NCBI GenBank assembly: GCA_017512365.1
Contig: JAFWGQ010000069.1
Coordinates: 27,110 to 91,109 of the forward strand
Direction: 5' to 3'
From: Mogibacterium sp.
GTDB taxonomy: Bacteria; Bacillota; Clostridia; Peptostreptococcales; Anaerovoracaceae
Length of the DNA stretch: 64,000 nt
The translations under genes were made by a program, and so were the position numbers. Positions within the stretch are counted from its first letter, which is position 1. Every line of letters begins with the position of its first letter. The notes below the pieces were generated by a model that was not told the DNA's origin, searched no databases, and was given only the letters and a program-made list of their open reading frames with translations. Shown one piece after another: positions 1 through 64,000 of the stretch.

Positions 1-330
1 GCAGTTCTCATCGATGGTATCGATGGTCATGACCTGGCGCATGTCGGCCTTTCCCGAAGGGTCGCCGATCTCGCCGGTCCCGCCGCCGAGCAGGAATACA
101 GGCGTGTGGCCGTACTTCTGCATGTACATCATGGTGATCATCGGGATGAAGTGTCCGATGTGCAGGCAGTCCGCCGTCGGGTCGAAGCCGATGTAGAACT
201 TGATCTTCTCTCTGCCGAGAAGGTCTCTGAACTCCTTCGGATTCGTGCACTGCGCGATGAGTCCTCTCTCCTCGAGAACGTCATACACGTTCGTGTGCTT
301 GCTTACATTGTCAGGAATAAGTGACTTCAT
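1..330 (-). CDS. tyrS: Tyrosyl-tRNA synthetase, N-terminal part (runs off the left edge)
   Basis: Charges tRNA-Tyr with tyrosine in the cytoplasm. Only the first 110 codons are present. The visible part has the class I signature HIGH (in CLHIGHFIP) within the typical TyrS context [15 protein letters not shown], followed by [15 protein letters not shown], which lines the tyrosine/ATP pocket. The ATG at 328-330 is preceded by AAGGAG at 6-nt spacing. The gene has its own promoter and a long leader that appears to carry a leader-peptide attenuator (separate entries). No T-box sequence, the usual control of Firmicute tyrS, was found in that leader. Confidence 0.95.
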
Positions 331-356
331 TTCTTTCTCCTTGTCCTCTGCTCTGT

Positions 357-392
357 CATAAAAACCGGCTCCGCGTCCGTGCCGCGAAGCCG
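357..392 (-). terminator. Intrinsic terminator in the tyrS leader (attenuator)
   Basis: On the minus strand CGGCTTCGCG (383-392) pairs with CGCGGAGCCG (366-375) around a 7-nt loop, with one G-U wobble, followed by GTTTTT. It lies between the leader peptide stop and the tyrS ribosome site, so read-through must be regulated for tyrS to be transcribed. An alternative 8-bp pairing, TGCTGCGA (425-432) with TCGCGGCA (380-387), would take up half of the terminator's 5' arm. Confidence 0.8.
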
Positions 393-435
393 TAATCAAC
401 GTCTGTAAAGGCCCTGTGATCGTCTCGCAGCAAAA

Positions 436-495
436 CTATCCTTCGCAGTACGAAGCTCCGTCGTAGTAATAGATTGCCGGAACGATATTCTTCAT
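436..495 (-). CDS. Tyr-rich leader peptide of tyrS
   Basis: A 20-codon ORF (19 residues, MKNIVPAIYYYDGASYCEG) starts with ATG 8 nt after AGGG and ends in TAG. Codons 9-11 are TAT TAC TAC and codon 16 is TAC, so four of 19 residues are Tyr, directly upstream of the Tyr-tRNA synthetase gene. The stop codon ends 3 nt before the 5' arm of the proposed antiterminator. A ribosome finishing the peptide would cover that arm, whereas one stalled on the Tyr codons would leave it free. The logic matches trp/his-type attenuation. Too short for normal gene calling. Confidence 0.75.
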   Translation of the reverse strand: MKNIVPAIYYYDGASYCEG

Positions 496-526
496 TAATA
501 TGGCCCTTTCATTTTCAGATGCTCAA

Positions 527-555
527 AATATACCACTACGCCCCCGAAGTGTCAA
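527..555 (-). promoter_or_regulatory. Promoter of the tyrS leader
   Basis: On the minus strand TTGACA (550-555) and TATATT (527-532) are separated by exactly 17 bp, which predicts transcription starting near 520, some 25 nt before the leader peptide ATG. The -35 box lies inside the loop of an inverted repeat (GCCCCCG / CGGGGGC, about 540-566), which may be the terminator hairpin of the upstream gene or an operator. Confidence 0.8.
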
Positions 556-578
556 ACTACGGGGGCTCTCAGTAAGTC

Positions 579-1784
579 CTACTTCTTTATTGTTTTGGTC
601 TTTGACCACTTTGAGACGTAGGTCTCCCCATTGGTTTTCTTGATCTTGCGTACCCTCACGTAATAATTCTTCTTCTTGTTCAGCTTCTTTATCGTGCATG
701 AAGCTTTATTCTTTTTGATATATTTCGACTTCGCGTTGATGAATTTTTTATTGTCGCTGTACTGGACCTCGATTTTTCCGAAAGCCTTCTGCTGCTTTGC
801 TGTAGCCTTTTTCCAGCTGATCGTCATTTTGCTGCCGCTTCTTTTTGCTTTGATTTTGCTTACAGTAGAAGCATTCAGAGCCTTAGGTTCCGATGATGTC
901 GCTACCGGGATCGCAGCTTCCTGACCACCCTGATCACTCGGCTTGTCACCTACGTAGACTTTAAGGATAAACGGCGCAACATCCTTTCTGCTCATTAACA
1001 TTATCTTGACATCATTATCTCCCTCTCTCAGCCAGACTCCATCGACGGGTTCTTCAACGTCAAGCAGTATGGTATCTCCGTCCTTAGCTACGAAACCTGC
1101 CAGCCAAAGTCCCCATGAAGTAAGGACATCCTCGCAGTAATATGTCTTTGACGTGCCGTCACTGAAATAGAGATTTACGCTCTCACCCGGGCAGAACGGT
1201 GATTCTATCAGAACTCCCTTGGATGTGTAATGATGCTCACGCGCCCACATAGTTAAATATCGTTTTCCGTCTTCATACATCGATACTTCTTCCGGCTTAA
1301 CCGTCAAGCTCGAAAAACAGTACTCGATCCGTTCTACAGCCGGTGTAGTCGCTTCGACACCAATAGTCTGCGTTATGTTGTATCTGTATGCGCTTAGGGA
1401 ATCGGAATAATAAAACCTAAGAGATACAGTGCTGTTACTGATATCGTAGTCTTTCCCATCACGGCCGATATCTCCGTAATAAATGCGGCTTCCATCGCTT
1501 TTAAAAAAGCCTGTCTTCTTATCTCTTTCGCCATATACCCCAACCTCGTCAGGATCCTTTGAAGTGTCCCCGTCATACCAGACATTGACTTTATCCCCTG
1601 CCTTTGGGAAATCAACAAATTCGCAATGCGTATAATCAAACTTCAATGATATAGGCTGACCCTCACTGTCCGTTATTTCGTACACAGCATTAGGGTTCAG
1701 GTTGGATTTTTCGGCAGCAAATGAAATCGTAACGCAGACCATCACTATAATAAAAGAAGCCAGTATTATTCTCAGCTTTTTCAT
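579..1784 (-). CDS. Secreted protein with C-terminal FnIII-like domain
   Basis: An exported protein of unknown function, 401 residues from the chosen ATG. The start at 1784 gives a clean signal peptide (MKKLRIILASFIIVMVCVTISFA); the frame stays open upstream to a TTG at 1835, which would bury that signal. The last 90 or so residues (TISWKKATAKQQ...YYVRVRKIKK...YVSKWSKTKTIKK) are a fibronectin-type-III-like module of the kind that ends many clostridial surface proteins. No cell-wall anchor is visible. A GC-rich inverted repeat just downstream (540-566) may end its transcript. The middle of the protein is not recognised. Confidence 0.75.
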   Translation of the reverse strand: MKKLRIILASFIIVMVCVTISFAAEKSNLNPNAVYEITDSEGQPISLKFDYTHCEFVDFPKAGDKVNVWYDGDTSKDPDEVGVYGERDKKTGFFKSDGSRIYYGDIGRDGKDYDISNSTVSLRFYYSDSLSAYRYNITQTIGVEATTPAVERIEYCFSSLTVKPEEVSMYEDGKRYLTMWAREHHYTSKGVLIESPFCPGESVNLYFSDGTSKTYYCEDVLTSWGLWLAGFVAKDGDTILLDVEEPVDGVWLREGDNDVKIMLMSRKDVAPFILKVYVGDKPSDQGGQEAAIPVATSSEPKALNASTVSKIKAKRSGSKMTISWKKATAKQQKAFGKIEVQYSDNKKFINAKSKYIKKNKASCTIKKLNKKKNYYVRVRKIKKTNGETYVSKWSKTKTIKK

Positions 1785-1944
1785 TTTTATACAATCGCCT
1801 TTCCGGCGAAAGATCCCAATGAATCTCCCTTGCAATCTTTCGCCTTTTTCGTTCTCCCGCTAAACTTCTACTGCAATGCTGACACACTACAAAGCATGTG
1901 GAAGTGAGTAGTGGGGCTATATAGCAGCAACCCTGTTCTGAATA

Positions 1945-2220
1945 TCAAGCAGAATTATCTTTTTGGTTGAATCTCCTGACGCTAACACGTTTAATGTTTC
2001 TAATAAGTATTATTGATTTCTCGCTCCTTGCGAGACCACTAGCAATACCGATATCCAACTTGGCTCCTAATTCTGTAGGATTCTTAGCCAACAGGAGATA
2101 GTCTCTTCTGGCATTGACACGATACAGCCTCAGATTTTTGAGATTGTATGAGAAGCAGATCCCATCGACGATTCCTTCAAGGTCTTTTCTGCATTGATTC
2201 AGCAGATTAATGTCCTGAGG
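1945..2220 (-). pseudogene. Decayed ORF without a start
   Basis: A 91-codon open frame on the minus strand ends in TGA and encodes plausible protein (reads ...LLNQCRKDLEGIVDGIC... and ...LGAKLDIGIASGLARSEKS...), but no ATG with a ribosome site opens it. A frame further upstream would join it if one C were restored near 2220, which suggests a single-base frameshift. The family is not recognised. The rest of 1785-2284 holds nothing I can name. Confidence 0.35.
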
Positions 2221-2284
2221 TTATTGTTCTGCGGAGCACTTGTCGCGTCAGGGATCAGAGTTCCTGAGGAGTCCCCACAGCGCT

Positions 2285-2815
2285 TTAAAGCATTCCTGCA
2301 TTTGCCAGATAAGACATCACTAATCCCAACACTACCATTAATATGCCTCCTGCCAAAAACATATTTACTAAAAAGGTATTTGTTGTTGGTATCCCGAAAT
2401 AGCTGTTTTGGGGATTGACAGGGTTATAGTGTATGTCTACTTCCTTTCCAATCGGCCACAATTCGGACATAATTCTATCGAAACTCACTTGCACTCCCGA
2501 TTTCACATGAAGCCACCCTTTTTCATCTTCCCATGCAGTTGATAGTTCTGAAGAAGGTACTCTTACTGATTTTTTTATCCCATTAAACTTCTTTTTGCAA
2601 TTGAACTTTTGTCCATTGACCTCGTATTCAGCAAGAGGAGCCATTCTCCCGTCCCCATAGTATAGATGATCGATTATTGTTCCTGTCGTCAAAGCTGTGC
2701 ATTTTTTATTTCTGCTAATTGCACGGGTTTTAATAATAACTGCAACGGCTATAAGTATAAACCCCGGTACACCAAGAGTTGCTATTGCCAATAAGGCCAT
2801 TATTTGTTGCGACAT
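2285..2815 (-). CDS. DUF3592-like membrane protein
   Basis: A 176-residue protein with two membrane segments (about residues 5-28 and 147-172) enclosing an extracytoplasmic domain. The features YYGDGRMAPLAEYEVNGQKF and VDIHYNPVNPQNSYF are typical of the DUF3592 family, whose role is unknown. It is last in a run of small genes behind an LXG effector gene, a place where immunity proteins are often encoded, and a membrane location would suit protection against a toxin acting at the envelope. That role is inference from position only. The start has GAGGA about 9 nt upstream. Confidence 0.7.
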   Translation of the reverse strand: MSQQIMALLAIATLGVPGFILIAVAVIIKTRAISRNKKCTALTTGTIIDHLYYGDGRMAPLAEYEVNGQKFNCKKKFNGIKKSVRVPSSELSTAWEDEKGWLHVKSGVQVSFDRIMSELWPIGKEVDIHYNPVNPQNSYFGIPTTNTFLVNMFLAGGILMVVLGLVMSYLANAGML

Positions 2816-2846
2816 ATAGTTCTGTCCTCAATTATTATGGTAACTC

Positions 2847-3323
2847 CTAATAACCCAATTTGCTAATAAGGTCTTTTGCCTCATCCGCATTATCTATTTG
2901 TGATGTAACATACAATACTGTGTTCTGGTTATGCAAAACTGCACAGTAGTAATCTGAAGCCGTAACTTCATATTTGCCGGATTCTTCTGATGAATTTGCT
3001 ACGATTACAGCAGATGAATCATCCGTATATGTAGCGTCCAAATTTTCGGTAAGATAAGTGTAAATATTCTTTGCAGGATTGATTCCTGTCATAAAATAAT
3101 ACTCAAATGAATATTTGTCCCCATCTGTAGCCACATATATTTTCTGATATGAGCTATCCCCATTGGCAGAACTGGTTTGATCAACTACGCTTAATCCAAG
3201 TTCTTCCATTTCACTTTTAAACTCGTCTGCAGTATTAGGAGACTTCATATCCTCCCCCTTTGAGCATCCAGCAAGAGTTAATGTAAGCAAGATTATACAG
3301 ATTAAACTAATTATCCTCTTCAT
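2847..3323 (-). CDS. Lipoprotein in the type VII effector cluster
   Basis: A lipid-anchored protein: MKRIISLICIILLTLTLAGC is a type II signal sequence with lipobox LAGC, leaving a mature domain of about 140 residues of unrecognised fold. The ATG at 3321-3323 follows GGAGG by 6 nt and overlaps the end of the upstream gene by 17 nt, so translation is probably coupled. It lies downstream of the LXG effector and is a candidate immunity protein or accessory factor. Confidence 0.7.
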   Translation of the reverse strand: MKRIISLICIILLTLTLAGCSKGEDMKSPNTADEFKSEMEELGLSVVDQTSSANGDSSYQKIYVATDGDKYSFEYYFMTGINPAKNIYTYLTENLDATYTDDSSAVIVANSSEESGKYEVTASDYYCAVLHNQNTVLYVTSQIDNADEAKDLISKLGY

Positions 3324-3771
3324 CTCTATCCTCCACATATGTTACCCGTGTGTCTTCTACAGAATATTTTATTTCTTTATTCGTAAAGTCTCTGTCCTCA
3401 GTTAAGCCCTTGACAGGAATATTAAAATGTGCCAATACTGCCTCATTTCTATCAATATTTCCCATGAAATCCCTATCAAAATCAACGGTCATATTTGCTA
3501 TCTGAACACCATCCATATCAGGTGAAAAATGGATTTTACAGTGGATTTCACATATTGAGCGAGGCAGTTTATTTACAAATGCAATCACCGTAGTCATTCT
3601 TTTCTCGAAGTCATGGTAAATACCTCTAAGCAAAACCACGTGCAGAGTTTCTTCATCTCCGAAATCGATACTCTGAAGGTATTCTTCAACAGACTCTAAC
3701 TCCCGTTGAACATCCTTATCATCTGCCTGGAATGCCAATGCCCTAGGCAATAGAACTTCGCAATTTTTCAT
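3307..3771 (-). CDS. Conserved-looking protein of the effector cluster, unknown function
   Basis: A 154-residue soluble protein with no recognised family. ATG at 3769-3771 is chosen because GAGGTG lies 6-7 nt upstream; the open frame extends further only into the end of the previous gene. The first half looks helical and the second is beta-rich and acidic (ends VEDRDEEDN). It sits between the YwqH-like helical protein and the lipoprotein with gene overlaps, so it belongs to the effector module, perhaps as immunity or export partner. Confidence 0.6.
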   Translation of the reverse strand: MKNCEVLLPRALAFQADDKDVQRELESVEEYLQSIDFGDEETLHVVLLRGIYHDFEKRMTTVIAFVNKLPRSICEIHCKIHFSPDMDGVQIANMTVDFDRDFMGNIDRNEAVLAHFNIPVKGLTEDRDFTNKEIKYSVEDTRVTYVEDRDEEDN

Positions 3772-3781
3772 CTGATTCACC

Positions 3782-4201
3782 TCAATTTGCCCAATTTTCA
3801 ATTTTTGTCTGTACTGTATGAAACGCTTTTCCCAACGATCCAATCGGTCCTAAACAATCTGAAGCCAGGTTTTTCTGACGGAGTATTTCATCATTCAGTC
3901 TATCGAGATTTATGTCTATATTTCTAATTACAGTGTCGTACGAGTTTAATAGATTTTCAATCTCAGGCTTATATCGGTACTCACAATTGCTTCCTTTAAA
4001 ATCAGTAAACTGTTTTCCCGAATAAGAACGCACTGTCTTCTTATAACCCTGTATTGTATCTTTATCTTTTTTTAGCCTATCATAAACCTTGCGTATTTCC
4101 TCTGCCTTATCCAGATACGCCTGACGTTTTCTTTTCCAGTGATTCAATGAGTCCCTTATATTTGAAAGGGATTCATGCAGTCCTTCTAATGATTCTGACA
4201 T
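3782..4201 (-). CDS. YwqH-like (DUF5082-type) helical partner protein
   Basis: A 139-residue almost entirely helical protein with heptad-like stretches (SLEGLHESLSNIRDSLNHWKRKRQAYLDK...). Length, composition and position beside an LXG gene resemble the YwqH/DUF5082 proteins of B. subtilis-type LXG loci, thought to accompany the toxin during type VII export. AGGGAGG lies 6 nt before the ATG. Assignment rests on resemblance and context, not on a decisive motif. Confidence 0.6.
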   Translation of the reverse strand: MSESLEGLHESLSNIRDSLNHWKRKRQAYLDKAEEIRKVYDRLKKDKDTIQGYKKTVRSYSGKQFTDFKGSNCEYRYKPEIENLLNSYDTVIRNIDINLDRLNDEILRQKNLASDCLGPIGSLGKAFHTVQTKIENWAN

Positions 4202-4216
4202 AGTTTTCCTCCCTAA

Positions 4217-5665
4217 TTACCAAGGCCATTTCCAATATATTGTAGGAACAGTAATGTTTAAATCAAATCCCAGTCCAGCTACGCCCTTTAGTTTTATAGA
4301 AGTAGCATTAACATTGAACAGGCGAGTTTCAATTGCCTTTTCGCTCTCAGCATACATTGCAAAAGCGCCCCCTGCACTAGCTGATGCGCCAGCCTCAACT
4401 TTAAACAAGGATAACTTTTCCGGTTTAGCTCCGGTCGCTCCCTTCTGTTTATGCTCCTTATATCCCACTTCTAAAAATGATACTCCTGCTGATCCGCTTG
4501 CGGAAGCTGCTGTCGCTGATGCATCGACGCCAACAGCGAATTCTCCCGACTTTCTGTCAAATTCAAACGATGCCTTACCATCTGCAGTAAGAACCTCGAC
4601 ATCACCCTTAACATAACCATTAAATCCATCAGTGCCGATTGTTGCTTTGCCGTCGATTTTTAACAGTCCGATTTCGCCGGAAATATGCCCGCCATAATAT
4701 CCATCCTGTCCGTCACCTACCTTGACCTCTCCCTCTGCATATGCGACCTTTGCTTCGCCTTCAGTCTTAATATACTCAGTTAATTGTGCATAAGCATTAG
4801 CCGAAAAAACAACTGCGGCACCTTTTGCATATGCTGTTCCGTTTTCTAAGCCCACTTCGCCTTCAGCTCCAAGCCATGTATACCCAGCATACGCATATAC
4901 ATCAGAGCACAATCCTGCAGCCCACTGTTTTTCCGATATAGCTACTGCGCCTGCTTCATACGCAAATGGATCTTCCTGGAGTTTAATATTTAATGCTAAA
5001 TTTGTCTGCTTTTCATACCAGCTTTGATTAGATAAATCTAGTATTTTATCAGGAACAAACTTTCCATCCCTATAGCAACGTCCCATGGTATTTGTTACCA
5101 TTAATTGCAAAGATTCTATCCTTGAAATTAACAACGCAACATCAGTCAGAGCCTGACTGTCAACATCATTGATATCAGTATCTATCTCTTTTATTTTGGT
5201 TTCAACTTTTGTATAGGAGTCTATGACTCCGTCCAATTTAAGACCAGTGGTTGAGATGTAATTTGATGCCTCTGTGATTGCCCCACTCAGTTCTGCCTCC
5301 ATACCTGAGAAAGTCTTTTTATATCCCTTAAGGTCGGTTTTGATCGACTCTAACCGGCTCTTTGCAATCACTCCATTGGCAGACTCTTCTATAACATAAA
5401 ACGCTTCTGCAATTACTTGCGCCAATGTAGCGGTATCAGCAACAATATCCATAAGTCCTGATATTATGTTTATGGTGCCCTGTGACAAATATGTTTTGAA
5501 AGAATCGGCTGCTGCTCCCCTCATATAATTTGTATGGGATATCTTATATGCAGTTTTGAATTGTTCGTACAAGGCGTCTTCCGCTTTAGTCTGAAAATCA
5601 GCAAGCGCAAAGTATAACTCAGAAAGAGTAGATGATCTAAGTTTAAATGAGCCTTTACCTGCCAT
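4217..5665 (-). CDS. LXG-type type VII secretion effector
   Basis: A 482-residue candidate secreted effector. Residues 1-220 form a long helical LXG-like module (LYFALADFQTKAEDALYEQFK...MRGAAADSFKTYLSQG) typical of substrates of T7SSb. The C-terminal half is an Ala/Gly-rich repetitive beta region with alternating lysines and acidic residues (GEVKVG, GKATIG, GDVEVL, ADGKASFEF), ending in a Trp-rich tail (YWKWPW). No nuclease or NADase motif is apparent; the repetitive amphipathic pattern could suit membrane insertion. ATG at 5665 has AAGGAG 7 nt upstream. Preceded by a TIGR04197-like partner and followed by candidate immunity genes. Confidence 0.75.
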   Translation of the reverse strand: MAGKGSFKLRSSTLSELYFALADFQTKAEDALYEQFKTAYKISHTNYMRGAAADSFKTYLSQGTINIISGLMDIVADTATLAQVIAEAFYVIEESANGVIAKSRLESIKTDLKGYKKTFSGMEAELSGAITEASNYISTTGLKLDGVIDSYTKVETKIKEIDTDINDVDSQALTDVALLISRIESLQLMVTNTMGRCYRDGKFVPDKILDLSNQSWYEKQTNLALNIKLQEDPFAYEAGAVAISEKQWAAGLCSDVYAYAGYTWLGAEGEVGLENGTAYAKGAAVVFSANAYAQLTEYIKTEGEAKVAYAEGEVKVGDGQDGYYGGHISGEIGLLKIDGKATIGTDGFNGYVKGDVEVLTADGKASFEFDRKSGEFAVGVDASATAASASGSAGVSFLEVGYKEHKQKGATGAKPEKLSLFKVEAGASASAGGAFAMYAESEKAIETRLFNVNATSIKLKGVAGLGFDLNITVPTIYWKWPW

Positions 5666-5703
5666 TTTTTCTCTCCTTATTATGAACTGTTTGGTTATAA
5701 GTT

Positions 5704-5991
5704 TCATCCAAGCAGTATTTCTCCTAATGTTTTTGTTGCAATATCAGAATCCGTATGCATCCATTTTGCTTTAATACGCTGCATGGTATCTCCATCCATT
5801 GTAGCAAACGTAGTAAAAGACTCAATTAAACTGTTAAGGTCTTTAACGCCTTCAACCAGTTTATCTACACATTGAAGGGATACATCTTCCTTATCAACTG
5901 CACATTTAAGACCCCCTACTACAGCAGTAGCGTCCTTAAATTCGTCAACCTGTCCTTGAAATTCAATGGGTTTTAACAGTATCTCAGACAT
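5704..5991 (-). CDS. TIGR04197-like small type VII partner (Lap1/DUF3130-like)
   Basis: A 95-residue helical-hairpin protein with the spaced pattern of TIGR04197/DUF3130 proteins, ending TDSDIATKTLGEILLG (the D-x-x-x-A type tail). Family members pair with LXG toxins and carry export signals. It lies directly upstream of the LXG effector, and its start overlaps the end of the M16-like gene by 8 nt. GGGAGG lies 6 nt before the ATG. Confidence 0.7.
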   Translation of the reverse strand: MSEILLKPIEFQGQVDEFKDATAVVGGLKCAVDKEDVSLQCVDKLVEGVKDLNSLIESFTTFATMDGDTMQRIKAKWMHTDSDIATKTLGEILLG

Positions 5992-7087
5992 TGAATACCT
6001 CCCTTCTCAAAGCAACTTGTCCCTCGTTAATGATTGGTTTGATCTTCTCAGATACATTTAAATATCCTTCATATTCCAATCTATCCAATAATTCCAGAAA
6101 ATCTATCAAAGAGCATCCTGCGAGCTTCATTCCTACGTAGTCCTGATTAAAAAGTACAGGTTTCTTTTCCAGAAGCCTTCTGTATTTCAGAAATATGCTT
6201 CCCTTTGCTTTATTGAATTGCTCGTTGTCTATTGGCGTGCGGAATATTTTTTTAAGCGAGATCAGCTCAGGCGTAGATACGATGACCGATGCATCAAGCT
6301 CATCAACATTAACTTCCTTATCCTCGTATTGTATTCTTGCAGTCTCTATATTTGTCCATACATATCTGTCAATTAAGCTTATGTTATCGTTAAATGCAAA
6401 GTGTATAACGTCAATGTTATAGGATTCCCTTGCTGTTTCAATTATATGTGCATCATCCAATAAGTATGGATCTATTTCTTTTCCACATATCTCCGGCACA
6501 CTATAGACTGGTTCTGACCTATCATTCAGTGAGGCTAACTCATCATCAGTTAAATTCCTCAAGTTTCCATTGACATAAACCATTAGTTCCCCGTTTATAA
6601 TTATTCTTGAACCAATGCTGGTAAACTCTTCAAAACCAATTGATGTCATATCACGAATCAGACCTTCAAATGTATATCCTTTTGTAATGTCGGCTATTTC
6701 CATTGCTTTATAGCGAGCTCTGAATTCGCCATTTTTGTACGCCTCTTTAAAATTCTCCAGCGCAGTCTCTTTTACTTCATCAAACAGTGATCTATCAAAT
6801 TCCAAGCATCTGAAAACATCTATTAAGGTTGTCAGATCCTTTACCATTTCTTCTTTATTGCTTTTAATTGTAAAGCATGTTGATGTTTGCCCTATCTGAC
6901 AATCACATTTTAAGTCATACTTCTTTTTAATATAATTGACTATCAAATGTGAAAAAGACAAATTACAGATTGCAATTTCATCATCTACTTTATAGTATTT
7001 TGATGCAATACCATTATTATATCCAGCAGTGATATATACAGCATTATCATTATAGTGATGGTTATTGTAATCAATTCTTATTTGCAT
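5984..7087 (-). CDS. M16 (pitrilysin/insulinase)-like protein lacking the zinc motif
   Basis: A 367-residue protein whose layout looks like a half-length M16 peptidase domain: an N-terminal segment where HxxEH is expected (here LSFSHLIVNYI, with no HxxEH), a stretch FDEVKETALENFKEAYKNG, then a turn before INGELMVYVNGNL, the usual M16 strand. No zinc ligands can be identified, so it should be non-catalytic. It is encoded between EsxA and the effector module. The ATG at 7087 has only a weak ribosome site; a GTG lies 9 nt further upstream. The family assignment is pattern recognition and needs a profile search. Confidence 0.5.
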   Translation of the reverse strand: MQIRIDYNNHHYNDNAVYITAGYNNGIASKYYKVDDEIAICNLSFSHLIVNYIKKKYDLKCDCQIGQTSTCFTIKSNKEEMVKDLTTLIDVFRCLEFDRSLFDEVKETALENFKEAYKNGEFRARYKAMEIADITKGYTFEGLIRDMTSIGFEEFTSIGSRIIINGELMVYVNGNLRNLTDDELASLNDRSEPVYSVPEICGKEIDPYLLDDAHIIETARESYNIDVIHFAFNDNISLIDRYVWTNIETARIQYEDKEVNVDELDASVIVSTPELISLKKIFRTPIDNEQFNKAKGSIFLKYRRLLEKKPVLFNQDYVGMKLAGCSLIDFLELLDRLEYEGYLNVSEKIKPIINEGQVALRREVFNV

Positions 7088-7168
7088 AGCAGTCACATTC
7101 CGTTTTCAGTGAATTGTTTTCCACTCTTATCAATAATTATTGTGATTTTCGTCAATACTCTTATAGTT

Positions 7169-7211
7169 GAAGCATGATGCCTGCATGATACCCATGCAGG
7201 TATCATGCTTC
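7169..7211 (-). promoter_or_regulatory. Strong hairpin between esxA and the effector genes
   Basis: GAAGCATGAT-CCTGCATG is repeated in inverted orientation around a 5-nt loop (stem about 19 bp with one mismatch). No T-run follows on the minus strand, so it may be an RNA-processing or attenuating hairpin that lets esxA be expressed more strongly than the genes after it. Confidence 0.6.
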
Positions 7212-7248
7212 ATATCAAACTATAATTTCGTTTTAGGCATATGGTTTT

Positions 7249-7542
7249 TTAGCTGAACTGACTTGCAATCGCCGCATCAGTGCTCTCAACCGCCTCTGCT
7301 GTTTTGTCTAATGCCATAGCGATATCGTCAATCAGGTCTTTCATAGCAACAAATGAAGGCCTTAATTCACCATATTTTGCTGCGTATGCCTCAGAAGATG
7401 CGCCCTCCCATTCAGCTTGCAGCGTCTGAAGAAGCGAATCCATCTTTGCGATAACGTCGGCAACATTCTGAGATTCCGTACGATACTCTCCTGCTCTTGT
7501 GCGCATAGTATCCGGAGTCATCCTAATCTGTCCTGAAGCCAT
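7249..7542 (-). CDS. esxA: EsxA-like WXG100 protein
   Basis: A 97-residue helical-hairpin protein with the central W-x-G turn (LQAEWEGASSEAYAAKY), the hallmark of WXG100 substrates and structural partners of type VII secretion. It is secreted as a dimer and needed for export of other substrates. A perfect AGGAGG precedes the ATG. It lies directly downstream of essC, as in other T7SSb loci, and is separated from the following genes by a strong hairpin. Confidence 0.92.
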   Translation of the reverse strand: MASGQIRMTPDTMRTRAGEYRTESQNVADVIAKMDSLLQTLQAEWEGASSEAYAAKYGELRPSFVAMKDLIDDIAMALDKTAEAVESTDAAIASQFS

Positions 7543-7605
7543 ATTTAATCCTCCTTTTTTGATAGTAATAATATTTATAATTACATCGTTGTAATTATTG
7601 GCATG

Positions 7606-10600
7606 TTATAACAGCGGCGTTTTGATTTTATAAATATCCGTATCATGGATGTAGAAAGCATCGCCTGTGCTAATTCTCTTTTTATTATTCCTCATTTCTG
7701 CTGCAGGAATATCAGCAATCTTACACATCTCTAAATTGTCGAAAAATAGTATGCTCCTGTTCTCTTTTGCAATCTTATAGAGTTCAGGTGCAGCAAACCC
7801 GATTTGAGAATTTGGCATGCATCCAATCAGTACAAAGGTGTGCAACATTTTATACTTGCCTATCATATTTTTTACTGTTGCCAAGGCATTTTTGTCTGAA
7901 CTGATAGCCTCTATGACATCTGCATTATTGATAACCAATATATGTGACTCGTCAGGGTCCTCCTCGTCGACAATCAAGTTTTGGTATGCATCCTGCAGCC
8001 TTGTCTCAATTGCTGAAATGACATCTATAAACTTAGTGCCTCTTGAATCATATGCTTCAACTTCAGCGTGCTCGCAGAGACTTGAAAGCTTTTTCCTGTA
8101 GTCATCAAAGATATATATGCAAGCATCTTCATCTTTTTTCAATATCTGTTCAATAAAGTACCTTATGAAATTCGATCTGCCGGATCCATCCGGTCCACAC
8201 AACGCCAAGATATTAGGTCTCATAAGGTCTACTGTCACAGGCTCAACAGAAGCATAATCGAGACCGACCACAATATTCTGCATGCTGCTTGTTGTATATT
8301 CTTCCAATGATGCTGCCAATAATTGTTCAGGTATTTCCGGTATAGGATAAGCTCTGAGACTTGAATATGCGGTCTCCATATCCTCCACGTACTTCTGCAT
8401 TTTCTGCATCCTGTCGCTCTCTTTTTCTCCTTCGAACGCCAAGTATGTCTGGCACTCATATATATTTTTCTTGATTTCTATCAGGCATCTGCCCGGAATG
8501 TTTTCCGGATGTATCCTTCCTATGCCAAATAATGATGCATATTCGCTCGGCTCATTACATGTAAATGCAAGTCTTGTTGAAAAACTTGTCATGTATTTAT
8601 ATCCAAGTCCGGAAGTCTGTACACTGGTAACTACAAATGTAACACCTACTGAAAGGCCTTCCCTGCACAACTCAAGAAGTATGTCTGAATCCTGCAGAGA
8701 CAATTCCTTTAGTGCAGAAATGTTATCAATGAAAACAATGATTTGTGGAAAATCGCTATATCCCATCTCCCTGTAATGAGACATTGAGCTGATGCCGGCA
8801 TTCATCAGTTTTGTCTTTCTTCTTTGTATTTCATCTGATAGATATTTAAACAGATTCTTGATTTTTTCATCATCCGACGGAAGTACAACTCCACCGACAT
8901 GAGGAAGCTTCTCAAGATTCTTCAAAACCATCGAACCGAAATCAACAATATACATATTGACCTCGACAGGCGAATATGCACTTGAGAGATTTCTTATCAA
9001 TAGTTCGAGCAAGTTTGTTTTTCCATACTGCGCCGATCCGATTATCAATGCATTCGAGACACCCAAGTCAAAATATGCTTCATTTTGTAGTTGATGATCC
9101 GGATCATCATACAATCCAATAGGCACACTATAATTTACTATAGTGTCCGAAGCGCAAATTCCACCATTAAGCTGTTCAGGCAACGAAGGCAAGCAGATTG
9201 GGGAGAGTAAACTATCTCCGGATTTATCAAAGCTATCACGAATATGACTTACTATTGCCTCTAACTGCGTTCTTCCACCTGCACTCTTTTGTGCTTTTTT
9301 CTTATAAATAAGTCTTCGCGCTCCGGAAAAATCCAGTTCACTAACCTCAACACATCCGACAGATTCTTCCATGTTTTCTGAGGCACCGGAGTATCCTGAC
9401 TGAAGGAGCTCAAACAACTCATTATTTCCAACTTGCATATACGCCCTTCCCGGTTCGAGAATCTCAGCCGCAAGTGGTGATTTAAGCACTTCATTACTGT
9501 CTTCCGGCGTTTGAACTTTCAAGCAGAGTTTGAATCTTGAGTTACTCCATATCTGTTCATTTACCTGACCTGAAGGCTTCTGTGTAGCAAGAATCAGGTG
9601 AACGCCAAGGCTTCGGCCGATTCTGGATGCACTTATGAGTTCCTTCATGAATTCAGGCTGTTCTGCCTTTAGTTCAGCAAACTCGTCAACAATTATTATC
9701 AGGTGAGGAAGAGCTACATCAACATTTCCTTCCTTATATTCCTTAATGTATTTGTCAATATGGTTAACGCCTGCTTCCGCAAACATAGTTTGCCGTTTAA
9801 GCAGCTCTGCTTTTATAGATTTAAGTGATCTGTCAATTTCTTTACCATCAATATTTGTAATAGTACCAATCATATGCGGCAAATCTGCCATTTGATTGGC
9901 CATTCCGCCTCCCTTAAAATCGATAATGACGAAACTGACTTCGTAAGGATGAAATCTAGAAGCCATGCTCAATATGTATGTCTGAAGGATCTCACTCTTA
10001 CCTGATCCGGTAGTACCGGCTACAAGTCCATGCGGGCCATGCGCTTTTTCGTGTAAGTCAAGGTACACTATCTCGTCTTTGGAGTTGACGCCCAAAGGCG
10101 CTGCCATCGACTTGAATACTTTTGATTCTGACCAGCTATTTTCAATATCAAGATCATTCGCGTTGTATATACCAAGCATTTCATACATCGTAAGGCTTTT
10201 CCTAAGTGAGCTGGCAAGGCTTATTTCCTCGCTATATACAGGCGCAATTTTTTCTACCAAAGCCGCTATATCGCTATCAGTAATATGACTGTATGTAAAC
10301 TCTCGTGAATCCGTTCTGTTTGAGCTGCTGAAGCATACTCCGGTGCCATTGCCTTTCAGCTCTATAACCTCGCTGCAATATAGTGGCAAATAGTCTAGTC
10401 TGCTTTCAAAGAACAAAAATGTTGTTTTGATTTTCGATGCTTCCTGGATATACTTTGAAATCGGATGGTTGTATATTCCATTGTTATCTAAAGTAAATAC
10501 TACAAAGTTTTTTCCGATAGGCTTATCCGTCTCGTACCTTGCAGAAAGCTCTTTATACAGATAGTCGAATGTATTCGTCCTTGTATTTGAATCAAATACA

Positions 10601-12093
10601 ACATTTCTTCTTCCATCAGGTCTCTGTAATTGAGGAAGTCGCTTTATCCACTCATACCTTTCTGAATCCTCTCCGACAAGGAGGAAGAATTCAATCTCAT
10701 TAGAGAATTGCCTGCAAATCAAGTCCGTAAGAACAACCTTGAAGAACTCGAATCTCTCATCCTCACTGCCGGTTATTCCTACTGCATTGACACTTCGAAG
10801 TGATATATAGATCGGTGCATTATCGATATATTTGTATTTTTCTGCTACCTGTTCAGGTATCAATGTCATCTCATCGTCTTCTTCAAGTTTTTCCTGCTTC
10901 TTGTATTCGATGAGCCTCTCAGCTTTTCTCCTGCCATATCCAAGAAGAACGTCCATATAGTCGTCATCCTCCGGAATGCGGTCGAAAATATCGGATTCAA
11001 ATTCCATGACCTTACGAATCGATTCATCCTGAGGTCTGTATATTTCATGCAGAATATCCGCTTCTGCCTGTCTTGCCCTGATTATCTCAGCTTCTTTTTC
11101 TTCTATGTATTTTGAGTAAACTCGTTCGCGTTCAGCTACCTCCTTTTTATATTTCTTTTGTCCCTGAACCATGGTTATTATTGATGTAATAACGCCAAGA
11201 CCCATTGAGCATGCACTGAATAATACAAAGCTGCCTCCAGATGAAGACATGTAACCTCTTACAACAATAATCAGGATAAGCATCATAACCATCGGAAGGA
11301 GCGATGTGATTATGTTAAGTTCAGGTTTGATCGGTTTTTTGCTAGGATCTAGAATTTTGATCGGTGTTTTGTCCGGCTCTACCTTGCGCCTTGTATTGCG
11401 CACGAAAACCGGGTAGTGGAATGTGCTCTTTTCAAGCAGTTCATGAGGTACGCCTCTTACAACGACCTTGCTGTTGTCCGTATAGAGAGAACCTTCTTTG
11501 AAATAGAAGAACACATCTGATATCGAGAAGAAATCATGATCCTTCAGTACTGTCGGCTTTGTGATGCGTGTGCCGTTCACGTTGATCCCGTATCTGCTCT
11601 TATCCTCCCTGAGGATATACTTGCCGTTATCATTGCTGATCACGGCGAGAGTATCGCTGCAGTACTCGCTGTGCAGTTCCACCTCTACTGACGGAGAAGG
11701 TGTTCCGAGTCTTATATCCATTCCTGCAGGAATTTCGATTCTCCTGTTGTAAGAAGGGATCTGGACTTCAAAGTTGATCGCAAAGGAGATGTCGAAAACG
11801 GCAGCTCCGTTATTGGCGTATCTGACCTGGAAGCGGTCGCCATGATTGATCTTATTGTGCCTGAGCTTGCGGACGTCATCGAAGTTCAGGTAGAGGTTTT
11901 CATCACAGATCGCATACCACTGACCTTCTTTGAGGATGAACGCGATCTCGATAGGAGTAAAGAAATCATCAGCGTTCAGTCTGAACTCACACGAAGAGTT
12001 GGTTCCAAGAGACACTCTCTCGACGTCCTCACGTATCTCAAACTCTCTGTGAATGCTATTACTGCTTACTATGATCTTATACGGATGACCCAT
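7606..12093 (-). CDS. essC: EssC, type VII secretion motor ATPase
   Basis: A 1495-residue membrane ATPase of the FtsK/SpoIIIE type that powers T7SSb export. Two FHA-like domains lie at about residues 1-95 and 100-195, followed by two membrane helices (about 255-312). Three P-loop domains follow: the first has a full Walker A (GTTGSGKS, near residue 694) and Walker B (LIIIVDEFAEL, near 801); the second has GSAQYGKT (near 1024); the third has GPDGSGRS with Arg for the Walker Lys (near 1304), so the last is probably degenerate. Length matches the family. GAGGT precedes the ATG; esaB lies 4 nt upstream. Confidence 0.95.
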   Translation of the reverse strand: MGHPYKIIVSSNSIHREFEIREDVERVSLGTNSSCEFRLNADDFFTPIEIAFILKEGQWYAICDENLYLNFDDVRKLRHNKINHGDRFQVRYANNGAAVFDISFAINFEVQIPSYNRRIEIPAGMDIRLGTPSPSVEVELHSEYCSDTLAVISNDNGKYILREDKSRYGINVNGTRITKPTVLKDHDFFSISDVFFYFKEGSLYTDNSKVVVRGVPHELLEKSTFHYPVFVRNTRRKVEPDKTPIKILDPSKKPIKPELNIITSLLPMVMMLILIIVVRGYMSSSGGSFVLFSACSMGLGVITSIITMVQGQKKYKKEVAERERVYSKYIEEKEAEIIRARQAEADILHEIYRPQDESIRKVMEFESDIFDRIPEDDDYMDVLLGYGRRKAERLIEYKKQEKLEEDDEMTLIPEQVAEKYKYIDNAPIYISLRSVNAVGITGSEDERFEFFKVVLTDLICRQFSNEIEFFLLVGEDSERYEWIKRLPQLQRPDGRRNVVFDSNTRTNTFDYLYKELSARYETDKPIGKNFVVFTLDNNGIYNHPISKYIQEASKIKTTFLFFESRLDYLPLYCSEVIELKGNGTGVCFSSSNRTDSREFTYSHITDSDIAALVEKIAPVYSEEISLASSLRKSLTMYEMLGIYNANDLDIENSWSESKVFKSMAAPLGVNSKDEIVYLDLHEKAHGPHGLVAGTTGSGKSEILQTYILSMASRFHPYEVSFVIIDFKGGGMANQMADLPHMIGTITNIDGKEIDRSLKSIKAELLKRQTMFAEAGVNHIDKYIKEYKEGNVDVALPHLIIIVDEFAELKAEQPEFMKELISASRIGRSLGVHLILATQKPSGQVNEQIWSNSRFKLCLKVQTPEDSNEVLKSPLAAEILEPGRAYMQVGNNELFELLQSGYSGASENMEESVGCVEVSELDFSGARRLIYKKKAQKSAGGRTQLEAIVSHIRDSFDKSGDSLLSPICLPSLPEQLNGGICASDTIVNYSVPIGLYDDPDHQLQNEAYFDLGVSNALIIGSAQYGKTNLLELLIRNLSSAYSPVEVNMYIVDFGSMVLKNLEKLPHVGGVVLPSDDEKIKNLFKYLSDEIQRRKTKLMNAGISSMSHYREMGYSDFPQIIVFIDNISALKELSLQDSDILLELCREGLSVGVTFVVTSVQTSGLGYKYMTSFSTRLAFTCNEPSEYASLFGIGRIHPENIPGRCLIEIKKNIYECQTYLAFEGEKESDRMQKMQKYVEDMETAYSSLRAYPIPEIPEQLLAASLEEYTTSSMQNIVVGLDYASVEPVTVDLMRPNILALCGPDGSGRSNFIRYFIEQILKKDEDACIYIFDDYRKKLSSLCEHAEVEAYDSRGTKFIDVISAIETRLQDAYQNLIVDEEDPDESHILVINNADVIEAISSDKNALATVKNMIGKYKMLHTFVLIGCMPNSQIGFAAPELYKIAKENRSILFFDNLEMCKIADIPAAEMRNNKKRISTGDAFYIHDTDIYKIKTPLL

Positions 12094-12097
12094 GTAC

Positions 12098-12346
12098 TTA
12101 CCTCTTATAGATTATCTGTGATCCGTTTCTAACACCAAGTTCCTCAAGAGTCCTCTCTCCTCTGAAGAACGCGATGGGATTCTCCATGCACATGTAATAA
12201 TTCGAATAATCTTCCTTATTAAGTCCCAGCCCGTATGATATATTGAGAGCGTCTATCATGTCGTTTGCGGTTATCGTCAAAGGCACTTCAAGTTCCGCCC
12301 GCTCTCCGGAATTTTCATTTATAAAGTCGATCGTCGCAGAATCCAT
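12098..12346 (-). CDS. esaB: EsaB/YukD ubiquitin-like protein
   Basis: An 82-residue beta-grasp protein of the YukD/EsaB family (ATIDFINENSGERAELEVPLTITANDMIDAL ... RTLEELGVRNGSQIIYKR), a cytoplasmic component found next to EssC in T7SSb loci. The size fits the family. AGGTGA lies 4 nt before the ATG. The gene sits between essC and the CpaE-like ATPase with very short gaps, which implies one transcript. Confidence 0.85.
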   Translation of the reverse strand: MDSATIDFINENSGERAELEVPLTITANDMIDALNISYGLGLNKEDYSNYYMCMENPIAFFRGERTLEELGVRNGSQIIYKR

Positions 12347-12364
12347 TTCGTCACCTGTGTTTCA

Positions 12365-13402
12365 TTATTCTATCAGCAGCGCCATTTTTAATATCGAGTC
12401 GGAATTGCTGATCCTTTCCAGCAGTTCTCTTCCCATGCCATCGAAATGCGGTACATACAGATCCACACTTACCCTGTCCAGCTGCTCTGTCTTACTGTCT
12501 TCATCTCCCGAATAATTGTTGCGAATAAACACAAATCGTCCGGAGCTGCTGTCTATATCAGACAGGAACCGGTCCGCAGTGTTCACTATCGCCTCTTCCT
12601 GGTTGCTGATAAAGAACACCTTCGTTGACTGCTTCAATATGTCCGAGATCACATTATCAAATATGCTGTCCGTATCCACGACTACATAGTCATAATCTCT
12701 GGATGAGCATACATCTTCGATGAGCGCGTTGTAGATTTCTCTTCCTGTCCCATAAAACGCAAGCGGTGACGGCAGCGGCGGAACATAACTGAAGCCTTCC
12801 TGCCTGATACTGCCCTTCAGTATCCCGTATACACTTGACGAAGACGTCTCCAGGTTCATCATGATCTGTCCCGTAACCGGTCTGTCGTCTTCCAGATAAT
12901 ATGAGTGGCTCTGTATGCTTTCCGTATTGATATACAGAACTCTATAGTGCTTGCCTGCCAGATGTTTGGCCATGCTCAGAGCCAGAGTAGTCTTTCCGAG
13001 TCCGCCCGAGGCAGAATAGAAAGTCAGTACTTCTACATCCTTTGTCTGATCGATTATTATTCTGCTCGTCAGAGTGGATTTTATCTGATTGAATATCTGA
13101 TTCGGGCTGGAGTACTTCTCGATCTTCCTGATCTTTCCATCGGGCGATATTTCCTCCTTGCCGGATTCAGTCAGGATAATGATATTATCGATATTGTGTT
13201 TGAGAAGTTCCTCCGAATACATCGATTCGAAAATGATCAGGCACCCTGCGTCACGCGGCACAGAGAAGTATGTGCGAAAATAATCCGAGTCTGTGATTGA
13301 TTCGATTTCAACATCACCGCTTACTCCCTGCATCAGGCGTATCTGCAATTTAAGCAGATAGTGGAGGTCCGGATCAGCCAGAATTATCTTTGTGCTGCTC
13401 AA
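12365..13402 (-). CDS. CpaE/MinD-like ATPase of the type VII cluster
   Basis: A 345-residue protein: the N-terminal 120 residues resemble a receiver-like domain (KIILADPDLHYLLKLQIRLM...IIILTESG), then a MinD/ParA-type P-loop, SASGGLGKTTLALSMA. The signature Lys of the deviant Walker A (KGG) is Ser here, as in CpaE-type proteins, so ATP-driven dimerisation may differ. YDYVVVDTDSIFD fits the Walker B region. The start is a TTG at 13400-13402 with GGAGGGG 6 nt upstream, just after the stop of the FHA gene; the longer open frame upstream runs inside that gene. It may position the secretion machine. Confidence 0.8.
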   Translation of the reverse strand: MSSTKIILADPDLHYLLKLQIRLMQGVSGDVEIESITDSDYFRTYFSVPRDAGCLIIFESMYSEELLKHNIDNIIILTESGKEEISPDGKIRKIEKYSSPNQIFNQIKSTLTSRIIIDQTKDVEVLTFYSASGGLGKTTLALSMAKHLAGKHYRVLYINTESIQSHSYYLEDDRPVTGQIMMNLETSSSSVYGILKGSIRQEGFSYVPPLPSPLAFYGTGREIYNALIEDVCSSRDYDYVVVDTDSIFDNVISDILKQSTKVFFISNQEEAIVNTADRFLSDIDSSSGRFVFIRNNYSGDEDSKTEQLDRVSVDLYVPHFDGMGRELLERISNSDSILKMALLIE

Positions 13403-13404
13403 GC

Positions 13405-14310
13405 CTATCCCCTCCTTACCCCGACATAGAGCGTGCTGTTGGCCAGCCTTACCGCATCTCCGTCCTTGATCTCTGTTTTTGTATATCTTTCGAGCTTCCT
13501 TCCGTTCACGAAGGTCCCGTTGGTGCTGTCGAGATCGGATATCAGCCATCTCCCGTTTTCACGCGTAATCTCACAGTGAGGGCTGCTGATGAACTTGTTG
13601 GTTTTTATTATCCCGTCAGCGCTTCCGTCCTTGAATCCGATCGTAAAGCTGTCTCCGCTGATGCAGAAGGAGCGCTGCTCACTGCCGTCGGTGAAGTCCA
13701 GTATCAGCTCTTCGCTGCTTTCCTCCCTGATCTCTTCGATCTTATATTGCTTCATCAACTGTATGAACATGTTGCGGTAGCTTTCAAACGTCGTCTCCTT
13801 GTTTGAATAGCAGAACATCTTGATAGCCGATAATATGTTTGAATCCGGCTTGCCCGCCTTCTCGAGTATCGATATTATGAATTCGTTGATCTCGCTGACA
13901 CTTATCCTTCCGTCAGCGCTCCATGAATTGACAGGAAGATAGATAAGTTTTACCGTGAGATCGTTCGAATCAACGAACACTTTATCCAGGCTGATATCCA
14001 GATTGCAGCTCCTGAGAAATCCATTGCTGCCGGTCTCTGCCAGTGCATCAAGGAACGACCTTATGACACGCGTGATCTGCTCATCGTTGAAGAGCCCTAT
14101 TACTGCCCTGAGCGGTCTGGCTTTTTCATTTATGTATACAAGCTGTATGTCACCATTTAGAGAAGCTTTGACGCACTTTACAAGCGACATCAGGTTCTCC
14201 ATCACCTTGTATTCGGTGACGGAGAACTGATTTCTGTCTTTTACTATATAGACAGGAGTCTCTACTCCTTCTATAACTTTTACGGTTTCATCTATCAATG
14301 CGTCGTTCAT
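13405..14310 (-). CDS. FHA-domain protein (DUF6382-type N-terminus)
   Basis: A 301-residue cytoplasmic protein. Residues 1-195 form an unrecognised domain resembling the DUF6382 region found before FHA domains; residues 210-300 are an FHA fold ending DLDSTNGTFVNGRKLE. The usual GR and SR-x-H pThr-contact motifs read IGFKDG and SSPHCEI, so phosphothreonine binding may be altered. It lies 3 nt from the surface-protein gene with coupled translation. It may be an equivalent of the EssB-type adaptor or a reader of the locus kinase. Confidence 0.8.
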   Translation of the reverse strand: MNDALIDETVKVIEGVETPVYIVKDRNQFSVTEYKVMENLMSLVKCVKASLNGDIQLVYINEKARPLRAVIGLFNDEQITRVIRSFLDALAETGSNGFLRSCNLDISLDKVFVDSNDLTVKLIYLPVNSWSADGRISVSEINEFIISILEKAGKPDSNILSAIKMFCYSNKETTFESYRNMFIQLMKQYKIEEIREESSEELILDFTDGSEQRSFCISGDSFTIGFKDGSADGIIKTNKFISSPHCEITRENGRWLISDLDSTNGTFVNGRKLERYTKTEIKDGDAVRLANSTLYVGVRRG

Positions 14311-14313
14311 CAG

Positions 14314-17300
14314 TTACTGCTGTTGTTCAGCTTTCCCCTCTTCCTGATTTTTCTTTCTCCTGGCGTAGTAATAAGCGCCCCCTGCGATCACAGCCAGTAT
14401 CGCAAGCACTATGTACCAATAGTGGAGCATGAGCTCGAAGATATTGGCAGTGACCAGCACTTTATATGTCTGCTTGCTCTCGTTTCCGGCTGCATCCCAG
14501 ATGGTGATGTCAATGAACTTCGTATCAGAGCCGCTCTTGATTATTTCCTCGAAGTACTTTTGCTTGTCTTCTCCCATGTACTCCCAGAATTCTTCGCCTT
14601 CATACTTGGTCGGTCCGAAGAGCTGGCCCTTCTTCGCGTTGCTGCTCCTGATGCCGATCTCTATCGCCGAGAGAGCCCAGTCGTCATCCGGTCTGACTCC
14701 GAGATCAAGTGATGACATGCCTCTGAACAGCGTGCTTCCGTTTTCTTTCAGCGTTATTACTTTGTTATTCTCTGACAGATCCAGGAACGATACCGTAGGC
14801 AGCGTCGTATCATATACGAATTTGACAGGGACTTCTTCTACTCCCTCCTCTGTCCTGATAGACGCATTGGTATTCATATTGCCTGCCTCATCTTCCGAGG
14901 TAGCTACGATGTTGTAGCTGCCTTCATCAGTGATCAGATCTTCATTGATGTAATAAACGTACTGATATCCGCCTTTTACGGTTCTCTCTTCAACTCTGTA
15001 GTCAGCGCCCTTCTTGAGTGTGCTGCTCGTATCATCTTTATACAGAGTCAGTTTGTAGTTCTTGAGCGGGTTGACATTGATCTCGCGGAGCACAAGCGCC
15101 TGAGGTTTGTTAGTGTAATACCGCCCTGACTTCTTGCTGACAAGAGAGATGGTATCCGTATCTCCGTCGTAGTCATAGGTCGATCCGAACCTGTTGACAC
15201 TGAATGACAGACTGACTGAAGTATTGTTGCCCGCCATGTCTGTCGATGTAGCCGAGGCAGTATAGATGTCATCGTTCTTCCTGATCCTGGCGAAATCACT
15301 CATCGTATAAACTCCGCCATACTCATTTTCCTTCATTCCGCCCGCCAGATCGCTTCTGTCTCCGCTCCGGGCTCCTGTGAATGAGAATTTGCTGTTATTC
15401 CTGTCAAAATTATCGTCCTCGAATGAAGCTCTCGGAGCGATCGCGCCACTGTAGATATTGTTCGCATCCACATTTTCGATCTTGACCACCGGCGGCGTCT
15501 TGTCGATCACGAACTCAGGGATCTTCACCGTCTTCGCCGGATTGCCCGCAAGGTCTGTGTAAGAAACGTCAAAGGCAAAATTACCCTCTTTATTGAAGTA
15601 AATATTGCTCTTCCTGGTATCTCCCTTCGAGGAGAATTTAGTCCTCCCCGGGAAGCCCATGGCTTTTTTCCTCGGAGCCTTTGCACTGCCCGCTGTCTTG
15701 ACATCAGGATCATAGAAGTTGTGTTCGACTATAGTGATAGTCGCCGTTCTGTTGGCTTTGTAGTACTTTTGGTTCCTGACACTGTTATTGTCGAATGTCA
15801 CCTTGATAGTCGGATTCGTTTTATCTATCGTGAATTCCTTAGGATGTTCTCCTTCCCAGTGTATATTGGCATCTGTTGCACGGTTGCCCAGAGCATCTTC
15901 TCCGCTTACAGCCAGCGTGTAGTCTCCGTCCTTGTTATAATGGAGCTTCTTGATCCACTCATCCTTATTCCCGCTAACATTATCGCCGGCAGTATATGTC
16001 CAGCTTTCCGGGACATCGATCTGAGTATCGATCTTTATCTTCTTGCTCTTTTCTCCCAGGTTGCGGTCTATTACCTTTATGGTTGCTGTCCTGTTTTCGT
16101 TGAAGTACTTATTACCTTTGGAAGCCTTGCGGGTCAAAGAGACATAGACCTCCGGAGCTACCGAATCTATACCAAGGCCTTTTACAGCCGGCACTGCCTC
16201 GTTGTCCGAATTATCTACCGCGTAGAGGGTCACCACGATGTCATTCGTCTCATATCCGTTATCAACGCCTTTTGGTATCGTGATGGTTCTGTCTATCGAA
16301 TAGGTAAGAGCCTCATCGCCCTTTTCCTTTACGGCATTCTCCATGTCAGCCTTCCCGAACATGAGGAGGTCTCCCTTATCGAAATAATCCTCGTCGTTTG
16401 GCTTGATAAGTTTTTCGGATGCTATCGGCGTACCATCTACCGATAAGGTATACCATACGTGCTGCAGTCCTGAGCTTGACTTGTTCTTATACGGATCCGT
16501 CACGGTGAACTTCAGGTCAACGTCTGTATTGTAAAGCTCATAGCCCGTATCATGATGCGTTATGGACTTGGTCGCGCTTGTTATGCTGACTTCAGGCTTG
16601 ATGATATCCTCCTGTCCTTCAGGCGATGTCCCATCCAGATATACAGTATTGCTCTCGCTGAGCTCAGTTGCATTGCCGGCCTTGTCCGCGACCTTTAAGT
16701 CCTTGACTCTGAATTGCGTCTCACCTTCCTTATCCTTAGTAAGGGTCTTGGCATCAGGATAACCGTTTGATGTAAACAGCTCGGAATCCGTCCATTCTGT
16801 GCTCTCGCTGTTTGCATCTACGGATGTAAACCTGTACTGCAGTTTTACCGGGGATGCATCATAACCCTTGGCAAGCACTGTTGCTGTCTTATTCTTTCTG
16901 AACGGTTTATATGTGCCGTCTGTACCGATATCCTGTTTATCTGCCGCTACATTGCCGTATTTGACAAGATATCCGTCCATGTCCTCATCGCTTATCTTCA
17001 GTCCGTAGCCCGGAGCTTCTGTATCAAGCACCTTGCTGAACGAGCGGAACTTGCCGGGTTCATTGATACTGCACTGAATGGTCTTATTGTATCCGCCGCT
17101 TCCCGCTACTGCGGCTTTAGTTTCTTCATCGCTGCTCATAACGAGAGTATTGCCGGCCTTATCTACGCCGTATACATAGAATCTGTATACTCCGTCCGTA
17201 CCCGAAACCGTCTTCTGGCAGGAGTATTTATTATCACCCTGTGATACAAAGCTCATCGTTTCCGGAGCATCAGTTTCTGAAGGCGTAACTTTGCTGTAGT

Positions 17301-20139
17301 CATCGCCTGTCTTGTAGACCGTCTTCGCCCATGTCTCGTCGTTATCCAGATTGGCATCCACGACTTCGAAGGCTGCGTCTATCTTGCCGCCTACTTTAGT
17401 TGTATCACCATAATATGCGGTGTACTCTCCTCCGGCCGTTTCTTCTGTATTATCAGCAGCATCCTCCACTTCGCTGAATGTAGATGTATATACCGGAGAT
17501 ACGATATCTCTCGTGAAACTGATCTGCAGGCTGTCAGTGGCGAGCCTGACCTTCTTTGATCCGGTAGGCCAGGAGGTGCCTCCATGCGATACTACTTCGA
17601 CTCCTAAACTGGTTTTTTCTGTTACTTCCAGCGAGTGGATTATGTCCGAACCGTAAATATGATATGCAGCATCGCCATCTTCTGTAAGCAGGGCAATATT
17701 CTCCAGCTCTGCATACTGATAGCCTTCTTCTGCATTGGTCTTAATATCTTCTGGCTTCAGTGTTTGTATAGTGCCTTTCTCTGTTTCCCAATGTATGTGG
17801 TTTTTTACCCATAACAGGTTGTTATCTTCTATCCTTACGCTGGCTACCTTGACATTACCACTGACATATGCCCTTAACTTGCCACTCTCATTATAAAGAT
17901 GCATCTTCGCTTTCTGATTCGTTACAGGCGATACTTCCGTATCGTATGTTACAGTGACTGTCGGCTTCCTCGTGTCCACGACCTTGCCGTACTTGAAGTT
18001 TACATAGCCGTTAGCGGCTGTTCCGTCTACAGTATCCTCTGCCTTAGGATTGAAATTCTCTCCGATAACAAGCTTATTCCCGGCTAAGTCTTCGGCATAG
18101 AGCTTGATTTCCGTGTACATTCCCTGAGAATTCCAGTTTCCTGTGATTTTTTTCTTGCTGCTGTCCGCAGTTCCCGATGCAGTTGCTCCGTCCTTCTTAT
18201 AGGTCAGCGAAATAACCGAAGGATTGCTGTCCTCGATAGTGTATGTCGTAGCTGCTGCCGCATCATAGTAATAGTAATTATCTTCTACAACACTGCTTGA
18301 TTTGGCAGTCGTCACGCTCACGAGTTTCGGTGCTGCTGCATCATAGTTGATAGCAAGGGTAGTTTCCCCTGTATTTCCTGCGTTGTCTGTTGCAACAGCC
18401 GTTATTGTAACGTTGCCCTCTATTGCGCCGAGCTTGTTCGCTACCGTAGCTGCCGACAGTGAACAGGTTGACGTTGTCACAGAGCCTAATTCTATCTCAT
18501 CGGCGCTTGTCCCCAACTGGGCTTTTAATGCCAGTGAAGCAAGATCGGAGGCACTTGAAGATGCAGTCATTCCGCAGTTATCAGCCTTATAGTATGAATG
18601 TGTTTCACTCATTCCCAAAGTTACTTCCGGAGCTGTATTATCAAATGCGCATGTAATGGAGTCGCTGCTGACTCCGCCCCAAATACCTGTAGCTGAAATC
18701 TGTATTACTATGTTTCCGTTCAACGATTTCCCTGTCGTTTCCTCTGAAATCGTAAAACTGGTGGTCGTGCTGTCTCCGGTAAGCCCGGATATAAGCTCAC
18801 CTCCAACAGAAACTTCGACTATGTCGATTTCTGCGCCTGTATTTTCAAATGTGACAGTATGGCTCTTCGATGCTACAGCTGCATCCGTTGCACTTGTTGT
18901 TATATTTACATCAGGAGCACCCCCAGCTTTTATATTCTGAAGATCAATTCGTCTTTGCTTATAAGCGGTATTCTCATTTTCTGAAGAATCTACAGCTTTC
19001 ACCACAAGGTACTTCCCGTCATCGACCTGTATCGAGCTCGACGGAGCATCCACCCAAGCTGTTATTGATGAAGGTTCACTGACTTCACTGTCGGAAATAT
19101 AGTATTGAAGCGTCTTAACACCGCTTGCGTCCGTCGCGCTAATGTTGATATCGGCCTTTCCCTCATTGGACGGATTCACTGGCGCGACTATCTTTATTTG
19201 CGGAGCTGTATTATCCTCTATCTCACCTCTCAGCTTTACCATGGCACTCTTGGCGCTGGTTCTCTCCGGTTCGATCTTTTCGGCCTTGATTTCTTTGCCG
19301 GCTTCATATACGGTCTTGCCCTGATCCGGGGTCCACCCTACAAAGTCCATGCCTTCCTTGCTTGCAGTCTCGTCAGGCAGCACAACAGGCTCGCCGTAAA
19401 CGGCGATCTGATCTTCGACCTTATCAGCTTCGATTCCTTTTGCGCTGAATTGAATAGTATATGTCTGCTTCCAGACAGCCGTAAACTCAGCATCAGCCTT
19501 CAGAGTAACTTTGTCGCCCGGCTCATACTCATCGCCCTTATACTTCCACCCTGTGAAGTAGTACTTCTTGCCGTCTCTGGCCTCATATACTTTCTTTCTT
19601 GCCTCAGGCTTTTCAGGCAGCTTGATCTCGCCGTCATTATCTGTCGTCTTAGGGTTGATCGCACTGAATCTGGCGTAGTTCTCTCCAAAGTCGAATTCTG
19701 CTTTGAAGGACTTTTCTTCAGCCTTCTTGCCTTCAGCCTTATTGCCTTCAGCCTTATTGTCTTCAGCCTTCTCCTCAGCCGTCCTGTCAGCATTGCTGTC
19801 TGCCTGAGCTTCCTCTTTTTTAGGCTCGGCAGCCGCTTTGTCCGTTTCCTTGCCGGAAGCATCATCCTTCCCGGTTTCCGGCTCAGGATCGGTTTTTTCT
19901 GATCCGGCCTCCTCCTGTGCAGGCTTTGCCTCCTCCTGTGCAGGTTTTGACTCTTCCTGTGCAGGCTTTTTCTCTTCTTCTCCTGCGCCCTCTTCGCTGT
20001 TCGCAGAAGCCTCCGGTGCAGTCTGGTCAACAGCATAAGACTCTGTGCGGGACATCAGTCCGAGCGGCATCATGGTGATCACCATGGCCACAGCGCACAG
20101 CAGAGCAAGGATCTTGCTGAAATAACTGTTTTTCTTCAT
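14314..20139 (-). CDS. Giant surface protein with Ig-like repeats, inside the type VII operon
   Basis: A 1941-residue exported protein. Signal peptide residues 1-36, then about 100 residues rich in Ala, Glu, Lys and Pro with a short repeat (QEESKPAQEEAKPAQEE), one InlB-type repeat (FTGWKYKGDEYEPGDKVTL...FTAVWKQ), and at least ten Ig-like modules introduced by D-x-T-x-P-x-V (DNTAPEVTL, DTRKPTVTV, DKTPPVVKI and others). It ends with one membrane helix (WYIVLAILAVIAGGAYYYA) and a Lys-rich tail without LPXTG. GAGGAG precedes the ATG. Such a long adhesin-like stalk inside a T7SS operon could be an envelope-spanning or contact element; this is inference. Confidence 0.85.
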   Translation of the reverse strand: MKKNSYFSKILALLCAVAMVITMMPLGLMSRTESYAVDQTAPEASANSEEGAGEEEKKPAQEESKPAQEEAKPAQEEAGSEKTDPEPETGKDDASGKETDKAAAEPKKEEAQADSNADRTAEEKAEDNKAEGNKAEGKKAEEKSFKAEFDFGENYARFSAINPKTTDNDGEIKLPEKPEARKKVYEARDGKKYYFTGWKYKGDEYEPGDKVTLKADAEFTAVWKQTYTIQFSAKGIEADKVEDQIAVYGEPVVLPDETASKEGMDFVGWTPDQGKTVYEAGKEIKAEKIEPERTSAKSAMVKLRGEIEDNTAPQIKIVAPVNPSNEGKADINISATDASGVKTLQYYISDSEVSEPSSITAWVDAPSSSIQVDDGKYLVVKAVDSSENENTAYKQRRIDLQNIKAGGAPDVNITTSATDAAVASKSHTVTFENTGAEIDIVEVSVGGELISGLTGDSTTTSFTISEETTGKSLNGNIVIQISATGIWGGVSSDSITCAFDNTAPEVTLGMSETHSYYKADNCGMTASSSASDLASLALKAQLGTSADEIELGSVTTSTCSLSAATVANKLGAIEGNVTITAVATDNAGNTGETTLAINYDAAAPKLVSVTTAKSSSVVEDNYYYYDAAAATTYTIEDSNPSVISLTYKKDGATASGTADSSKKKITGNWNSQGMYTEIKLYAEDLAGNKLVIGENFNPKAEDTVDGTAANGYVNFKYGKVVDTRKPTVTVTYDTEVSPVTNQKAKMHLYNESGKLRAYVSGNVKVASVRIEDNNLLWVKNHIHWETEKGTIQTLKPEDIKTNAEEGYQYAELENIALLTEDGDAAYHIYGSDIIHSLEVTEKTSLGVEVVSHGGTSWPTGSKKVRLATDSLQISFTRDIVSPVYTSTFSEVEDAADNTEETAGGEYTAYYGDTTKVGGKIDAAFEVVDANLDNDETWAKTVYKTGDDYSKVTPSETDAPETMSFVSQGDNKYSCQKTVSGTDGVYRFYVYGVDKAGNTLVMSSDEETKAAVAGSGGYNKTIQCSINEPGKFRSFSKVLDTEAPGYGLKISDEDMDGYLVKYGNVAADKQDIGTDGTYKPFRKNKTATVLAKGYDASPVKLQYRFTSVDANSESTEWTDSELFTSNGYPDAKTLTKDKEGETQFRVKDLKVADKAGNATELSESNTVYLDGTSPEGQEDIIKPEVSITSATKSITHHDTGYELYNTDVDLKFTVTDPYKNKSSSGLQHVWYTLSVDGTPIASEKLIKPNDEDYFDKGDLLMFGKADMENAVKEKGDEALTYSIDRTITIPKGVDNGYETNDIVVTLYAVDNSDNEAVPAVKGLGIDSVAPEVYVSLTRKASKGNKYFNENRTATIKVIDRNLGEKSKKIKIDTQIDVPESWTYTAGDNVSGNKDEWIKKLHYNKDGDYTLAVSGEDALGNRATDANIHWEGEHPKEFTIDKTNPTIKVTFDNNSVRNQKYYKANRTATITIVEHNFYDPDVKTAGSAKAPRKKAMGFPGRTKFSSKGDTRKSNIYFNKEGNFAFDVSYTDLAGNPAKTVKIPEFVIDKTPPVVKIENVDANNIYSGAIAPRASFEDDNFDRNNSKFSFTGARSGDRSDLAGGMKENEYGGVYTMSDFARIRKNDDIYTASATSTDMAGNNTSVSLSFSVNRFGSTYDYDGDTDTISLVSKKSGRYYTNKPQALVLREINVNPLKNYKLTLYKDDTSSTLKKGADYRVEERTVKGGYQYVYYINEDLITDEGSYNIVATSEDEAGNMNTNASIRTEEGVEEVPVKFVYDTTLPTVSFLDLSENNKVITLKENGSTLFRGMSSLDLGVRPDDDWALSAIEIGIRSSNAKKGQLFGPTKYEGEEFWEYMGEDKQKYFEEIIKSGSDTKFIDITIWDAAGNESKQTYKVLVTANIFELMLHYWYIVLAILAVIAGGAYYYARRKKNQEEGKAEQQQ

Positions 20140-20205
20140 CTTTTGATTCTCCTCTTCAGTAACTGTGTTTGCTATATGTAATATGTTCGATTCTCCTGAA
20201 CATCA

Positions 20206-20715
20206 TTACTTCGTGTCTGATCCGGGTTCCAGAACCTCTTCTGTATGAGTCTCCATCTCTACGGAGATCACGTCGAATTCCGCTCTTTCGCCTGCAGGTT
20301 CGAACGCATCCTCCGGAATCTCCGGACTATATCCCTGATGATCGAGCGGCATAGTCTCCGGCGCTGTACGCAGCTGTACAGTCTCAGGCGCCGCTCTCAA
20401 TGGTACAGTTTCGGGTGCCGGCCGCAGCGGCACAGTCTCAGGCGCCTTCATGCCGGCCTTATCGGTTGAGCCGGCTTTTTTCTTCGATTCTTTCTTCTCA
20501 TCAGTATCAAGCGGCGCGTCCCTCAGCGTTCCGGTTTCCGCTCTTTGCTTTTCCATTCCGATCAGGGCGTTCTTAAGACCTCTGCCGGAACGTATCAAAT
20601 AAACCTCGCGTATGTTGAATTTCCAGAACGTGATCGCTGACAGCGCGACCCCTGCGACTGCGGCTATAGTGCTGATTATGAAACCAACAGTCGAAATCGT
20701 CAGTAATTGTTCCAT
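20206..20715 (-). CDS. Membrane protein with T-x-x-L repeats (candidate phospho-Thr scaffold)
   Basis: A 169-residue protein with one N-terminal membrane segment (about residues 10-30) and a low-complexity cytoplasmic tail. Four near-identical 10-residue repeats read APETVPLRP, APETVPLRA, APETVQLRT, APETMPLDH; with an upstream TGTL this gives five T-x-x-L motifs. FHA domains select phospho-Thr peptides partly by the residue at +3, and the next gene upstream encodes a Ser/Thr kinase, so these threonines are plausible kinase sites. The start lies within the end of the kinase gene, with GGAGG 6 nt before the ATG. Confidence 0.7.
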   Translation of the reverse strand: MEQLLTISTVGFIISTIAAVAGVALSAITFWKFNIREVYLIRSGRGLKNALIGMEKQRAETGTLRDAPLDTDEKKESKKKAGSTDKAGMKAPETVPLRPAPETVPLRAAPETVQLRTAPETMPLDHQGYSPEIPEDAFEPAGERAEFDVISVEMETHTEEVLEPGSDTK

Positions 20716-20716
20716 A

Positions 20717-22528
20717 TCAGTCCTCCGTCACCGTACTATCATCAGACTCTTCAGGCTCTTCATCATACTTGCCGAGCTCCTCATTGTGAGTTCTGTTCAG
20801 CTGACGCTCCGCATTGCTGATTTCTTCCTTAGCCTGCGAGATCATACTCTCTGTCGCTTTATTGCCGTTTGTGGAAGCCGTCTTCAGATAATCACTTCCT
20901 GCTTTCAGCAGGGTCTTCATATCCTCAGCCTTGATCCCGGCTTCCGCATAGTTCGGCTGGTACAGACATATCTGTTTGGCTATCTCTCTGTAGATGAGAG
21001 CCGAATAGAACGTCTCCCCCGTTTTTTTATCTATCTGATCCGGGTCAGCGGCTATGTCTGCAAGACTGCCCCAGACTTTTTTATACTTGCTGCCGGTATT
21101 CTCGTACGAGGCGATCGTTCCGCCTTCATTTCCCCGGAAATCTGTATTTGTTACGTAGATATCACAGATAGTGGCAAGGCAGCTGCACAGGCCCTTTCTC
21201 CTGTCGTCGATCTTACTGTCGCTCTCCAGAAGCTTAAAGATCGCTTCCGCTCTCTTCTTGCTTCCCGTGAAGTAATCGAAGTAGCTGCTCGCGCGCCTTA
21301 TCTGAAAGTCCAGATATTTATCGTGGTTCTTCCTGCTGAATTCATCAATATTTGTAGAGCCGCCTCTCCCGTTAGGCGTTTCGATCGCATTTGTAAGAGT
21401 ATCCTCTTCCTTCTTTGTGATCGAGATCCCCTTATCGCTGTCAGGCTCCATCGCAGCGTCCAGGAGCGAATTGTATGCCGTCGGTTCGGCCGGTTTGATG
21501 TTCATGGCGCCGACCAGTATCTCCGACTTTTCGTCATATGTAGACGCATTGCTCGCCTGGCTGATCCTCGAGTCGTAACTGTTCCTCGCAGCTGAATTAT
21601 GGAGTACCGTGAACGCTATCATTCCGAAGATCCCGATGAATGCAAGCGCAATGCTCATGGTGAACAGCTTCCACTTCCTGTTCCTCTCCATGATCGCGAT
21701 ATCATCCTGATCATGGACATGCTCCAGAGCAAACATCAGCTCACGGCAGTCCTGATATCTGTCAGCAGGATCTGCCATACAGCACTTCCTGACCACCTTT
21801 TCGAGTCCGGTGTTCTTGTAGTAAGGCACCAGCTCTCCGAGAGCTTTGATCTCGAAATTCGTATCTGCCGGGCTGTAACCCGTCAGAAGGTGATACATCG
21901 TAGCCCCCAGATTGAAGATATCCGTCCTTGCGTCCGTCTGCCCTTTGCCGCCGAACTGTTCAGGGGCAGCATATCCCTTGGTGCCGAGATTCTTTGTATC
22001 CGCTATGCCGTACTTTTTATATTCACGGGCGGTCCCGAAATCCAGCACTTCGATCTTCCCATCCGGGCACAGCATTATATTCGATGGTTTGAGGTCGCGA
22101 TATATGATAGGCGGATCGAGCGTATGAAGATAATGCAGCACATCGCAGAGCTGCTTCGCCCAGTCCAGTACCAGCTCCGAATCGATCGGCTCGCTTGTTC
22201 CGTCAGCACGTCTGTTTTCGTCAAGAAGTTTCTGCAGAGACCGGCCCTCCACATAATCCATGACGATCATAACCGTGTCTTCATCTTCAATGACATCGAC
22301 TATGCTCGGAAGGTTGGGATGATGGAGTCTCTTGAGCATCTCCGTCTCTGCCGCGAGGCTCTGTTTAACGACATCTATATCATTACCGCCATCCTTGCGG
22401 ACTTCCTTTACTGCCCACGTCTTGTTTGCCTTCTCATTCAGAGCGAGATAGACGACGCTCATTCCTCCCTCGTCGATCTTACTCAGAATCTTATATTTGC
22501 CGTCCAGAACCTGGCCTACCTGAAGCAT
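20717..22528 (-). CDS. Transmembrane Ser/Thr protein kinase (PknB-like)
   Basis: A 603-residue Hanks-type kinase: Gly loop IDEGGMSVVY, catalytic Lys in WAVKEV, catalytic loop YRDLKPSN (near residue 143), DFGTA, and APEQFG in the activation segment. A membrane helix (about 288-310) separates it from a roughly 290-residue external helical region; no PASTA repeats are present. It lies between a PP2C phosphatase and a T-x-x-L repeat protein, within the T7SS operon, so it probably phosphorylates the FHA partners or repeat proteins of this locus. GAGGT lies upstream of the ATG. Confidence 0.92.
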   Translation of the reverse strand: MLQVGQVLDGKYKILSKIDEGGMSVVYLALNEKANKTWAVKEVRKDGGNDIDVVKQSLAAETEMLKRLHHPNLPSIVDVIEDEDTVMIVMDYVEGRSLQKLLDENRRADGTSEPIDSELVLDWAKQLCDVLHYLHTLDPPIIYRDLKPSNIMLCPDGKIEVLDFGTAREYKKYGIADTKNLGTKGYAAPEQFGGKGQTDARTDIFNLGATMYHLLTGYSPADTNFEIKALGELVPYYKNTGLEKVVRKCCMADPADRYQDCRELMFALEHVHDQDDIAIMERNRKWKLFTMSIALAFIGIFGMIAFTVLHNSAARNSYDSRISQASNASTYDEKSEILVGAMNIKPAEPTAYNSLLDAAMEPDSDKGISITKKEEDTLTNAIETPNGRGGSTNIDEFSRKNHDKYLDFQIRRASSYFDYFTGSKKRAEAIFKLLESDSKIDDRRKGLCSCLATICDIYVTNTDFRGNEGGTIASYENTGSKYKKVWGSLADIAADPDQIDKKTGETFYSALIYREIAKQICLYQPNYAEAGIKAEDMKTLLKAGSDYLKTASTNGNKATESMISQAKEEISNAERQLNRTHNEELGKYDEEPEESDDSTVTED

Positions 22529-22553
22529 TTGGTCTTTACCTCTCTGAAATCAT

Positions 22554-23324
22554 TCAGATTATTTTTACTATTACCGCACTCAAATTATCCGTTTCACCGC
22601 GCTGGATATTAAGATCTGTAACCTCTCTTAATTTGCGGTTCATTATGCTCCGGGATGTCAGTGAATCCGGAGCAAAAGCTGTATATAATTCATCTGCCGT
22701 TACTTCGTGTCTCATGCCGTCACAACAGATCAGGAATGCATTTCCGGGTTCCGCCGTTCCTGATAAGAACTGCGGTGTTATTATGTTTGACGCGCCTATG
22801 CACTGCAGCAGCAGGCCTCGGTCCGGCGATACGCGAGCCTCTTCGTACGTCATGCGGCCGGCATCCATCTCGCGCTGCACCAGAGTCTGGTCCTTTGTGA
22901 GTTGTCTGATGCCTTCTGTATCCAGCAGATAGATTCTTGAATCACCGACGTTAAGCAGATAATAATCATTGTTTATAAGGAGCAGCACGACCGCTGTCGT
23001 CCCGAGTTCGATCGAGTTCTTTGCCGCATAATCGGCAAGCTGTCTGTTGGTAGAGACCACGACTCTCTTCCAGTCTTCCTCGAGTTCGTTTGAACTCAAT
23101 CCTCCGGGCAGCAGATACGGAAGTCTTTCGGAGAACCAGGAAGTCAGATTCTTCACCATGATTGCGCTGGCCAGTTCTCCTCTTGAAAGGCCTCCCATGC
23201 CGTCGCATACTGACGCCAGCAGGATCTCATCACCGCCGCTTCTTGCTCTGAGCAGCAGCGTGGAATCCTGGTTGTTCTCTTTGCTGACACCTATGTCTGA
23301 ATATGATGCTGTAATGTAATCCAT
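22554..23324 (-). CDS. PP2C-type Ser/Thr protein phosphatase
   Basis: A 256-residue cytoplasmic metal-dependent phosphatase. The PPM/PP2C motifs are visible: SDIGVSKENNQDS at the N-terminus, CDGMGG, NVGDSRIYLL, LTKDQTL and a final DNLSAVIV. It would reverse the adjacent kinase, as in PrpC/PrkC pairs. It is encoded between the FHA membrane protein and the kinase with gaps of about 20 nt, so it is part of the same transcript. Confidence 0.93.
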   Translation of the reverse strand: MDYITASYSDIGVSKENNQDSTLLLRARSGGDEILLASVCDGMGGLSRGELASAIMVKNLTSWFSERLPYLLPGGLSSNELEEDWKRVVVSTNRQLADYAAKNSIELGTTAVVLLLINNDYYLLNVGDSRIYLLDTEGIRQLTKDQTLVQREMDAGRMTYEEARVSPDRGLLLQCIGASNIITPQFLSGTAEPGNAFLICCDGMRHEVTADELYTAFAPDSLTSRSIMNRKLREVTDLNIQRGETDNLSAVIVKII

Positions 23325-23345
23325 ACTGAAATCTTTAACCGTGCA

Positions 23346-24179
23346 TCACCTGACTATGAATGTAAACGGTTCATCTCCTATCATGATCCTGTCACGGTTC
23401 TTTAGCTTGACTTCTTTTCCTTCCTCCACTTTGACATTATTCACAAATGTACGATTGAGGCTGCCGTTGTCGACAATATAATAGTCAGCGCCCTTTCTTT
23501 TTATGGTCGCGTGATTACGGCTGACAGACAGGTTGTCCTCCAGACAGAGATCGACCAGGCCTGATTCCCGTCCGATAACAAATTGCTCCGATTTGAGTTC
23601 GATCCTGTCTTTGGTTCGCGGTCTCTGGAGCCATCCCTTTTTATATACATGCTTTGAGAACAATCCGCCGCCCTGTTCTTCAACAGGCAGATCTTCAAGC
23701 AATTCCGTAGGCGGGGCTTTGCCTTCAGCGCGGTCTGCAGAAGCCGGATTACCATTACTGTCTGTAGCGGCCGGACCATTATCAGACTTCAGCACTTCAG
23801 TTCCCCGTCTTCCTGTGCTTTGCCGGCTGCCGCTTTGGGAAGCTTCTGTGTTGCTGAACGGATCATCCTCCGGATGGAGCACTGCTGTTCCGTTATTTTT
23901 CTTGACGGAAGTATTCTCACCGCCTGATCCTGCTTTGTTAATTCCTGTAGGATTCTCCATATCCGGCGTCAATACTGCAGTTCCGTTGTTGCGCTTTCCT
24001 GAATTATCGGCATTCAGTGATGGCGTACCATCACGCTGCTTTATTGAGTTTTCAGACAGATCCTCTGTTTTGTAATAGCGCGCTGTTGTAACTGAATTCC
24101 CCTTCGACTTGCTCAGAAAGAAAATAACAACTGCTACTACGGCAAAAACAGCAAGAGCTGCAACAAGAATGATTGTCAC
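23346..24179 (-). CDS. Membrane-anchored FHA protein with T-x-x-L repeats
   Basis: A 277-residue protein with an N-terminal membrane helix (residues 3-23), a disordered linker and a C-terminal FHA domain with intact pThr-binding signatures (VIGRESG, SVSRNHATI). The linker holds six T-x-x-L motifs: TEDL, TPSL, TAVL, TAVL, TEVL, TELL, several inside a repeated NNGTAVL. The same spacing recurs in the repeat protein downstream of the kinase. It is the first gene of the long minus-strand cluster; a GTG start at 24177-24179 follows AAGGAG by 6 nt. Probably a phosphorylated hub that other FHA proteins bind. Confidence 0.82.
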   Translation of the reverse strand: MTIILVAALAVFAVVAVVIFFLSKSKGNSVTTARYYKTEDLSENSIKQRDGTPSLNADNSGKRNNGTAVLTPDMENPTGINKAGSGGENTSVKKNNGTAVLHPEDDPFSNTEASQSGSRQSTGRRGTEVLKSDNGPAATDSNGNPASADRAEGKAPPTELLEDLPVEEQGGGLFSKHVYKKGWLQRPRTKDRIELKSEQFVIGRESGLVDLCLEDNLSVSRNHATIKRKGADYYIVDNGSLNRTFVNNVKVEEGKEVKLKNRDRIMIGDEPFTFIVR

Positions 24180-24308
24180 TACAAACTCCTTATGAAAAAG
24201 AAAGCCTGTGCTTCATAAGCAAAAAATTCCACACAAAAAGCTTGTCCAGATTACTTTCTATCAGTCCTTGTAGATGTTAAAAACCACCTCATACCTGTGT
24301 AACATTCT

Positions 24309-24360
24309 ACTTGAATAATTTTCTGTATTCAAGTTTATAGGTAATTAATTTCAAGTATAT
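24309..24360. promoter_or_regulatory. TTCAAGTATA-type operator sites upstream of the type VII cluster
   Basis: ACTTGAAT (24309-24316) and ATTCAAGT (24327-24334) form an inverted pair, followed by TTCAAGTATAT (24350-24360). The same word returns at 24669 and 24736 beside the two regulator genes, so these are likely operators shared by the regulators and the secretion genes. Confidence 0.5.
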
Positions 24361-24387
24361 GTAAGTAGTTACTTATTTCTATTGTCG

Positions 24388-24424
24388 AAAAAAGCAAAAG
24401 ACCAGCTATCTTGTACCTGGTCTT
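24388..24424 (-). terminator. Terminator of the small XRE gene
   Basis: On the minus strand AAGACCAG and CTGGTCTT (24417-24424, 24399-24406) form a stem followed by TTTTGCTTTTTT, a good rho-independent terminator just after the HTH gene. Confidence 0.7.
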
Positions 24425-24435
24425 CCTTCTTACCC

Positions 24436-24630
24436 CTATATATCTGTTATCTTGATTTCGCTTATATCTACTTCAAATACGTTCGCCAGCTTCAATACCT
24501 TTCCTACAGCGATCCTGGATATATCCTTTTCCCAGGCATTATATGTCTGGACAGATATTCCCATTCGTTCAGCTGTTTCTTTTTGTGTCCAGTTTTTGCG
24601 GGCTCGTAATTCCTTTAGAGAATAGCGCAT
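24436..24630 (-). CDS. Small XRE-family regulator
   Basis: A 64-residue Cro/C1-type helix-turn-helix protein (LRARKNWTQKETAERMGISVQTYNAWEKDISR), essentially one DNA-binding domain. AGGAGG precedes the ATG. It is divergent from the larger S24-type regulator, with a shared region containing TATACTTGAA and TATCAAGTATA, a lysogeny-switch-like layout. It is followed by its own terminator, so the type VII genes are controlled from a separate promoter. Confidence 0.85.
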   Translation of the reverse strand: MRYSLKELRARKNWTQKETAERMGISVQTYNAWEKDISRIAVGKVLKLANVFEVDISEIKITDI

Positions 24631-24668
24631 ATAAAGTGCCTCCTTTGACTACCCTTTTTCACAAAAAC

Positions 24669-24749
24669 TATACTTGAAAACAATTCTTATATCAACAGGT
24701 ATATGAATCAAAATCTATTGATGCTATGCATAATATCAAGTATATTTGA
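24669..24749. promoter_or_regulatory. Operator region between the divergent regulators
   Basis: TATACTTGAA (24669-24678) and TATCAAGTATATTTGA (24734-24749) lie in the AT-rich gap between the two XRE genes and match the words upstream of the type VII cluster, in both orientations. Confidence 0.5.
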
Positions 24750-24839
24750 ATTTTATTTAAAAATAATTGAATTATTGTAAAGCGGGTTGTAATATTGGAT
24801 TTGTAAGTATTTGACCGGTTGAATCAACAGGAGAACTGT

Positions 24840-25484
24840 ATGTTTTTCGCAGGCAATCTTAGATTTTTAAGGAAAGCGAACAACTACACACAGAATTATA
24901 TTGCCGAAAAGCTTGGTTATAAATCGTTCACGACCGTGCAGAAATGGGAGACCGGCGAGGCTACGCCACGTTATCAGAAACTGGTTGAACTGGCCGAATT
25001 ATTTGGTGTTGATGTCAACACTTTTACATCTACAGACATGACCAGTGATTCTTTTATTGCATCTCATGCGGACTCCAGTATTTCAGTTCCCGTATACGAA
25101 ACCATTCCCGCAGGGCATTCCGATGACGCTGCTGAGGATATTCAGGGCTATGTTGATATACCTTCTAACTATCTGCGCGGCAAATCGTATTTTGCTCTGA
25201 AGATACGCGGAGAATCCATGAACCCCGACTACAAGGACGGTGATATCGTTGTATTCGAGAAGGCAAATGACTGTAACAGCGTTGAAGACTGTGCCGTCAG
25301 ACTAAACGGCGGCGAAGTGATATTCAGGAGGATACGCAAAAGTAAGGATTGTATAATCCTGCAGCCGCTTAACCCACTGTATGAGCCAATGCAGATCAGC
25401 ACCGGCGATATCATCTCTGATGATTCTTATCCTTCTGCGATCGAGATCCTGGGGATAGCGCGGGAGATCCGCCGCAGCGTCTGA
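24840..25484 (+). CDS. XRE-S24 (CI/LexA-like) repressor with altered catalytic site
   Basis: A 214-residue repressor: helix-turn-helix at residues 5-60 (NYTQNYIAEKLGYKSFTTVQKWETG) and a C-terminal S24 peptidase fold. An Ala-Gly bond suited to self-cleavage is present (ETIPAGHSD), and the nucleophile Ser is in KIRGESMNP. Where family members have the catalytic Lys (EVTVKR-like), this protein reads EVIFRRIRK, with Arg at that position, so self-cleavage may be lost or shifted. ATG at 24840 has CAGGAG upstream; a TTG start 21 nt earlier is less likely. It probably controls the neighbouring clusters through TTCAAGTATA sites. Confidence 0.85.
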   Translation: MFFAGNLRFLRKANNYTQNYIAEKLGYKSFTTVQKWETGEATPRYQKLVELAELFGVDVNTFTSTDMTSDSFIASHADSSISVPVYETIPAGHSDDAAEDIQGYVDIPSNYLRGKSYFALKIRGESMNPDYKDGDIVVFEKANDCNSVEDCAVRLNGGEVIFRRIRKSKDCIILQPLNPLYEPMQISTGDIISDDSYPSAIEILGIAREIRRSV

Positions 25485-25532
25485 AATATCACGCACGTTC
25501 ATCTTCATTTTGTATATCAGTATAATAGAAAA

Positions 25533-25570
25533 GACTGCCTGCATTCTGAATGAACTGCAGGCGGTCTTTT
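25533..25570. terminator. Bidirectional terminator between the repressor and rpiB
   Basis: GACTGCCTGCA (25533-25543) pairs with TGCAGGCGGTC (25556-25566); TTTT follows on the plus strand and AAAA precedes it, so it can end transcripts from both sides. Confidence 0.8.
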
Positions 25571-25621
25571 GTACATGAGATTCTCTTTGTTCAGAATGAC
25601 ATTCTTAGCTGTTGCGAAGAT

Positions 25622-26059
25622 CTAGAAGTCCAGGTCTTCGATCTCGTTGATGCGGCGCAGGTGCTTGCCCCCTTCGAACTCAGTGGTCATCCACTTGTCG
25701 ATGATGTCGAAGGCGAGATCCTGACTGATCATGCGGGCGCCCATGCAGACCACGTTGGCATTATTGTGGCGTCTGCACATCTCCGCCATCTCCACGGATG
25801 TGCACAGTGCGGCGCGGATGCCCGGCACCTTGTTGCAGGCGATGCTGATGCCGATGCCCGAGCCGCACACGGCGATGCCGCGCTCGGCATCGCCGGACGC
25901 CACCAGGCGCCCGACCGCGTGCCCGTATTTCGGATAGTCAACCGACTCAGTCGAGTCGCAGCCGACATCGATGACCTCATGGCCCTCTTTTGTCAGCTTC
26001 TCCTTGATCGCTTCCTTCAATTCATATGCTGCGTGATCGCAGCCCACTGCAATTTTCAT
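25622..26059 (-). CDS. rpiB: Ribose-5-phosphate isomerase B
   Basis: A 145-residue cytoplasmic enzyme interconverting ribose 5-phosphate and ribulose 5-phosphate in the pentose phosphate pathway. The family start MKIAVGCDHAAYELKEAI and the catalytic Cys motif IAVCGSGIGISIACNKVPGIRAALC are present. GGGGGAG precedes the ATG. It lies 9 nt after upp, so both are probably on one transcript supplying nucleotide precursors. Confidence 0.95.
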   Translation of the reverse strand: MKIAVGCDHAAYELKEAIKEKLTKEGHEVIDVGCDSTESVDYPKYGHAVGRLVASGDAERGIAVCGSGIGISIACNKVPGIRAALCTSVEMAEMCRRHNNANVVCMGARMISQDLAFDIIDKWMTTEFEGGKHLRRINEIEDLDF

Positions 26060-26068
26060 AGCTCCCCC

Positions 26069-26698
26069 TTACTTGGTTCCGAAGATGCGGTCTCCGGCAT
26101 CCCCCAGTCCCGGTACGATGTACGCGTTCTCGTTGAGACATTCGTCCTTTGCGGCGATATAGATGTTCACGTCCGGATGCTTCGATGTGAGCGCCTCGAT
26201 CCCTTCTGGCGCCGCGATGAGGAACATCAGGCTGATCTCCTTCGCTCCCTTGGATTTTACGAAATCGACTGCTGCGACAGCGCTGCCGCCTGTAGCGAGC
26301 ATCGGGTCAACGATTATGATTTTCCTCTTGTCGATATCCTCAGGGAGTTTACAGTAATATTCTACAGGTTCATGCGTCTCAGGGTCTCTGTAGAGTCCGA
26401 CATGTCCGACCTTGGCGCTCGGTATGATCTCGAGCATGCCGTCGACGAAGCCGAGTCCCGCTCTGAGGATAGGGATGATGGCGAGCTTCTTGCCTGCAAG
26501 CATCTTTACCCTTGCAGGGCAGATTGGTGTCTCGATGTCTACCTCCATCGTAGGCAGGTCCCTGGTGACCTCGTAGGTCATCAGCATGGCGACCTCTCTC
26601 GCAAGATCTCTGAATTCCTTGCTCGCGGTGTTCTTGTCTCTCATCAGCGACACCTTGTGCTGGATCAGAGGGTGATCAAAAATCATTACTTTACCCAT
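26069..26698 (-). CDS. upp: Uracil phosphoribosyltransferase
   Basis: A 209-residue salvage enzyme making UMP from uracil and PRPP. The PRPP-binding loop [16 protein letters not shown] and the C-terminal uracil-binding region [17 protein letters not shown] are typical, and the length is that of bacterial Upp. GGAGG lies 6 nt before the ATG. Followed closely by rpiB. Confidence 0.96.
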
Positions 26699-26760
26699 TG
26701 CATACCTCCGTGGTGTTTATATATTATTAGGTTTTTTATAACTATTTTACGAAAAATGCT

Positions 26761-27789
26761 CTATTCTACGTCGTAACCGGCGCTTTTGAGTATGCGGTTC
26801 ATGACGCCGAAGCCCTTGCCCTTCTGCTCCATGGAGCGGATGAGGATCAGGTCGTAGCCCTGCCTGTCGAGCTCTCTCAGATCCGCGAAGAACCTGTGGG
26901 CGGCCTTGTCCGGATCATCGCCGTAATCGATCACCGCGGCCCGTCTGCCGTCCTTCATCGCTTCCAGTCCGAGCTCCTTCGCTCTTGATCTGAACCTTTC
27001 AGAGCTCCCCCGTATCACGATGACATCAGCCTTTGGAGAGTAGTGCTTATACTTCATTCCCGGCGACTTCGGCCTGAACAGAGTGTCCGCCGTTCCCATT
27101 GCCGGGTCAGCTGTCTCACCGGGTATCTCAAGCAGCGACGCATCGTACAGGACGTCTTTTCCGAGGATATCGCTGAGGTACTCTTTGCTGAGCATGCCGG
27201 GCCGCAGTATGACAGGCACCTCGCCTGTCATGTCCAGCACGGTGGACTCGATGCCGACATCGCACATCCCTCCCATGATGACGGCATCGATGCGGCCGTC
27301 CATGTCCTCGAGCACGTCCATCGCCGTCGTCGGGCTCGGCCTGCCTGACAGGTTGGCGCTCGGCGCCGCTACAGGTCTTTCCGCTTCCCTTATGAGGGCT
27401 CGCGCCGTTGCGTTCGAAGGCATCCTCACAGCTACAGTATCGAGACCTCCTGTCGTGACATCGGGTACCGCATCGGCTTTCGGGAAAATGAGCGTCAGCG
27501 GACCCGGCCAGAGTTCTCCGATCAGCCTGCGCGCATCGCCGCCGAGCGAATCCAGCCCGCCCTTTATAAGGTCTCCCAGAGCCGCGACATACGCGATATG
27601 CACTATCATCGGGTTGTCCGACGGCCTGCCTTTCGCCCTGTATACAGAACTGACGGCCCCGGCGTTGAGAGCATCCGCTCCCAGCCCATAGACCGTCTCT
27701 GTAGGAAAAGCGACAAGACCGCCGCTGCGAATGATCTCACCGGCCCGTCTGATGTCGCTTTCATTTGTCGTCAATCTTATTGTTTCCAT
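26761..27789 (-). CDS. L-threonylcarbamoyladenylate synthase (Sua5/YwlC)
   Basis: A 342-residue enzyme making threonylcarbamoyl-AMP for the t6A37 modification of ANN-decoding tRNAs. The YrdC domain (residues 10-195) has FPTETVYGLGADA, KGRPSDNPMIVHI and SANLSGRPSPT; a C-terminal Sua5 domain follows the linker SPGMKYKHYSPKA. The length is that of the two-domain Sua5/YwlC type and not the short TsaC type. It lies 17 nt after prfA, an arrangement common in Firmicutes. Confidence 0.93.
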   Translation of the reverse strand: METIRLTTNESDIRRAGEIIRSGGLVAFPTETVYGLGADALNAGAVSSVYRAKGRPSDNPMIVHIAYVAALGDLIKGGLDSLGGDARRLIGELWPGPLTLIFPKADAVPDVTTGGLDTVAVRMPSNATARALIREAERPVAAPSANLSGRPSPTTAMDVLEDMDGRIDAVIMGGMCDVGIESTVLDMTGEVPVILRPGMLSKEYLSDILGKDVLYDASLLEIPGETADPAMGTADTLFRPKSPGMKYKHYSPKADVIVIRGSSERFRSRAKELGLEAMKDGRRAAVIDYGDDPDKAAHRFFADLRELDRQGYDLILIRSMEQKGKGFGVMNRILKSAGYDVE

Positions 27790-27806
27790 TCTCTTTAAGA
27801 CGAGTT

Positions 27807-28874
27807 TTAACCGAAGTCTTTCATTTTTGCAGCCTGGTCGGCTGTGATGAGTCCGTCGATAGCCTCGTCGATGTCTCCGTCGAGGAACTGCTCGAGCTTG
27901 TACAGAGTCAGATTGATGCGGTGATCTGTCATCCTCCCCTGCGGGAAGTTGTATGTGCGGATCCTCTCGGAACGGTCGCCCGAGCCGACCTGACTCTTCC
28001 TGTCAGCAGAGATCTTGTCGTTCTGCTCCTGCAGCATCTTGTCGTAAAGCCTGGCCTTGAGCACTCTCATGGCCTTCTCTCTGTTCTGTATCTGCGACTT
28101 CTCGTCCTGGCATGTGACTACGATGCCCGTAGGCAGATGTGTCATGCGGACGGCGGAGTCTGTCGTGTTGACGCACTGGCCGCCGTTTCCGGAAGCTCTG
28201 TATACGTCGACCTTGACATCGTTAGGGTTGATCTCGACCTCGACATCGTCGACCTCAGGCAGCACCGCAACCGTGGCGGCAGAAGTGTGTATCCTGCCGG
28301 AGGACTCCGTCTCAGGCACTCTCTGCACCCTGTGGACGCCCGACTCGAACTTGAGCCTGGAATACGCGCCCTTGCCCTTTATCATGACGACGGCTTCCTT
28401 GATGCCGCCGATGCCGGTGTCGCTGATCTCGATGATCTCCGCCTTCCAGTGGCGGCGCTCGGCGTATCTCAGATACATCCTCAGAAGATCGTTTCCGAAG
28501 AGCGCGGCTTCCTCGCCGCCGGTGCCCGCCCTGATCTCGAGGATGACGTTCTTGTCGTCGTTAGGGTCCTTAGGCAGCAGGAGTATCTTGAGCTCTTCCT
28601 GAGCCTTTTCCATGCTCTCTTCAAGCTCCTTCGCTTCTTCTTTGGCCATCTCGCGCATCTCTTCGTCATCTTCCATGTCGATGATCTCTCTTGCGTCGGC
28701 GAGATCGCTCTGCATCCTGCGGTAGTCGTCATAAGCCTTTACGACAGGCTCAAGCTCGGCCATCTCCTTCATGTACTTCTGCCAGGTGTTCTGGTCAGCG
28801 ATGATGGCCGGATCAGCTACCTTTTCGCTGAGCTCGGTGTATTTATCTTTTATAAAATCCAGTTTGTCAAACAT
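27807..28874 (-). CDS. prfA: Peptide chain release factor 1
   Basis: A 355-residue class I release factor that ends translation at UAA and UAG. The catalytic GGQ is in [18 protein letters not shown], and [18 protein letters not shown] is a characteristic RF1 stretch. CAGGAG precedes the ATG by 7 nt. The methyltransferase gene prmC, often next to prfA, is not in this window. Confidence 0.96.
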
Positions 28875-29060
28875 GTATTTCTCCTGTTTTTCGGTCAGTT
28901 CCGCTCAGTTCCGTCTGAGGAGCCTGCCTCCCGGGATCATTGTTCTCATCCCTGCTGCAGAGCACCTTATCACCGAGAACATTATAGCAAATATCGGTGC
29001 TCAATTCATTGTTATATGCGTTGTTATGTGCGGGAAGGCTTCCTTCTGTTCCCTGCACAT

Positions 29061-29087
29061 TAAAACCGGAGCAGATGACGCTCCGGT
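29061..29087 (-). terminator. Terminator after rpmE
   Basis: On the minus strand ACCGGAGC and GCTCCGGT form an 8-bp stem with a 7-nt loop followed by TTTTA, 20 nt beyond the rpmE stop. Confidence 0.75.
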
Positions 29088-29107
29088 TAATGTCCTGATC
29101 TTCTGAT

Positions 29108-29305
29108 CTAAAGTCCGTATTTGTTCTTGAACTTCTCTACACGACCGCCTCTGTTGGCAAACTTCTGCTGGCCTGTAAAGAATGGGTGGCACTCACTGCA
29201 GATGTCTACTCTCATCTCGTCCTTTGTGGAGAGAGTCGTGAATGTATTCCCACATGCGCAAGTAACTTTACATTCCTTATACTCAGGATGGATTCCTTCC
29301 TTCAT
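29108..29305 (-). CDS. rpmE: 50S ribosomal protein L31 (zinc-binding form)
   Basis: A 65-residue large-subunit protein of the Cys-containing (C+) type: CKVTCACGN and CSECHPF supply the zinc ligands, and the sequence ends [17 protein letters not shown]. It has its own promoter and a 5' hairpin (separate entry) and a terminator after it, so it is a single-gene unit. Confidence 0.95.
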
Positions 29306-29343
29306 GTTGGTACCTCTTTCTGATAATAATCATGAAACGTTTC

Positions 29344-29395
29344 AGCTGTCAGGCGACAGCTCGTATACTATATCACCCGAGCCGCGCTATTGCAA
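29344..29395 (-). promoter_or_regulatory. rpmE promoter with a 5'-end hairpin
   Basis: On the minus strand TTGCAA (29390-29395) and TATAGT (29367-29372) are 17 bp apart. AGCTGTC (29344-29350) and GACAGCT (29355-29361) form a hairpin with a 4-nt loop at the predicted 5' end of the mRNA, a possible L31 autoregulatory leader or a stability element. Confidence 0.6.
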
Positions 29396-29555
29396 GGTTT
29401 TATTTGATTTTTGCCCGTTTGCCGGTTGCTTGCCTGTTGTCTGATACTTGTCTGCCGGTTGTTTGACTGTTATTTTGCCTGTTCGTGCTTCGCGCCTCAG
29501 CCTGTAAACTCATGTTCAGCCTCTCCGTAATCACGAAAGCATAATTCTTTTTCAG

Positions 29556-29895
29556 GGGGTGATCCCGAAAAGAGGGATTCTATTGCCGGATTCAGTGCTT
29601 TTTTCGTTCGCGTTTTCCGGATGCAATAAGTAGAATGATGCCAAGTCAGGAAAGCAGTGACTCGCGGCTGGCCCGGCCATACAGGTTTTTACTACATCCC
29701 TACCGCCTGAGGAGGTGATGCGCATGGTAGAGACTCTGGAAGGGAGGGACCGGAGATGGTAAGAGTTACCATATCGCTAAGCCAAAAGGCCTTGCGGGTA
29801 ACGATCAGCATCAGAAAAGCCGCCAGTTCACGTAACTAGGCGGCGACCCAAAACGGTCGAGTTAGTCGTTGACGAACGACGCTCTTCCTGACCCA
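29556..29895 (+). ncRNA. Highly structured candidate noncoding RNA, class unassigned
   Basis: This stretch lacks a convincing ORF but folds into consecutive strong hairpins on the plus strand. ATCCC/GGGAT lies near 29562-29578. TATTGCCGGA pairs with TCCGG-AT-GCAATA around 29581-29628. CTACC pairs with GGTAG (29699-29730). ATGGTAA-GAG-TTACCAT is at 29755-29771. CGC..GCC-AAAA-GGC..GCG follows at about 29774-29797. GCCGCCAGTT pairs with AACTAGGCGGC (29819-29844), CGACC with GGTCG, and GAG-TTA-GTCGTT with AACGAC-G-CTC (29859-29884). The loop AGTTCACGTAACT resembles a tRNA T-loop. It does not match RNase P, tmRNA or SRP signatures; a raiA-like class is a guess only. Confidence 0.5.
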
Positions 29896-30032
29896 ATTAT
29901 ATTCACAACATATCAGCAACGCAACCCCCTCCTGAAAACAGGCGGTTTGCCCGAGAGCACCTGCGCTGGACAGTGGGGAATATCCGGCCCGCCCGGACAG
30001 CATTTATCGGAGAAGCGGTGCCGACGGAGATC

Positions 30033-30080
30033 AATGCTTCCGTCATTGCGGCAACGCCGTATTATTCAAACGGAAGCATT
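30033..30080. repeat. Inverted repeat upstream of the nuclease element
   Basis: AATGCTTCCGT (30033-30043) and ACGGAAGCATT (30070-30080) are perfect 11-bp inverted copies 26 nt apart, a layout like the GTGTA pairs that follow but with another stem sequence. It could be a terminator hairpin without a T-run or an extra binding site. Confidence 0.5.
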
Positions 30081-30139
30081 ACAGAGCGGTGCGAGCGGCC
30101 GGCAAACACCGTGAGCGCAAAGGAGCGTGAACGGCAAAA

Positions 30140-30395
30140 GTGTACCACTTCCTGAATTGCCTACTGACTGTACACACAATGGCCCTGCCACTCACTTCGA
30201 CGTAGTCTAATTCAGTACATTCTGTGTACACTACTTCTCTGCATCGACAAGATGTACACATTTTTCAGAAAAAACAGTGTACCATCCTTCGCCAACCAAC
30301 CATTTTGTACACATATTGGAGGTATTTATGGACATATTCAGAGATCAGATAGACAGAATTGTGTACGAGCAGAAAAAGTTGCTAGAAGTGTACAC
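30140..30395 (+). repeat. Four phased GTGTAC/GTACAC site pairs at the nuclease gene
   Basis: GTGTAC and its inverse GTACAC occur as pairs starting at 30140/30170, 30224/30254, 30277/30307 and 30361/30390, offsets of 30, 30, 30 and 29 bp. Three pairs lie upstream of the nuclease start and the fourth is inside its first 25 codons, where TTGTGTAC and GTACACAA make 8-bp inverted copies. The intervening bases are unrelated between pairs. The geometry equals that of the array at 58.35-59.0 kb. Confidence 0.8.
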
Positions 30396-31179
30396 AAATG
30401 AGTATAGCCGTAACTATGAGCCTGATGACGGAACACATCTAGTGTGCTGCAGAAACAACGGAAGAGATACTTTTTATCGTGCATACAGGGAGAAGGGCAG
30501 ACGCATCAGGAAGAGTTTAAGTAAAGACCCAGATGCAATCAGAGTCCTTGCCAGGAAAGAGTATCTCAGGGTAGTGATCCCGGCCTTGAAAAACAATGTG
30601 GAAATATTTGACACATCCTGCGCTGGCCTGAAGGATCTGGGGTTTGAAACGATAATGTCCCAGATGTCCGGTTCATACAGAAAACTGCCGGCGGAACTCT
30701 TCTTTTCAAAGGAAGTCGCAGGTGTTGACTGCCTGTCAGGGGAAAATGAGGACAGGATCAGGAGACACCGGGAATGGGCCGCCGAGCCGTATGAGAAAAG
30801 CGACTATATGCCTGAACATCGGCGCTTCATGACATCGGCCGGATTCAGGGTAAGATCCAAATCCGAGCAGCACATAGTGGAGCAGCTCGTGAACTACGGG
30901 ATCCCCTTCAGGTATGAGCAGGTCATACATATCAACAACAAAAGATATTCGGCAGATTTCACGTTCCGTGACAGGATCGGCGAGCTGTTCTACTGGGAGC
31001 ATGCAGGTATGATGGATGTTCCGAAATATGTGGACGGTTATCACCGCAAGATGGATGCCTTTGAAAAGATAGACATAGTGCCGTGGAAGAATCTGCTCAT
31101 CACTTACGATATCGATGGCGTCATCAATGTTCCGATGGTCAAGAGCATCATCGAGCATGATGTGATACCGAGGCTGTAG
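30328..31179 (+). CDS. PD-(D/E)XK-like nuclease with phased sites in its promoter and coding start
   Basis: A 283-residue protein of unknown biological role. Residues 175-262 look like a PD-(D/E)XK nuclease core: E180 in RSKSEQHIVEQL, D210 in YSADFTF, and E224-H225 in FYWEHAGMMD where E-x-K is usual, followed by NLLITYD. The N-terminal 170 residues are basic and unassigned. ATG at 30328 with GGAGG 5 nt upstream is preferred to an open frame from 30277. Three GTGTAC pairs precede the gene, one lies within codons 11-23, and a GC-rich hairpin repeat starts right after the stop. It may act on, or be regulated through, these sites; no mobility gene is adjacent. Confidence 0.7.
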   Translation: MDIFRDQIDRIVYEQKKLLEVYTNEYSRNYEPDDGTHLVCCRNNGRDTFYRAYREKGRRIRKSLSKDPDAIRVLARKEYLRVVIPALKNNVEIFDTSCAGLKDLGFETIMSQMSGSYRKLPAELFFSKEVAGVDCLSGENEDRIRRHREWAAEPYEKSDYMPEHRRFMTSAGFRVRSKSEQHIVEQLVNYGIPFRYEQVIHINNKRYSADFTFRDRIGELFYWEHAGMMDVPKYVDGYHRKMDAFEKIDIVPWKNLLITYDIDGVINVPMVKSIIEHDVIPRL

Positions 31180-31294
31180 CCGCTCGCGCTCCCGGGCGCT
31201 TGCGGGGACCGGCAGCCGGTCGACGCACGCCCTGCAGTTGCCCGGACGGGCAGAGCAGGCCCCGCCGGTCAACGCGGGTCGCCCGGGCCGGTCC
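31180..31294 (+). repeat. GC-rich structured repeat, copy R1
   Basis: About 115 bp starting right after the nuclease stop. It shares CGCTC..GCGCTTGCGGGGA, the central TGCCC..GGGCA hairpin and CCCCGCCGGTCA-CGCGGGTC with the copies at 58241-58345 and 59050-59162. Its outer arms are GGACCGGC (31206-31213) and GCCGGTCC (31287-31294), which pair perfectly; the other copies have GGATCGCC and GGCGATCC, changed at both strands, so base pairing is preserved. Confidence 0.75.
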
Positions 31295-31296
31295 GT

Positions 31297-31440
31297 GCCG
31301 CCGGCTATTCTTTTTTTGAGGGCGTTTTTTATCTCGGCGTGGCTGTCCGGGCCGCCGGCTGTTCTTTTTTGAGGGCGTTTTATCCCGGAGGGCCGGTCCG
31401 GCTATTCTTTTTTTGCGGCGTTTTTTGCCCCGGCGTGACG
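31297..31440. repeat. Tandem copies of the 3' end of the ESS transporter gene
   Basis: GGCTATTC/GGCTGTTC-TTTTTTT-GAGGGCG blocks start at 31303, 31357 and 31400 (periods 54 and 43). The last block is the genuine 3' end of the transporter gene (encoding KNAAKKE-stop), so the first two are duplicated gene ends lying between R1 and the gene. Confidence 0.65.
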
Positions 31441-32802
31441 GCCGACCCTGAAGATTATGAGGTCGAGTATCACGAGATACACCGCCGCCAGAGCCATCAT
31501 CAGGAAGCACAGGAAGTTGCTCTTGGTCGCAAGTCCCACGAGTATCAGGACAGGCGATCCGAGCAGTATGCCGAAGCCGGATCCTGAGATGAGATTGTTT
31601 GCCGCCGGAGTCGAGAGATCCGGATCGATCTCTCTCAGCAGCAGGACGCCCGAGCTGATCGTTCCCGTAAGCATGCCGAACATCGAGATCAGCCCCTCGT
31701 AGTAGTAGTCGCTGTAGACTGCCCTGCAGACCCGGCGCAGATGGAACCATGTCACGATCGTGCCGGCAACGACGAGCAGTATGAACGGCAGCACCAGCCC
31801 GCGGATGTCTTCGATGTCGATGCAGGCTATGCCGGCGACTATCATGATGTCGAAGAACGCGCCCGAAAGGCGGTTCAGAAGATAGTTGTCCTGATAGCGG
31901 CGCGTGATGAGTTCCTTTGCCCGGAGCTTCTCAAGGATGACTCTGAGCAGTATCGCGAGCGCCGAACCGATGATGAAGTTGAAGCCCCAGAGCAGGGTAT
32001 TGGTCGTTGCCGCTACTCCCGGGCTGGCCTTTTCGATGGCGCCTGTGACGCCCGCCGTCACCGCATATGTGACGAGATAGACTATCACGATCATCGCCAG
32101 CTGTACGCTCAGCTTGTCGATGGATTCGGAAACAGGCTCCTCCTCTTCTCCCTCGATGAAGTCCTCTCTCGGCGCTGCGAACTTCCTGTCTTCGTCTGCA
32201 GCGAGGATCAGCCCCTTCCCCCGCAGTACATTCAGCATGATGACGCCGATGACGCACGCCACTATGTATCCCGCGGCCGCGATCGAAAGGCCGAAGCTGT
32301 GGCCTCCGCGGAAGCCGAGAGCCTCGTAGCTTGCGCCGATGTTGTTGGCCTGTCCCGGCCCCTGTCCGAAACCCATGGGCAGCAGCATGCCCGCCGCCCT
32401 GAACATGTCCGGCATGAAGGTCATCGCGAGACCGATCGTGATGATGAGCCCCGTGATGCCCTGCACCATGTAGGTGCTGACTATGACCGCTCCGGAACGG
32501 AAACCGACCTTGCTCTCGTCGCTGCCCGTTCTCTTTACCGGGGTGCGCAGGCTCATAGCGATGAAGCCGAGCGCTATGCCGTGGTATGTAAGCGCCGACA
32601 GGAGCTCCTCATCGAGGGTGACGATCCCGGTCTCCTTGGCAAAAAGCAGGATGAATCCACCGAGCACTGCGACCGGCATCAGGCTCTTCCTTATCGGCCT
32701 GATGGTCTGTCTCATCAGGTTGGCAAGCAGTATGACTATGGCCAGATATCCGATCTGGATGATGCCGTTCCATAATTGATGATTAGCTGCCGAATAATCC
32801 AA
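31402..32802 (-). CDS. ESS-family (GltS-like) transporter
   Basis: A 466-residue integral membrane protein with about 10-12 helices in two halves joined by a charged cytoplasmic loop (EDFIEGEEEEPVSES, about residues 210-225). GFGQGPGQANNIG in the first half and NLISGSGFGILLGSP in the second match the paired re-entrant motifs of sodium:glutamate (ESS/GltS) symporters. The substrate is unproven. The start is a TTG at 32800-32802, with AAAGGAG 8 nt upstream. The end is followed by tandem duplicates of its own 3' coding sequence. Confidence 0.8.
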   Translation of the reverse strand: MDYSAANHQLWNGIIQIGYLAIVILLANLMRQTIRPIRKSLMPVAVLGGFILLFAKETGIVTLDEELLSALTYHGIALGFIAMSLRTPVKRTGSDESKVGFRSGAVIVSTYMVQGITGLIITIGLAMTFMPDMFRAAGMLLPMGFGQGPGQANNIGASYEALGFRGGHSFGLSIAAAGYIVACVIGVIMLNVLRGKGLILAADEDRKFAAPREDFIEGEEEEPVSESIDKLSVQLAMIVIVYLVTYAVTAGVTGAIEKASPGVAATTNTLLWGFNFIIGSALAILLRVILEKLRAKELITRRYQDNYLLNRLSGAFFDIMIVAGIACIDIEDIRGLVLPFILLVVAGTIVTWFHLRRVCRAVYSDYYYEGLISMFGMLTGTISSGVLLLREIDPDLSTPAANNLISGSGFGILLGSPVLILVGLATKSNFLCFLMMALAAVYLVILDLIIFRVGRHAGAKNAAKKE

Positions 32803-32838
32803 ATAATATCTCCTTTACAAGCGTCCCCGGTCCCTTCG

Positions 32839-34104
32839 CTATGTCTGCGATGACACCACGATCTCTCTGGCTGTAAGGTATTTCCTCATGTTGGCGGTCT
32901 TTGAGAACAGCTCGTAGTAGCCGTCCTTCGTGCTGAAGAGCAGCCTGCCCGCGACCACCATCATCATCTCTTCTATATCTCCGAATCTGAAGCTTCGTTC
33001 TCCTATACCGAGAACGAAGTCCCCGCCCTCACATGCGAGAGTCAGCCTGCCGCGCGCGGCTTCTTTCGCGCTGTGGTCGCTGCCGATCTCCGAGAGCACT
33101 ACGTCTTCGTCCCCGAATATCTCCGCGGCATCCCCCCGCGCCGGCTCCTCTTCTTTTTCGGAAGCCGGCTCCGCCGCTTTTTTCTCCGCTTCGAGCAGCG
33201 ACGCCAGAAGCTTTCTGTCCGCCTCTTCCCAGTCAGCGATCGTCTCAAAGGGCCCTGGCTGTTCGAAGAAGCCGGTGTCCTCCAGCTTCAGGCTGAAGCC
33301 GCAGCTGCAGCTTATCCTGTCTCCGGAGGTCCTCAGGCTTCCGATGCGCCTGCACTCCGGACAGCTGCACACGGCCCTTTCGAGCCCCTCTGCGCTGCCG
33401 CCCCTGCTGCACCTGAACCTGACCGGTCCTCCCGGCTGAGACTTCTGCCATTCCCAGACATTGAAGTTCAGGTCGCCCTCGATGGCCTTTTCGATCTCTT
33501 CATCGGTCATCGCCCCGAGAGTCTCCGGGCTGTAGACATTCACCGGATGCCCGTACACTCTGCCCTTCCTCGGGCTGTACGCCCACCGGGGCTGAGCCAG
33601 ATAGGCGCCCTCGATCCTGTAGGTGACGAGCGTCGCCCCGCAGCTCCTGATGAGCCCTGCCGTGGACGGTCGTACCTCAAGAGACACGCCGTCCCAGGTC
33701 TGTTCGCCCTCCGGCGCAAGGAATATGGATTCGCCCCTGCGCACCCTCTTTATAACGGCGAGCGCGGTGCGGTTGGCGTTCCTTCCCTTCTGATGAGGGA
33801 TTATCGAATTATATTTAGTGAGGAAGGCTCCCCACTTCGGATCTCTCACGACAGTCTCGCTCGCTATGAAAGTGAGAGGTCTGCGCCTGAAGGCTGCTCC
33901 GGCAAAAAGCGGGTCATAGGCGCAGGCGTGATTGATGCACACTATGAGCGGCCCGTCTATGTCATCCGGCTCGAAGCTCCTGTCGCAGCTGTAGTTGAAG
34001 CGGGCCTTCAGGAATACGCCAAGAGGCGGTGTGGCGATCCTGTAGAATCTTTCACGCCGCCTCCGGTCTTTGTCTCTTGTTGTATTATCGCTCTGCTTTC
34101 CCAT
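32839..34104 (-). CDS. PlsC-like acyltransferase with a zinc ribbon
   Basis: A roughly 421-residue protein. Residues 20-200 are a lysophospholipid acyltransferase domain: NHACAYDP matches the N-H-x4-D catalytic motif and IFLAPEGEQ matches the EGT/PEG glycerophosphate-binding motif. A zinc ribbon follows (CSCPECRR...CSCGF), then a charged linker and a small C-terminal domain. There is no membrane helix, so it probably binds the membrane surface. The start at 34102-34104 (after GGGG) follows the end of the permease gene; an earlier in-frame ATG would overlap it. Confidence 0.75.
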   Translation of the reverse strand: MGKQSDNTTRDKDRRRRERFYRIATPPLGVFLKARFNYSCDRSFEPDDIDGPLIVCINHACAYDPLFAGAAFRRRPLTFIASETVVRDPKWGAFLTKYNSIIPHQKGRNANRTALAVIKRVRRGESIFLAPEGEQTWDGVSLEVRPSTAGLIRSCGATLVTYRIEGAYLAQPRWAYSPRKGRVYGHPVNVYSPETLGAMTDEEIEKAIEGDLNFNVWEWQKSQPGGPVRFRCSRGGSAEGLERAVCSCPECRRIGSLRTSGDRISCSCGFSLKLEDTGFFEQPGPFETIADWEEADRKLLASLLEAEKKAAEPASEKEEEPARGDAAEIFGDEDVVLSEIGSDHSAKEAARGRLTLACEGGDFVLGIGERSFRFGDIEEMMMVVAGRLLFSTKDGYYELFSKTANMRKYLTAREIVVSSQT

Positions 34105-34124
34105 ACACCCCTGCATTCGCAGCA

Positions 34125-37100
34125 TCACGCTATGTCTCTGAGGTTTAGGTCCCTGACCTTCCTGTAGACGAAACTGTTGATGATGAATGCGAACAAGGCC
34201 TCGAGGCCTATCGCAATGGCCCACGCGGCAACGTTGAACGACTTGACAAACTCGAGGTCAGGCTGCTGCAGGACCGTGATCACGGCCGGGGTGATGACCG
34301 CTCCCAGCAGCACGCCGAGGATTATTCCGCCGGCAGTCGTCAGGACAGACTCCTGCGTGAGGTATCCCTTGCATTCCCTGACCGTGAAGCCGTTGACCCT
34401 CATGACCGTAAGCTCGGTCTTCTTTCTCATCAGATAGATATTGGCCAGATTCGTCAGTATCATGAAGGACATCAGTATCGCTATGGACGTAGTGACTATG
34501 ACGAGTATGAGGAAGAGCATGGATGCAGACTCAAACTTAACCCTGAAATCATCCTTTCCCGAGAACGAGATATCGTCGCTCACCTTAAGCAGTTCATCCT
34601 CGACCGCGTTGATGTCCGCGCCGTTCAGTTTGATAAAGTAGCAGTTGGCCTTGTTCACATCGCCGAATATCGATTTGTACGCCGCAGGCGAGCACACGAC
34701 GGTCCTTCCCACATAGTTTATGAAGGTCCCTTTGATCTCAGCATCGTGTTCCCTCAGCGAATCATCGAGCACCGGCAGCATGTCGCCCTCCATCATGTCG
34801 TAGCTCTCGTGCATCCTCTTCTGTATGAGTATACCGTCTTCAGGCAGCTCGACATCTTTGCCCGTGATGTCGGTGATGCCGTAGAACTCTGATACCCTCT
34901 CGGGATTCGCGCATATCAGGGTGACACCGTCGAGTCTTCCGTTCCATTTATAGAGAGTCTTTGAATACGTGGCAGGCATGAAGTCGGCGTCGTTCTTTTC
35001 GAGCACCGCAACAAGCTCTGCTTCGTCATCCCCGCTTACATCCTTGTTCATGTCCATGCGCAGATCGTATCTGTTGACAACAGTCTCCTCCATGTCCATC
35101 ATGCCGTCGTACGCCGCTTTGATCGAGATGCCCAGTCCGATGAGCATGCAGCTGAAGCCTATGATGGCGATGGTGATGATCACGCGGGCTCTGTCCTGTA
35201 TCATGTTGCGGATTATGAGGCGTGAATACAGCGTTTTGCCTGTCGACGATTTCCTTTCTGTCCTTTCTTTCTTCTTCTTCTTTTCTCTCTTGAGAACAGC
35301 GCCGTTCATGAGCATGGACGCCGGGCTCCTCAGGATATCCAGGCATGCTATGACGCTCGCCAGTACCGTTACGGCGATGATGAGCAGAGAGAACAGTATC
35401 GTCGGCAGCGGCAGGATGATGCTCTTTGACACGCCGATCGGATAAAGGCCTGAGGCCTCGTACATCATCTGTATGAAGTCAGCAAGCAGGATCGAGATCG
35501 TTACTGCGAGCAGGTCTCCGACCGCTGCGGCAGAGGTTCCGAAGAGCAGATATTTGCCGAGGATCTCTTTCTTATGGAAGCCAAAAGCCTTCGTCGTGCC
35601 CACGAGAGTCTTCTGTTCATCTATTATTATCACCAGGGTCGAGAAGCATACTATCGCCGTAATGAGAGTGAACAGTATACCGAACACCACACCCATGCTC
35701 TCGATCGCAGCGGTGTTGGTATCCATGTCGACATAGCCCGCATTGCCCTTTCTGTCGATCACTATATATTCGCACTTCCGTATGTTATTGACCGATTTCT
35801 TTGCCTCTGCAAGCTTCTTTTCGGCCTTCTCACGGTTCACGGCGAGCAGTTCTACCGCCTCAGCGAGCTTGCCCTCGTATTTAGTCTTTTCGGAATAGTA
35901 CTCAGCCCATCCGGCCTTTATCTTGCTTTCAGCATCAGCCTTCTTTGACGCGAACTCAGCCTTACCGTCTTTGAGCTGCTTCTTCCTCTTGTTGAGTTCT
36001 TTCCGGCCGTCATCGATCTTCTTCTGATAAGACGCGATCTCCTTTTCGCCGTCGGCGATCTTTTCCTCTGCAGCCCACAGCTGTTCCACGAGGGATTTGA
36101 CGGCGTCACAGCAGGCTATCGCTATGCTCCTCATCTTTTCATAGCTCGCGATATCTCCGGACAGCGCCATTGACCAGGCATCATCGATGAAATCGTCATA
36201 GCTGTAGCCCTGTATGGCTTTTACAGCAGCGATGGCTTTTTCGAAGCTGATCTCCGGATACTTCTTTTCAAGCTCTTCCAGATTGCTGAGGACCTGCGGA
36301 TCCTGAGCCTCATCGAACGCTTTTTTGAACGTATCCTCATGGGTCACGATGTACAGGCCCAGAGTCCTTGCAGCAGTCGTTACGGCGGGATCATCTGCCC
36401 CTTTTTCTTTTATCAGCTTGTCGAAATCAGCGATCATGTCCTCCGTCTCTTTGACCGCATCATACATTTCCTTTATTTTTTCGTCGCTGCCGAGACGTTC
36501 CTTGAGGTCTTTGATCTTGGCCTTGCCGTCTTCAAGCTTTTCTTTGTTTTTATCGAGCTCTTTCTGACCGTCCTTCAGCTTCTTTTCGTACTGCTCTATC
36601 GTGATCTCGCCTTTTTTGAACAGCTTCGTGTACTTGTCCGTCTCTTTGTCGAGTGTTTTCTGCGCATCGTTCAGCTTGTTCCTGCCGTCCGCGAGCTTTG
36701 AGTCGAGCTCTGCCTGTCCGGCATCGATCTGAGCCTGGGCATCAGCGAGCTTCTGCTCTGCCTCCGCCCACTTTTTGTCTATCTCCGCATTGGCCTGGGC
36801 TTTGACCTCGTTGGTCCTGTCGACCTCGAGCTCTTCGGCGAGCTTTTCGAGAGCCTTTCTTGTCGACGCGGTCTCTTCGAAGTATTCCTCGTCGAACATT
36901 CCCGTGTCAGGCTGCTCTATCCTGACAAAGCAGTGCGTGTAGAGACCATCCGTCACGTCCGTGTTGTACGCCGAAAGAGGCAGCGAGACGGTATTGACCG
37001 ACTTGCGTCTCAGATAATCCGGGTGGTTCATCAGGCCGGTGATCGTGAATTCCGTGGAGTAGAGAGGCGATTCGTCCTTTTCCTTATCTCCGCCGTCATC

Positions 37101-37649
37101 CTCTGCTCCGGAGTCCCCTTCATTCGCGGCATCCACATCCATATCCATATCCAGCTGGCCGGTGAGTTCCTCCTTTGTTGCAGAGATCCCCGTGACCGAG
37201 ATCCGCACCCTGTCGCCGATCTGGAGCTTCTCGACTTCCGCAAAGTCCTCTCCGATCATGCACTCATTCTTTCCTTCAGGGAGTCTCCCCTCGACTACCT
37301 CCGGGACACTGACCTCCTCTGTCAGCGATACGATAGTAGCGTTTACCTTCTTTCCGCCAAAGCTCACCGTACCATCGGTCTGCAGCGCGCCTTCAGCGTC
37401 CGTGACCTGGTCGGCTTTCCTTATCTTTGCCAGGTTCGCTTCGCTGATACCGTAGGAGCAGGCCATGTCGTAGTCCTTGAAGTTGTGCCTGTTATACCAG
37501 TCCGTCGCCTGCTTGTCGATACCGGCGCCCATGTACTTGGTCGTAAAGTAGCCGCCAAGTCCGAGCATGACAACAAGACATATCGACAGATACGATACGA
37601 TGCGCTTCTTTATATTCCTTACAGCATCCTTGGCCTGTGTCTTTTTCAT
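34125..37649 (-). CDS. FtsX/MacB-type ABC permease with a long coiled coil
   Basis: A 1174-residue permease: first helix near residues 15-35, a large extracytoplasmic domain including about 350 residues of heptad-rich coiled coil (QAQIDAGQAELDSKL..., DGKAKIKDLKERL...), then an FtsX-like set of three helices near 655-790, a second external domain, and a final set near 1065-1165. It pairs with the GAF-ABC ATPase 10 nt upstream. It probably works as a mechanotransmission or lipid/lipoprotein system and not a classical importer. Such long coiled-coil FtsX permeases are common in Firmicutes, but the substrate is unknown. Confidence 0.85.
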   Translation of the reverse strand: MKKTQAKDAVRNIKKRIVSYLSICLVVMLGLGGYFTTKYMGAGIDKQATDWYNRHNFKDYDMACSYGISEANLAKIRKADQVTDAEGALQTDGTVSFGGKKVNATIVSLTEEVSVPEVVEGRLPEGKNECMIGEDFAEVEKLQIGDRVRISVTGISATKEELTGQLDMDMDVDAANEGDSGAEDDGGDKEKDESPLYSTEFTITGLMNHPDYLRRKSVNTVSLPLSAYNTDVTDGLYTHCFVRIEQPDTGMFDEEYFEETASTRKALEKLAEELEVDRTNEVKAQANAEIDKKWAEAEQKLADAQAQIDAGQAELDSKLADGRNKLNDAQKTLDKETDKYTKLFKKGEITIEQYEKKLKDGQKELDKNKEKLEDGKAKIKDLKERLGSDEKIKEMYDAVKETEDMIADFDKLIKEKGADDPAVTTAARTLGLYIVTHEDTFKKAFDEAQDPQVLSNLEELEKKYPEISFEKAIAAVKAIQGYSYDDFIDDAWSMALSGDIASYEKMRSIAIACCDAVKSLVEQLWAAEEKIADGEKEIASYQKKIDDGRKELNKRKKQLKDGKAEFASKKADAESKIKAGWAEYYSEKTKYEGKLAEAVELLAVNREKAEKKLAEAKKSVNNIRKCEYIVIDRKGNAGYVDMDTNTAAIESMGVVFGILFTLITAIVCFSTLVIIIDEQKTLVGTTKAFGFHKKEILGKYLLFGTSAAAVGDLLAVTISILLADFIQMMYEASGLYPIGVSKSIILPLPTILFSLLIIAVTVLASVIACLDILRSPASMLMNGAVLKREKKKKKERTERKSSTGKTLYSRLIIRNMIQDRARVIITIAIIGFSCMLIGLGISIKAAYDGMMDMEETVVNRYDLRMDMNKDVSGDDEAELVAVLEKNDADFMPATYSKTLYKWNGRLDGVTLICANPERVSEFYGITDITGKDVELPEDGILIQKRMHESYDMMEGDMLPVLDDSLREHDAEIKGTFINYVGRTVVCSPAAYKSIFGDVNKANCYFIKLNGADINAVEDELLKVSDDISFSGKDDFRVKFESASMLFLILVIVTTSIAILMSFMILTNLANIYLMRKKTELTVMRVNGFTVRECKGYLTQESVLTTAGGIILGVLLGAVITPAVITVLQQPDLEFVKSFNVAAWAIAIGLEALFAFIINSFVYRKVRDLNLRDIA

Positions 37650-37659
37650 CCGCCGCTCC

Positions 37660-38877
37660 TTACCAGACGAGACTCTCTGCGTTCAGCGGATGCAGATTGA
37701 CCCTGATGCTGGAGATCCTGCCGTCTCTCAGCTTGATGACCCTGTTGGCCATCTTGGCTATCTCAGGATTGTGCGTTACCATCAGCACTGTTGTCCTGTT
37801 CTTTTTTACGATATCCTCGATCACCTTGAGGACCATGATCGACGTCTCGTAGTCGAGAGCCGCGGTAGGCTCGTCGGCGAGAATGATCTTAGGCCCCTTG
37901 ACCAGAGCTCTTGCGATCGATATCCTCTGCATCTGTCCTCCGCTGAGCGCGGACGGCAGGTTATCTGCCTTTTCCTCGAGGCCGACCAGTCTGAGGGCCT
38001 CCATGGAATCCATAGGGTGCTTAGAGATCTCCCCGATGAACTCGATGTTCTCGATCGCCGAAAGGTTAGGCATGAGGTTGTATGACTGGAATATGAAGCC
38101 TATGTAATTCCTTCTGTATTCCGTGAGCTCTTCCTCAGTCGGGCTGGACATGTCCTTTCCGTCGATCTTCAGCTCGCCTTCGGTCATCCTGTCCATGCCG
38201 CCGATGATGTTGAGCAGCGTGCTCTTGCCGCAGCCGGACTCTCCGAGCACTACCATGAGCTCTCCCGGGAAAATGTCAAGATCCACGCCCTTGAGTATGC
38301 GGCGCATCTCTTCACCGCTCTTGAATTCCTTTACTATGCCGCGCACGGAAACGATAGGGTCGCGGTCTTCGTATGGCCTGAAGTGGAAGCCCTTGTCCTC
38401 GATATCCAGGGCCAGGATCGAGCAGCAGTTGTCACATATCTTTTCTTCTTCCTCGGTATAGTCTCCGCCCTTCTTGTGCGTAAGGACCAGACATCCGAGG
38501 ATATGACCGAGCGTGCTGATAGGGATGCACATTATGCTCTGACCTGAGATATGCGGTCCGTCTACTCCGGCCAGCTTCAGATCCTTCGCTTCCCCTGCTT
38601 TATATCTCCTCGACTTGTTGGCCTCAGCTGTTTCTCCGACGATGCCTTCTCCCGGCGCAGCGCTTTCTCCGACAGACTGGCTCGTTCCCGAATTTATGAT
38701 GGAGATATATCGTCCTTCCAGTTCATCCATCATCCAGATCGAGCCCTTCTCGCTGCCCGTCATCTCGCGAAGGGTGTCCAGACAGCTCGAAAGCGCATCC
38801 TCGAGCTGGTCGGCATTGCGAAGCCGCTCCATTATCGACCATACGGTCTGAATACTGTTTGTGTCTTTCTTAGCCAT
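37660..38877 (-). CDS. ABC ATPase with an N-terminal GAF-like domain
   Basis: A 405-residue fusion. Residues 1-165 look like a GAF sensor (LEDALSSCLDTLREMTGSEKGSIWMMD...SIMCIPIS...GCLVLTHKKGGDYTEEEEKICD). Residues 175-395 are a LolD/MacB-type ABC ATPase: Walker A GESGCGKST, signature LSGGQMQRISIARAL, Walker B IILADEPTAALD, switch VTHNPEIA. The partner permease is the next gene. A sensor fused to this ATPase type is unusual and suggests direct ligand or redox gating; the GAF domain contains paired Cys (DNCCS). GGAG precedes the ATG. Confidence 0.85.
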   Translation of the reverse strand: MAKKDTNSIQTVWSIMERLRNADQLEDALSSCLDTLREMTGSEKGSIWMMDELEGRYISIINSGTSQSVGESAAPGEGIVGETAEANKSRRYKAGEAKDLKLAGVDGPHISGQSIMCIPISTLGHILGCLVLTHKKGGDYTEEEEKICDNCCSILALDIEDKGFHFRPYEDRDPIVSVRGIVKEFKSGEEMRRILKGVDLDIFPGELMVVLGESGCGKSTLLNIIGGMDRMTEGELKIDGKDMSSPTEEELTEYRRNYIGFIFQSYNLMPNLSAIENIEFIGEISKHPMDSMEALRLVGLEEKADNLPSALSGGQMQRISIARALVKGPKIILADEPTAALDYETSIMVLKVIEDIVKKNRTTVLMVTHNPEIAKMANRVIKLRDGRISSIRVNLHPLNAESLVW

Positions 38878-38932
38878 AAAAAATCTCCGTGCCAGATCTT
38901 TTTACTCGTACATGGTAATTTTATCACACAAA

Positions 38933-38960
38933 AGCGCCCGTCCCAAAGGAATCGGGCGCT
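38933..38960. terminator. Hairpin between the GAF-ABC gene and the InlB-repeat gene
   Basis: AGCGCCCG (38933-38940) pairs with CGGGCGCT (38953-38960), flanked by AAAA and GTTTC, so it could act as a terminator for the 39.1-43.1 kb gene. Confidence 0.55.
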
Positions 38961-39117
38961 GTTTCAATATTTCTGTCCTGTACGTTCCGCTGCCCGGAAA
39001 CAGTACGATGCAGGGGGGTCGGCGCAGAGACCGCGTTTTACTTGGGGGGAGGGCCTCTGCGCCGGTATTTATTGGCATCGTGCATAGCACGGTGTCAGCT
39101 GATGTCATGCCTGCCGC

Positions 39118-42100
39118 TTATTCGCTTTCTTCTTTCTCTCTGCGTCCGGCTATCAGTATTATCAGGGATATGACCGCCAGGCTGAGTATCTCGATGTACA
39201 GGAACATCCTGCTGCTGTCGCCTGTCTTCGGTCCGCCGCCTGTCGATTTGCCGCTGTCGGCAGTCTTTACAGCTCCCTTACTATCATTGCTGTCGTCCTC
39301 GTAGTCACCGAGAACATCGCTCTTCTTTTCAGGATCGTTCTCCGGCACATAATCGCCTTTCTGCTCCGGCTTGTCCGGATCGACCGGCGGAACGATCTCT
39401 TCTGTGATCGTGAACGTGCCGGACTCGTATGTCACCTCGTAGTTGCCCTGCTTCTTATCGCCTGCAGCCGTGATCTCGTATTCGCCTTCAGCTTCGCCGG
39501 TTTCCCTTTTCAGGTCATAGCTGAGCTGAGTTGTATCCCCGCTTACCATGCCGGATACGGTTGCGGTCAGTTCGGGATCATCCTTGCCGGAGACCTTGGT
39601 CTTGTCATCCGCCTTCACGGTGACTTCCTTACGGGTGACCGTCAGCGAGCCGTCGATGACGGTCGGTCTGCCGACTACTTCGTAGCCGTCAGCAGGTTCG
39701 ATAATAAAGTCTTCTTCAGTCAGACCCATATAAGTCGTCCCGACATCTTTCCTTGAGGCTTTCTTGTCGTTCTTAAGCTTTACGCTGACAGCATTACTAA
39801 GGTTTTTTTCAGAACCTTTTGTTCCGAGCAACAGGTTCCTCAAGCTAACCTCTGTTACTTCAATTTCAAAACCTTCTGCCTCCTGCACTTCGCCGTTGTA
39901 TTTTTTCTCAAGTTTATAACCTTTAATCTTAACCTGTACTTTAACATTGACCCTTGTCCACTGAGCGTACAATATGTTGCTGTCCCTGCCTGATGCTGCT
40001 ATGTTGCCACTACGGAAAGTGCTGCCTTCACCATTTGCGTCCGTGTTCCATCCGGCAAATGTAAACCCGTCTTTCTTTGGTGCATAAGTCCCTACTGTGT
40101 AGTTTCCGTTGATAACTGCGTTTTCTTCGACGATGTTGTCTGTGCTTCCGTTGATGTTTCCGCCGTTCAGGTTGTAGATCACGCTCGTCATGTGCACCGG
40201 CATATCGGCGTACTGCGCGGTCAGTGTCACAACCTTATTCACCGCATCAGCCGTGCTCACCTGGAAGGTGCCGCCCGCAATAATGACATCGGAGTTGCCG
40301 ACTTTCCAGCCGGTGAAGATCTTGCCGGCCGGAGGCGCAGGCTGTCCCGCGATCTTTGCGTATGAGCCCGCCTGATAGACGGTGGAGTCCGTAAAGGTAC
40401 CGGTTCCGCCGTTCGCATTGTACGCCACCGTCAGCGGCACGGAGTTGTCATTGTTCCAGTGCGCAACCAGCGTGATGTCGCCGGTGATCGCAGTATCAAA
40501 GCTGAAGCGCTTGCCGTTCAATGTCCAGTAGCCGAAGACCGCATCCTGCTTTTCGAGAGTGCCTGAGGGCTCCGTGACCTGCGTGCCGGATTCCACCTCC
40601 ACAGCCGTAATGCTGTTCGCACCGTCGAAGGTGCCGCCGTTTAAGTCAAAGGACACGGTATGCATCTCCAGTACCCACTTGCCGTAGAGCATCAGATTCG
40701 TGCCTGCTGTCAGTGCGGGCATCTTTCCGTTAAAATCAAACGGCGTACCGACGCATTCAGCGTTGTCATACCATCCCGCAAAGGTTTTGGTGATGCCGTT
40801 GAAGTTGTGGGTCGTTGTGCCGACAACATAGTTTGCAGGCTTGTAAGCAGACAGCGATGCTTCGTACTTGATGCCGTCTCTTGCGATGACCGCGCTGCCG
40901 TTTTGCGGATCCATTCTCATGCCGTAGCTGTTGCGGGTGTAGTAGAGCCAGCCCTCATATTTACGAGGAACCAAAATACCCAAATTGCCTGTATTCCTGG
41001 GGCCATCGCTGCGACTATAAGTGAATCCGGGAATATCAATATAATCTTCTTTTGTGAAACTCCAGCCTGTGTCATTGACCTTGAAGGACTTCAAAATCTC
41101 TTTCGCGGGATTTGTCCCGTCCTCATAGTAGTAAATCGTCGTAGAGCCGCTGGAATCTTTTCCGTATGCCTTGATGCCGCCTGACTGCATGGAGGGTGCA
41201 TGCGTCCAGAAAGTGGTGCCACTTTCAGCCACATACCATAATTTATCCGGATACTTCGCCGCAACCTGATTCCAGAACGTACTCGTATCCTGGCCATAGC
41301 GGAACTGATTCGTTTCCTTTGCGACCCACTGCTTGTTTTCCCTCACATAGAATGTCGGCGGATACATATTTCTGTCATAGTACACGTCCTTGATCGTGGT
41401 GCCGTCGCCGCTGATCAGGGTGGTGACATTGGTCTTCGCCGCGTTCAGCGTAAAGCCTGTGTAGGACTTCGCGGTATAGGACGCCGCCAGACCCGCGGGG
41501 GCAGTCTTTACTTCAATCTCTTTCAGTGTGTAATTGTCATCCTCTGCGTTCTGCAGCCAGTGCGCAACCTTGTAGGAAGTCGTCCGGCCTTCCCACTTCG
41601 CATACAATGTGAATGCGTCATTGACCTTGCTGCTGAAATCGTATGCCTGACCGCAGGCTTCATCAGTAAACCAGCCCATGAAGGTATAGCCGTTTCTTGC
41701 AGGCTCTGCGGGCATGCTTACGGTCTGTCCTTTTTCCACAAAGACCGGTTGCACCGGCGTTCCGCCGCGGGAATCAAAGGTCACCTGAACCGCTTCTTCA
41801 CTCAGGATCGGAACCAGGCTGATATCACCATCGCTGAAGGTAACGCTGTCAACCTTTGTCGTGCTTCCTTCCACCATCCATCCGACGATGGCCCTGCCGT
41901 CGGTAAACATGAAGGTCACATCGCAGGTCACCGTATCGCCTGCCTTGCCGTCCTTAACCTGCAGGACGCCGCTCTTTGCCGCATCCTTATAGAAGGTGGC
42001 ATAGTGGACATCAGTGAATTGCGCTTCGACGGTGATCTCCTGATCTGCCGTTACCGTATCCGGAATATTTGCCGTGATCGGGAAGGAGACGTTTGCCGTT

Positions 42101-43110
42101 TCACCCGAAATTCTCCAGCCTTCAAAGTAATTGTCCGCCGGAGAAACGGGTGCTGTGACCTGCTCGCCGTTCCTTACGATCTGTCTGTCCACTTCCCGGC
42201 CTCGCACCTTGAAGATGTAGGTATATCTTGCAAACTTGTCTACTTCTCCATCATATGTCACGCCGATGATGCCGTAGATCGAGAAGTGGTCGGCTCTGAA
42301 GCTCGCGGATGTAGCACTCGCGCCTCCCATCGAGCTGGCGCTGCCGCCGCTGATGTGGACCGCCTCGTGCTCTTCGCCGTCAATGCTTCCGTTCGCACTG
42401 AGGCTGACCTTTACGCTGCCTGCGGCCGGCTGTATCTCGCTGCCGTCCTTTGTGAACGTGATGTCCACCGCCTTCGCGTCGACCACAGTTCCGTTCTCTC
42501 CTGCCAGGGCTTCAGCCGCCGACATGACATATCCGGATGATACTCCCGAGACGCTCATCTCCGTGCCTTCAGGGAAGACGCCCTGACCGGCCGAAGCTCT
42601 TACGCTGAGGCCGCCTGCGCTGCCGCTGAAGCTCTGCGCCGGCATCCTGTCCTTTTCGTCTTCTTTCTTTTCTTCCTTCTTTTCTTCTTCTTTTTTCTTT
42701 TCTTCGTCCTTCGGTCCTTCGCCCTGGACTGTCTGACCGCCGTCCTGTCCGTTCTGAACTACCTCCGGCGTTGTGCCGTTTCCGTTCACATCGTCCTGAG
42801 GCGTCGGAGCATCCTGCTCTCCATTAGATCCGCCCGTCACATCTTCCGGCGATCCTCCTCCGTCCGCACTGCTGTTATCCGCAGCGGGCTCGGGCTCCGG
42901 GTCCGGGTCCGGGGTGCTTTCCTTTACCGGTTTCGGCGCAGGTGTTTCTTCCTTTACCGGTTCCGGGGTGCTTTCAACGGCAGTCGCTGCTGCTTCAGGC
43001 GCCTGCGTCTGGTCCTGCGGATCTTCCGCAAATGAAAAAGAGATGAAAGAACTTACCGTCATCATCAGTGACAGCAGAACCACCATCAGTTTTGTGGCTG
43101 TCGTCTTCAT
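39118..43110 (-). CDS. Cell-wall-anchored protein with InlB-type repeats and MBG domain
   Basis: A 1330-residue surface protein. Signal peptide (KLMVVLLSLMMTVSSFISFSFA), a Pro/Glu-rich stalk (residues 30-150), several InlB/Listeria-Bacteroides repeats (FMGWFTDEACGQAYDFSSKV..FTLYAKWEG and relatives), an MBG-like domain (VTVKADDKTKVSGKDDPELT..SGTFTIT), and a C-terminal sorting-like signal: GPKTGD, hydrophobic helix, then RREKEE. The L of LPXTG is replaced, a variant seen in clostridial proteins. ATG at 43108-43110 follows GGGGG by 7 nt; the open frame upstream adds an implausible Cys-rich stretch. Probably an adhesin. Confidence 0.85.
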   Translation of the reverse strand: MKTTATKLMVVLLSLMMTVSSFISFSFAEDPQDQTQAPEAAATAVESTPEPVKEETPAPKPVKESTPDPDPEPEPAADNSSADGGGSPEDVTGGSNGEQDAPTPQDDVNGNGTTPEVVQNGQDGGQTVQGEGPKDEEKKKEEEKKEEKKEDEKDRMPAQSFSGSAGGLSVRASAGQGVFPEGTEMSVSGVSSGYVMSAAEALAGENGTVVDAKAVDITFTKDGSEIQPAAGSVKVSLSANGSIDGEEHEAVHISGGSASSMGGASATSASFRADHFSIYGIIGVTYDGEVDKFARYTYIFKVRGREVDRQIVRNGEQVTAPVSPADNYFEGWRISGETANVSFPITANIPDTVTADQEITVEAQFTDVHYATFYKDAAKSGVLQVKDGKAGDTVTCDVTFMFTDGRAIVGWMVEGSTTKVDSVTFSDGDISLVPILSEEAVQVTFDSRGGTPVQPVFVEKGQTVSMPAEPARNGYTFMGWFTDEACGQAYDFSSKVNDAFTLYAKWEGRTTSYKVAHWLQNAEDDNYTLKEIEVKTAPAGLAASYTAKSYTGFTLNAAKTNVTTLISGDGTTIKDVYYDRNMYPPTFYVRENKQWVAKETNQFRYGQDTSTFWNQVAAKYPDKLWYVAESGTTFWTHAPSMQSGGIKAYGKDSSGSTTIYYYEDGTNPAKEILKSFKVNDTGWSFTKEDYIDIPGFTYSRSDGPRNTGNLGILVPRKYEGWLYYTRNSYGMRMDPQNGSAVIARDGIKYEASLSAYKPANYVVGTTTHNFNGITKTFAGWYDNAECVGTPFDFNGKMPALTAGTNLMLYGKWVLEMHTVSFDLNGGTFDGANSITAVEVESGTQVTEPSGTLEKQDAVFGYWTLNGKRFSFDTAITGDITLVAHWNNDNSVPLTVAYNANGGTGTFTDSTVYQAGSYAKIAGQPAPPAGKIFTGWKVGNSDVIIAGGTFQVSTADAVNKVVTLTAQYADMPVHMTSVIYNLNGGNINGSTDNIVEENAVINGNYTVGTYAPKKDGFTFAGWNTDANGEGSTFRSGNIAASGRDSNILYAQWTRVNVKVQVKIKGYKLEKKYNGEVQEAEGFEIEVTEVSLRNLLLGTKGSEKNLSNAVSVKLKNDKKASRKDVGTTYMGLTEEDFIIEPADGYEVVGRPTVIDGSLTVTRKEVTVKADDKTKVSGKDDPELTATVSGMVSGDTTQLSYDLKRETGEAEGEYEITAAGDKKQGNYEVTYESGTFTITEEIVPPVDPDKPEQKGDYVPENDPEKKSDVLGDYEDDSNDSKGAVKTADSGKSTGGGPKTGDSSRMFLYIEILSLAVISLIILIAGRREKEESE

Positions 43111-43271
43111 TCTGAGACCCCCTTTCCTGTTTTTCCTCCCTCGTTTATGATGCTCGCATTCTACTTTGGTTACACAAGAGTTACAACAGCATTTGCATGA
43201 ATCTTGATTTTTCCGCACGAAAGTGGGCCAAACGCCGGTTGACAGCGCCGCAAATGGACCTGCAAACAAAA

Positions 43272-43294
43272 CTCCGGCGGTTTTCCCGCCGGAG
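43272..43294 (-). terminator. Terminator after the ACS-like gene
   Basis: On the minus strand CTCCGGCGG and CCGCCGGAG form a 9-bp stem with a GAAAA loop, followed by TTTTGTTT: a strong rho-independent terminator closing the dehydratase cluster. Confidence 0.9.
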
Positions 43295-43318
43295 CTGCAG
43301 TTCTGTCTTAGCTGAATA

Positions 43319-44059
43319 TCAGCCTTTGAATTCCTTCTTTTCCTTGCCGAAGTGCAGTTCCTTCAGACCTTCCACCTCATCGCAGATCTCCCTGAGATTG
43401 CAACTGTGGCAGTCTGTCGCCATTCCCTCGAGTATCTTCGAGAGAGTCTTGGTGATGTCGCGGACCTTCTTCGCGTCCTTCTTCATCTCGGCGTAATCGG
43501 CGTCATCGATCGTAAGGAAGATCATCTTTACGGAAAGGATATCCGGGTTCTTTTTGAACTGGCTGATATACGAGTTGCCGACCTGTTCGAAGGTGATGCC
43601 CTTTTTCACGGCCTCCTTCGACACTCTGACCTGCTCTCTGAAGCTGTCTGACGAGCTTCTGATCATGTAGCCTTTCGGATATACGTGATACTTCACGAAA
43701 TCGATGTCCTGTATCGCCCTGAACAGCGGCTCGGTGTCGTCTTCGTTCTCGCCGCTGAGTTCCTTCACCTTGATCACCGCGATCCTCGCGAAAGGAACGC
43801 TGCCGCTGATCTCCTTGAGATCTTTGCCGTATACGAGGATCTCGTCCCTGTCGGCAAAACCGTCTGTCGATGTGACGCACGCATAGTTCACGGCCGGCTT
43901 GTTGTCGCCGCCGAGCTCATACGCGGCTTCCTTCATCATGACCAGCTGGTTGCCGCCCACATCTTCCCAGCACTTCGCCGGGTCATAGTCGAAGCGCCTT
44001 GGCTGCGACGAGCCGAGCATCCCGTCGATCTTTTCTATTATAGTGTTGTATAGTTCCAT
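43319..44059 (-). CDS. Acetyl-CoA synthase (AcsB) middle-domain-like protein
   Basis: A 246-residue protein resembling the central region of acetyl-CoA synthase: DEILVYGKDLKEISGSVPFARIAVIKV parallels the AcsB stretch VVGPDI..SALPLGIWVEV, and RVSKEAVKKGITFEQVGNSYISQFKKNPD..VKMIFLTIDD parallels RISKDAFAKGF.FKHLGEIL..VQVTIYTDEE. It ends with C-H-S-C-N-L-R-E-I-C, reminiscent of but shorter than the AcsB A-cluster ligands. It cannot be a full synthase (about one third of the length). It is last in the dehydratase cluster, and a CooC-like ATPase is nearby. Function unknown; perhaps a metal-cluster carrier or partner. Confidence 0.6.
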   Translation of the reverse strand: MELYNTIIEKIDGMLGSSQPRRFDYDPAKCWEDVGGNQLVMMKEAAYELGGDNKPAVNYACVTSTDGFADRDEILVYGKDLKEISGSVPFARIAVIKVKELSGENEDDTEPLFRAIQDIDFVKYHVYPKGYMIRSSSDSFREQVRVSKEAVKKGITFEQVGNSYISQFKKNPDILSVKMIFLTIDDADYAEMKKDAKKVRDITKTLSKILEGMATDCHSCNLREICDEVEGLKELHFGKEKKEFKG

Positions 44060-44100
44060 ATCTCTCCCTCACAGCCCTGAGCTGCCATTCGATCGAGTGT

Positions 44101-44133
44101 AGGAATCCCCCGCACTCAGTGCAGGGGATTCCT
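44101..44133. promoter_or_regulatory. Perfect-looking long hairpin between two cluster genes
   Basis: AGGAATCCCC-GCAC and its inverse form a stem of about 14 bp around a short loop, with no T-run on the minus strand. It may be an RNA-processing or stability hairpin between the small membrane protein gene and the ACS-like gene. Confidence 0.55.
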
Positions 44134-44144
44134 TGTAAGTGCAT

Positions 44145-44336
44145 CTAGAATTTGATGTCTACCTCTTTGCGGTCGAAGATCTCATTTACTCTCGCGTAAG
44201 CCCATGCAAGGAGCTTCTGGTCGAGGTTGAGGAAATATACCGCGAAGAGCGCTCCCGTTGCCAGCAGACAGACCTTGAATAATAATTTGAACAGTCTGCA
44301 GATAAAGCAACTCTTCTTTCTTCTGAATAAAAACAT
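44145..44336 (-). CDS. Small membrane protein of dehydratase set 2
   Basis: A 63-residue protein: a basic Cys-containing head (MFLFRRKKSCFICRLFKLLFK), one membrane helix (VCLLATGALFAVYFLNL) and a short polar tail. It resembles the 67-residue protein at 51578-51781: both have a basic start, a helix ending F-x-L/D-L-D-x-K-L-L, and a charged tail, and each is encoded beside a dehydratase gene. GGAG lies about 8 nt before the ATG. Function unknown, perhaps membrane tethering of the enzyme. Confidence 0.65.
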   Translation of the reverse strand: MFLFRRKKSCFICRLFKLLFKVCLLATGALFAVYFLNLDQKLLAWAYARVNEIFDRKEVDIKF

Positions 44337-44357
44337 TACAGTTCTCCTTTCGGATTA

Positions 44358-45149
44358 CTACTTAGCCTGTCCCTTCTGACGGGCGAATTCAGCAGCGCCG
44401 AGAGCTCCCATGAGCTGAGGGTCAGTCTTGAGGTTGATGACCTTGAGCTTGAGAACGTGCTCGATAGCGTCCTTGAGTCCGTCGTTCTTTGCGCATCCGC
44501 CTGTAAGTGTGATGGAGTCAGTAGCGCCTGCCTTCTTGGCCATTACGAAGCATCTCTTAGCTACAGCCATCTGGATCCCCGCGGCGATCTCGTCCATCGG
44601 CTTGTTCTCGCCGACGAGCGTGATAACTTCGGACTCAGCGAATACTGTGCACTGAGCAGTGATAGGAATGACGTTCTTTGCGGTCAGCGACAGCTTCGAG
44701 AACTCAGGGAGAGTCATCTCGAAGGATCTTGCCATTGCCTCATAGAATCTGCCTGTTCCGGCAGCGCACTTGTCGTTCATGGCGAAGTTCTTGACTGTTC
44801 CGTCTGTGTCAACAGCGATGCCCTTGACGTCCTGTCCGCCGATATCGATGATGGCCTTTACGCTTGGATCGGTTACGTGAACGCCCATAGCGTGGCAGGA
44901 GATCTCGGAGATGTTCTCGTCAGCGAACGGAACCTTGTTACGGCCGTATCCTGTACCGATGAGGTACTCGAGGTCCTTCGAGGACTTGAGGCCTACCTTC
45001 TTGAGTACTTCTTCCATAGCCAGCTTGGCAGAAGCTTCCGAATTGATTTTGCTCTTGATGGTAGTATCAGCTACGATCTTGCCGTCTTCGTCAAGAATAA
45101 CTGCCTTTGTATAAGTTGATCCTACATCACAGCCGCCATAATATTTCAT
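44358..45149 (-). CDS. 2-hydroxyacyl-CoA dehydratase activator (HgdC/FldI type)
   Basis: A 263-residue ASKHA-fold, ATP-driven electron-injecting activase (archerase). The start GCDVGSTYTKAVILD is the phosphate-1 loop, IDIGGQDVKGI the phosphate-2 loop, and the [4Fe-4S] ligands shared between the two subunits are CAAGTGRF and the Cys in ITAQCTVFAESE; TLTGGCAKN follows. Only one activator is seen for two dehydratase pairs, so it probably serves both. GGAG precedes the ATG. Its upstream gap has a promoter-like TATAAT inside an inverted repeat. Confidence 0.95.
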   Translation of the reverse strand: MKYYGGCDVGSTYTKAVILDEDGKIVADTTIKSKINSEASAKLAMEEVLKKVGLKSSKDLEYLIGTGYGRNKVPFADENISEISCHAMGVHVTDPSVKAIIDIGGQDVKGIAVDTDGTVKNFAMNDKCAAGTGRFYEAMARSFEMTLPEFSKLSLTAKNVIPITAQCTVFAESEVITLVGENKPMDEIAAGIQMAVAKRCFVMAKKAGATDSITLTGGCAKNDGLKDAIEHVLKLKVINLKTDPQLMGALGAAEFARQKGQAK

Positions 45150-45194
45150 AACTTTTTCTCCTTATATCTTTTGCTAAAAAAGTACTGTTTAGCC

Positions 45195-45240
45195 GGTTGA
45201 ATTATATATCATTATCAACCATATGTGAAACTGTTTTTTG
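45195..45240 (-). promoter_or_regulatory. Promoter/operator of the activator gene
   Basis: On the minus strand TTTCAC, 18 bp, then TATAAT. GGTTGA and TCAACC (45195-45200, 45215-45220) form an inverted repeat that spans the -10 box, so a repressor site is plausible. The rest of 45221-45429 shows no recognisable feature. Confidence 0.45.
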
Positions 45241-45429
45241 CCCCTTAGTTTCCGAGACTATTGATGTCCGAGTGGCTGAGCGGCAGCCGGCACTTAGCGA
45301 TTGTCAAGCAGCCGCATTGGCGACGATTCAACTGAGGAGCCGCCTTGCTGCGCAGACAGAGCTTAGTACCGCTGCGTTAAGCCGCGACGAGGCGAGAGCC
45401 GTACGCGAGGACATCATATAGTCGAGGAA

Positions 45430-47295
45430 CTACATGCCCAGTTCATCGTCGAAGTCGCAGAGCGTCGGGTCTACAGGCTCAGCTTTCATGACCGTTCTCA
45501 TGTACTCGTTGACCTTATCTCTCATGGTCTTTCTGGAAACCGTTCTAGGGTCCATCAGGTCATGCTCGATCCAGATCATGTGATGATTCCTGTCTCTGCA
45601 TGTGTCATCGAGGATACCCTGGAGCGTAGCCATGTTCTTGCAGGCTACGTTCTGGTACATGATGATGATCTCAGCTCTCCAGTCTTCGACCTGTCTCCAC
45701 ATCTCGTCAACTACATTGTGGTAACCGCCGTTGGTATGTCTTCTCATTACCATGCGCTCGTAGAGTCTGGCGAGGTCCATGAGAGCCTCTTCCTTGTCCT
45801 CTGTCTCGAGCTTCTTGGTGAAGTTCAGTGACTCCATCTCGACGAGGATGTCGATGCCCCAGCAGTTAGCCAGCCAGTTGCTGAAGTTCGCGTAGTAGTG
45901 GGCCGGGCAGGACCAGACGATGCCTCTGTAGCGCATCTTGTTGCGCCATGCCTGCTCGCGTCTCTCGTACGCCTTCATCATGATGTCGTTGACCTTTTCG
46001 AATGTAGGCATCACGCGAGGATCCGCGCCGCCGTCCATCTCGTAGTTCCACTTTCTGAACAGCTCGTACGAAGGTCCGATGATCTGCGGATAGTCGGTCT
46101 TGTTGACTTCCCACTTCTGCAGCTCGTAAGCCGTCTCCTCGTTGAAGCGCTTCATCTGTTTGAAGTAAGCGTCCCAGCTCCACTTCGCGCCCGTGACTTC
46201 CTCTACGAACTTGATGCAGCCCTTGATGTCCTGTACGGCGTCCTGAGTAGTCTCTTCGTACTCGTATCTTACCGGGAACGTCAGGTGATATACCGGCAGA
46301 TCCGGGAACCTTCTGGACATGTAGGACGAAGCCATGGTCGAACCGTCGCAAGGCATCGAGCTCGAAATGAAGCACGAACCCATGTGAGGCAGAGCGTCTA
46401 TAACGAGCGCGCCGCACTCTGAACTCGGCACCGGGCAGGTATCAGCCGGCAGGCCGAAGCTCTCGACAGCGTCGATGTAAGGCACGCATGTCAGCTGGTC
46501 GATCTCGGATACCAGGAATACAGGCATCAGCTGGTAAGGGATACCCAGAAGATCCGGGAATCCGGCCATGATCTGTCCCATGGTCATCTCGTCGAAGAGA
46601 ACGACCTTCTTGTTGAGCTCGTGTGAGTTTCCGTTCTTCTTGTCGCACTTGGCGAGGAACACCAGGTTCTCGGCTACATAGCGGAAGATGTCGTATGTCA
46701 TGAGGTGAGACATCTTCAGTGCGCTTCCCTTCTGTCCCATGGTGTTCTTGTCCATGAAGCCCACGCAGCAGAAGTACGAGATCATCCATCTGTAGTAGAA
46801 TGTCGAGTTCAGCGCAGGTACGAGGTCTCTGCTGAATGTCATCAGCAGCATGAGCCACATCTTGCCCCATCTGTAGAAGTCGTAAGCGGTGTCGGCAGCG
46901 CCTCTCCACTCTCTTCTTACAGGGACCATGTCGCCCTTTCTGTAGAGCTTGCCGAGCGTCTTCTCGCCGTAGAGAAAGATCTCCTTGAGCTCTTCAGGGC
47001 TCATCTCTTTCGCCTGCTTCAGCTCGAGAGCGCATCTTGCAAGATCGTCTCTGCATCTGTCCATCTGCTTGGCGGCAAAGCCTTTGATGTCGGCTTCCTT
47101 CGTCATCTCCAGGATGATCTTGCCGACCTCGAGGAGGTTCTTGCCCTGGGCCTTGAAGTCCATGTTGTCCTTGCAGCGCCAGAACGCAGGGTTAGGATAT
47201 TTGACCTTGCCCTTTGCGGCGGCCTTCTTTGCTCTCAGTTCCGCTTTCTCGGCAAGAGAGTTTTTGATTCCGAGAAGTTCCGTAGTCAGTACCAT
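45430..47295 (-). CDS. 2-hydroxyacyl-CoA dehydratase, long subunit (set 2)
   Basis: A 621-residue subunit of the HgdA/HgdB/BcrB superfamily, which removes water from (R)-2-hydroxyacyl-CoA by a ketyl-radical route with [4Fe-4S] clusters. Candidate cluster ligands are in TCPVPSSECGALV, SSSMPCDGS and NVACKN. It is longer than usual (about 400-480) because of an N-terminal helical extension of about 130 residues. Its ATG overlaps the stop of the short-subunit gene by 1 nt (TAATG), so the two are translationally coupled. The substrate cannot be read from the sequence; amino-acid fermentation is likely. Confidence 0.85.
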   Translation of the reverse strand: MVLTTELLGIKNSLAEKAELRAKKAAAKGKVKYPNPAFWRCKDNMDFKAQGKNLLEVGKIILEMTKEADIKGFAAKQMDRCRDDLARCALELKQAKEMSPEELKEIFLYGEKTLGKLYRKGDMVPVRREWRGAADTAYDFYRWGKMWLMLLMTFSRDLVPALNSTFYYRWMISYFCCVGFMDKNTMGQKGSALKMSHLMTYDIFRYVAENLVFLAKCDKKNGNSHELNKKVVLFDEMTMGQIMAGFPDLLGIPYQLMPVFLVSEIDQLTCVPYIDAVESFGLPADTCPVPSSECGALVIDALPHMGSCFISSSMPCDGSTMASSYMSRRFPDLPVYHLTFPVRYEYEETTQDAVQDIKGCIKFVEEVTGAKWSWDAYFKQMKRFNEETAYELQKWEVNKTDYPQIIGPSYELFRKWNYEMDGGADPRVMPTFEKVNDIMMKAYERREQAWRNKMRYRGIVWSCPAHYYANFSNWLANCWGIDILVEMESLNFTKKLETEDKEEALMDLARLYERMVMRRHTNGGYHNVVDEMWRQVEDWRAEIIIMYQNVACKNMATLQGILDDTCRDRNHHMIWIEHDLMDPRTVSRKTMRDKVNEYMRTVMKAEPVDPTLCDFDDELGM

Positions 47296-48494
47296 TACTT
47301 CTTGCCTCCTTTCTTAGCCTTCTGTATCTTCTTGATCTCAAGCGATTCCACGAAGGCCTGGAATCTCGTTCTGAGCTGTCCTGAGCCCTTCGCGTTGTAC
47401 AGTCTGTCGATCGACAGTACCGGCCATCCGTACTCTTCCGACATGATGTGGCTGACCAGAGCTCTTTCGAATCCCCAGAAGTCGCAGTATTTCATCTGCT
47501 CGTAGATGATACCGTCCGCCTTGAATTCCTTCGCGAGTCTGTCCGCAGTCTCTCTTCTCTGCAGGACCTTGTTGTCGGCGATGTAGCGCGCGCACTCCGA
47601 GGTGTTCATGTAGTGGCGGACGATCTGAGGCAAAGCGTCTTCCTTGTCGGAGAGTTCGATCACCTCTCTGCCCGGGATGGATCCGAAGCAGTGTCTGTCG
47701 AATACCACTCTCGCGCCCGCGTCCTCGATCATCTTTGTGAATTCCGGATCGTCGATCTCGGAGCCCACGATGCCGACTCTCGCTCTCGGGAGCTTCTCGT
47801 CAGGTTTTCTCTTTTTGAGCTCTGCGAGAGTCTCCTTGAGATAAGGCAGGATCAGATACTTCGGGCAAGTGTAGGTAACGAGATTCAGTACGTGGAACTC
47901 GTAACCCGTGATCACCGGATTGTCAGCCTTTCTCATTTCGCTGATCTCCTGCATGACCTTGCAGACTTCGTTGTGCTCCTTGACGGCCTTTCTGATGGCC
48001 TTGTCAGAGACGTCTACGCCCAGATTCTCATGCATGGCGTCGAGGAGCCTGACCTCGAGCTGTCTCTGCATGTGATCGTAGGAGAAGTCCTCTGTCTTGT
48101 AAGGAACGTCCAGTATCGGCAGGAAGAAGTGCTCTTTGTCGTTGCATTTCAGAATTCCGAAGTGCTCGTAGAATCTGTTCATCATCGAGCATGCATCGAC
48201 CGCAGCAAGTCCGTCCAGGAACTGGAATCCTCCCTCGATGGCTCTCTCGAGCAGAGCGCGCGCGTACTCGCAGACGTAGTTCGACATGTAATAGGTAGAG
48301 ATGTCGATCGATCCCGTCCTAGGAGCGCGCAGTCTGACTGAAACGCAGTTGTCAACGTTCAGGAGAACTTCCGGGATGTGATAGCAGGTATATCCCATGA
48401 TGTACTTGCCGTCTTTCCTGGCCTGTTCCACGAGTTCGTTGTCAGCGTTGTCAAGAAGGCCCTCGAAGTAAATCAGATGCTTCAAGTCTTTCAA
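47295..48494 (-). CDS. 2-hydroxyacyl-CoA dehydratase, short subunit (set 2)
   Basis: A 399-residue partner subunit. Conserved-looking Cys positions are in MGYTCYHIPEVLL, DACSMMNRFYEH and EQMKYCDFWGFER, and the overall pattern matches the 396-residue short subunit of set 1 throughout (MKDLKHLIYFEGLL versus MRDLKHLIYFEDLL). The start is a TTG at 48492-48494 with GGGAGG 8 nt upstream. The gap to the CooC-like gene contains two GC-rich hairpins. Confidence 0.87.
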   Translation of the reverse strand: MKDLKHLIYFEGLLDNADNELVEQARKDGKYIMGYTCYHIPEVLLNVDNCVSVRLRAPRTGSIDISTYYMSNYVCEYARALLERAIEGGFQFLDGLAAVDACSMMNRFYEHFGILKCNDKEHFFLPILDVPYKTEDFSYDHMQRQLEVRLLDAMHENLGVDVSDKAIRKAVKEHNEVCKVMQEISEMRKADNPVITGYEFHVLNLVTYTCPKYLILPYLKETLAELKKRKPDEKLPRARVGIVGSEIDDPEFTKMIEDAGARVVFDRHCFGSIPGREVIELSDKEDALPQIVRHYMNTSECARYIADNKVLQRRETADRLAKEFKADGIIYEQMKYCDFWGFERALVSHIMSEEYGWPVLSIDRLYNAKGSGQLRTRFQAFVESLEIKKIQKAKKGGKK

Positions 48495-48519
48495 TGTGCT
48501 AACCTCCCTCTCTTTATTT

Positions 48520-48602
48520 ATCTGTTGCGGCCGGAGGGGAGACCCTCCCGGCCATTCTGACCTTTACTTCTGGCCAGGGGGTCTGTCCCCCCGGCCGCTG
48601 CA
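48520..48602 (-). promoter_or_regulatory. Two GC-rich hairpins before dehydratase set 2
   Basis: GGCCGGAGGG/CCTCCCGGCC-type and CCAGGGGG/CCCCCCGG-type inverted repeats lie head to tail between the CooC-like gene and the short-subunit gene, without T-runs. They may be an attenuator, processing sites or transcript stabilisers. Confidence 0.45.
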
Positions 48603-48607
48603 GGTGT

Positions 48608-49375
48608 TCAGATCAACTCCATCTTTCGGAGCGCCTCGCGCGTTCCCTTCATTACCGGCGAATCCTCCGGCAGGTCGAACACGCTGACTCCCATGATGTC
48701 GTTGTCGGCGTGCGTCCTGTCCTCAGGGATGTAGGCCAGCACCGGCGCCGATTCGATCTTTATGTGAGGAATTGACTCCTCTTTGACTCTGTTGACGATG
48801 GCTCCGCACTTGTCGTACATGACGAGCTCGTCGGCAACTTCCTTGATGGTATCCACCACCTTGCAGCCCTTGCGGCTCGGGTCGGTGATCAGGAAGAGAT
48901 GCGTGACTTTTTCCATGACTCTTCTGTTGATCTGCTCGATGCCCGCTTCGCCGTCGATGACCACGTAATCGAAGTCCGCAGCCAGCAGGCTGATGACCTC
49001 CTTGAGGTAGGCGTTTACCTTGCAGTAGCAGCCGGCGGCCTCCGGTCTTCCGATCGCGAGGAAGCTGAACTTCTGCTCCTCGAGCATGGTGTCGAATATG
49101 CGGAACCTCGCCTCGTTGAGCATCTCGATGGCTTCCTTCGGATGTCCGTCCTCTACGCTGCTGACGATCTTCTTGCGGATCCCGTCGAGCGTGTCTGTCG
49201 GCTCCACTCCGAGCGCGGTCGTGAGTCCGATCGCAGGATCGGCGTCGATCGCCAGTATCCTCGCGTCAGGATATTCCTCGGTGAGGATCCTGACCATGGC
49301 GGAGGATATGGACGTCTTGCCTACGCCGCCCTTGCCGGCTACTGTTAAGATTTTGGTATCTCTTTTTTCTTCCAT
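48608..49375 (-). CDS. CooC-like nickel-insertion ATPase
   Basis: A 255-residue SIMIBI-class ATPase. The deviant Walker A reads GKGGVGKTSIS and the switch region DADPAIGLTTALG. The CooC hallmark GRPEAAGCYCKVN carries the C-x-C metal-binding pair at the dimer interface. CooC proteins load Ni into CO dehydrogenase and related acetyl-CoA synthase clusters. No CODH gene is in the window; the only candidate client nearby is the ACS-like protein, or the dehydratase clusters themselves. The start has a weak ribosome site. Confidence 0.8.
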   Translation of the reverse strand: MEEKRDTKILTVAGKGGVGKTSISSAMVRILTEEYPDARILAIDADPAIGLTTALGVEPTDTLDGIRKKIVSSVEDGHPKEAIEMLNEARFRIFDTMLEEQKFSFLAIGRPEAAGCYCKVNAYLKEVISLLAADFDYVVIDGEAGIEQINRRVMEKVTHLFLITDPSRKGCKVVDTIKEVADELVMYDKCGAIVNRVKEESIPHIKIESAPVLAYIPEDRTHADNDIMGVSVFDLPEDSPVMKGTREALRKMELI

Positions 49376-49427
49376 ATAGCATTTACCTGTATTGTGCTCA
49401 CACAGTCGTTTTCCTTCTGCCCCTCTT

Positions 49428-51374
49428 TCAGAACAGTGATGTGACCGTGTCTGTGTAGGCGCTCGGATCCTTTACCGGCAGGCCCGCTATCAGCAGTGCC
49501 TGGTTGAAGAGCACCTCGCACATCTTCTTTGCCCTCTCCGGATCGTCCGTTCTGGCTCTGTCGAGCGCCAAGAATGCGGCGTGATCCACGTTGAGCTCGA
49601 GTATGCGCTTCGCCTTCATTCCGAGATCAGGGTTGACGGCGGTGAAGTACTTCTCCATCTCGAAGGTGATGCCGTCTCCGCTCGAGAGGCATACCGGATG
49701 CGTCTTGAGCTTTGTGGTCGCCTTGACCACATCCACCTCATCGCCCAGAGTCTCCTTTACGAAGTCGAATGTGTCCTTGAAGACCTTGTCGGCCTCTTCA
49801 TCCTTCGACCTGTCGCCGAGATCGTAGTCCCCGTCGATGACGGACATGAACTTCTTGTCCTTGTATGTACGGAACATGTCGGAGATGAAGCCGTCCGTGC
49901 TTTCGGTGAAGTAGAGTATCTCGATGCCCTTGTCCTTGAGTATCTCTGTCTGCGGCATCTTGTCGACCGCCTCGAGGCTGTCGCCCGTCGCATAGTAGAT
50001 GTACTCCTGGTCTTCCTTCATGCGCTCCACATACTCGGCGAGCGTGACGAGCTTTTCCTCTGTCGAGGACCAGAACATCAGGAAGTCCTGGAGCTGCTCC
50101 TTGTACCTGCCGTAGTCGTCCAGCGCGCAGAGCTTGAGCTGGCGCCCGAAGCTCTTATAGAAGGTCTCGTACTTCTCGCGGTCGTTGTCGCGCATGTCCT
50201 CGAGCTTGGACTTTACCTTCTTCTCGAGGTTCTGCGAGATGAGGCGCAGCTGCCTGTCGTGCTGGAGCATCTCTCTGGAGACGTTCAGCGAGAGGTCCGG
50301 CGAATCCACCACGCCCCTGACGAAGTTGAAGTAGTCCGGCAGGATGTCCCTGCACTTGTCCATGATCAGCACGCCCGAGCTGTAGAGCTGCAGGCCGCCC
50401 GAGAAATCGTCCGTGTAGTACTTGTTAGGCACCTTCTCCGGGATGAACAGCAGAGCGTCGTAGCTCACCATGCCCTCGACCGAGACCGTGATGACCTCGA
50501 GAGGCGACATGTCGTCCTGGAAGGTGTACTTGTAGAACTCGTCGTATTCCTCCTTGGTGACGTCGGCGCGCTTGCGCTGCCAGAGCGGCACCATCGAGTT
50601 GAGTGTCTCGTATTCGAAGACCTCCTCGTACTCCGGATTCTCAGGGTCTGAGCCCTCCTTGACCTGCGGGTGAGGCATGAGCATTTTGATCGGGAAGCGA
50701 ATATAGTCGGAGTATTTTCTGACCAGCTTGTAGATCGGGTATTCCCTGATGTACTTGCTGTATTCGTCCTGCTCCTCGCCGTCCTCGCGGATGTGCATTA
50801 TGACGTCCGTGCCGTGGCCGTCCCTTTCGGCTTCCTCGATCGTGTAGCCGCCGGCGCCCTCGGAGACCCATTTCCAGGCCTGGTCCTCGCCGTACTTCTT
50901 CGTCACGACTTCGACCTTGTCGGACACCATGAACGCCGAGTAGAATCCCACTCCGAACTGTCCGATGATGTCGACCTTGTCGTCAGCGCCGAGGCCCGGC
51001 TCTTTTTTCTTCTTTTCAAGTTCCTCGGAGAATTTCTGACTTCCCGAGAACGCGATCATTCCCAGGTTCTTCTCGAGGTCCTCTGAGTTCATCCCGATCC
51101 CGTTGTCGCTGACCGTGAGTATGCGGTTCTCCTTGTCGAGAGTGATGATGATCTCGTAGTCGCTGCGGCTCTCGCCCACGTTCTTGTCGGTGAGTGCCAG
51201 GTAGCACATCTTGTCGATGGCGTCGGACGCGTTCGATATGATCTCGCGCAGGAAGATCTCCTTGTGCGTGTAGATCGAATTGATCATCATGTCCAGCAGA
51301 CGCTGGGATTCGGCTTTGAATTTCTTTTTCATCTGAGTTATAACTTCTTTCTTTGAATTTTTATCCGTCTGCAT
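49428..51374 (-). CDS. htpG: Hsp90 chaperone HtpG
   Basis: A 634-648-residue cytoplasmic chaperone. The GHKL ATP site is clear: REIISNASDAIDKM, LTVSDNGIGMN and GQFGVGFYSAFMV. The length fits full-length HtpG. Two starts are possible: ATG at 51372-51374, or the ATG at 51330-51332 (MKKKFKAESQRLLDMM), which gives the more usual N-terminus; neither has a strong ribosome site. It lies between the two dehydratase sets, perhaps helping fold or protect these labile enzymes. Bases 51375-51577 show no clear feature. Confidence 0.94.
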   Translation of the reverse strand: MQTDKNSKKEVITQMKKKFKAESQRLLDMMINSIYTHKEIFLREIISNASDAIDKMCYLALTDKNVGESRSDYEIIITLDKENRILTVSDNGIGMNSEDLEKNLGMIAFSGSQKFSEELEKKKKEPGLGADDKVDIIGQFGVGFYSAFMVSDKVEVVTKKYGEDQAWKWVSEGAGGYTIEEAERDGHGTDVIMHIREDGEEQDEYSKYIREYPIYKLVRKYSDYIRFPIKMLMPHPQVKEGSDPENPEYEEVFEYETLNSMVPLWQRKRADVTKEEYDEFYKYTFQDDMSPLEVITVSVEGMVSYDALLFIPEKVPNKYYTDDFSGGLQLYSSGVLIMDKCRDILPDYFNFVRGVVDSPDLSLNVSREMLQHDRQLRLISQNLEKKVKSKLEDMRDNDREKYETFYKSFGRQLKLCALDDYGRYKEQLQDFLMFWSSTEEKLVTLAEYVERMKEDQEYIYYATGDSLEAVDKMPQTEILKDKGIEILYFTESTDGFISDMFRTYKDKKFMSVIDGDYDLGDRSKDEEADKVFKDTFDFVKETLGDEVDVVKATTKLKTHPVCLSSGDGITFEMEKYFTAVNPDLGMKAKRILELNVDHAAFLALDRARTDDPERAKKMCEVLFNQALLIAGLPVKDPSAYTDTVTSLF

Positions 51375-51577
51375 AGACAGAGAACTCGCCTCGAAGCTCG
51401 TGAATCTGTCATTGCATCCTCAGTCTCTTGCGAGCGCGGGGAGTTTTCGCCGATACACTGGGTACCGGGGTATCGTCTCAAACATCCAGCCGCTTCGCAG
51501 CGCTCCTTTGGTGCAGCTGACAAGATTCGCTCGCGACTCTCGACTCGCATCTCTGCCTATGCAGACATCTTGAAATA

Positions 51578-51781
51578 CTAATTGGACATATATTCCGTAT
51601 CGATCATGTCGTATGGCACATCGTGCGGATCTCTTCTCTTCATGTTGTCGAAGTGGTTCTTCATGAACGGCTCAACAACATAGTAGAGCAGCTTTCCGTC
51701 GAGATCGAAGAAGAATACGCAGAACAGCCCGGCATAAACAAGAGCGAGAATGCCGAAAAGTTTTTTGATGAGTCTTATCAT
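51578..51781 (-). CDS. Small membrane protein of dehydratase set 1
   Basis: A 67-residue protein with one membrane helix (LIKKLFGILALVYAGLFCVFFFDLDGKLL) and an acidic/basic tail. It resembles the 63-residue protein at 44145-44336 in layout and in the segment after the helix. AGGAGG precedes the ATG and the dehydratase long-subunit gene ends 14 nt upstream. Function unknown. Confidence 0.65.
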   Translation of the reverse strand: MIRLIKKLFGILALVYAGLFCVFFFDLDGKLLYYVVEPFMKNHFDNMKRRDPHDVPYDMIDTEYMSN

Positions 51782-51795
51782 TACCGGCCTCCTTT

Positions 51796-53433
51796 CTACC
51801 AGCTGTCGATATCGTCAAAGTCGAGCAGTGACGGATCGAGAGGTTCTTCGCCCATTACGGTGAACATGTAGTCGTTGATTATGCGTCTGATCTCCGACCT
51901 AGGAACTGTCCTCTTGTCAGGCAGCGCGTGCGGCATCCAGATAGCGTGGATGTTGCGGGCTCTGAACTCGTCCTCGAAGAGGCCGACGACGCCCTGCATT
52001 CCCTTGCACTGGAGCTGGTCGTACATCATGACCATGTCGCAGTTGAACTTCTCCATGTTCTCCCAGAGTTCGAAGATGTGCTGCAGTCCGCCTACGGCCA
52101 TTCTTCTCATAGGAGCCCATTCGTGATACTTCGCGCAGTCGAGCAGGCAGTTCTCGTAAGAATCCGTTCTGATCTCCATGTCGAACATCAGCGAGTCCAT
52201 GTTGATTATGGTGTTGAGGCCCCAGCAGTTGTAGGCCCATGTGCACCATGCGGAGTAGTAGAGAGGAGCGCACGACCATGCGATCACTCTGTGGCGTGTC
52301 ATCGGGAATGTGTTGATGTCTTCCTCGACGCACTTCTCCATGATCTTCTTGACCTTGGCGTCAACATCGTGCCAGAAAGGTCTCTCGCCGTACTGCGAGT
52401 AGAAGATCCTGTACAGAGCCTGGGCTACGCCGTTGATAGGGTAATTGCTGGTGTTGGCGGCAACGTCCCACTTCTCCCACTCGAACCTGGTCTGCTGGTT
52501 CTGGAGTTCGATGTGCTTCACGAGCTCATCCCAGTGGAACTCAAGTCCGGTCTGCTCTTCTATGAACCTCCAGGCCATCTCGATTTCCTTAGCGCAGTTC
52601 TCGAGGACGGAGTCGTCGTCGAACTGCATTACCTGCGGCATCGCGAAGAGCGGCTTGTTCATCATCCAGTCCTGAATGACGGATGTTCCTACCGAGCTGT
52701 CGCAGGCCTCGTTTGTCGTGACCATCGCGACGTATGAATCAGGAACATCGTCCTCGATATAGATGCCGGCCTCGGCCTGGCACATCGGGCAAGGGTCGCC
52801 CGGAAGTCCGTAGGCCTGTACCGCGTCGATGTAGTTGAGCACAGTGTGGTTGTTGCAGTGGCATGTTACGAAGTACGGGATCATCTGTGTCGGCAGGTAA
52901 TAACCGCCCTGATCCATGTACGGATAGATGATGCCGCCCCAGACTGTCTCGTCGGTACCGATGGTCTTGGCTCTCAGAGCCGGATCTCCGCCGATGTTGA
53001 GGTCTCTGTTGAAGAATCCCGTGATCTGGTACAGGCATGCGCTTGTGATGCCTCTGAAGTGCCATGCGGAAGCCTTGAGCGTCTCGCCTCTCATTCCCTC
53101 GAGGCAGCGGTCGAACCAGTGCATTACCGTCAGGTATGTCTGGCCCATCCATCTGTATCTCCATGTTCCCTTGAGGAACTGGATCGCGCCCTTAGGGCCG
53201 CCGCCGTACACCATGAGGTCGCGTACGATCATTCCGTAGTTGTACAGCCAGATGTTGTTGAAGTAGTACATGGTATCCTTGATACCGCGCCACTCTCTGT
53301 GTTTATACAGACCTGTCTTAGGGATGTACAGGTCTCCGAGTCTTCTTTCTCCGTGAGGCTTGCCGTAGACGAAATCCCTTGCAGCCTTCCTGAAGTCGAC
53401 ATCTTTGAGTTTGCTTAAGTCAGGTTTTTTCAT
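51796..53433 (-). CDS. 2-hydroxyacyl-CoA dehydratase, long subunit (set 1)
   Basis: A 545-residue dehydratase-family subunit with candidate [4Fe-4S] ligands in DPCPMCQAEAGIYIE, TTNEACDSSVG and DQLQCKG, the same three positions as the 621-residue subunit of set 2 but with an extra Cys in the first. It is longer than typical HgdA/HgdB. Its GGAGG lies in the end of the short-subunit gene, 2 nt away, so the pair is co-translated. The substrate is unknown. Confidence 0.86.
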   Translation of the reverse strand: MKKPDLSKLKDVDFRKAARDFVYGKPHGERRLGDLYIPKTGLYKHREWRGIKDTMYYFNNIWLYNYGMIVRDLMVYGGGPKGAIQFLKGTWRYRWMGQTYLTVMHWFDRCLEGMRGETLKASAWHFRGITSACLYQITGFFNRDLNIGGDPALRAKTIGTDETVWGGIIYPYMDQGGYYLPTQMIPYFVTCHCNNHTVLNYIDAVQAYGLPGDPCPMCQAEAGIYIEDDVPDSYVAMVTTNEACDSSVGTSVIQDWMMNKPLFAMPQVMQFDDDSVLENCAKEIEMAWRFIEEQTGLEFHWDELVKHIELQNQQTRFEWEKWDVAANTSNYPINGVAQALYRIFYSQYGERPFWHDVDAKVKKIMEKCVEEDINTFPMTRHRVIAWSCAPLYYSAWCTWAYNCWGLNTIINMDSLMFDMEIRTDSYENCLLDCAKYHEWAPMRRMAVGGLQHIFELWENMEKFNCDMVMMYDQLQCKGMQGVVGLFEDEFRARNIHAIWMPHALPDKRTVPRSEIRRIINDYMFTVMGEEPLDPSLLDFDDIDSW

Positions 53434-53434
53434 C

Positions 53435-54625
53435 TTACTTGCCCTCCTGGATCTTCTTGAGCTCTACGCTCTCGACGAACGCCTGGAATCTCGTCCTGAG
53501 CTGTCCGGACGCCGTGTTGATGTACTCCTTCTCGATGGAGCATACCGGATATCCGAAGTCTCTAGGCAGAACGATCGTGTCGATCATTCTCTCGAAGCTC
53601 CAGTACTCGCAGAACTTGTTGGATTCCACGATGATACCGTCTGCCTTGTATTCCTTCGCGTAGTCGGCGAGCATTTTCTTGCGGTGTCTCATCTCCTGCT
53701 GCTCCATGAATCTCGCGCACTGGCTCGTCAGCAGGTAGTGTCTCGCGACTGCGGTCAGCGGATCCTCGCCCTTTTCGACGTTGATGTGCTGTCTTGCCTC
53801 GAGCGAACCGTAGCAGTGTCTGTCGGCTACCACGAGAGCTCCGCAGCTTTCGATCAGCTTGATGAAGTCAGGATCGTCGTTCTCGGAACCGGCGAGCAGC
53901 ACTCTGATCTTGAAGTTCGGCTTTTCGTCAGGCTCTCTCTTTTTGATCTCCTCGAGAGTCTCTCTCAGCTTGTCCACGATGAGGTACTTAGGGCATACCA
54001 TAGATACCAGTGTGATGACGCTGAACTCATATCCTGTGATAGGCGGGTTCTCGAGCTTGCGGAAGTTGCCGATCTCGGTGATGATGTCGTTCACTTCGTT
54101 GTTGATCTCGATCGCCTTCAGGATGGCCTTGTCCGAAGTATCGACTCCGTACTCGTTCGCCAGGAAGTCGAGAACCTTGATCTTTAGCTGTTTCCTGTAG
54201 TGGTCGATGCTGTTCTCGTTCTTCTTGAACGGAACGTCCGTGAATGAAGTCTTGAACGTGACGTTGTTGATCACGTCGTCCATGTAGTCAAGATGCTCCT
54301 GGAATCTGCATGTTACAGTGCAGGTCTCTGTAGCGAGCTGGGCGTCTATGAAGTTGAAGCCGCCCTCCAGGGCTCTTTCGAGAAGCGATCTGCCGTAGTG
54401 GCAAGTACGGCCCGACATGTAGTAAGATGCCATGTCAGGCGACGTGCACCTAGGCGCTCTCAGTCTGACTGCGAAGCAGCCCGGCAGATCAAGAAGGACC
54501 TCAGGCATGAAGTAGCAAGTGTAGCCAAGGCACAGATTGCCGTCTTCCTTACCCTTGCGCACGAGCTCGTTGTTGGCTTCCTGCAGCAGGTCCTCAAAGT
54601 AGATCAGATGCTTTAAGTCACGCAT
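53435..54625 (-). CDS. 2-hydroxyacyl-CoA dehydratase, short subunit (set 1)
   Basis: A 396-residue subunit paralogous to the set 2 short subunit. Cys-containing motifs GYTCYFMPEVLL, TETCTVTCRFQEH and SNKFCEYWSFER are in matching places. First gene of the minus-strand dehydratase cluster, with GAGGTGA upstream of its ATG and a good promoter about 140 nt before it. Confidence 0.87.
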   Translation of the reverse strand: MRDLKHLIYFEDLLQEANNELVRKGKEDGNLCLGYTCYFMPEVLLDLPGCFAVRLRAPRCTSPDMASYYMSGRTCHYGRSLLERALEGGFNFIDAQLATETCTVTCRFQEHLDYMDDVINNVTFKTSFTDVPFKKNENSIDHYRKQLKIKVLDFLANEYGVDTSDKAILKAIEINNEVNDIITEIGNFRKLENPPITGYEFSVITLVSMVCPKYLIVDKLRETLEEIKKREPDEKPNFKIRVLLAGSENDDPDFIKLIESCGALVVADRHCYGSLEARQHINVEKGEDPLTAVARHYLLTSQCARFMEQQEMRHRKKMLADYAKEYKADGIIVESNKFCEYWSFERMIDTIVLPRDFGYPVCSIEKEYINTASGQLRTRFQAFVESVELKKIQEGK

Positions 54626-54761
54626 TATGTGTCACCTCTCCCTCTCTGAGTTTGAACGCGTAGGAAACTGATGTCGCAAATCGGGTTTTCTGCAAAAGCA
54701 AGAAAAATTCCGCAGTCGCCCCGTCCGGGCATACTGTTCCTACAATAATACTCTTGTTATT

Positions 54762-54791
54762 ATTTTAAGGCTCTCGTTAACGATGTGTCAA
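54762..54791 (-). promoter_or_regulatory. Promoter of the dehydratase cluster
   Basis: On the minus strand TTGACA (54786-54791), 18 bp, TAAAAT (54762-54767). An inverted repeat of AATAAT around ACAAGAGT lies at the predicted start of transcription and could be an operator. Nothing else is evident in 54626-54761. Confidence 0.7.
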
Positions 54792-54878
54792 TGAAATATG
54801 GGACCGGAAACTGCCATAAGCTATTCGGTTTTTGTATTTTTTTAGTACTTGATTGTGAACACTATATATATCCCCTAT

Positions 54879-55030
54879 ATGGGGTTGTTAACCACTTCCA
54901 ACTACTATATGAGTAAAGAAAAGAAAATCAGGAAAAGCCTGAATAAAAAACCTGAATAAATCTGATAACTGTCGCCGTAACAGCTGTCGAGTCGTATAAT
55001 ACTAGAGACTTGTTTAACTATTAGGAGGAG
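54879..55030 (+). promoter_or_regulatory. Promoter region of the papain-like protease gene
   Basis: A perfect TATAAT at 54995-55000 lies 34 nt before the ATG, with a weak -35 region; AGGAGGAG follows at about 55022. Further upstream CCCCTATATGGGG (about 54879-54891) is a palindrome in an AT-rich stretch, a possible operator. Confidence 0.5.
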
Positions 55031-55033
55031 AGA

Positions 55034-57595
55034 ATGATCAAGAGAAGGTTCGCTGCACTTATGTTTTCACTCGTTCTTACGCTGACGATGATGCCGCTGG
55101 CACCGTTTGATGCGTTTGCAGCCGGGGAAGGCAGTAACGATGAGGTATTACAGGAAATTGCCCGGCAGATGCAGGATGAAGACGCCGATCCGTTTGCGTT
55201 CAGAGGAAAGCTCGGAAAGCTCGGGGCTAGATCAGTGTCTGATCCCCGCTTCGATCTGAGAAATGTAAACGGCGAAAACTATGTGACGCCGGTAAAATTT
55301 CAGAATCCGTTCGGCACATGCTGGGGCTTTGCTGCCATAGCAGCAGCTGAGACCAGTATACTCGGCAATGAAGCTGTAAGGGGAGCGCACACTGCGGACT
55401 CGCTGGATCTGTCCGAAAAGCATCTGGCATGGTTCACCTACCAGCCGATAAAAAATGAGAGCAATCCGCAAAATGGCGAGGGAGCATATTTTACCGGCAG
55501 AGGCTCGGGAATAATGAATGTCGGCGGATTCCCGTTCTTCGGGACATCACTCTTCGCAAGCGGAGCGGGACCGGTCCTTGAGGACCTGGATGAGGCGCTG
55601 GAATATCACGGAAAAGAAAAGAAAATACAACAAAAAGACGGAGTCGATTATTGTTACAGTTCTGATGATGACTGGTCGCTGCCTGACGAGGACAGATTCC
55701 TGCAGTCCTTCAGGCTCAAGGAATCGTATATATTGCCTACGCCTGCAAATAAGACAGGCTCTAAGCGCACGGCTGCCATCAACGCCATCAAGGAGCAGCT
55801 TGAAAACAAGCGCGCTGTGTCGATCGGTTACTGTGCAGATACAAGCTTGCCGGGAGATGCAGACAATCCGAAAGCAACAAAATACATAAGCCCGAACTGG
55901 GCACACTATACCTATGATGACGGCCGCGCTAACCATGCAGTCGTCATAGTAGGCTGGGACGACGAATATCCTGCGTCAAACTTCGCGCATAAGATAGCCG
56001 GTAAGGAAGAAGAAGAAGCGATGGCTCTCAGTACCCCTGAGCACAACGGAGCCTGGCTTGTGAAGAACAGCTGGGGCGATGCCAGGCGGGAGTTCCCGAA
56101 CAAGGGACCGGGCTGGGGGCTGTATGAGGGTCAGGACCAGGCTCCGAATTATGCTAAGAAAGACGCGGACGCAAAACAGACAGGTTATTTCTGGCTTTCG
56201 TATGACGACAAAAGTGTCGTCATGGTCGAGGCTCTCGACTTCGATCTGAGCAACGAAGAGAAGGACTACCTTGCATATCAGCATGACTACATGCCTGTGA
56301 GCGAAGTGGAATCGGCGTATCTGTCAGGTAAGACCAGCATGGCCAATGTATTCACCGCCGAGCTTCCGAGCGTGATAGAGCAGGTCACCTGTGAGACCAC
56401 GACGCCGGGCACAGAGGTACATTATGAAGTCTATTTCCTGGACGACGGAGCAAAGGATCCGGTCGACGGCACTAAAGTCGCCGAGATGGATGCCAAATAC
56501 AGCTACGGAGGATTCCATAAGGAAAACCTCCCTGAGCCTGTCACTGCAGCTACCGGCCAGAAGTTCTCGGTCGTGGTCACACAGAAGACGCCCGACAAGT
56601 GCTACAGCATAAGCATGCAGACGGCGTGGAACAAAACGGAATATGATGAATCCGCTTACTATAGTAACAACTACTGCAAAGGGATCATCAACGAGGGCGA
56701 GAGTCTTTTCCTGTCGGGCGGACGCTGGTATGATCTGTCCGAAGAGGCGATACAGGATCTGATGGAAGGCGATGACTGCAGGCTGCTCGATATGGATAAC
56801 TTCCCGATCAAGGTCTATGCTACCGAAGGAACAGAACCGGAGAAGCCGACAGATCCTGAGAAGCCGGCCGATCCTGAGAAGCCGGCCGATCCTGAGAAGC
56901 CGGCCGATCCTGAGAAGCCGGCCGACCGCTCTTCTCAGATAGGCGAAGACGGGACGCCGTTCGGAAGGGGCGCATCTGCAGAGGCTGCCGATTCAGCAGC
57001 GCTTGCCTGGAAGTCTGACAGCGATCCCGCAGGAACAGTTTTCGCTCCGCTCCTTCTCAGGAGCAGCAGTCAGGGAAAGAAGAGCGTGACTCTTAAATGG
57101 GCTCAGCAGAACGGAGCGGCATCCTATGTGATCTACGGCGCTGCCTCGGGCAAGTCGAATCCACTCCGGAGGATCGCAAGTATAAACAGCAACAGCTTCA
57201 AGGTTAACGATATATCCGGGTCTGCACTGAAAAAAGGGAAATACTACAAGTTCATGATAATTGCTCTTGACAGCTCTGGGAATGTGGTGTCATCATCAAA
57301 GATGATACACGCAGCTACAAAGGGCGGTAAGGTCAGCAACTACAAAAAAGTAAAGGTCACAAAACCGGGGAAGGCAAAACTGAACCTGAAGGCAGGCAAG
57401 ACGTATAAGATAAAAGCCAGAGCGAACGGATCAAAAGTAAAGAAGAAGAAAGGACTCAGATATGAGTCGACCGCTCCGGCTGTAGCGACTGTCACATCGA
57501 AGGGCAAAATTAAAGCTCTATCTGCGGGTAACTGCAGCATTCGCATCTATGCCCAGAACGGAGTATACAAGACGATAAAAATTAGGGTCAGATGA
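55034..57595 (+). CDS. Secreted papain-like (C1A) cysteine protease
   Basis: An 853-residue exported protease. Signal peptide, propeptide with FDLRNVNGENYVTPVKFQNPFGTCWGFA (catalytic Cys), then RANHAVVIVGWDD (His) and GAWLVKNSWGD (Asn). A lectin-like domain follows (about residues 400-600), then a P-E-K-P-x-D repeat linker, an FnIII-like module and a BIG2-like tail. The same layout occurs in clostridial surface C1 peptidases. No anchor motif is visible, so it is secreted or held by the tail. A peptide with a GG-type leader is encoded 25 nt downstream, so the protease could have a dedicated small partner. Confidence 0.9.
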   Translation: MIKRRFAALMFSLVLTLTMMPLAPFDAFAAGEGSNDEVLQEIARQMQDEDADPFAFRGKLGKLGARSVSDPRFDLRNVNGENYVTPVKFQNPFGTCWGFAAIAAAETSILGNEAVRGAHTADSLDLSEKHLAWFTYQPIKNESNPQNGEGAYFTGRGSGIMNVGGFPFFGTSLFASGAGPVLEDLDEALEYHGKEKKIQQKDGVDYCYSSDDDWSLPDEDRFLQSFRLKESYILPTPANKTGSKRTAAINAIKEQLENKRAVSIGYCADTSLPGDADNPKATKYISPNWAHYTYDDGRANHAVVIVGWDDEYPASNFAHKIAGKEEEEAMALSTPEHNGAWLVKNSWGDARREFPNKGPGWGLYEGQDQAPNYAKKDADAKQTGYFWLSYDDKSVVMVEALDFDLSNEEKDYLAYQHDYMPVSEVESAYLSGKTSMANVFTAELPSVIEQVTCETTTPGTEVHYEVYFLDDGAKDPVDGTKVAEMDAKYSYGGFHKENLPEPVTAATGQKFSVVVTQKTPDKCYSISMQTAWNKTEYDESAYYSNNYCKGIINEGESLFLSGGRWYDLSEEAIQDLMEGDDCRLLDMDNFPIKVYATEGTEPEKPTDPEKPADPEKPADPEKPADPEKPADRSSQIGEDGTPFGRGASAEAADSAALAWKSDSDPAGTVFAPLLLRSSSQGKKSVTLKWAQQNGAASYVIYGAASGKSNPLRRIASINSNSFKVNDISGSALKKGKYYKFMIIALDSSGNVVSSSKMIHAATKGGKVSNYKKVKVTKPGKAKLNLKAGKTYKIKARANGSKVKKKKGLRYESTAPAVATVTSKGKIKALSAGNCSIRIYAQNGVYKTIKIRVR

Positions 57596-57620
57596 TCCTA
57601 TTCTTGAAAGGAGAAAAGTT

Positions 57621-57788
57621 ATGAAAGAAGAGGAGAAGTTCAACGATCAGTACAGAGAAGACGGATCTCAGTGCACTGAGCTTGAAAAGGAAAGGCTTGA
57701 CGAAGTGAGCGGCGGAGTCGACAAGATCAGCGGCAAAAAGTCAAAGAATGATAAGTCGAAAGAGAAAGAAGAATCTGTTTTCTGCTAA
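57621..57788 (+). CDS. Short peptide with double-glycine-type leader
   Basis: A 55-residue ORF with AAAGGAG 8 nt before the ATG, between the protease and the His-rich protein with gaps of 25 and 27 nt. Residues 19-32 (TELEKERLDEVSGG) fit the double-glycine leader pattern of bacteriocins and other peptides exported by C39 transporters. The remaining 23 residues are Lys/Ser-rich (VDKISGKKSKNDK...) and end in SVFC with a C-terminal Cys. No C39 transporter or maturase is in the window. Peptide precursor, quorum signal or protease cofactor are all possible. Confidence 0.6.
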   Translation: MKEEEKFNDQYREDGSQCTELEKERLDEVSGGVDKISGKKSKNDKSKEKEESVFC

Positions 57789-57815
57789 ACATACGGATAA
57801 CACGGAGGCTAGTAT

Positions 57816-58163
57816 ATGAGCAAGGAATACACGCATGACCATGCTTCAGATGCGCATGATCATGATCACGATCAGACCCACGAGCATGAACATTGCGGTC
57901 ACTGCCACGAGCATACGCATGCCGACGGCACGACGCATTCGCACGGCCACACGCATTCGCATGCGACGACTTCCTCTCCGGAGGAGGCTCTCGCTCTGCT
58001 GAAGTACATGCTCGACCATAACCGCCACCATGCAGAGGAGCTCCACGACCTCGCCCACAACTTCGACGAGGTCTCCGCAGACCTCCTCCACGAGGCCGTC
58101 GACAAGCTCGGCGAGAGCAACGACCTCATCGAACAGGCCCTGTCCCTGATACAGAATCAGTAG
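57816..58163 (+). CDS. His-rich metal-binding protein
   Basis: A 115-residue cytoplasmic protein. Residues 6-52 hold more than 20 His in HDHDHD, HEHEHCGHCHEHTH and HSHGHTHSH runs; the rest is a helical domain (SPEEALALLKYMLDHNRHHAEELHDLAHNFDEV...). The His tract suggests storage or delivery of Ni, Zn or Co. A nickel link to the CooC-like protein of the neighbouring cluster is possible but only inferred. GGAGG precedes the ATG; it is third in the plus-strand unit, followed by a terminator. Confidence 0.75.
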   Translation: MSKEYTHDHASDAHDHDHDQTHEHEHCGHCHEHTHADGTTHSHGHTHSHATTSSPEEALALLKYMLDHNRHHAEELHDLAHNFDEVSADLLHEAVDKLGESNDLIEQALSLIQNQ

Positions 58164-58170
58164 ATATTAA

Positions 58171-58194
58171 AACGGCGCTGGGAAAGGCGCCGTT
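58171..58194 (+). terminator. Terminator after the His-rich gene
   Basis: AACGGCGC (58171-58178) pairs with GCGCCGTT (58187-58194). A closely similar hairpin (AACGGCGCC/GGCGCCGTT) lies at 59234-59257 beyond the R2 repeat, so the intergenic element is bracketed by related hairpins. Confidence 0.7.
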
Positions 58195-58240
58195 CATTAT
58201 TACAGACAAGCCCTCCTATAGCAGGCTCGTCATTACGGTC

Positions 58241-58345
58241 GGATCGCCCCGGACGACCCGCGCTGACCGGCGGGACCTCCTCTGCCCGCCCGGGCAGCTC
58301 CAGGGCGTGCGTCGGCTGGCTGGCGATCCCCGCAAGCGCACAGGA
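58241..58345 (-). repeat. GC-rich structured repeat, copy R3 (inverted)
   Basis: A minus-strand copy of the repeat found after the nuclease gene (R1) and at 59050 (R2). The outer arms GGATCGCC (58241-58248) and GGCGATCC (58322-58329) pair; the central CTGCCC-GGGC-GGGCAG hairpin is intact. Together with R2 it forms long inverted ends around the GTGTA array. Confidence 0.75.
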
Positions 58346-58349
58346 GCGC

Positions 58350-59005
58350 GCGCGGTGTAATGCCAGCTCTATAGCACAGCGGATTACACCGCTTTTCCGG
58401 GATCGGGTGTAATCCAGCCGCCAGCCAGTCGTGCATTACACCCGGAGGCAGATCCAGTAACATTTGCAAGGCCCGTATCGGTAAAATGTGTATGAAACAC
58501 AGATATCCCATTGCTCATACACACAATAGATGTCATGAAAAGATCAGAGGGCTTCGGAAAGGTACGAAGTGTGTATAGATCCTATCATTTCAGGAACTCA
58601 TACACATCTTTTCTGCAAAAGCTGTGTATGACTCTTTAGAATCGGCTGGATGATACACACTTTGAATGATCTCAGGCTCCATCTCAGCGGTCAGATAGTC
58701 AAAAATGTGTATAGACAGAAGGATATCCTCTGTTTGTACACATTTTTGTCTGCCTGATCGATGAAAATGCCCATGGACAACTCCATTCTGTGTACAGGAC
58801 TGCAAACAGGCAGAAGGTCGTACACTGTTTTTTCTGAAAACTGTGTACAGCCTGCATATGCAGAGCCGTGGTGTACACAGAATACTGCAAAACGGGCTCA
58901 GTAGGGGTGGCTCGAAGGTCCATTGTGTGTACAGGTTGAGGAGCGAGCGGGATGGTGTACACAGTCTCCAGGCGACGGGGCGAGTAGGATGGTGTACACA
59001 GCACC
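58350..59005 (+). repeat. Phased array of nine GTGTA/TACAC hairpin-like units
   Basis: GTGTA at 58355, 58407, 58488, 58571, 58624, 58707, 58790, 58843 and 58927 is followed by inverted TACAC at 58385, 58437, 58518, 58601, 58654, 58737, 58821, 58874 and 58958: offsets of 30 or 31 bp in every case. A tenth GTGTACAC lies at 58992. Stems extend to 7-11 bp and change together from ATTACAC (units 1-2) to ATACAC (3-5) to TACACAT or GTACAC (6-9), so pairing is kept while sequence drifts. Unit-to-unit steps are about 53 or 83 bp. Inner 20-22 bases are unique. No ORF of note lies here. Confidence 0.85.
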
Positions 59006-59049
59006 TGAGCAAAGAGGAGCATTGAAAGCGGTAAATACCTTCACATGCC

Positions 59050-59162
59050 GCTCGCGCTCCATTGCGCTTGCGGGGATCGCCGGCCGGCCGACGCTCGCTC
59101 TTCAGCTGCCCGGGCGGGCAGTGCAGGCCCCGCCGGTCAGCGCGGGTCGTCCGGGGCGATCC
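59050..59162 (+). repeat. GC-rich structured repeat, copy R2
   Basis: A plus-strand copy. GGATCGCC (59074-59081) pairs with GGCGATCC (59155-59162); CCGGCCGAC pairs with GTCGTCCGG at 8 of 9 positions; CTGCCC-GGGC-GGGCAG forms the inner hairpin. About 85% or more of its positions agree with R1 and R3 by eye. Confidence 0.75.
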
Positions 59163-59233
59163 GCAGCAGCAGAAAAGATCAAGAAAAAGCCCGGGCCTCC
59201 TGACTTGAAGCCTGGACCTTGTCTGCGACCTAT

Positions 59234-59257
59234 AACGGCGCCGCGAGGGGCGCCGTT
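59234..59257. terminator. Hairpin after R2
   Basis: AACGGCGCC (59234-59242) and GGCGCCGTT (59249-59257) around a 6-nt loop, related to the hairpin at 58171-58194. Bases 59258-59360 show nothing further. Confidence 0.55.
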
Positions 59258-59360
59258 TACTGTACTGTCTGTTATTTCTGTTATTACTGTTCGTGCATAC
59301 CGGCTCGCGGCTGTTGTGCTCATCTTCTTTTGCGTCTCAGCCTGAGGCTGCTTTGCATCT

Positions 59361-59472
59361 TCCTGCGCAGCTCAACACGCGGACGCTTCGTTTATTATCC
59401 TGCGCATCTCAGCACGCGGACGCTTCGTTTATTATCCTGCGCAATTCAGCTCGCGGCCGCTTCGTTTATCTT
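59361..59472. repeat. Tandem 37-bp copies of the 3' end of the symporter gene
   Basis: CTGCGCA-CTCA-ACGCGGACGCTTCG units begin at 59361, 59398 and 59435 (period 37). The third contains the true end of the symporter gene (KINEAAAS-stop), so the other two are duplications of the gene end, like those at the ESS transporter near R1. Confidence 0.7.
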
Positions 59473-61035
59473 CTCTGCGCTGCCGGTCTCTCGCACTTCC
59501 TCTGTTGCCAGGGTGACTATGTCTCCCGCGATGTTCGTCAGGTTCAGTATGCCTCCGAAAAAGACCTCTCCCTCGATCGCCACTGTTACCAGAGGCAGCG
59601 CTTCAAGGAATACCATTACGATCGTCAGACCCAGCAGGCATGATCCCGGCTGGTTCGGAGCTCCGACAGACAGGAACAGCACGAGTATGCCGACTGCTAT
59701 GGTGTCTCCCAGCGAAAGCGGCGTGCTGCTGACTGCGACATAAAGCATTGCGAGCATCGTTATGATGAAGCAGTTGCCGTCCAGATTGATCTGCGCAAGC
59801 ACCGGCATGGACTGCTCCATGCGTTTTCTGTCGAAGCCGTAAGCTCTGGTGCAGTAACGGATGTTGTACGGCACCGCGTCGAAGGCGGAAGCGATCCTCG
59901 CATTCTCGCGCATCAGAGGCAACATCTTTTTCAGGAAAGGTCCCGGCTTCACGCCGCACCTCAGCAGTCTGAGGGCATAATAGCCCAGCAGTATGCCGAG
60001 GCTTGCAAACGCTACTGCGATCATCTCCGCCAGATAAAGAAGCCCTATGTACCCGTCGCTGAACAGTTCATCCAGCATCGTCAGGAACGCGGCAAGAGGC
60101 AGCGCGTACATCACTACCGAAAGCATCCTCGCGAACAGGACATAGGCCGCATCTATAGCTACCTTTATAGTGTCGAAGAACTTTCCGACAGAGCAGAAGG
60201 CATAGGTGGTAAGGACCGCCAGTATGATCAGCGAGTACGGCATCATCGTCTGGAACGGAGTGAATATGTCCGAAGGTATGAGCGACGGGATCAGCGTTTC
60301 CGGATCCATACTGATCATTCCGTGCTCATATTTGCCTTTCAGGTCATCATCGGCGAACAGGAGCGATGTGAACAGCTGGCTGCTTACGATCGCAAGGACA
60401 ACTGATACTATCGATGAAGTGATCGCGCTTCTGTGCAGTCTCCTTGCGCTCGACCGGCTTTCCGCCAGGATATATGTATCCGTCAGATGCTTCAGCATCG
60501 ACAGGAAGGTCACAGGAGCTCCGACCATGAGGACCGCGTTCAGGAAAAGCTGCTCGGCAGGAAAGACCAGCTTCTCGGCCACGAAGTACTGCAGCTGTTC
60601 GGAAGCAGTATATCTCAGCAGGATATACACGATGATTCCCAGCGCCATGCTTGCCGCGTACAGTCCGACCGCCGCGAGGTGGTTCCTCTTCATCGTGATC
60701 GTGATCCTGTTGCGGCCCGAGCGGTAGCTGTAGTCTATCTTGTCCGCGTAGGCTCTGATTATCCTGTCTTCAGGAGTGAGCCTGGAGGGATCCTCCGGCT
60801 CCGGAGCATACATGCTCCCCTCGTAGGCGAGCTCTATGGCCGAGTCCCCCATCCTGCGGAATCCCGACACATACACAACGCCGTCCATATCCTGTCTCTG
60901 CTCGAATATCCTGTAGCAGAGCGCTTCAAAGACGAGCAGCGTCTCAGAGATCATCGCCTTCGAGACTCTGTTCTCTTTGAGCTGCCCGCCCACGTATTTT
61001 TTTGCCGCAGGATAGTCCTCCTGCAGGTCTCGCAT
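59446..61035 (-). CDS. SDF/DAACS symporter with an N-terminal GHKL-like domain
   Basis: About 529 residues. The C-terminal 400 residues are a dicarboxylate/amino acid:cation symporter (SDF family): the HP2/TM8 region shows INLDGNCFIITMLAMLYVA and SVGAPNQPGSC. The N-terminal 120 residues (SETLLVFEALCYRIFEQ...MGDSAIELAYEGSMY...DKIDYSYRSGRNRITITMKRN) look like a degenerate histidine-kinase-type ATPase fold, as in anti-sigma factors. ATG at 61033-61035 with GGAAGAG upstream is preferred to a TTG 24 nt earlier. The substrate is probably an acidic or neutral amino acid. Its 3' end is tandemly repeated downstream. Confidence 0.8.
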   Translation of the reverse strand: MRDLQEDYPAAKKYVGGQLKENRVSKAMISETLLVFEALCYRIFEQRQDMDGVVYVSGFRRMGDSAIELAYEGSMYAPEPEDPSRLTPEDRIIRAYADKIDYSYRSGRNRITITMKRNHLAAVGLYAASMALGIIVYILLRYTASEQLQYFVAEKLVFPAEQLFLNAVLMVGAPVTFLSMLKHLTDTYILAESRSSARRLHRSAITSSIVSVVLAIVSSQLFTSLLFADDDLKGKYEHGMISMDPETLIPSLIPSDIFTPFQTMMPYSLIILAVLTTYAFCSVGKFFDTIKVAIDAAYVLFARMLSVVMYALPLAAFLTMLDELFSDGYIGLLYLAEMIAVAFASLGILLGYYALRLLRCGVKPGPFLKKMLPLMRENARIASAFDAVPYNIRYCTRAYGFDRKRMEQSMPVLAQINLDGNCFIITMLAMLYVAVSSTPLSLGDTIAVGILVLFLSVGAPNQPGSCLLGLTIVMVFLEALPLVTVAIEGEVFFGGILNLTNIAGDIVTLATEEVRETGSAEKINEAAAS

Positions 61036-61085
61036 TTCTACTCTTCCGTAGTCCCTCAATCAGTTTGCCGTCACTTTCGCATGTT

Positions 61086-62015
61086 CTACTTTATGCCGTT
61101 CACGAGCACCTCAAGATCGTCTGCGGAAAGTCCGAAGTCATCGTCTCCGCCTGCGCCGCGCGCCATGACCGCGTAATCCATGCCGTCGTCGAACCATACG
61201 GCCGTCGTGGCTTCGCCTTCGCGGTTGCCCGAGCATGTGACTTCCTTGTCTCCGATGGTCGTTTTCCAGTTGTACTTGTACTCGTTGTAGTCGCCGGAAA
61301 TGTCGTGCTCTGCCGTCTCGAGTTCAGGCTTGCCCTTGCGGATCGTCATCTCGACCGCAGCTACAGGAGCGCTCGCCTCAGCCATGCCGTCCATGTATCT
61401 GTATTCCTCAACCTTGACTGTTCCGAGGCTGAGTTCAGCGCCTTCAGGAACGACGAAGGATCCTATTCCGGCACCCTCGGCCGCCTCTTCGGCTGTCGCG
61501 GCTGTCTGCCACGGATTGGCCACGCCGGTCTGCTCCTCTCCTTCCTTTACGAAGGTGAATGTCATGCCGTCTGCCGCATTCTCCTTGTCATCCTTCCACT
61601 CGAGGTACGGACCCTCGTTGCCCTCGGAGAATGTCATCGTTCCGGTCCCGTCTTTGTATACTTCCTCCTCGGATTCAACGCTGCCGTCCTCATTGAACAC
61701 CACGTCCTTCTTTACGCAGTCTGAGTATGTGAACACATGGCTGTCGGCGTCGTATGTGCCGCTCATCGTCCACTCGCTGTGCTCGGACGCGCTGCTGCTC
61801 CATGTTACCGTGGCCTTTGCGCCGTTCTCCTCGTCAGTTGCCTCGATCTGGATCGACGCCCTGTCGCTGGCGTATGTGCCGACGAAATTCATGATCGGGT
61901 TCTGGCCGTCATCCGCTTCAGGCGCCGGCGCAGGCTCTTCCTTCTTGCAGGCCGTGAACGCCAGAGCCAGCGCGAGGGCCATCACCAGCGCAAATATCTT
62001 AGTGTACTTTTTCAT
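61086..62015 (-). CDS. Lipoprotein of unknown function
   Basis: A 309-residue lipid-anchored protein: signal MKKYTKIFALVMALALALAFTAC with lipobox FTAC, an acidic/Pro-rich linker, then two domains. The first (about 45-150) repeats strand patterns such as VGTYASDRASIQIEA and WTMSGTYDADSHVFTY; the second (about 190-305, EYRYMDGMAEASAPVAAVEMTIRKG...) resembles DUF4367-like domains. GGGAG precedes the ATG. Probably a single gene with its own promoter. It contains no catalytic motif I can name. Confidence 0.75.
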   Translation of the reverse strand: MKKYTKIFALVMALALALAFTACKKEEPAPAPEADDGQNPIMNFVGTYASDRASIQIEATDEENGAKATVTWSSSASEHSEWTMSGTYDADSHVFTYSDCVKKDVVFNEDGSVESEEEVYKDGTGTMTFSEGNEGPYLEWKDDKENAADGMTFTFVKEGEEQTGVANPWQTAATAEEAAEGAGIGSFVVPEGAELSLGTVKVEEYRYMDGMAEASAPVAAVEMTIRKGKPELETAEHDISGDYNEYKYNWKTTIGDKEVTCSGNREGEATTAVWFDDGMDYAVMARGAGGDDDFGLSADDLEVLVNGIK

Positions 62016-62163
62016 CAGTGATCTCCCTTCTGTACAAAAATGTACTGTAAAACAGATTATTCCACTCAGAAATTATACATAACAGCCCCCGGCAGGAGAC
62101 TTTTTATATACAAACTTATATACAAGCTTTCATCTGTCTTTCGTCTTTCCTCAGCTGCCGCTG

Positions 62164-62790
62164 CTATTTGCCGTCAGGGAAGCTCGTGAAGCTGCCGCTC
62201 TCCATCTGAGGCAGGCCGTACTTCTCCTTCGCGTCGGCTATCGCCCGGATCATGAACGCCATGTTGCGGGCCAGATTGCGCATGGTCTGGAGGCCCTCGG
62301 CGTCCTTCCTGACATCATCGGCAGAAAAGCCGTGGACCTGGTTCCAGTAAGTGGAGGACGCCACCGGCATGCCGCTGATCGTGAAGTACTTGTTGAGCAC
62401 ATCGAACGACGCTGTGTTCCCGCCTCTTCTGGCGCTCACAACGGCGGCGCCGACCTTCATGTGCGTGTCGAACGGACGGCTGTAGAACAGTCTGTCGAGG
62501 AAGGACAGCAGGGTCCCGTTAGGCGAACTGAAATACACGGGGCTTCCGATGACGAGTCCGTCCGCCGCCTCGAACTTTGGACTGACCTCATTGACGAGAT
62601 CGTCAAACACGCAGCTCCCTTTCGTCTCGCAGGTGCCGCACGCGATGCAGCCCCTTATGTCCTTATTGCCGACATGGACGAGCTCCGTCTCCATGCCCTC
62701 TTCATGGAAAACTTTTATCATCTCCTCGAGCGCGGTCGCAGTGCAGCCGTCAGCTCTCGGACTTCCGTTTATGAGCAGAACCTTAGCCAT
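62164..62790 (-). CDS. NAD(P)H-dependent FMN reductase/iron-sulfur flavoprotein
   Basis: A 208-residue flavodoxin-fold oxidoreductase. LLINGSPRADGCTATAL binds the FMN phosphate, GSPVYFSSPNG is the second FMN loop, and IRGCIACGTCETKGSC supplies Cys residues that may hold an iron-sulfur cluster. ATG at 62788-62790 (MAKVLLING) with AGGAGGAGG upstream is chosen over the open frame from 62835. Role probably in electron transfer or detoxification of quinones and nitro compounds. Confidence 0.88.
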   Translation of the reverse strand: MAKVLLINGSPRADGCTATALEEMIKVFHEEGMETELVHVGNKDIRGCIACGTCETKGSCVFDDLVNEVSPKFEAADGLVIGSPVYFSSPNGTLLSFLDRLFYSRPFDTHMKVGAAVVSARRGGNTASFDVLNKYFTISGMPVASSTYWNQVHGFSADDVRKDAEGLQTMRNLARNMAFMIRAIADAKEKYGLPQMESGSFTSFPDGK

Positions 62791-63319
62791 TTTCTTTCCT
62801 CCTCCTTCTCCGGATAAAACATGTTTTGAGATCAAGTTTGTATCTTTCCGAGCCGCTGCTCTTTATCGTGACACTGTTTGCTCCGATATATATAAAATTA
62901 ATAAATCCGGTAGTTCCATCAAAAACGATGTCTTTATCGAGGATCACCTCGTCATCTTCATCGGCGTTAAAAACTGCCACCGCGAACTGGTTTGGCGTGG
63001 ATACGTGCGTTGCTTTTTTGTCCTGAGCGGTGCCCCCTTCAGTGCCGGTCTGCCTGTTTCTGCGTCAGGCGCTGCGCTTTCAGTCCCTCTTTTCCGATGT
63101 TTGTCAGGATACCCTCCGTTTCCGCTTCTTCACTTCATCCGCGGAAAGCCTATAGACATTTAGCATTTTACATTGTTGAGAGCAAAAGAGTAAACTACTC
63201 ATCGCTATTTTGTACACGTGAAAACGTGTAAAAACGTGTTTCGAGGGCTGCCGTTGACGAGACGGGCAGGCGGATACATAATGTGTGTACAATATGTATG
63301 TACAATCCGGAGGTAAATT
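62791..63319. other. Gap without an assignable gene
   Basis: A minus-strand frame (62783-63063) reads protein-like (FAVAVFNADEDDEVILDKD, GFINFIYIGANSVTIKSSG) and ends inside the ribosome site of the reductase gene, but has only a GTG start at 62980 and no family; it may be a gene remnant. TACACGT-GAAA-ACGTGTA (63213-63230) is a perfect 7-bp hairpin with a GAAA loop flanked by T- and A-runs, a likely bidirectional terminator. Confidence 0.4.
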
Positions 63320-63361
63320 ATGGCTACAACGAAAGTGGTGACATGCTCCCACCACTTATAG
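63320..63361 (+). pseudogene. Start of a gene cut by the IS200/IS605 element
   Basis: GGAGG lies 7 nt before ATG GCT ACA ACG AAA at 63320; the frame (MATTKV...) stops after 13 codons inside the IS end. A good ribosome site and a promoter-like stretch upstream with no gene body suggest an insertion. MATT is how many Firmicute mobilisation relaxases begin, but six residues are not enough to assign a family. Confidence 0.4.
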
Positions 63362-63480
63362 AAGTGGGGGCTTCCTGCTCGACAGCCCTAACGGGCTGAG
63401 CATAAACAGGCTATCCCCGCCTGCCCGGCGGTTCTAATAACTTCGCTGCAAATGTTTATCGCTGCATTGTGGTCCCGGGG
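63332..63480 (-). ncRNA. IS right end and probable omega RNA 3' part
   Basis: Downstream of the tnpB stop, CCCCCACTT-CTAT-AAGTGGTGGG forms a hairpin, and AAGTGGTG (63332-63339) can also pair with CACCACTT (63350-63357). Such subterminal hairpins next to the tnpB 3' end are typical of IS200/IS605 right ends, where the TnpB guide RNA scaffold overlaps the end of the gene and the guide starts at the element boundary. Confidence 0.5.
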
Positions 63481-64000
63481 CATAACGGCCCCGCATTCCG
63501 GGCAGACGTACTCGCGGTCGGAAAGGCTCATAGGCTTCGTATTGCCGCAGCATGAGCATGTCTTTGTGGACGGATACCACTTGTCGACTTCTATGAGGTA
63601 TTTGCCTCTGTCGTTCAGCTTATACTCCAGGAAGTTTAAAAACATGCCGTAGCTGTTATCCATGGTCGACTTGCCTAACGTAAGGCACTGCGACATCGCC
63701 TTCATATTGAGGTCTTCTACGCCTACGAGGTCGTAGTTTTCTGCCAGCTCGAAAGACAGTTTATGCAAAAAGTCTTTTCTGCAGTTTGCGATCTTCTCAT
63801 GGATCTTCGCTACTTTGAGTTTCTGCTTCTGGTAGTTTTTACACTCCGAAAGTTTTCGGCCTTTGTTGGATTCTTTCATCTTTGAAAGGATGTGCTGCTC
63901 TTTAGCAAGTTTCTCTTCGTACTTGCGGAAAGGCTTTTCGAAGTCAGGCTCGCGGCCTTCGGAGTCGATATATAAATGCGGTGACGAATAATCCAGACCC
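63388..64000 (-). CDS. tnpB: IS200/IS605-family TnpB nuclease, C-terminal part (runs off the right edge)
   Basis: 204 codons of an RNA-guided nuclease/transposase OrfB. The RuvC I Asp is in GLDYSSPHLYIDSEG at the window edge, RuvC II Glu in VGVEDLNMKAMSQ, a four-Cys zinc finger in CSCCGNT...CPECGA, and RuvC III Asp in RDHNAAINI, so the catalytic triad appears intact. The continuation and any tnpA lie beyond the window. Confidence 0.9.
   Translation of the reverse strand, partial: GLDYSSPHLYIDSEGREPDFEKPFRKYEEKLAKEQHILSKMKESNKGRKLSECKNYQKQKLKVAKIHEKIANCRKDFLHKLSFELAENYDLVGVEDLNMKAMSQCLTLGKSTMDNSYGMFLNFLEYKLNDRGKYLIEVDKWYPSTKTCSCCGNTKPMSLSDREYVCPECGAVMPRDHNAAINICSEVIRTAGQAGIACLCSAR

Follow-up and report, generated by a model that had tools for sequence, protein, structure and literature searches.

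The locus and its features

The window analysed here is the whole stretch of 64,000 nucleotides, and its contig (C43) belongs to a 74-contig, 2.46-Mb assembly with a completeness of 92.9%. Inverted pairs of the words GTGTA and TACAC occur at two places in it, namely around the start of a gene for a putative nuclease and in a longer array enclosed by a 116-nt inverted repeat. The features are listed below; pairs and arms are given without a strand.

30140..30175, nuclease-linked pair 1, from the pair search
30224..30259, nuclease-linked pair 2, from the pair search
30277..30312, nuclease-linked pair 3, from the pair search
30328..31179, + strand, nuclease gene, 283 aa; start codon inferred from homologues, the longest listed ORF starting at 30277
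30361..30395, nuclease-linked pair 4, within the gene at codons 12-23, VYEQKKLLEVYT; 33 of 74 homologues have a pair in the same position
31180..31295, + strand, third copy of the 116-nt repeat, 85% identical to 59047-59163 and immediately 3' of the nuclease stop codon
58240..58355, + strand, left copy of the GC-rich 116-nt inverted repeat, 104/116 complementary; its final base coincides with the start of array pair 1
58355..58962, putative orphan array of nine GTGTA-N25/26-TACAC pairs, from the sequence; chance expectation 0.02 for the window
58992..58999, extra palindromic arm GTGTACAC, with no matching arm 30 bp away, from the sequence
59048..59163, − strand, right copy of the 116-nt inverted repeat, 104/116 complementary to the left copy

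The nine array pairs start at 58355, 58407, 58488, 58571, 58624, 58707, 58790, 58843, and 58927, with spacings of 52, 81, 83, 53, 83, 83, 53, and 84. Their arms are offset from start to start by 30 in six pairs and by 31 in three. The initial annotation had described nine such pairs with a 30-31-bp offset in units spaced by 53 or 83 bp, and had pointed out their likeness to the nuclease locus. Both descriptions hold, the nuclease locus having four pairs that start at 30140, 30224, 30277, and 30361 (spacings 84, 53, and 84), which corresponds to -188, -104, -51, and +33 relative to the start codon.

The window contains 13 GTGTA-N25/26-TACAC pairs in all, the nine of the array (58355-58962) and the four of the nuclease locus (30140-30395), whereas 0.02 are expected by chance and the maximum in 100 dinucleotide shuffles was one. 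When all GTGTA-to-TACAC offsets from 5 to 60 were counted across the window, 30 was found seven times, 31 six times, and 13 and 40 once each. The genome-wide search proposed earlier returned 74 pairs as opposed to four for a reversed-pattern control, which is above background. A chance origin of the pairs was thus rejected by the shuffles, the reversed-pattern control, and the counts of upstream pairs given below.

The arm flavour changes along the array, with GTGTAAT in the pairs at 58355 and 58407, GTGTAT at 58488-58624, and GTGTAC at 58790-58927. The pair at 58707 is a T/C hybrid with GTGTAT as its left and GTGTAC as its right arm, and its orientation is reversed in L028, a close copy of the array on contig C40. 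It had been claimed that the bases next to the core change together within each pair. This was examined with 72 of the genome's pairs, all but two on contig C55, of which 56 remained after exclusion of L020, L022, L024, and L028. The likeness within pairs was indeed 0.478, compared with 0.362 for arms shuffled across the genome, and none of 1000 shuffles was as high. However, the match within a pair (0.475) was no better than that between different pairs of the same array (0.505), and 960 of 1000 reshuffles equalled or exceeded the observed value. Pairwise co-evolution of the flanking bases was therefore rejected; the flank symmetry is an array-wide arm flavour with no pair-by-pair compensation. 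The related idea that each stem type belongs to a distinct nuclease paralogue in the genome is not borne out as stated, as one full copy of the nuclease was found there for several arm flavours.

In addition to L028, which has at both of its ends the 116-nt repeat, a feature absent from the initial annotation, a partial copy of the window array is present on contig C31 (L020). No obvious target-site duplication was seen around the window array on inspection by eye. An empty allele was sought at one site, L163 of the g44 group, where the flanks are 7-12 kb apart in the other three genomes and the site is rearranged.

Two further elements lie close to the array. A 37-nt unit in three tandem copies (100, 95, and 81% alike) is located just past it at 59361-59471 and overlaps the 3' end of a sodium:dicarboxylate symporter gene. 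A protein of 853 aa with papain-like, lectin-like, and Big_2 domains is encoded at 55034-57595.

The nuclease

Residues E180, D210, E224, and G227 are invariant in an alignment of 59 sequences, consisting of the window protein and 58 of 73 candidate sequences. The three acidic residues occur in the order of a PD-(D/E)XK nuclease, and the position two after E224 is not a lysine in the window protein. The nuclease matched none of the families in Pfam or NCBIfam, transposases included. Its C-terminal part matches the end of the PADLOC candidate PDC-S68 with an E-value of 2.2e-24, DUF790 is weakly matched by four of 23 relatives (best E 7e-5), and a PDB profile search gave a best E-value of 0.066.

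Homologues were detected in 103 of 197 genomes at the family level and in 51 of 391 at the class level. The best 80 of 89 profile matches include Mogibacterium, Emergencia, Anaerovorax, Parasporobacterium, and other Clostridiales or Bacillota, many of them from rumen and gut. A phage or plasmid origin was considered and rejected, with two partial matches in plasmids and three in phage records (one with 81% coverage and 26% identity). Ten matches in IMG/VR cover the C-terminal domain only. Genome G410 contains nine matches, several of which consist of two profile pieces adjacent in one open frame; these are divergent multicopy relatives.

A common layout with differing arms

For comparison across the family, 74 distinct nucleases were retained from 110 loci after removal of partial starts, double hits, loci with less than 450 nt upstream, and near-identical proteins. 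The region from -400 to +100 of each start codon was searched for any 5-mer that makes inverted pairs at one offset. At least three pairs with the same arm at one offset were found upstream of 27 of the 74 genes, as opposed to 1/71 downstream, 2/70 far upstream, and 0/1480 in shuffles; the other 47 nucleases have fewer than three upstream pairs.

The pair within the gene is a recurrent element of its own. Centred at +50 nt, it matches in at least six of eight arm positions in 33 of the 74 nucleases and is absent in 41, while 21 other centres gave at most one match. Its arms show a complementarity of 0.554, which fell to 0.337 (sd 0.018) when right arms were swapped between loci, and 27 distinct left arms occur among these pairs. 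When the arm of the coding pair was used as a probe, 49 further upstream pairs were found in the 33 loci compared with 0.15 in shuffles, and 26 of the 33 have at least one. L124, probably a chance match, is among the 33 loci of this and the spacing analysis. The density of arm words per kb is 15.2 upstream, 0.5 in the gene, and 0.7 downstream, although about 6 of the upstream 15.2 arise by construction, because the coding pair defines the word.

The arms themselves vary widely and include TTGTGTAC, GGTGTG, ATTGACA, GTTGGC, GGTGACA, TTATGTAT, ATGGACA, and CAATGTCA, with TGTGTAC as the putative half-site of the window nuclease. Nucleases that resemble each other outside residues 1-30 tend to have similar arms (Mantel rho 0.307 against a permutation maximum of 0.208; n=32 with L124 left out). 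In the four protein pairs compared, the nuclease domain is more similar than the 160 residues at the N-terminus. In a correlation analysis without L124 and L127, no protein window beyond roughly the first 34 residues predicted the arm. The attempt to locate specificity residues in this way was abandoned, as only windows in the first 34 residues stood out and these are confounded by residues that the pair itself encodes.

Arms also differ at one orthologous locus. Among 11 loci compared, neighbours are common to L062, L064, and L065, and to L070 and L072. Several neighbours in the first group are 73-93% identical and the nucleases 63-74%, but one more ORF (35-65% identical) has diverged as much as the nuclease, so that fast evolution of the latter relative to its neighbours is not clear-cut. 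The arms are GGTGTA and GGTGCA in L062 and mostly GGTGTG in L064 and L065, while the four-pair layout is kept in all three. Paralogues within one genome can also differ. Three of the seven fetched from G110 (11 matches) carry the arms TTTGGAG, AGTGGA, and TTGTTGGC, and no more than two pairs were found at each of the remaining four. Of five paralogues fetched from G043 (10 matches), one has an array.

Helical phasing and RNA folding

The centre-to-centre spacings of neighbouring pairs at the 33 loci fall at 52-53, 71, 82-84, 92-94, 103, 114.5, 134-136, and 145-147, and in a single case at 9. Within the range 6-20, a period of 10.4 bp describes them best (R 0.873, n=45, related loci not being independent). 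The same period was obtained with one spacing per locus, from the coding pair to the nearest upstream pair (R 0.87, n=26). For dispersed arrays the best period was 10.2 bp (R 0.829, n=76), and the spacings in G177 are looser (R 0.71 at 10.4). Because the spacing follows the B-DNA repeat and arm identity is array-wide, these patterns favour protein half-sites on duplex DNA over the pairing of RNA stems.

RNA folding gave a mixed picture. The segment 58702-58746 folds with -23.8 kcal/mol (z -7.4), and the nuclease pairs at 30219-30264 and 30356-30400 reach z-scores of -3.2 and -4.2. The two remaining nuclease pairs fold weakly (z -0.6 and -2.0), as do two of the nine array pairs (z -0.9 and -0.5). 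Across 72 pairs, related copies included, the loops are somewhat more self-complementary than the sequence just outside (mean z -0.53 versus 0.11). No Rfam family was found in the window.

Dispersed arrays, their conservation and descent

Among 197 genomes, GTGTA pairs are clearly frequent in the window's genome only (74 against 4 in the control), followed by G028 (23/10), G190 (12/8), and G123 (11/2). GTGTC pairs stand out in only two of 30 genomes, G102 (14/2) and G177 (33/3), which also have GTGTC arms at their nucleases (L050 and L053). Similarly, 12-19 GGTGA pairs are present in four g44 genomes with GGTGACA arms at their nucleases, but this test is less clean, because sizeable counts also occur elsewhere (16 in G102, 14 in G189, 12 in G152, and 6-10 in seven other genomes). 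Thus, in some genomes scattered arrays use the arm of the local nuclease. Dispersal is not universal, as four of the five GGTGT pairs of G135 are located at its nuclease locus.

The arms appear to be still under selection. Relative to L028, the window array has changed at 2/90 arm, 28/191 loop, and 39/317 gap positions; relative to L020, the figures are 18/85, 50/171, and 80/254, a small arm advantage, and in both comparisons the arms were defined in the window, which introduces a mild bias. In orthologous arrays of other species compared with G185, where the arms were defined, 2/266 arm positions and 46/708 of the rest have changed. Fewer changes in arms were seen in 17 of 21 species comparisons, none in either in two, and more in two; the resulting p of 4e-5 is only a guide, because the comparisons overlap. 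In the two contrary cases, the arms were taken from G116 or G157 and G043 was compared (9/70 versus 12/146 and 9/70 versus 10/146).

Traces of nuclease genes were detected at several arrays. A decayed nuclease N-terminus is found at L017, L029, and L146 (tblastn E-values of 0.001, 1e-6, and 0.001), and weaker traces at L026 and L141. Therefore, at least some arrays descend from nuclease loci. The remnant at L029 has GGTGTA arms, which hints at a second nuclease lost from the window's genome. At L142, L143, and L144 the arms and a spacing of 83/53/83 are kept, while inspection by eye suggests unrelated loops. In the g44 genomes, array copies from different places resemble each other over the span between their outer arms, possibly as an effect of local alignment. 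A three-pair array unit is present as a tandem duplicate at L161 (G043) and L165 (G116) and as a single unit at the orthologous L172 (G185).

Interpretation

The arrays are most plausibly explained as cognate arrays to which nucleases of a PD-(D/E)XK-like family bind, a reading to which we assign a probability of roughly 0.6; binding, cleavage, and mobility are deduced from sequence patterns. The initial annotation had proposed a site array for related DNA-binding nucleases, and the differing arms on one layout across genomes support this proposal well. In the best reading, many family members would own a half-site, and the window array would be an orphan, composite copy with units of two or three arm flavours that have their end pairs in common.

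The half-sites would form inverted pairs about three helical turns apart, with the pairs in turn mostly 5, 8, 9, 13, and 14 turns apart. With such helical-turn spacing, an oligomer could occupy one face of the duplex from the promoter region to codon 23 of its own gene. The simplest account would be a self-binding nuclease under an eight-half-site array that covers the promoter region and the first codons. The nuclease itself would bind the arms, would repress its own gene when bound, and would normally bind without cutting. Routine cutting of its own sites is unlikely, because about 70 pairs exist in a living chromosome; how the cell tolerates about 70 sites of its own nuclease is a puzzle that the proposal raises. 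The orphan arrays derive, at least in part, from nuclease loci in which most of the gene has been lost, and the selection that still appears to act on their arms is reminiscent of the tie between REPINs and a RAYT.

A more far-reaching proposal, put forward tentatively and with somewhat less than even odds, is that the nuclease and its recognised word diverge together at each locus while the phased layout is kept, and that the nuclease maintains and spreads the orphan arrays in the manner of REPINs. If true, a PD-(D/E)XK enzyme would run a REPIN-like population in Clostridia, and the family would offer a natural code from protein sequence to DNA specificity. Dozens of nucleases and their candidate target words adjoin each other in genomes, and the specificity of protein-DNA recognition could be read from them by comparison.

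The strongest rival, albeit an unlikely one, regards the arrays as operators of a regulon in which the nuclease-like protein or another regulator controls the genes adjoining dispersed arrays. The preserved arms and 83/53/83 spacing at L142, L143, and L144 despite seemingly unrelated loops would suit it, as would the five arrays or pairs that end 18-58 nt before a start codon (L023, L025, L030, L142, and L144). However, with G000 gene calls and start codons made by codon score, as were those of the five, 15 of 23 places lie in gaps between tandem genes, 6 between convergent genes, 1 between divergent genes, and 1 in a gene, and promoters are hence not preferred. The neighbours recognised by eye (metG-tatD, pflB, ribF, and truA) look unrelated, and in G135 no dispersed array carries the arm of its nuclease.

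It is slightly less probable that the arrays are MITE-like non-autonomous elements moved by an unrelated transposase, with the nuclease as a passenger. The 116-nt inverted repeat enclosing both the window array and L028 would be expected of such elements, and the likeness of the g44 copies between their outer arms points in the same direction, with the reservation on local alignment made above. Yet the same repeat also follows the nuclease gene, the arm tracks the nuclease and not a common transposase end, and neighbours of the nuclease loci are kept among L062, L064, and L065. Furthermore, no target duplication was apparent by eye, and the single empty-allele site checked was rearranged.

A reading of the arrays as passive relics of dead nuclease loci without present function is improbable: it would account for the 5' remnants at L017, L029, and L146 and the weaker ones at L026 and L141, but not for arms that have changed less than loops in most of the comparisons made. 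Least probable of all are the transcribed hairpin RNAs with unique loops that the initial annotation had offered as an alternative, kept alive by the stable folds at 58702-58746, 30219-30264, and 30356-30400 and by loop self-complementarity, but disfavoured by the helical spacing, by arms that are common to an array and not pairwise, by the weak folds at two nuclease pairs and two of the nine array pairs, and by the lack of an Rfam match in the window.

Comparison with known systems

Operators of autoregulated toxin-antitoxin or restriction-modification controllers consist of several inverted sites that overlap the start of the controlled gene. The nuclease loci differ from these in that there is no apparent partner gene, eight half-sites extend over about 250 bp, orphan arrays exist, and the arm varies with the nuclease. 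In its nuclease-domain residues, the protein resembles DUF790/TPD, other PD-(D/E)XK nucleases, and the C-terminus of PDC-S68, none of which is known to be linked with cognate arrays. The arrays share with CRISPR short constant words and unique stretches of fixed length between them. The words, however, are inverted arms of 5-9 bp, and the stretches are inherited with the locus and show no sign of acquisition. Among ten window proteins scanned, three of them without any family, no cas family was found, in line with the earlier statement that this is not a CRISPR array.

The closest parallel is the REPIN/RAYT system. As described in PMC3116915 and PMC8049555, the RAYT gene is inherited vertically in single copy and has a palindromic repeat of its own, with one repeat class per gene; this repeat adjoins the gene and is also scattered intergenically. 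The GTAG/CGTC REP families are treated in PMC3733652. As in REPIN/RAYT, the array lies beside the nuclease gene and is dispersed intergenically in the window's genome, though not in G135. In contrast, the enzyme is PD-(D/E)XK-like, with the invariant residues E180, D210, and E224, and not a Y1 tyrosine transposase, and its sites are short half-sites, separated by about 30 bp and set in helically phased arrays of several pairs, one of which lies within the gene. Because the enzyme signature and the site layout differ, the arrays may work like a REPIN/RAYT system without being one, and would then be a second instance, unrelated to the first, of an enzyme that has a repeat population of its own.

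No literature on this nuclease or these arrays was found among open-licence PMC papers, by a search dependent on the words used. No described kind of system is known to have these parts, and within the open-licence PMC papers the system looks undescribed.

Nuclease relatives with other arrangements

Not all relatives show the layout described above. Among 21 full-length loci outside the family, none has a convincing coding pair; at least three upstream pairs are present in nine of them compared with four of 21 downstream, which is suggestive only. A separate subgroup of 13 loci (L107, L111, L114-L117, L120, L123-L126, L128, and L129) is characterised by an N-terminus similar to RIRxxLxERKxDLExEL, with no convincing in-gene pair and in no case three or more upstream pairs.

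Two loci in other families of the class carry arrays of their own before a nuclease relative. L231 (G252) has six GAATA pairs at exactly 52, perhaps as a tandem repeat. L236 (G306) has five GTACC/GGTAC pairs with an offset of 30 and spacings of 83, 73, 83, and 73.
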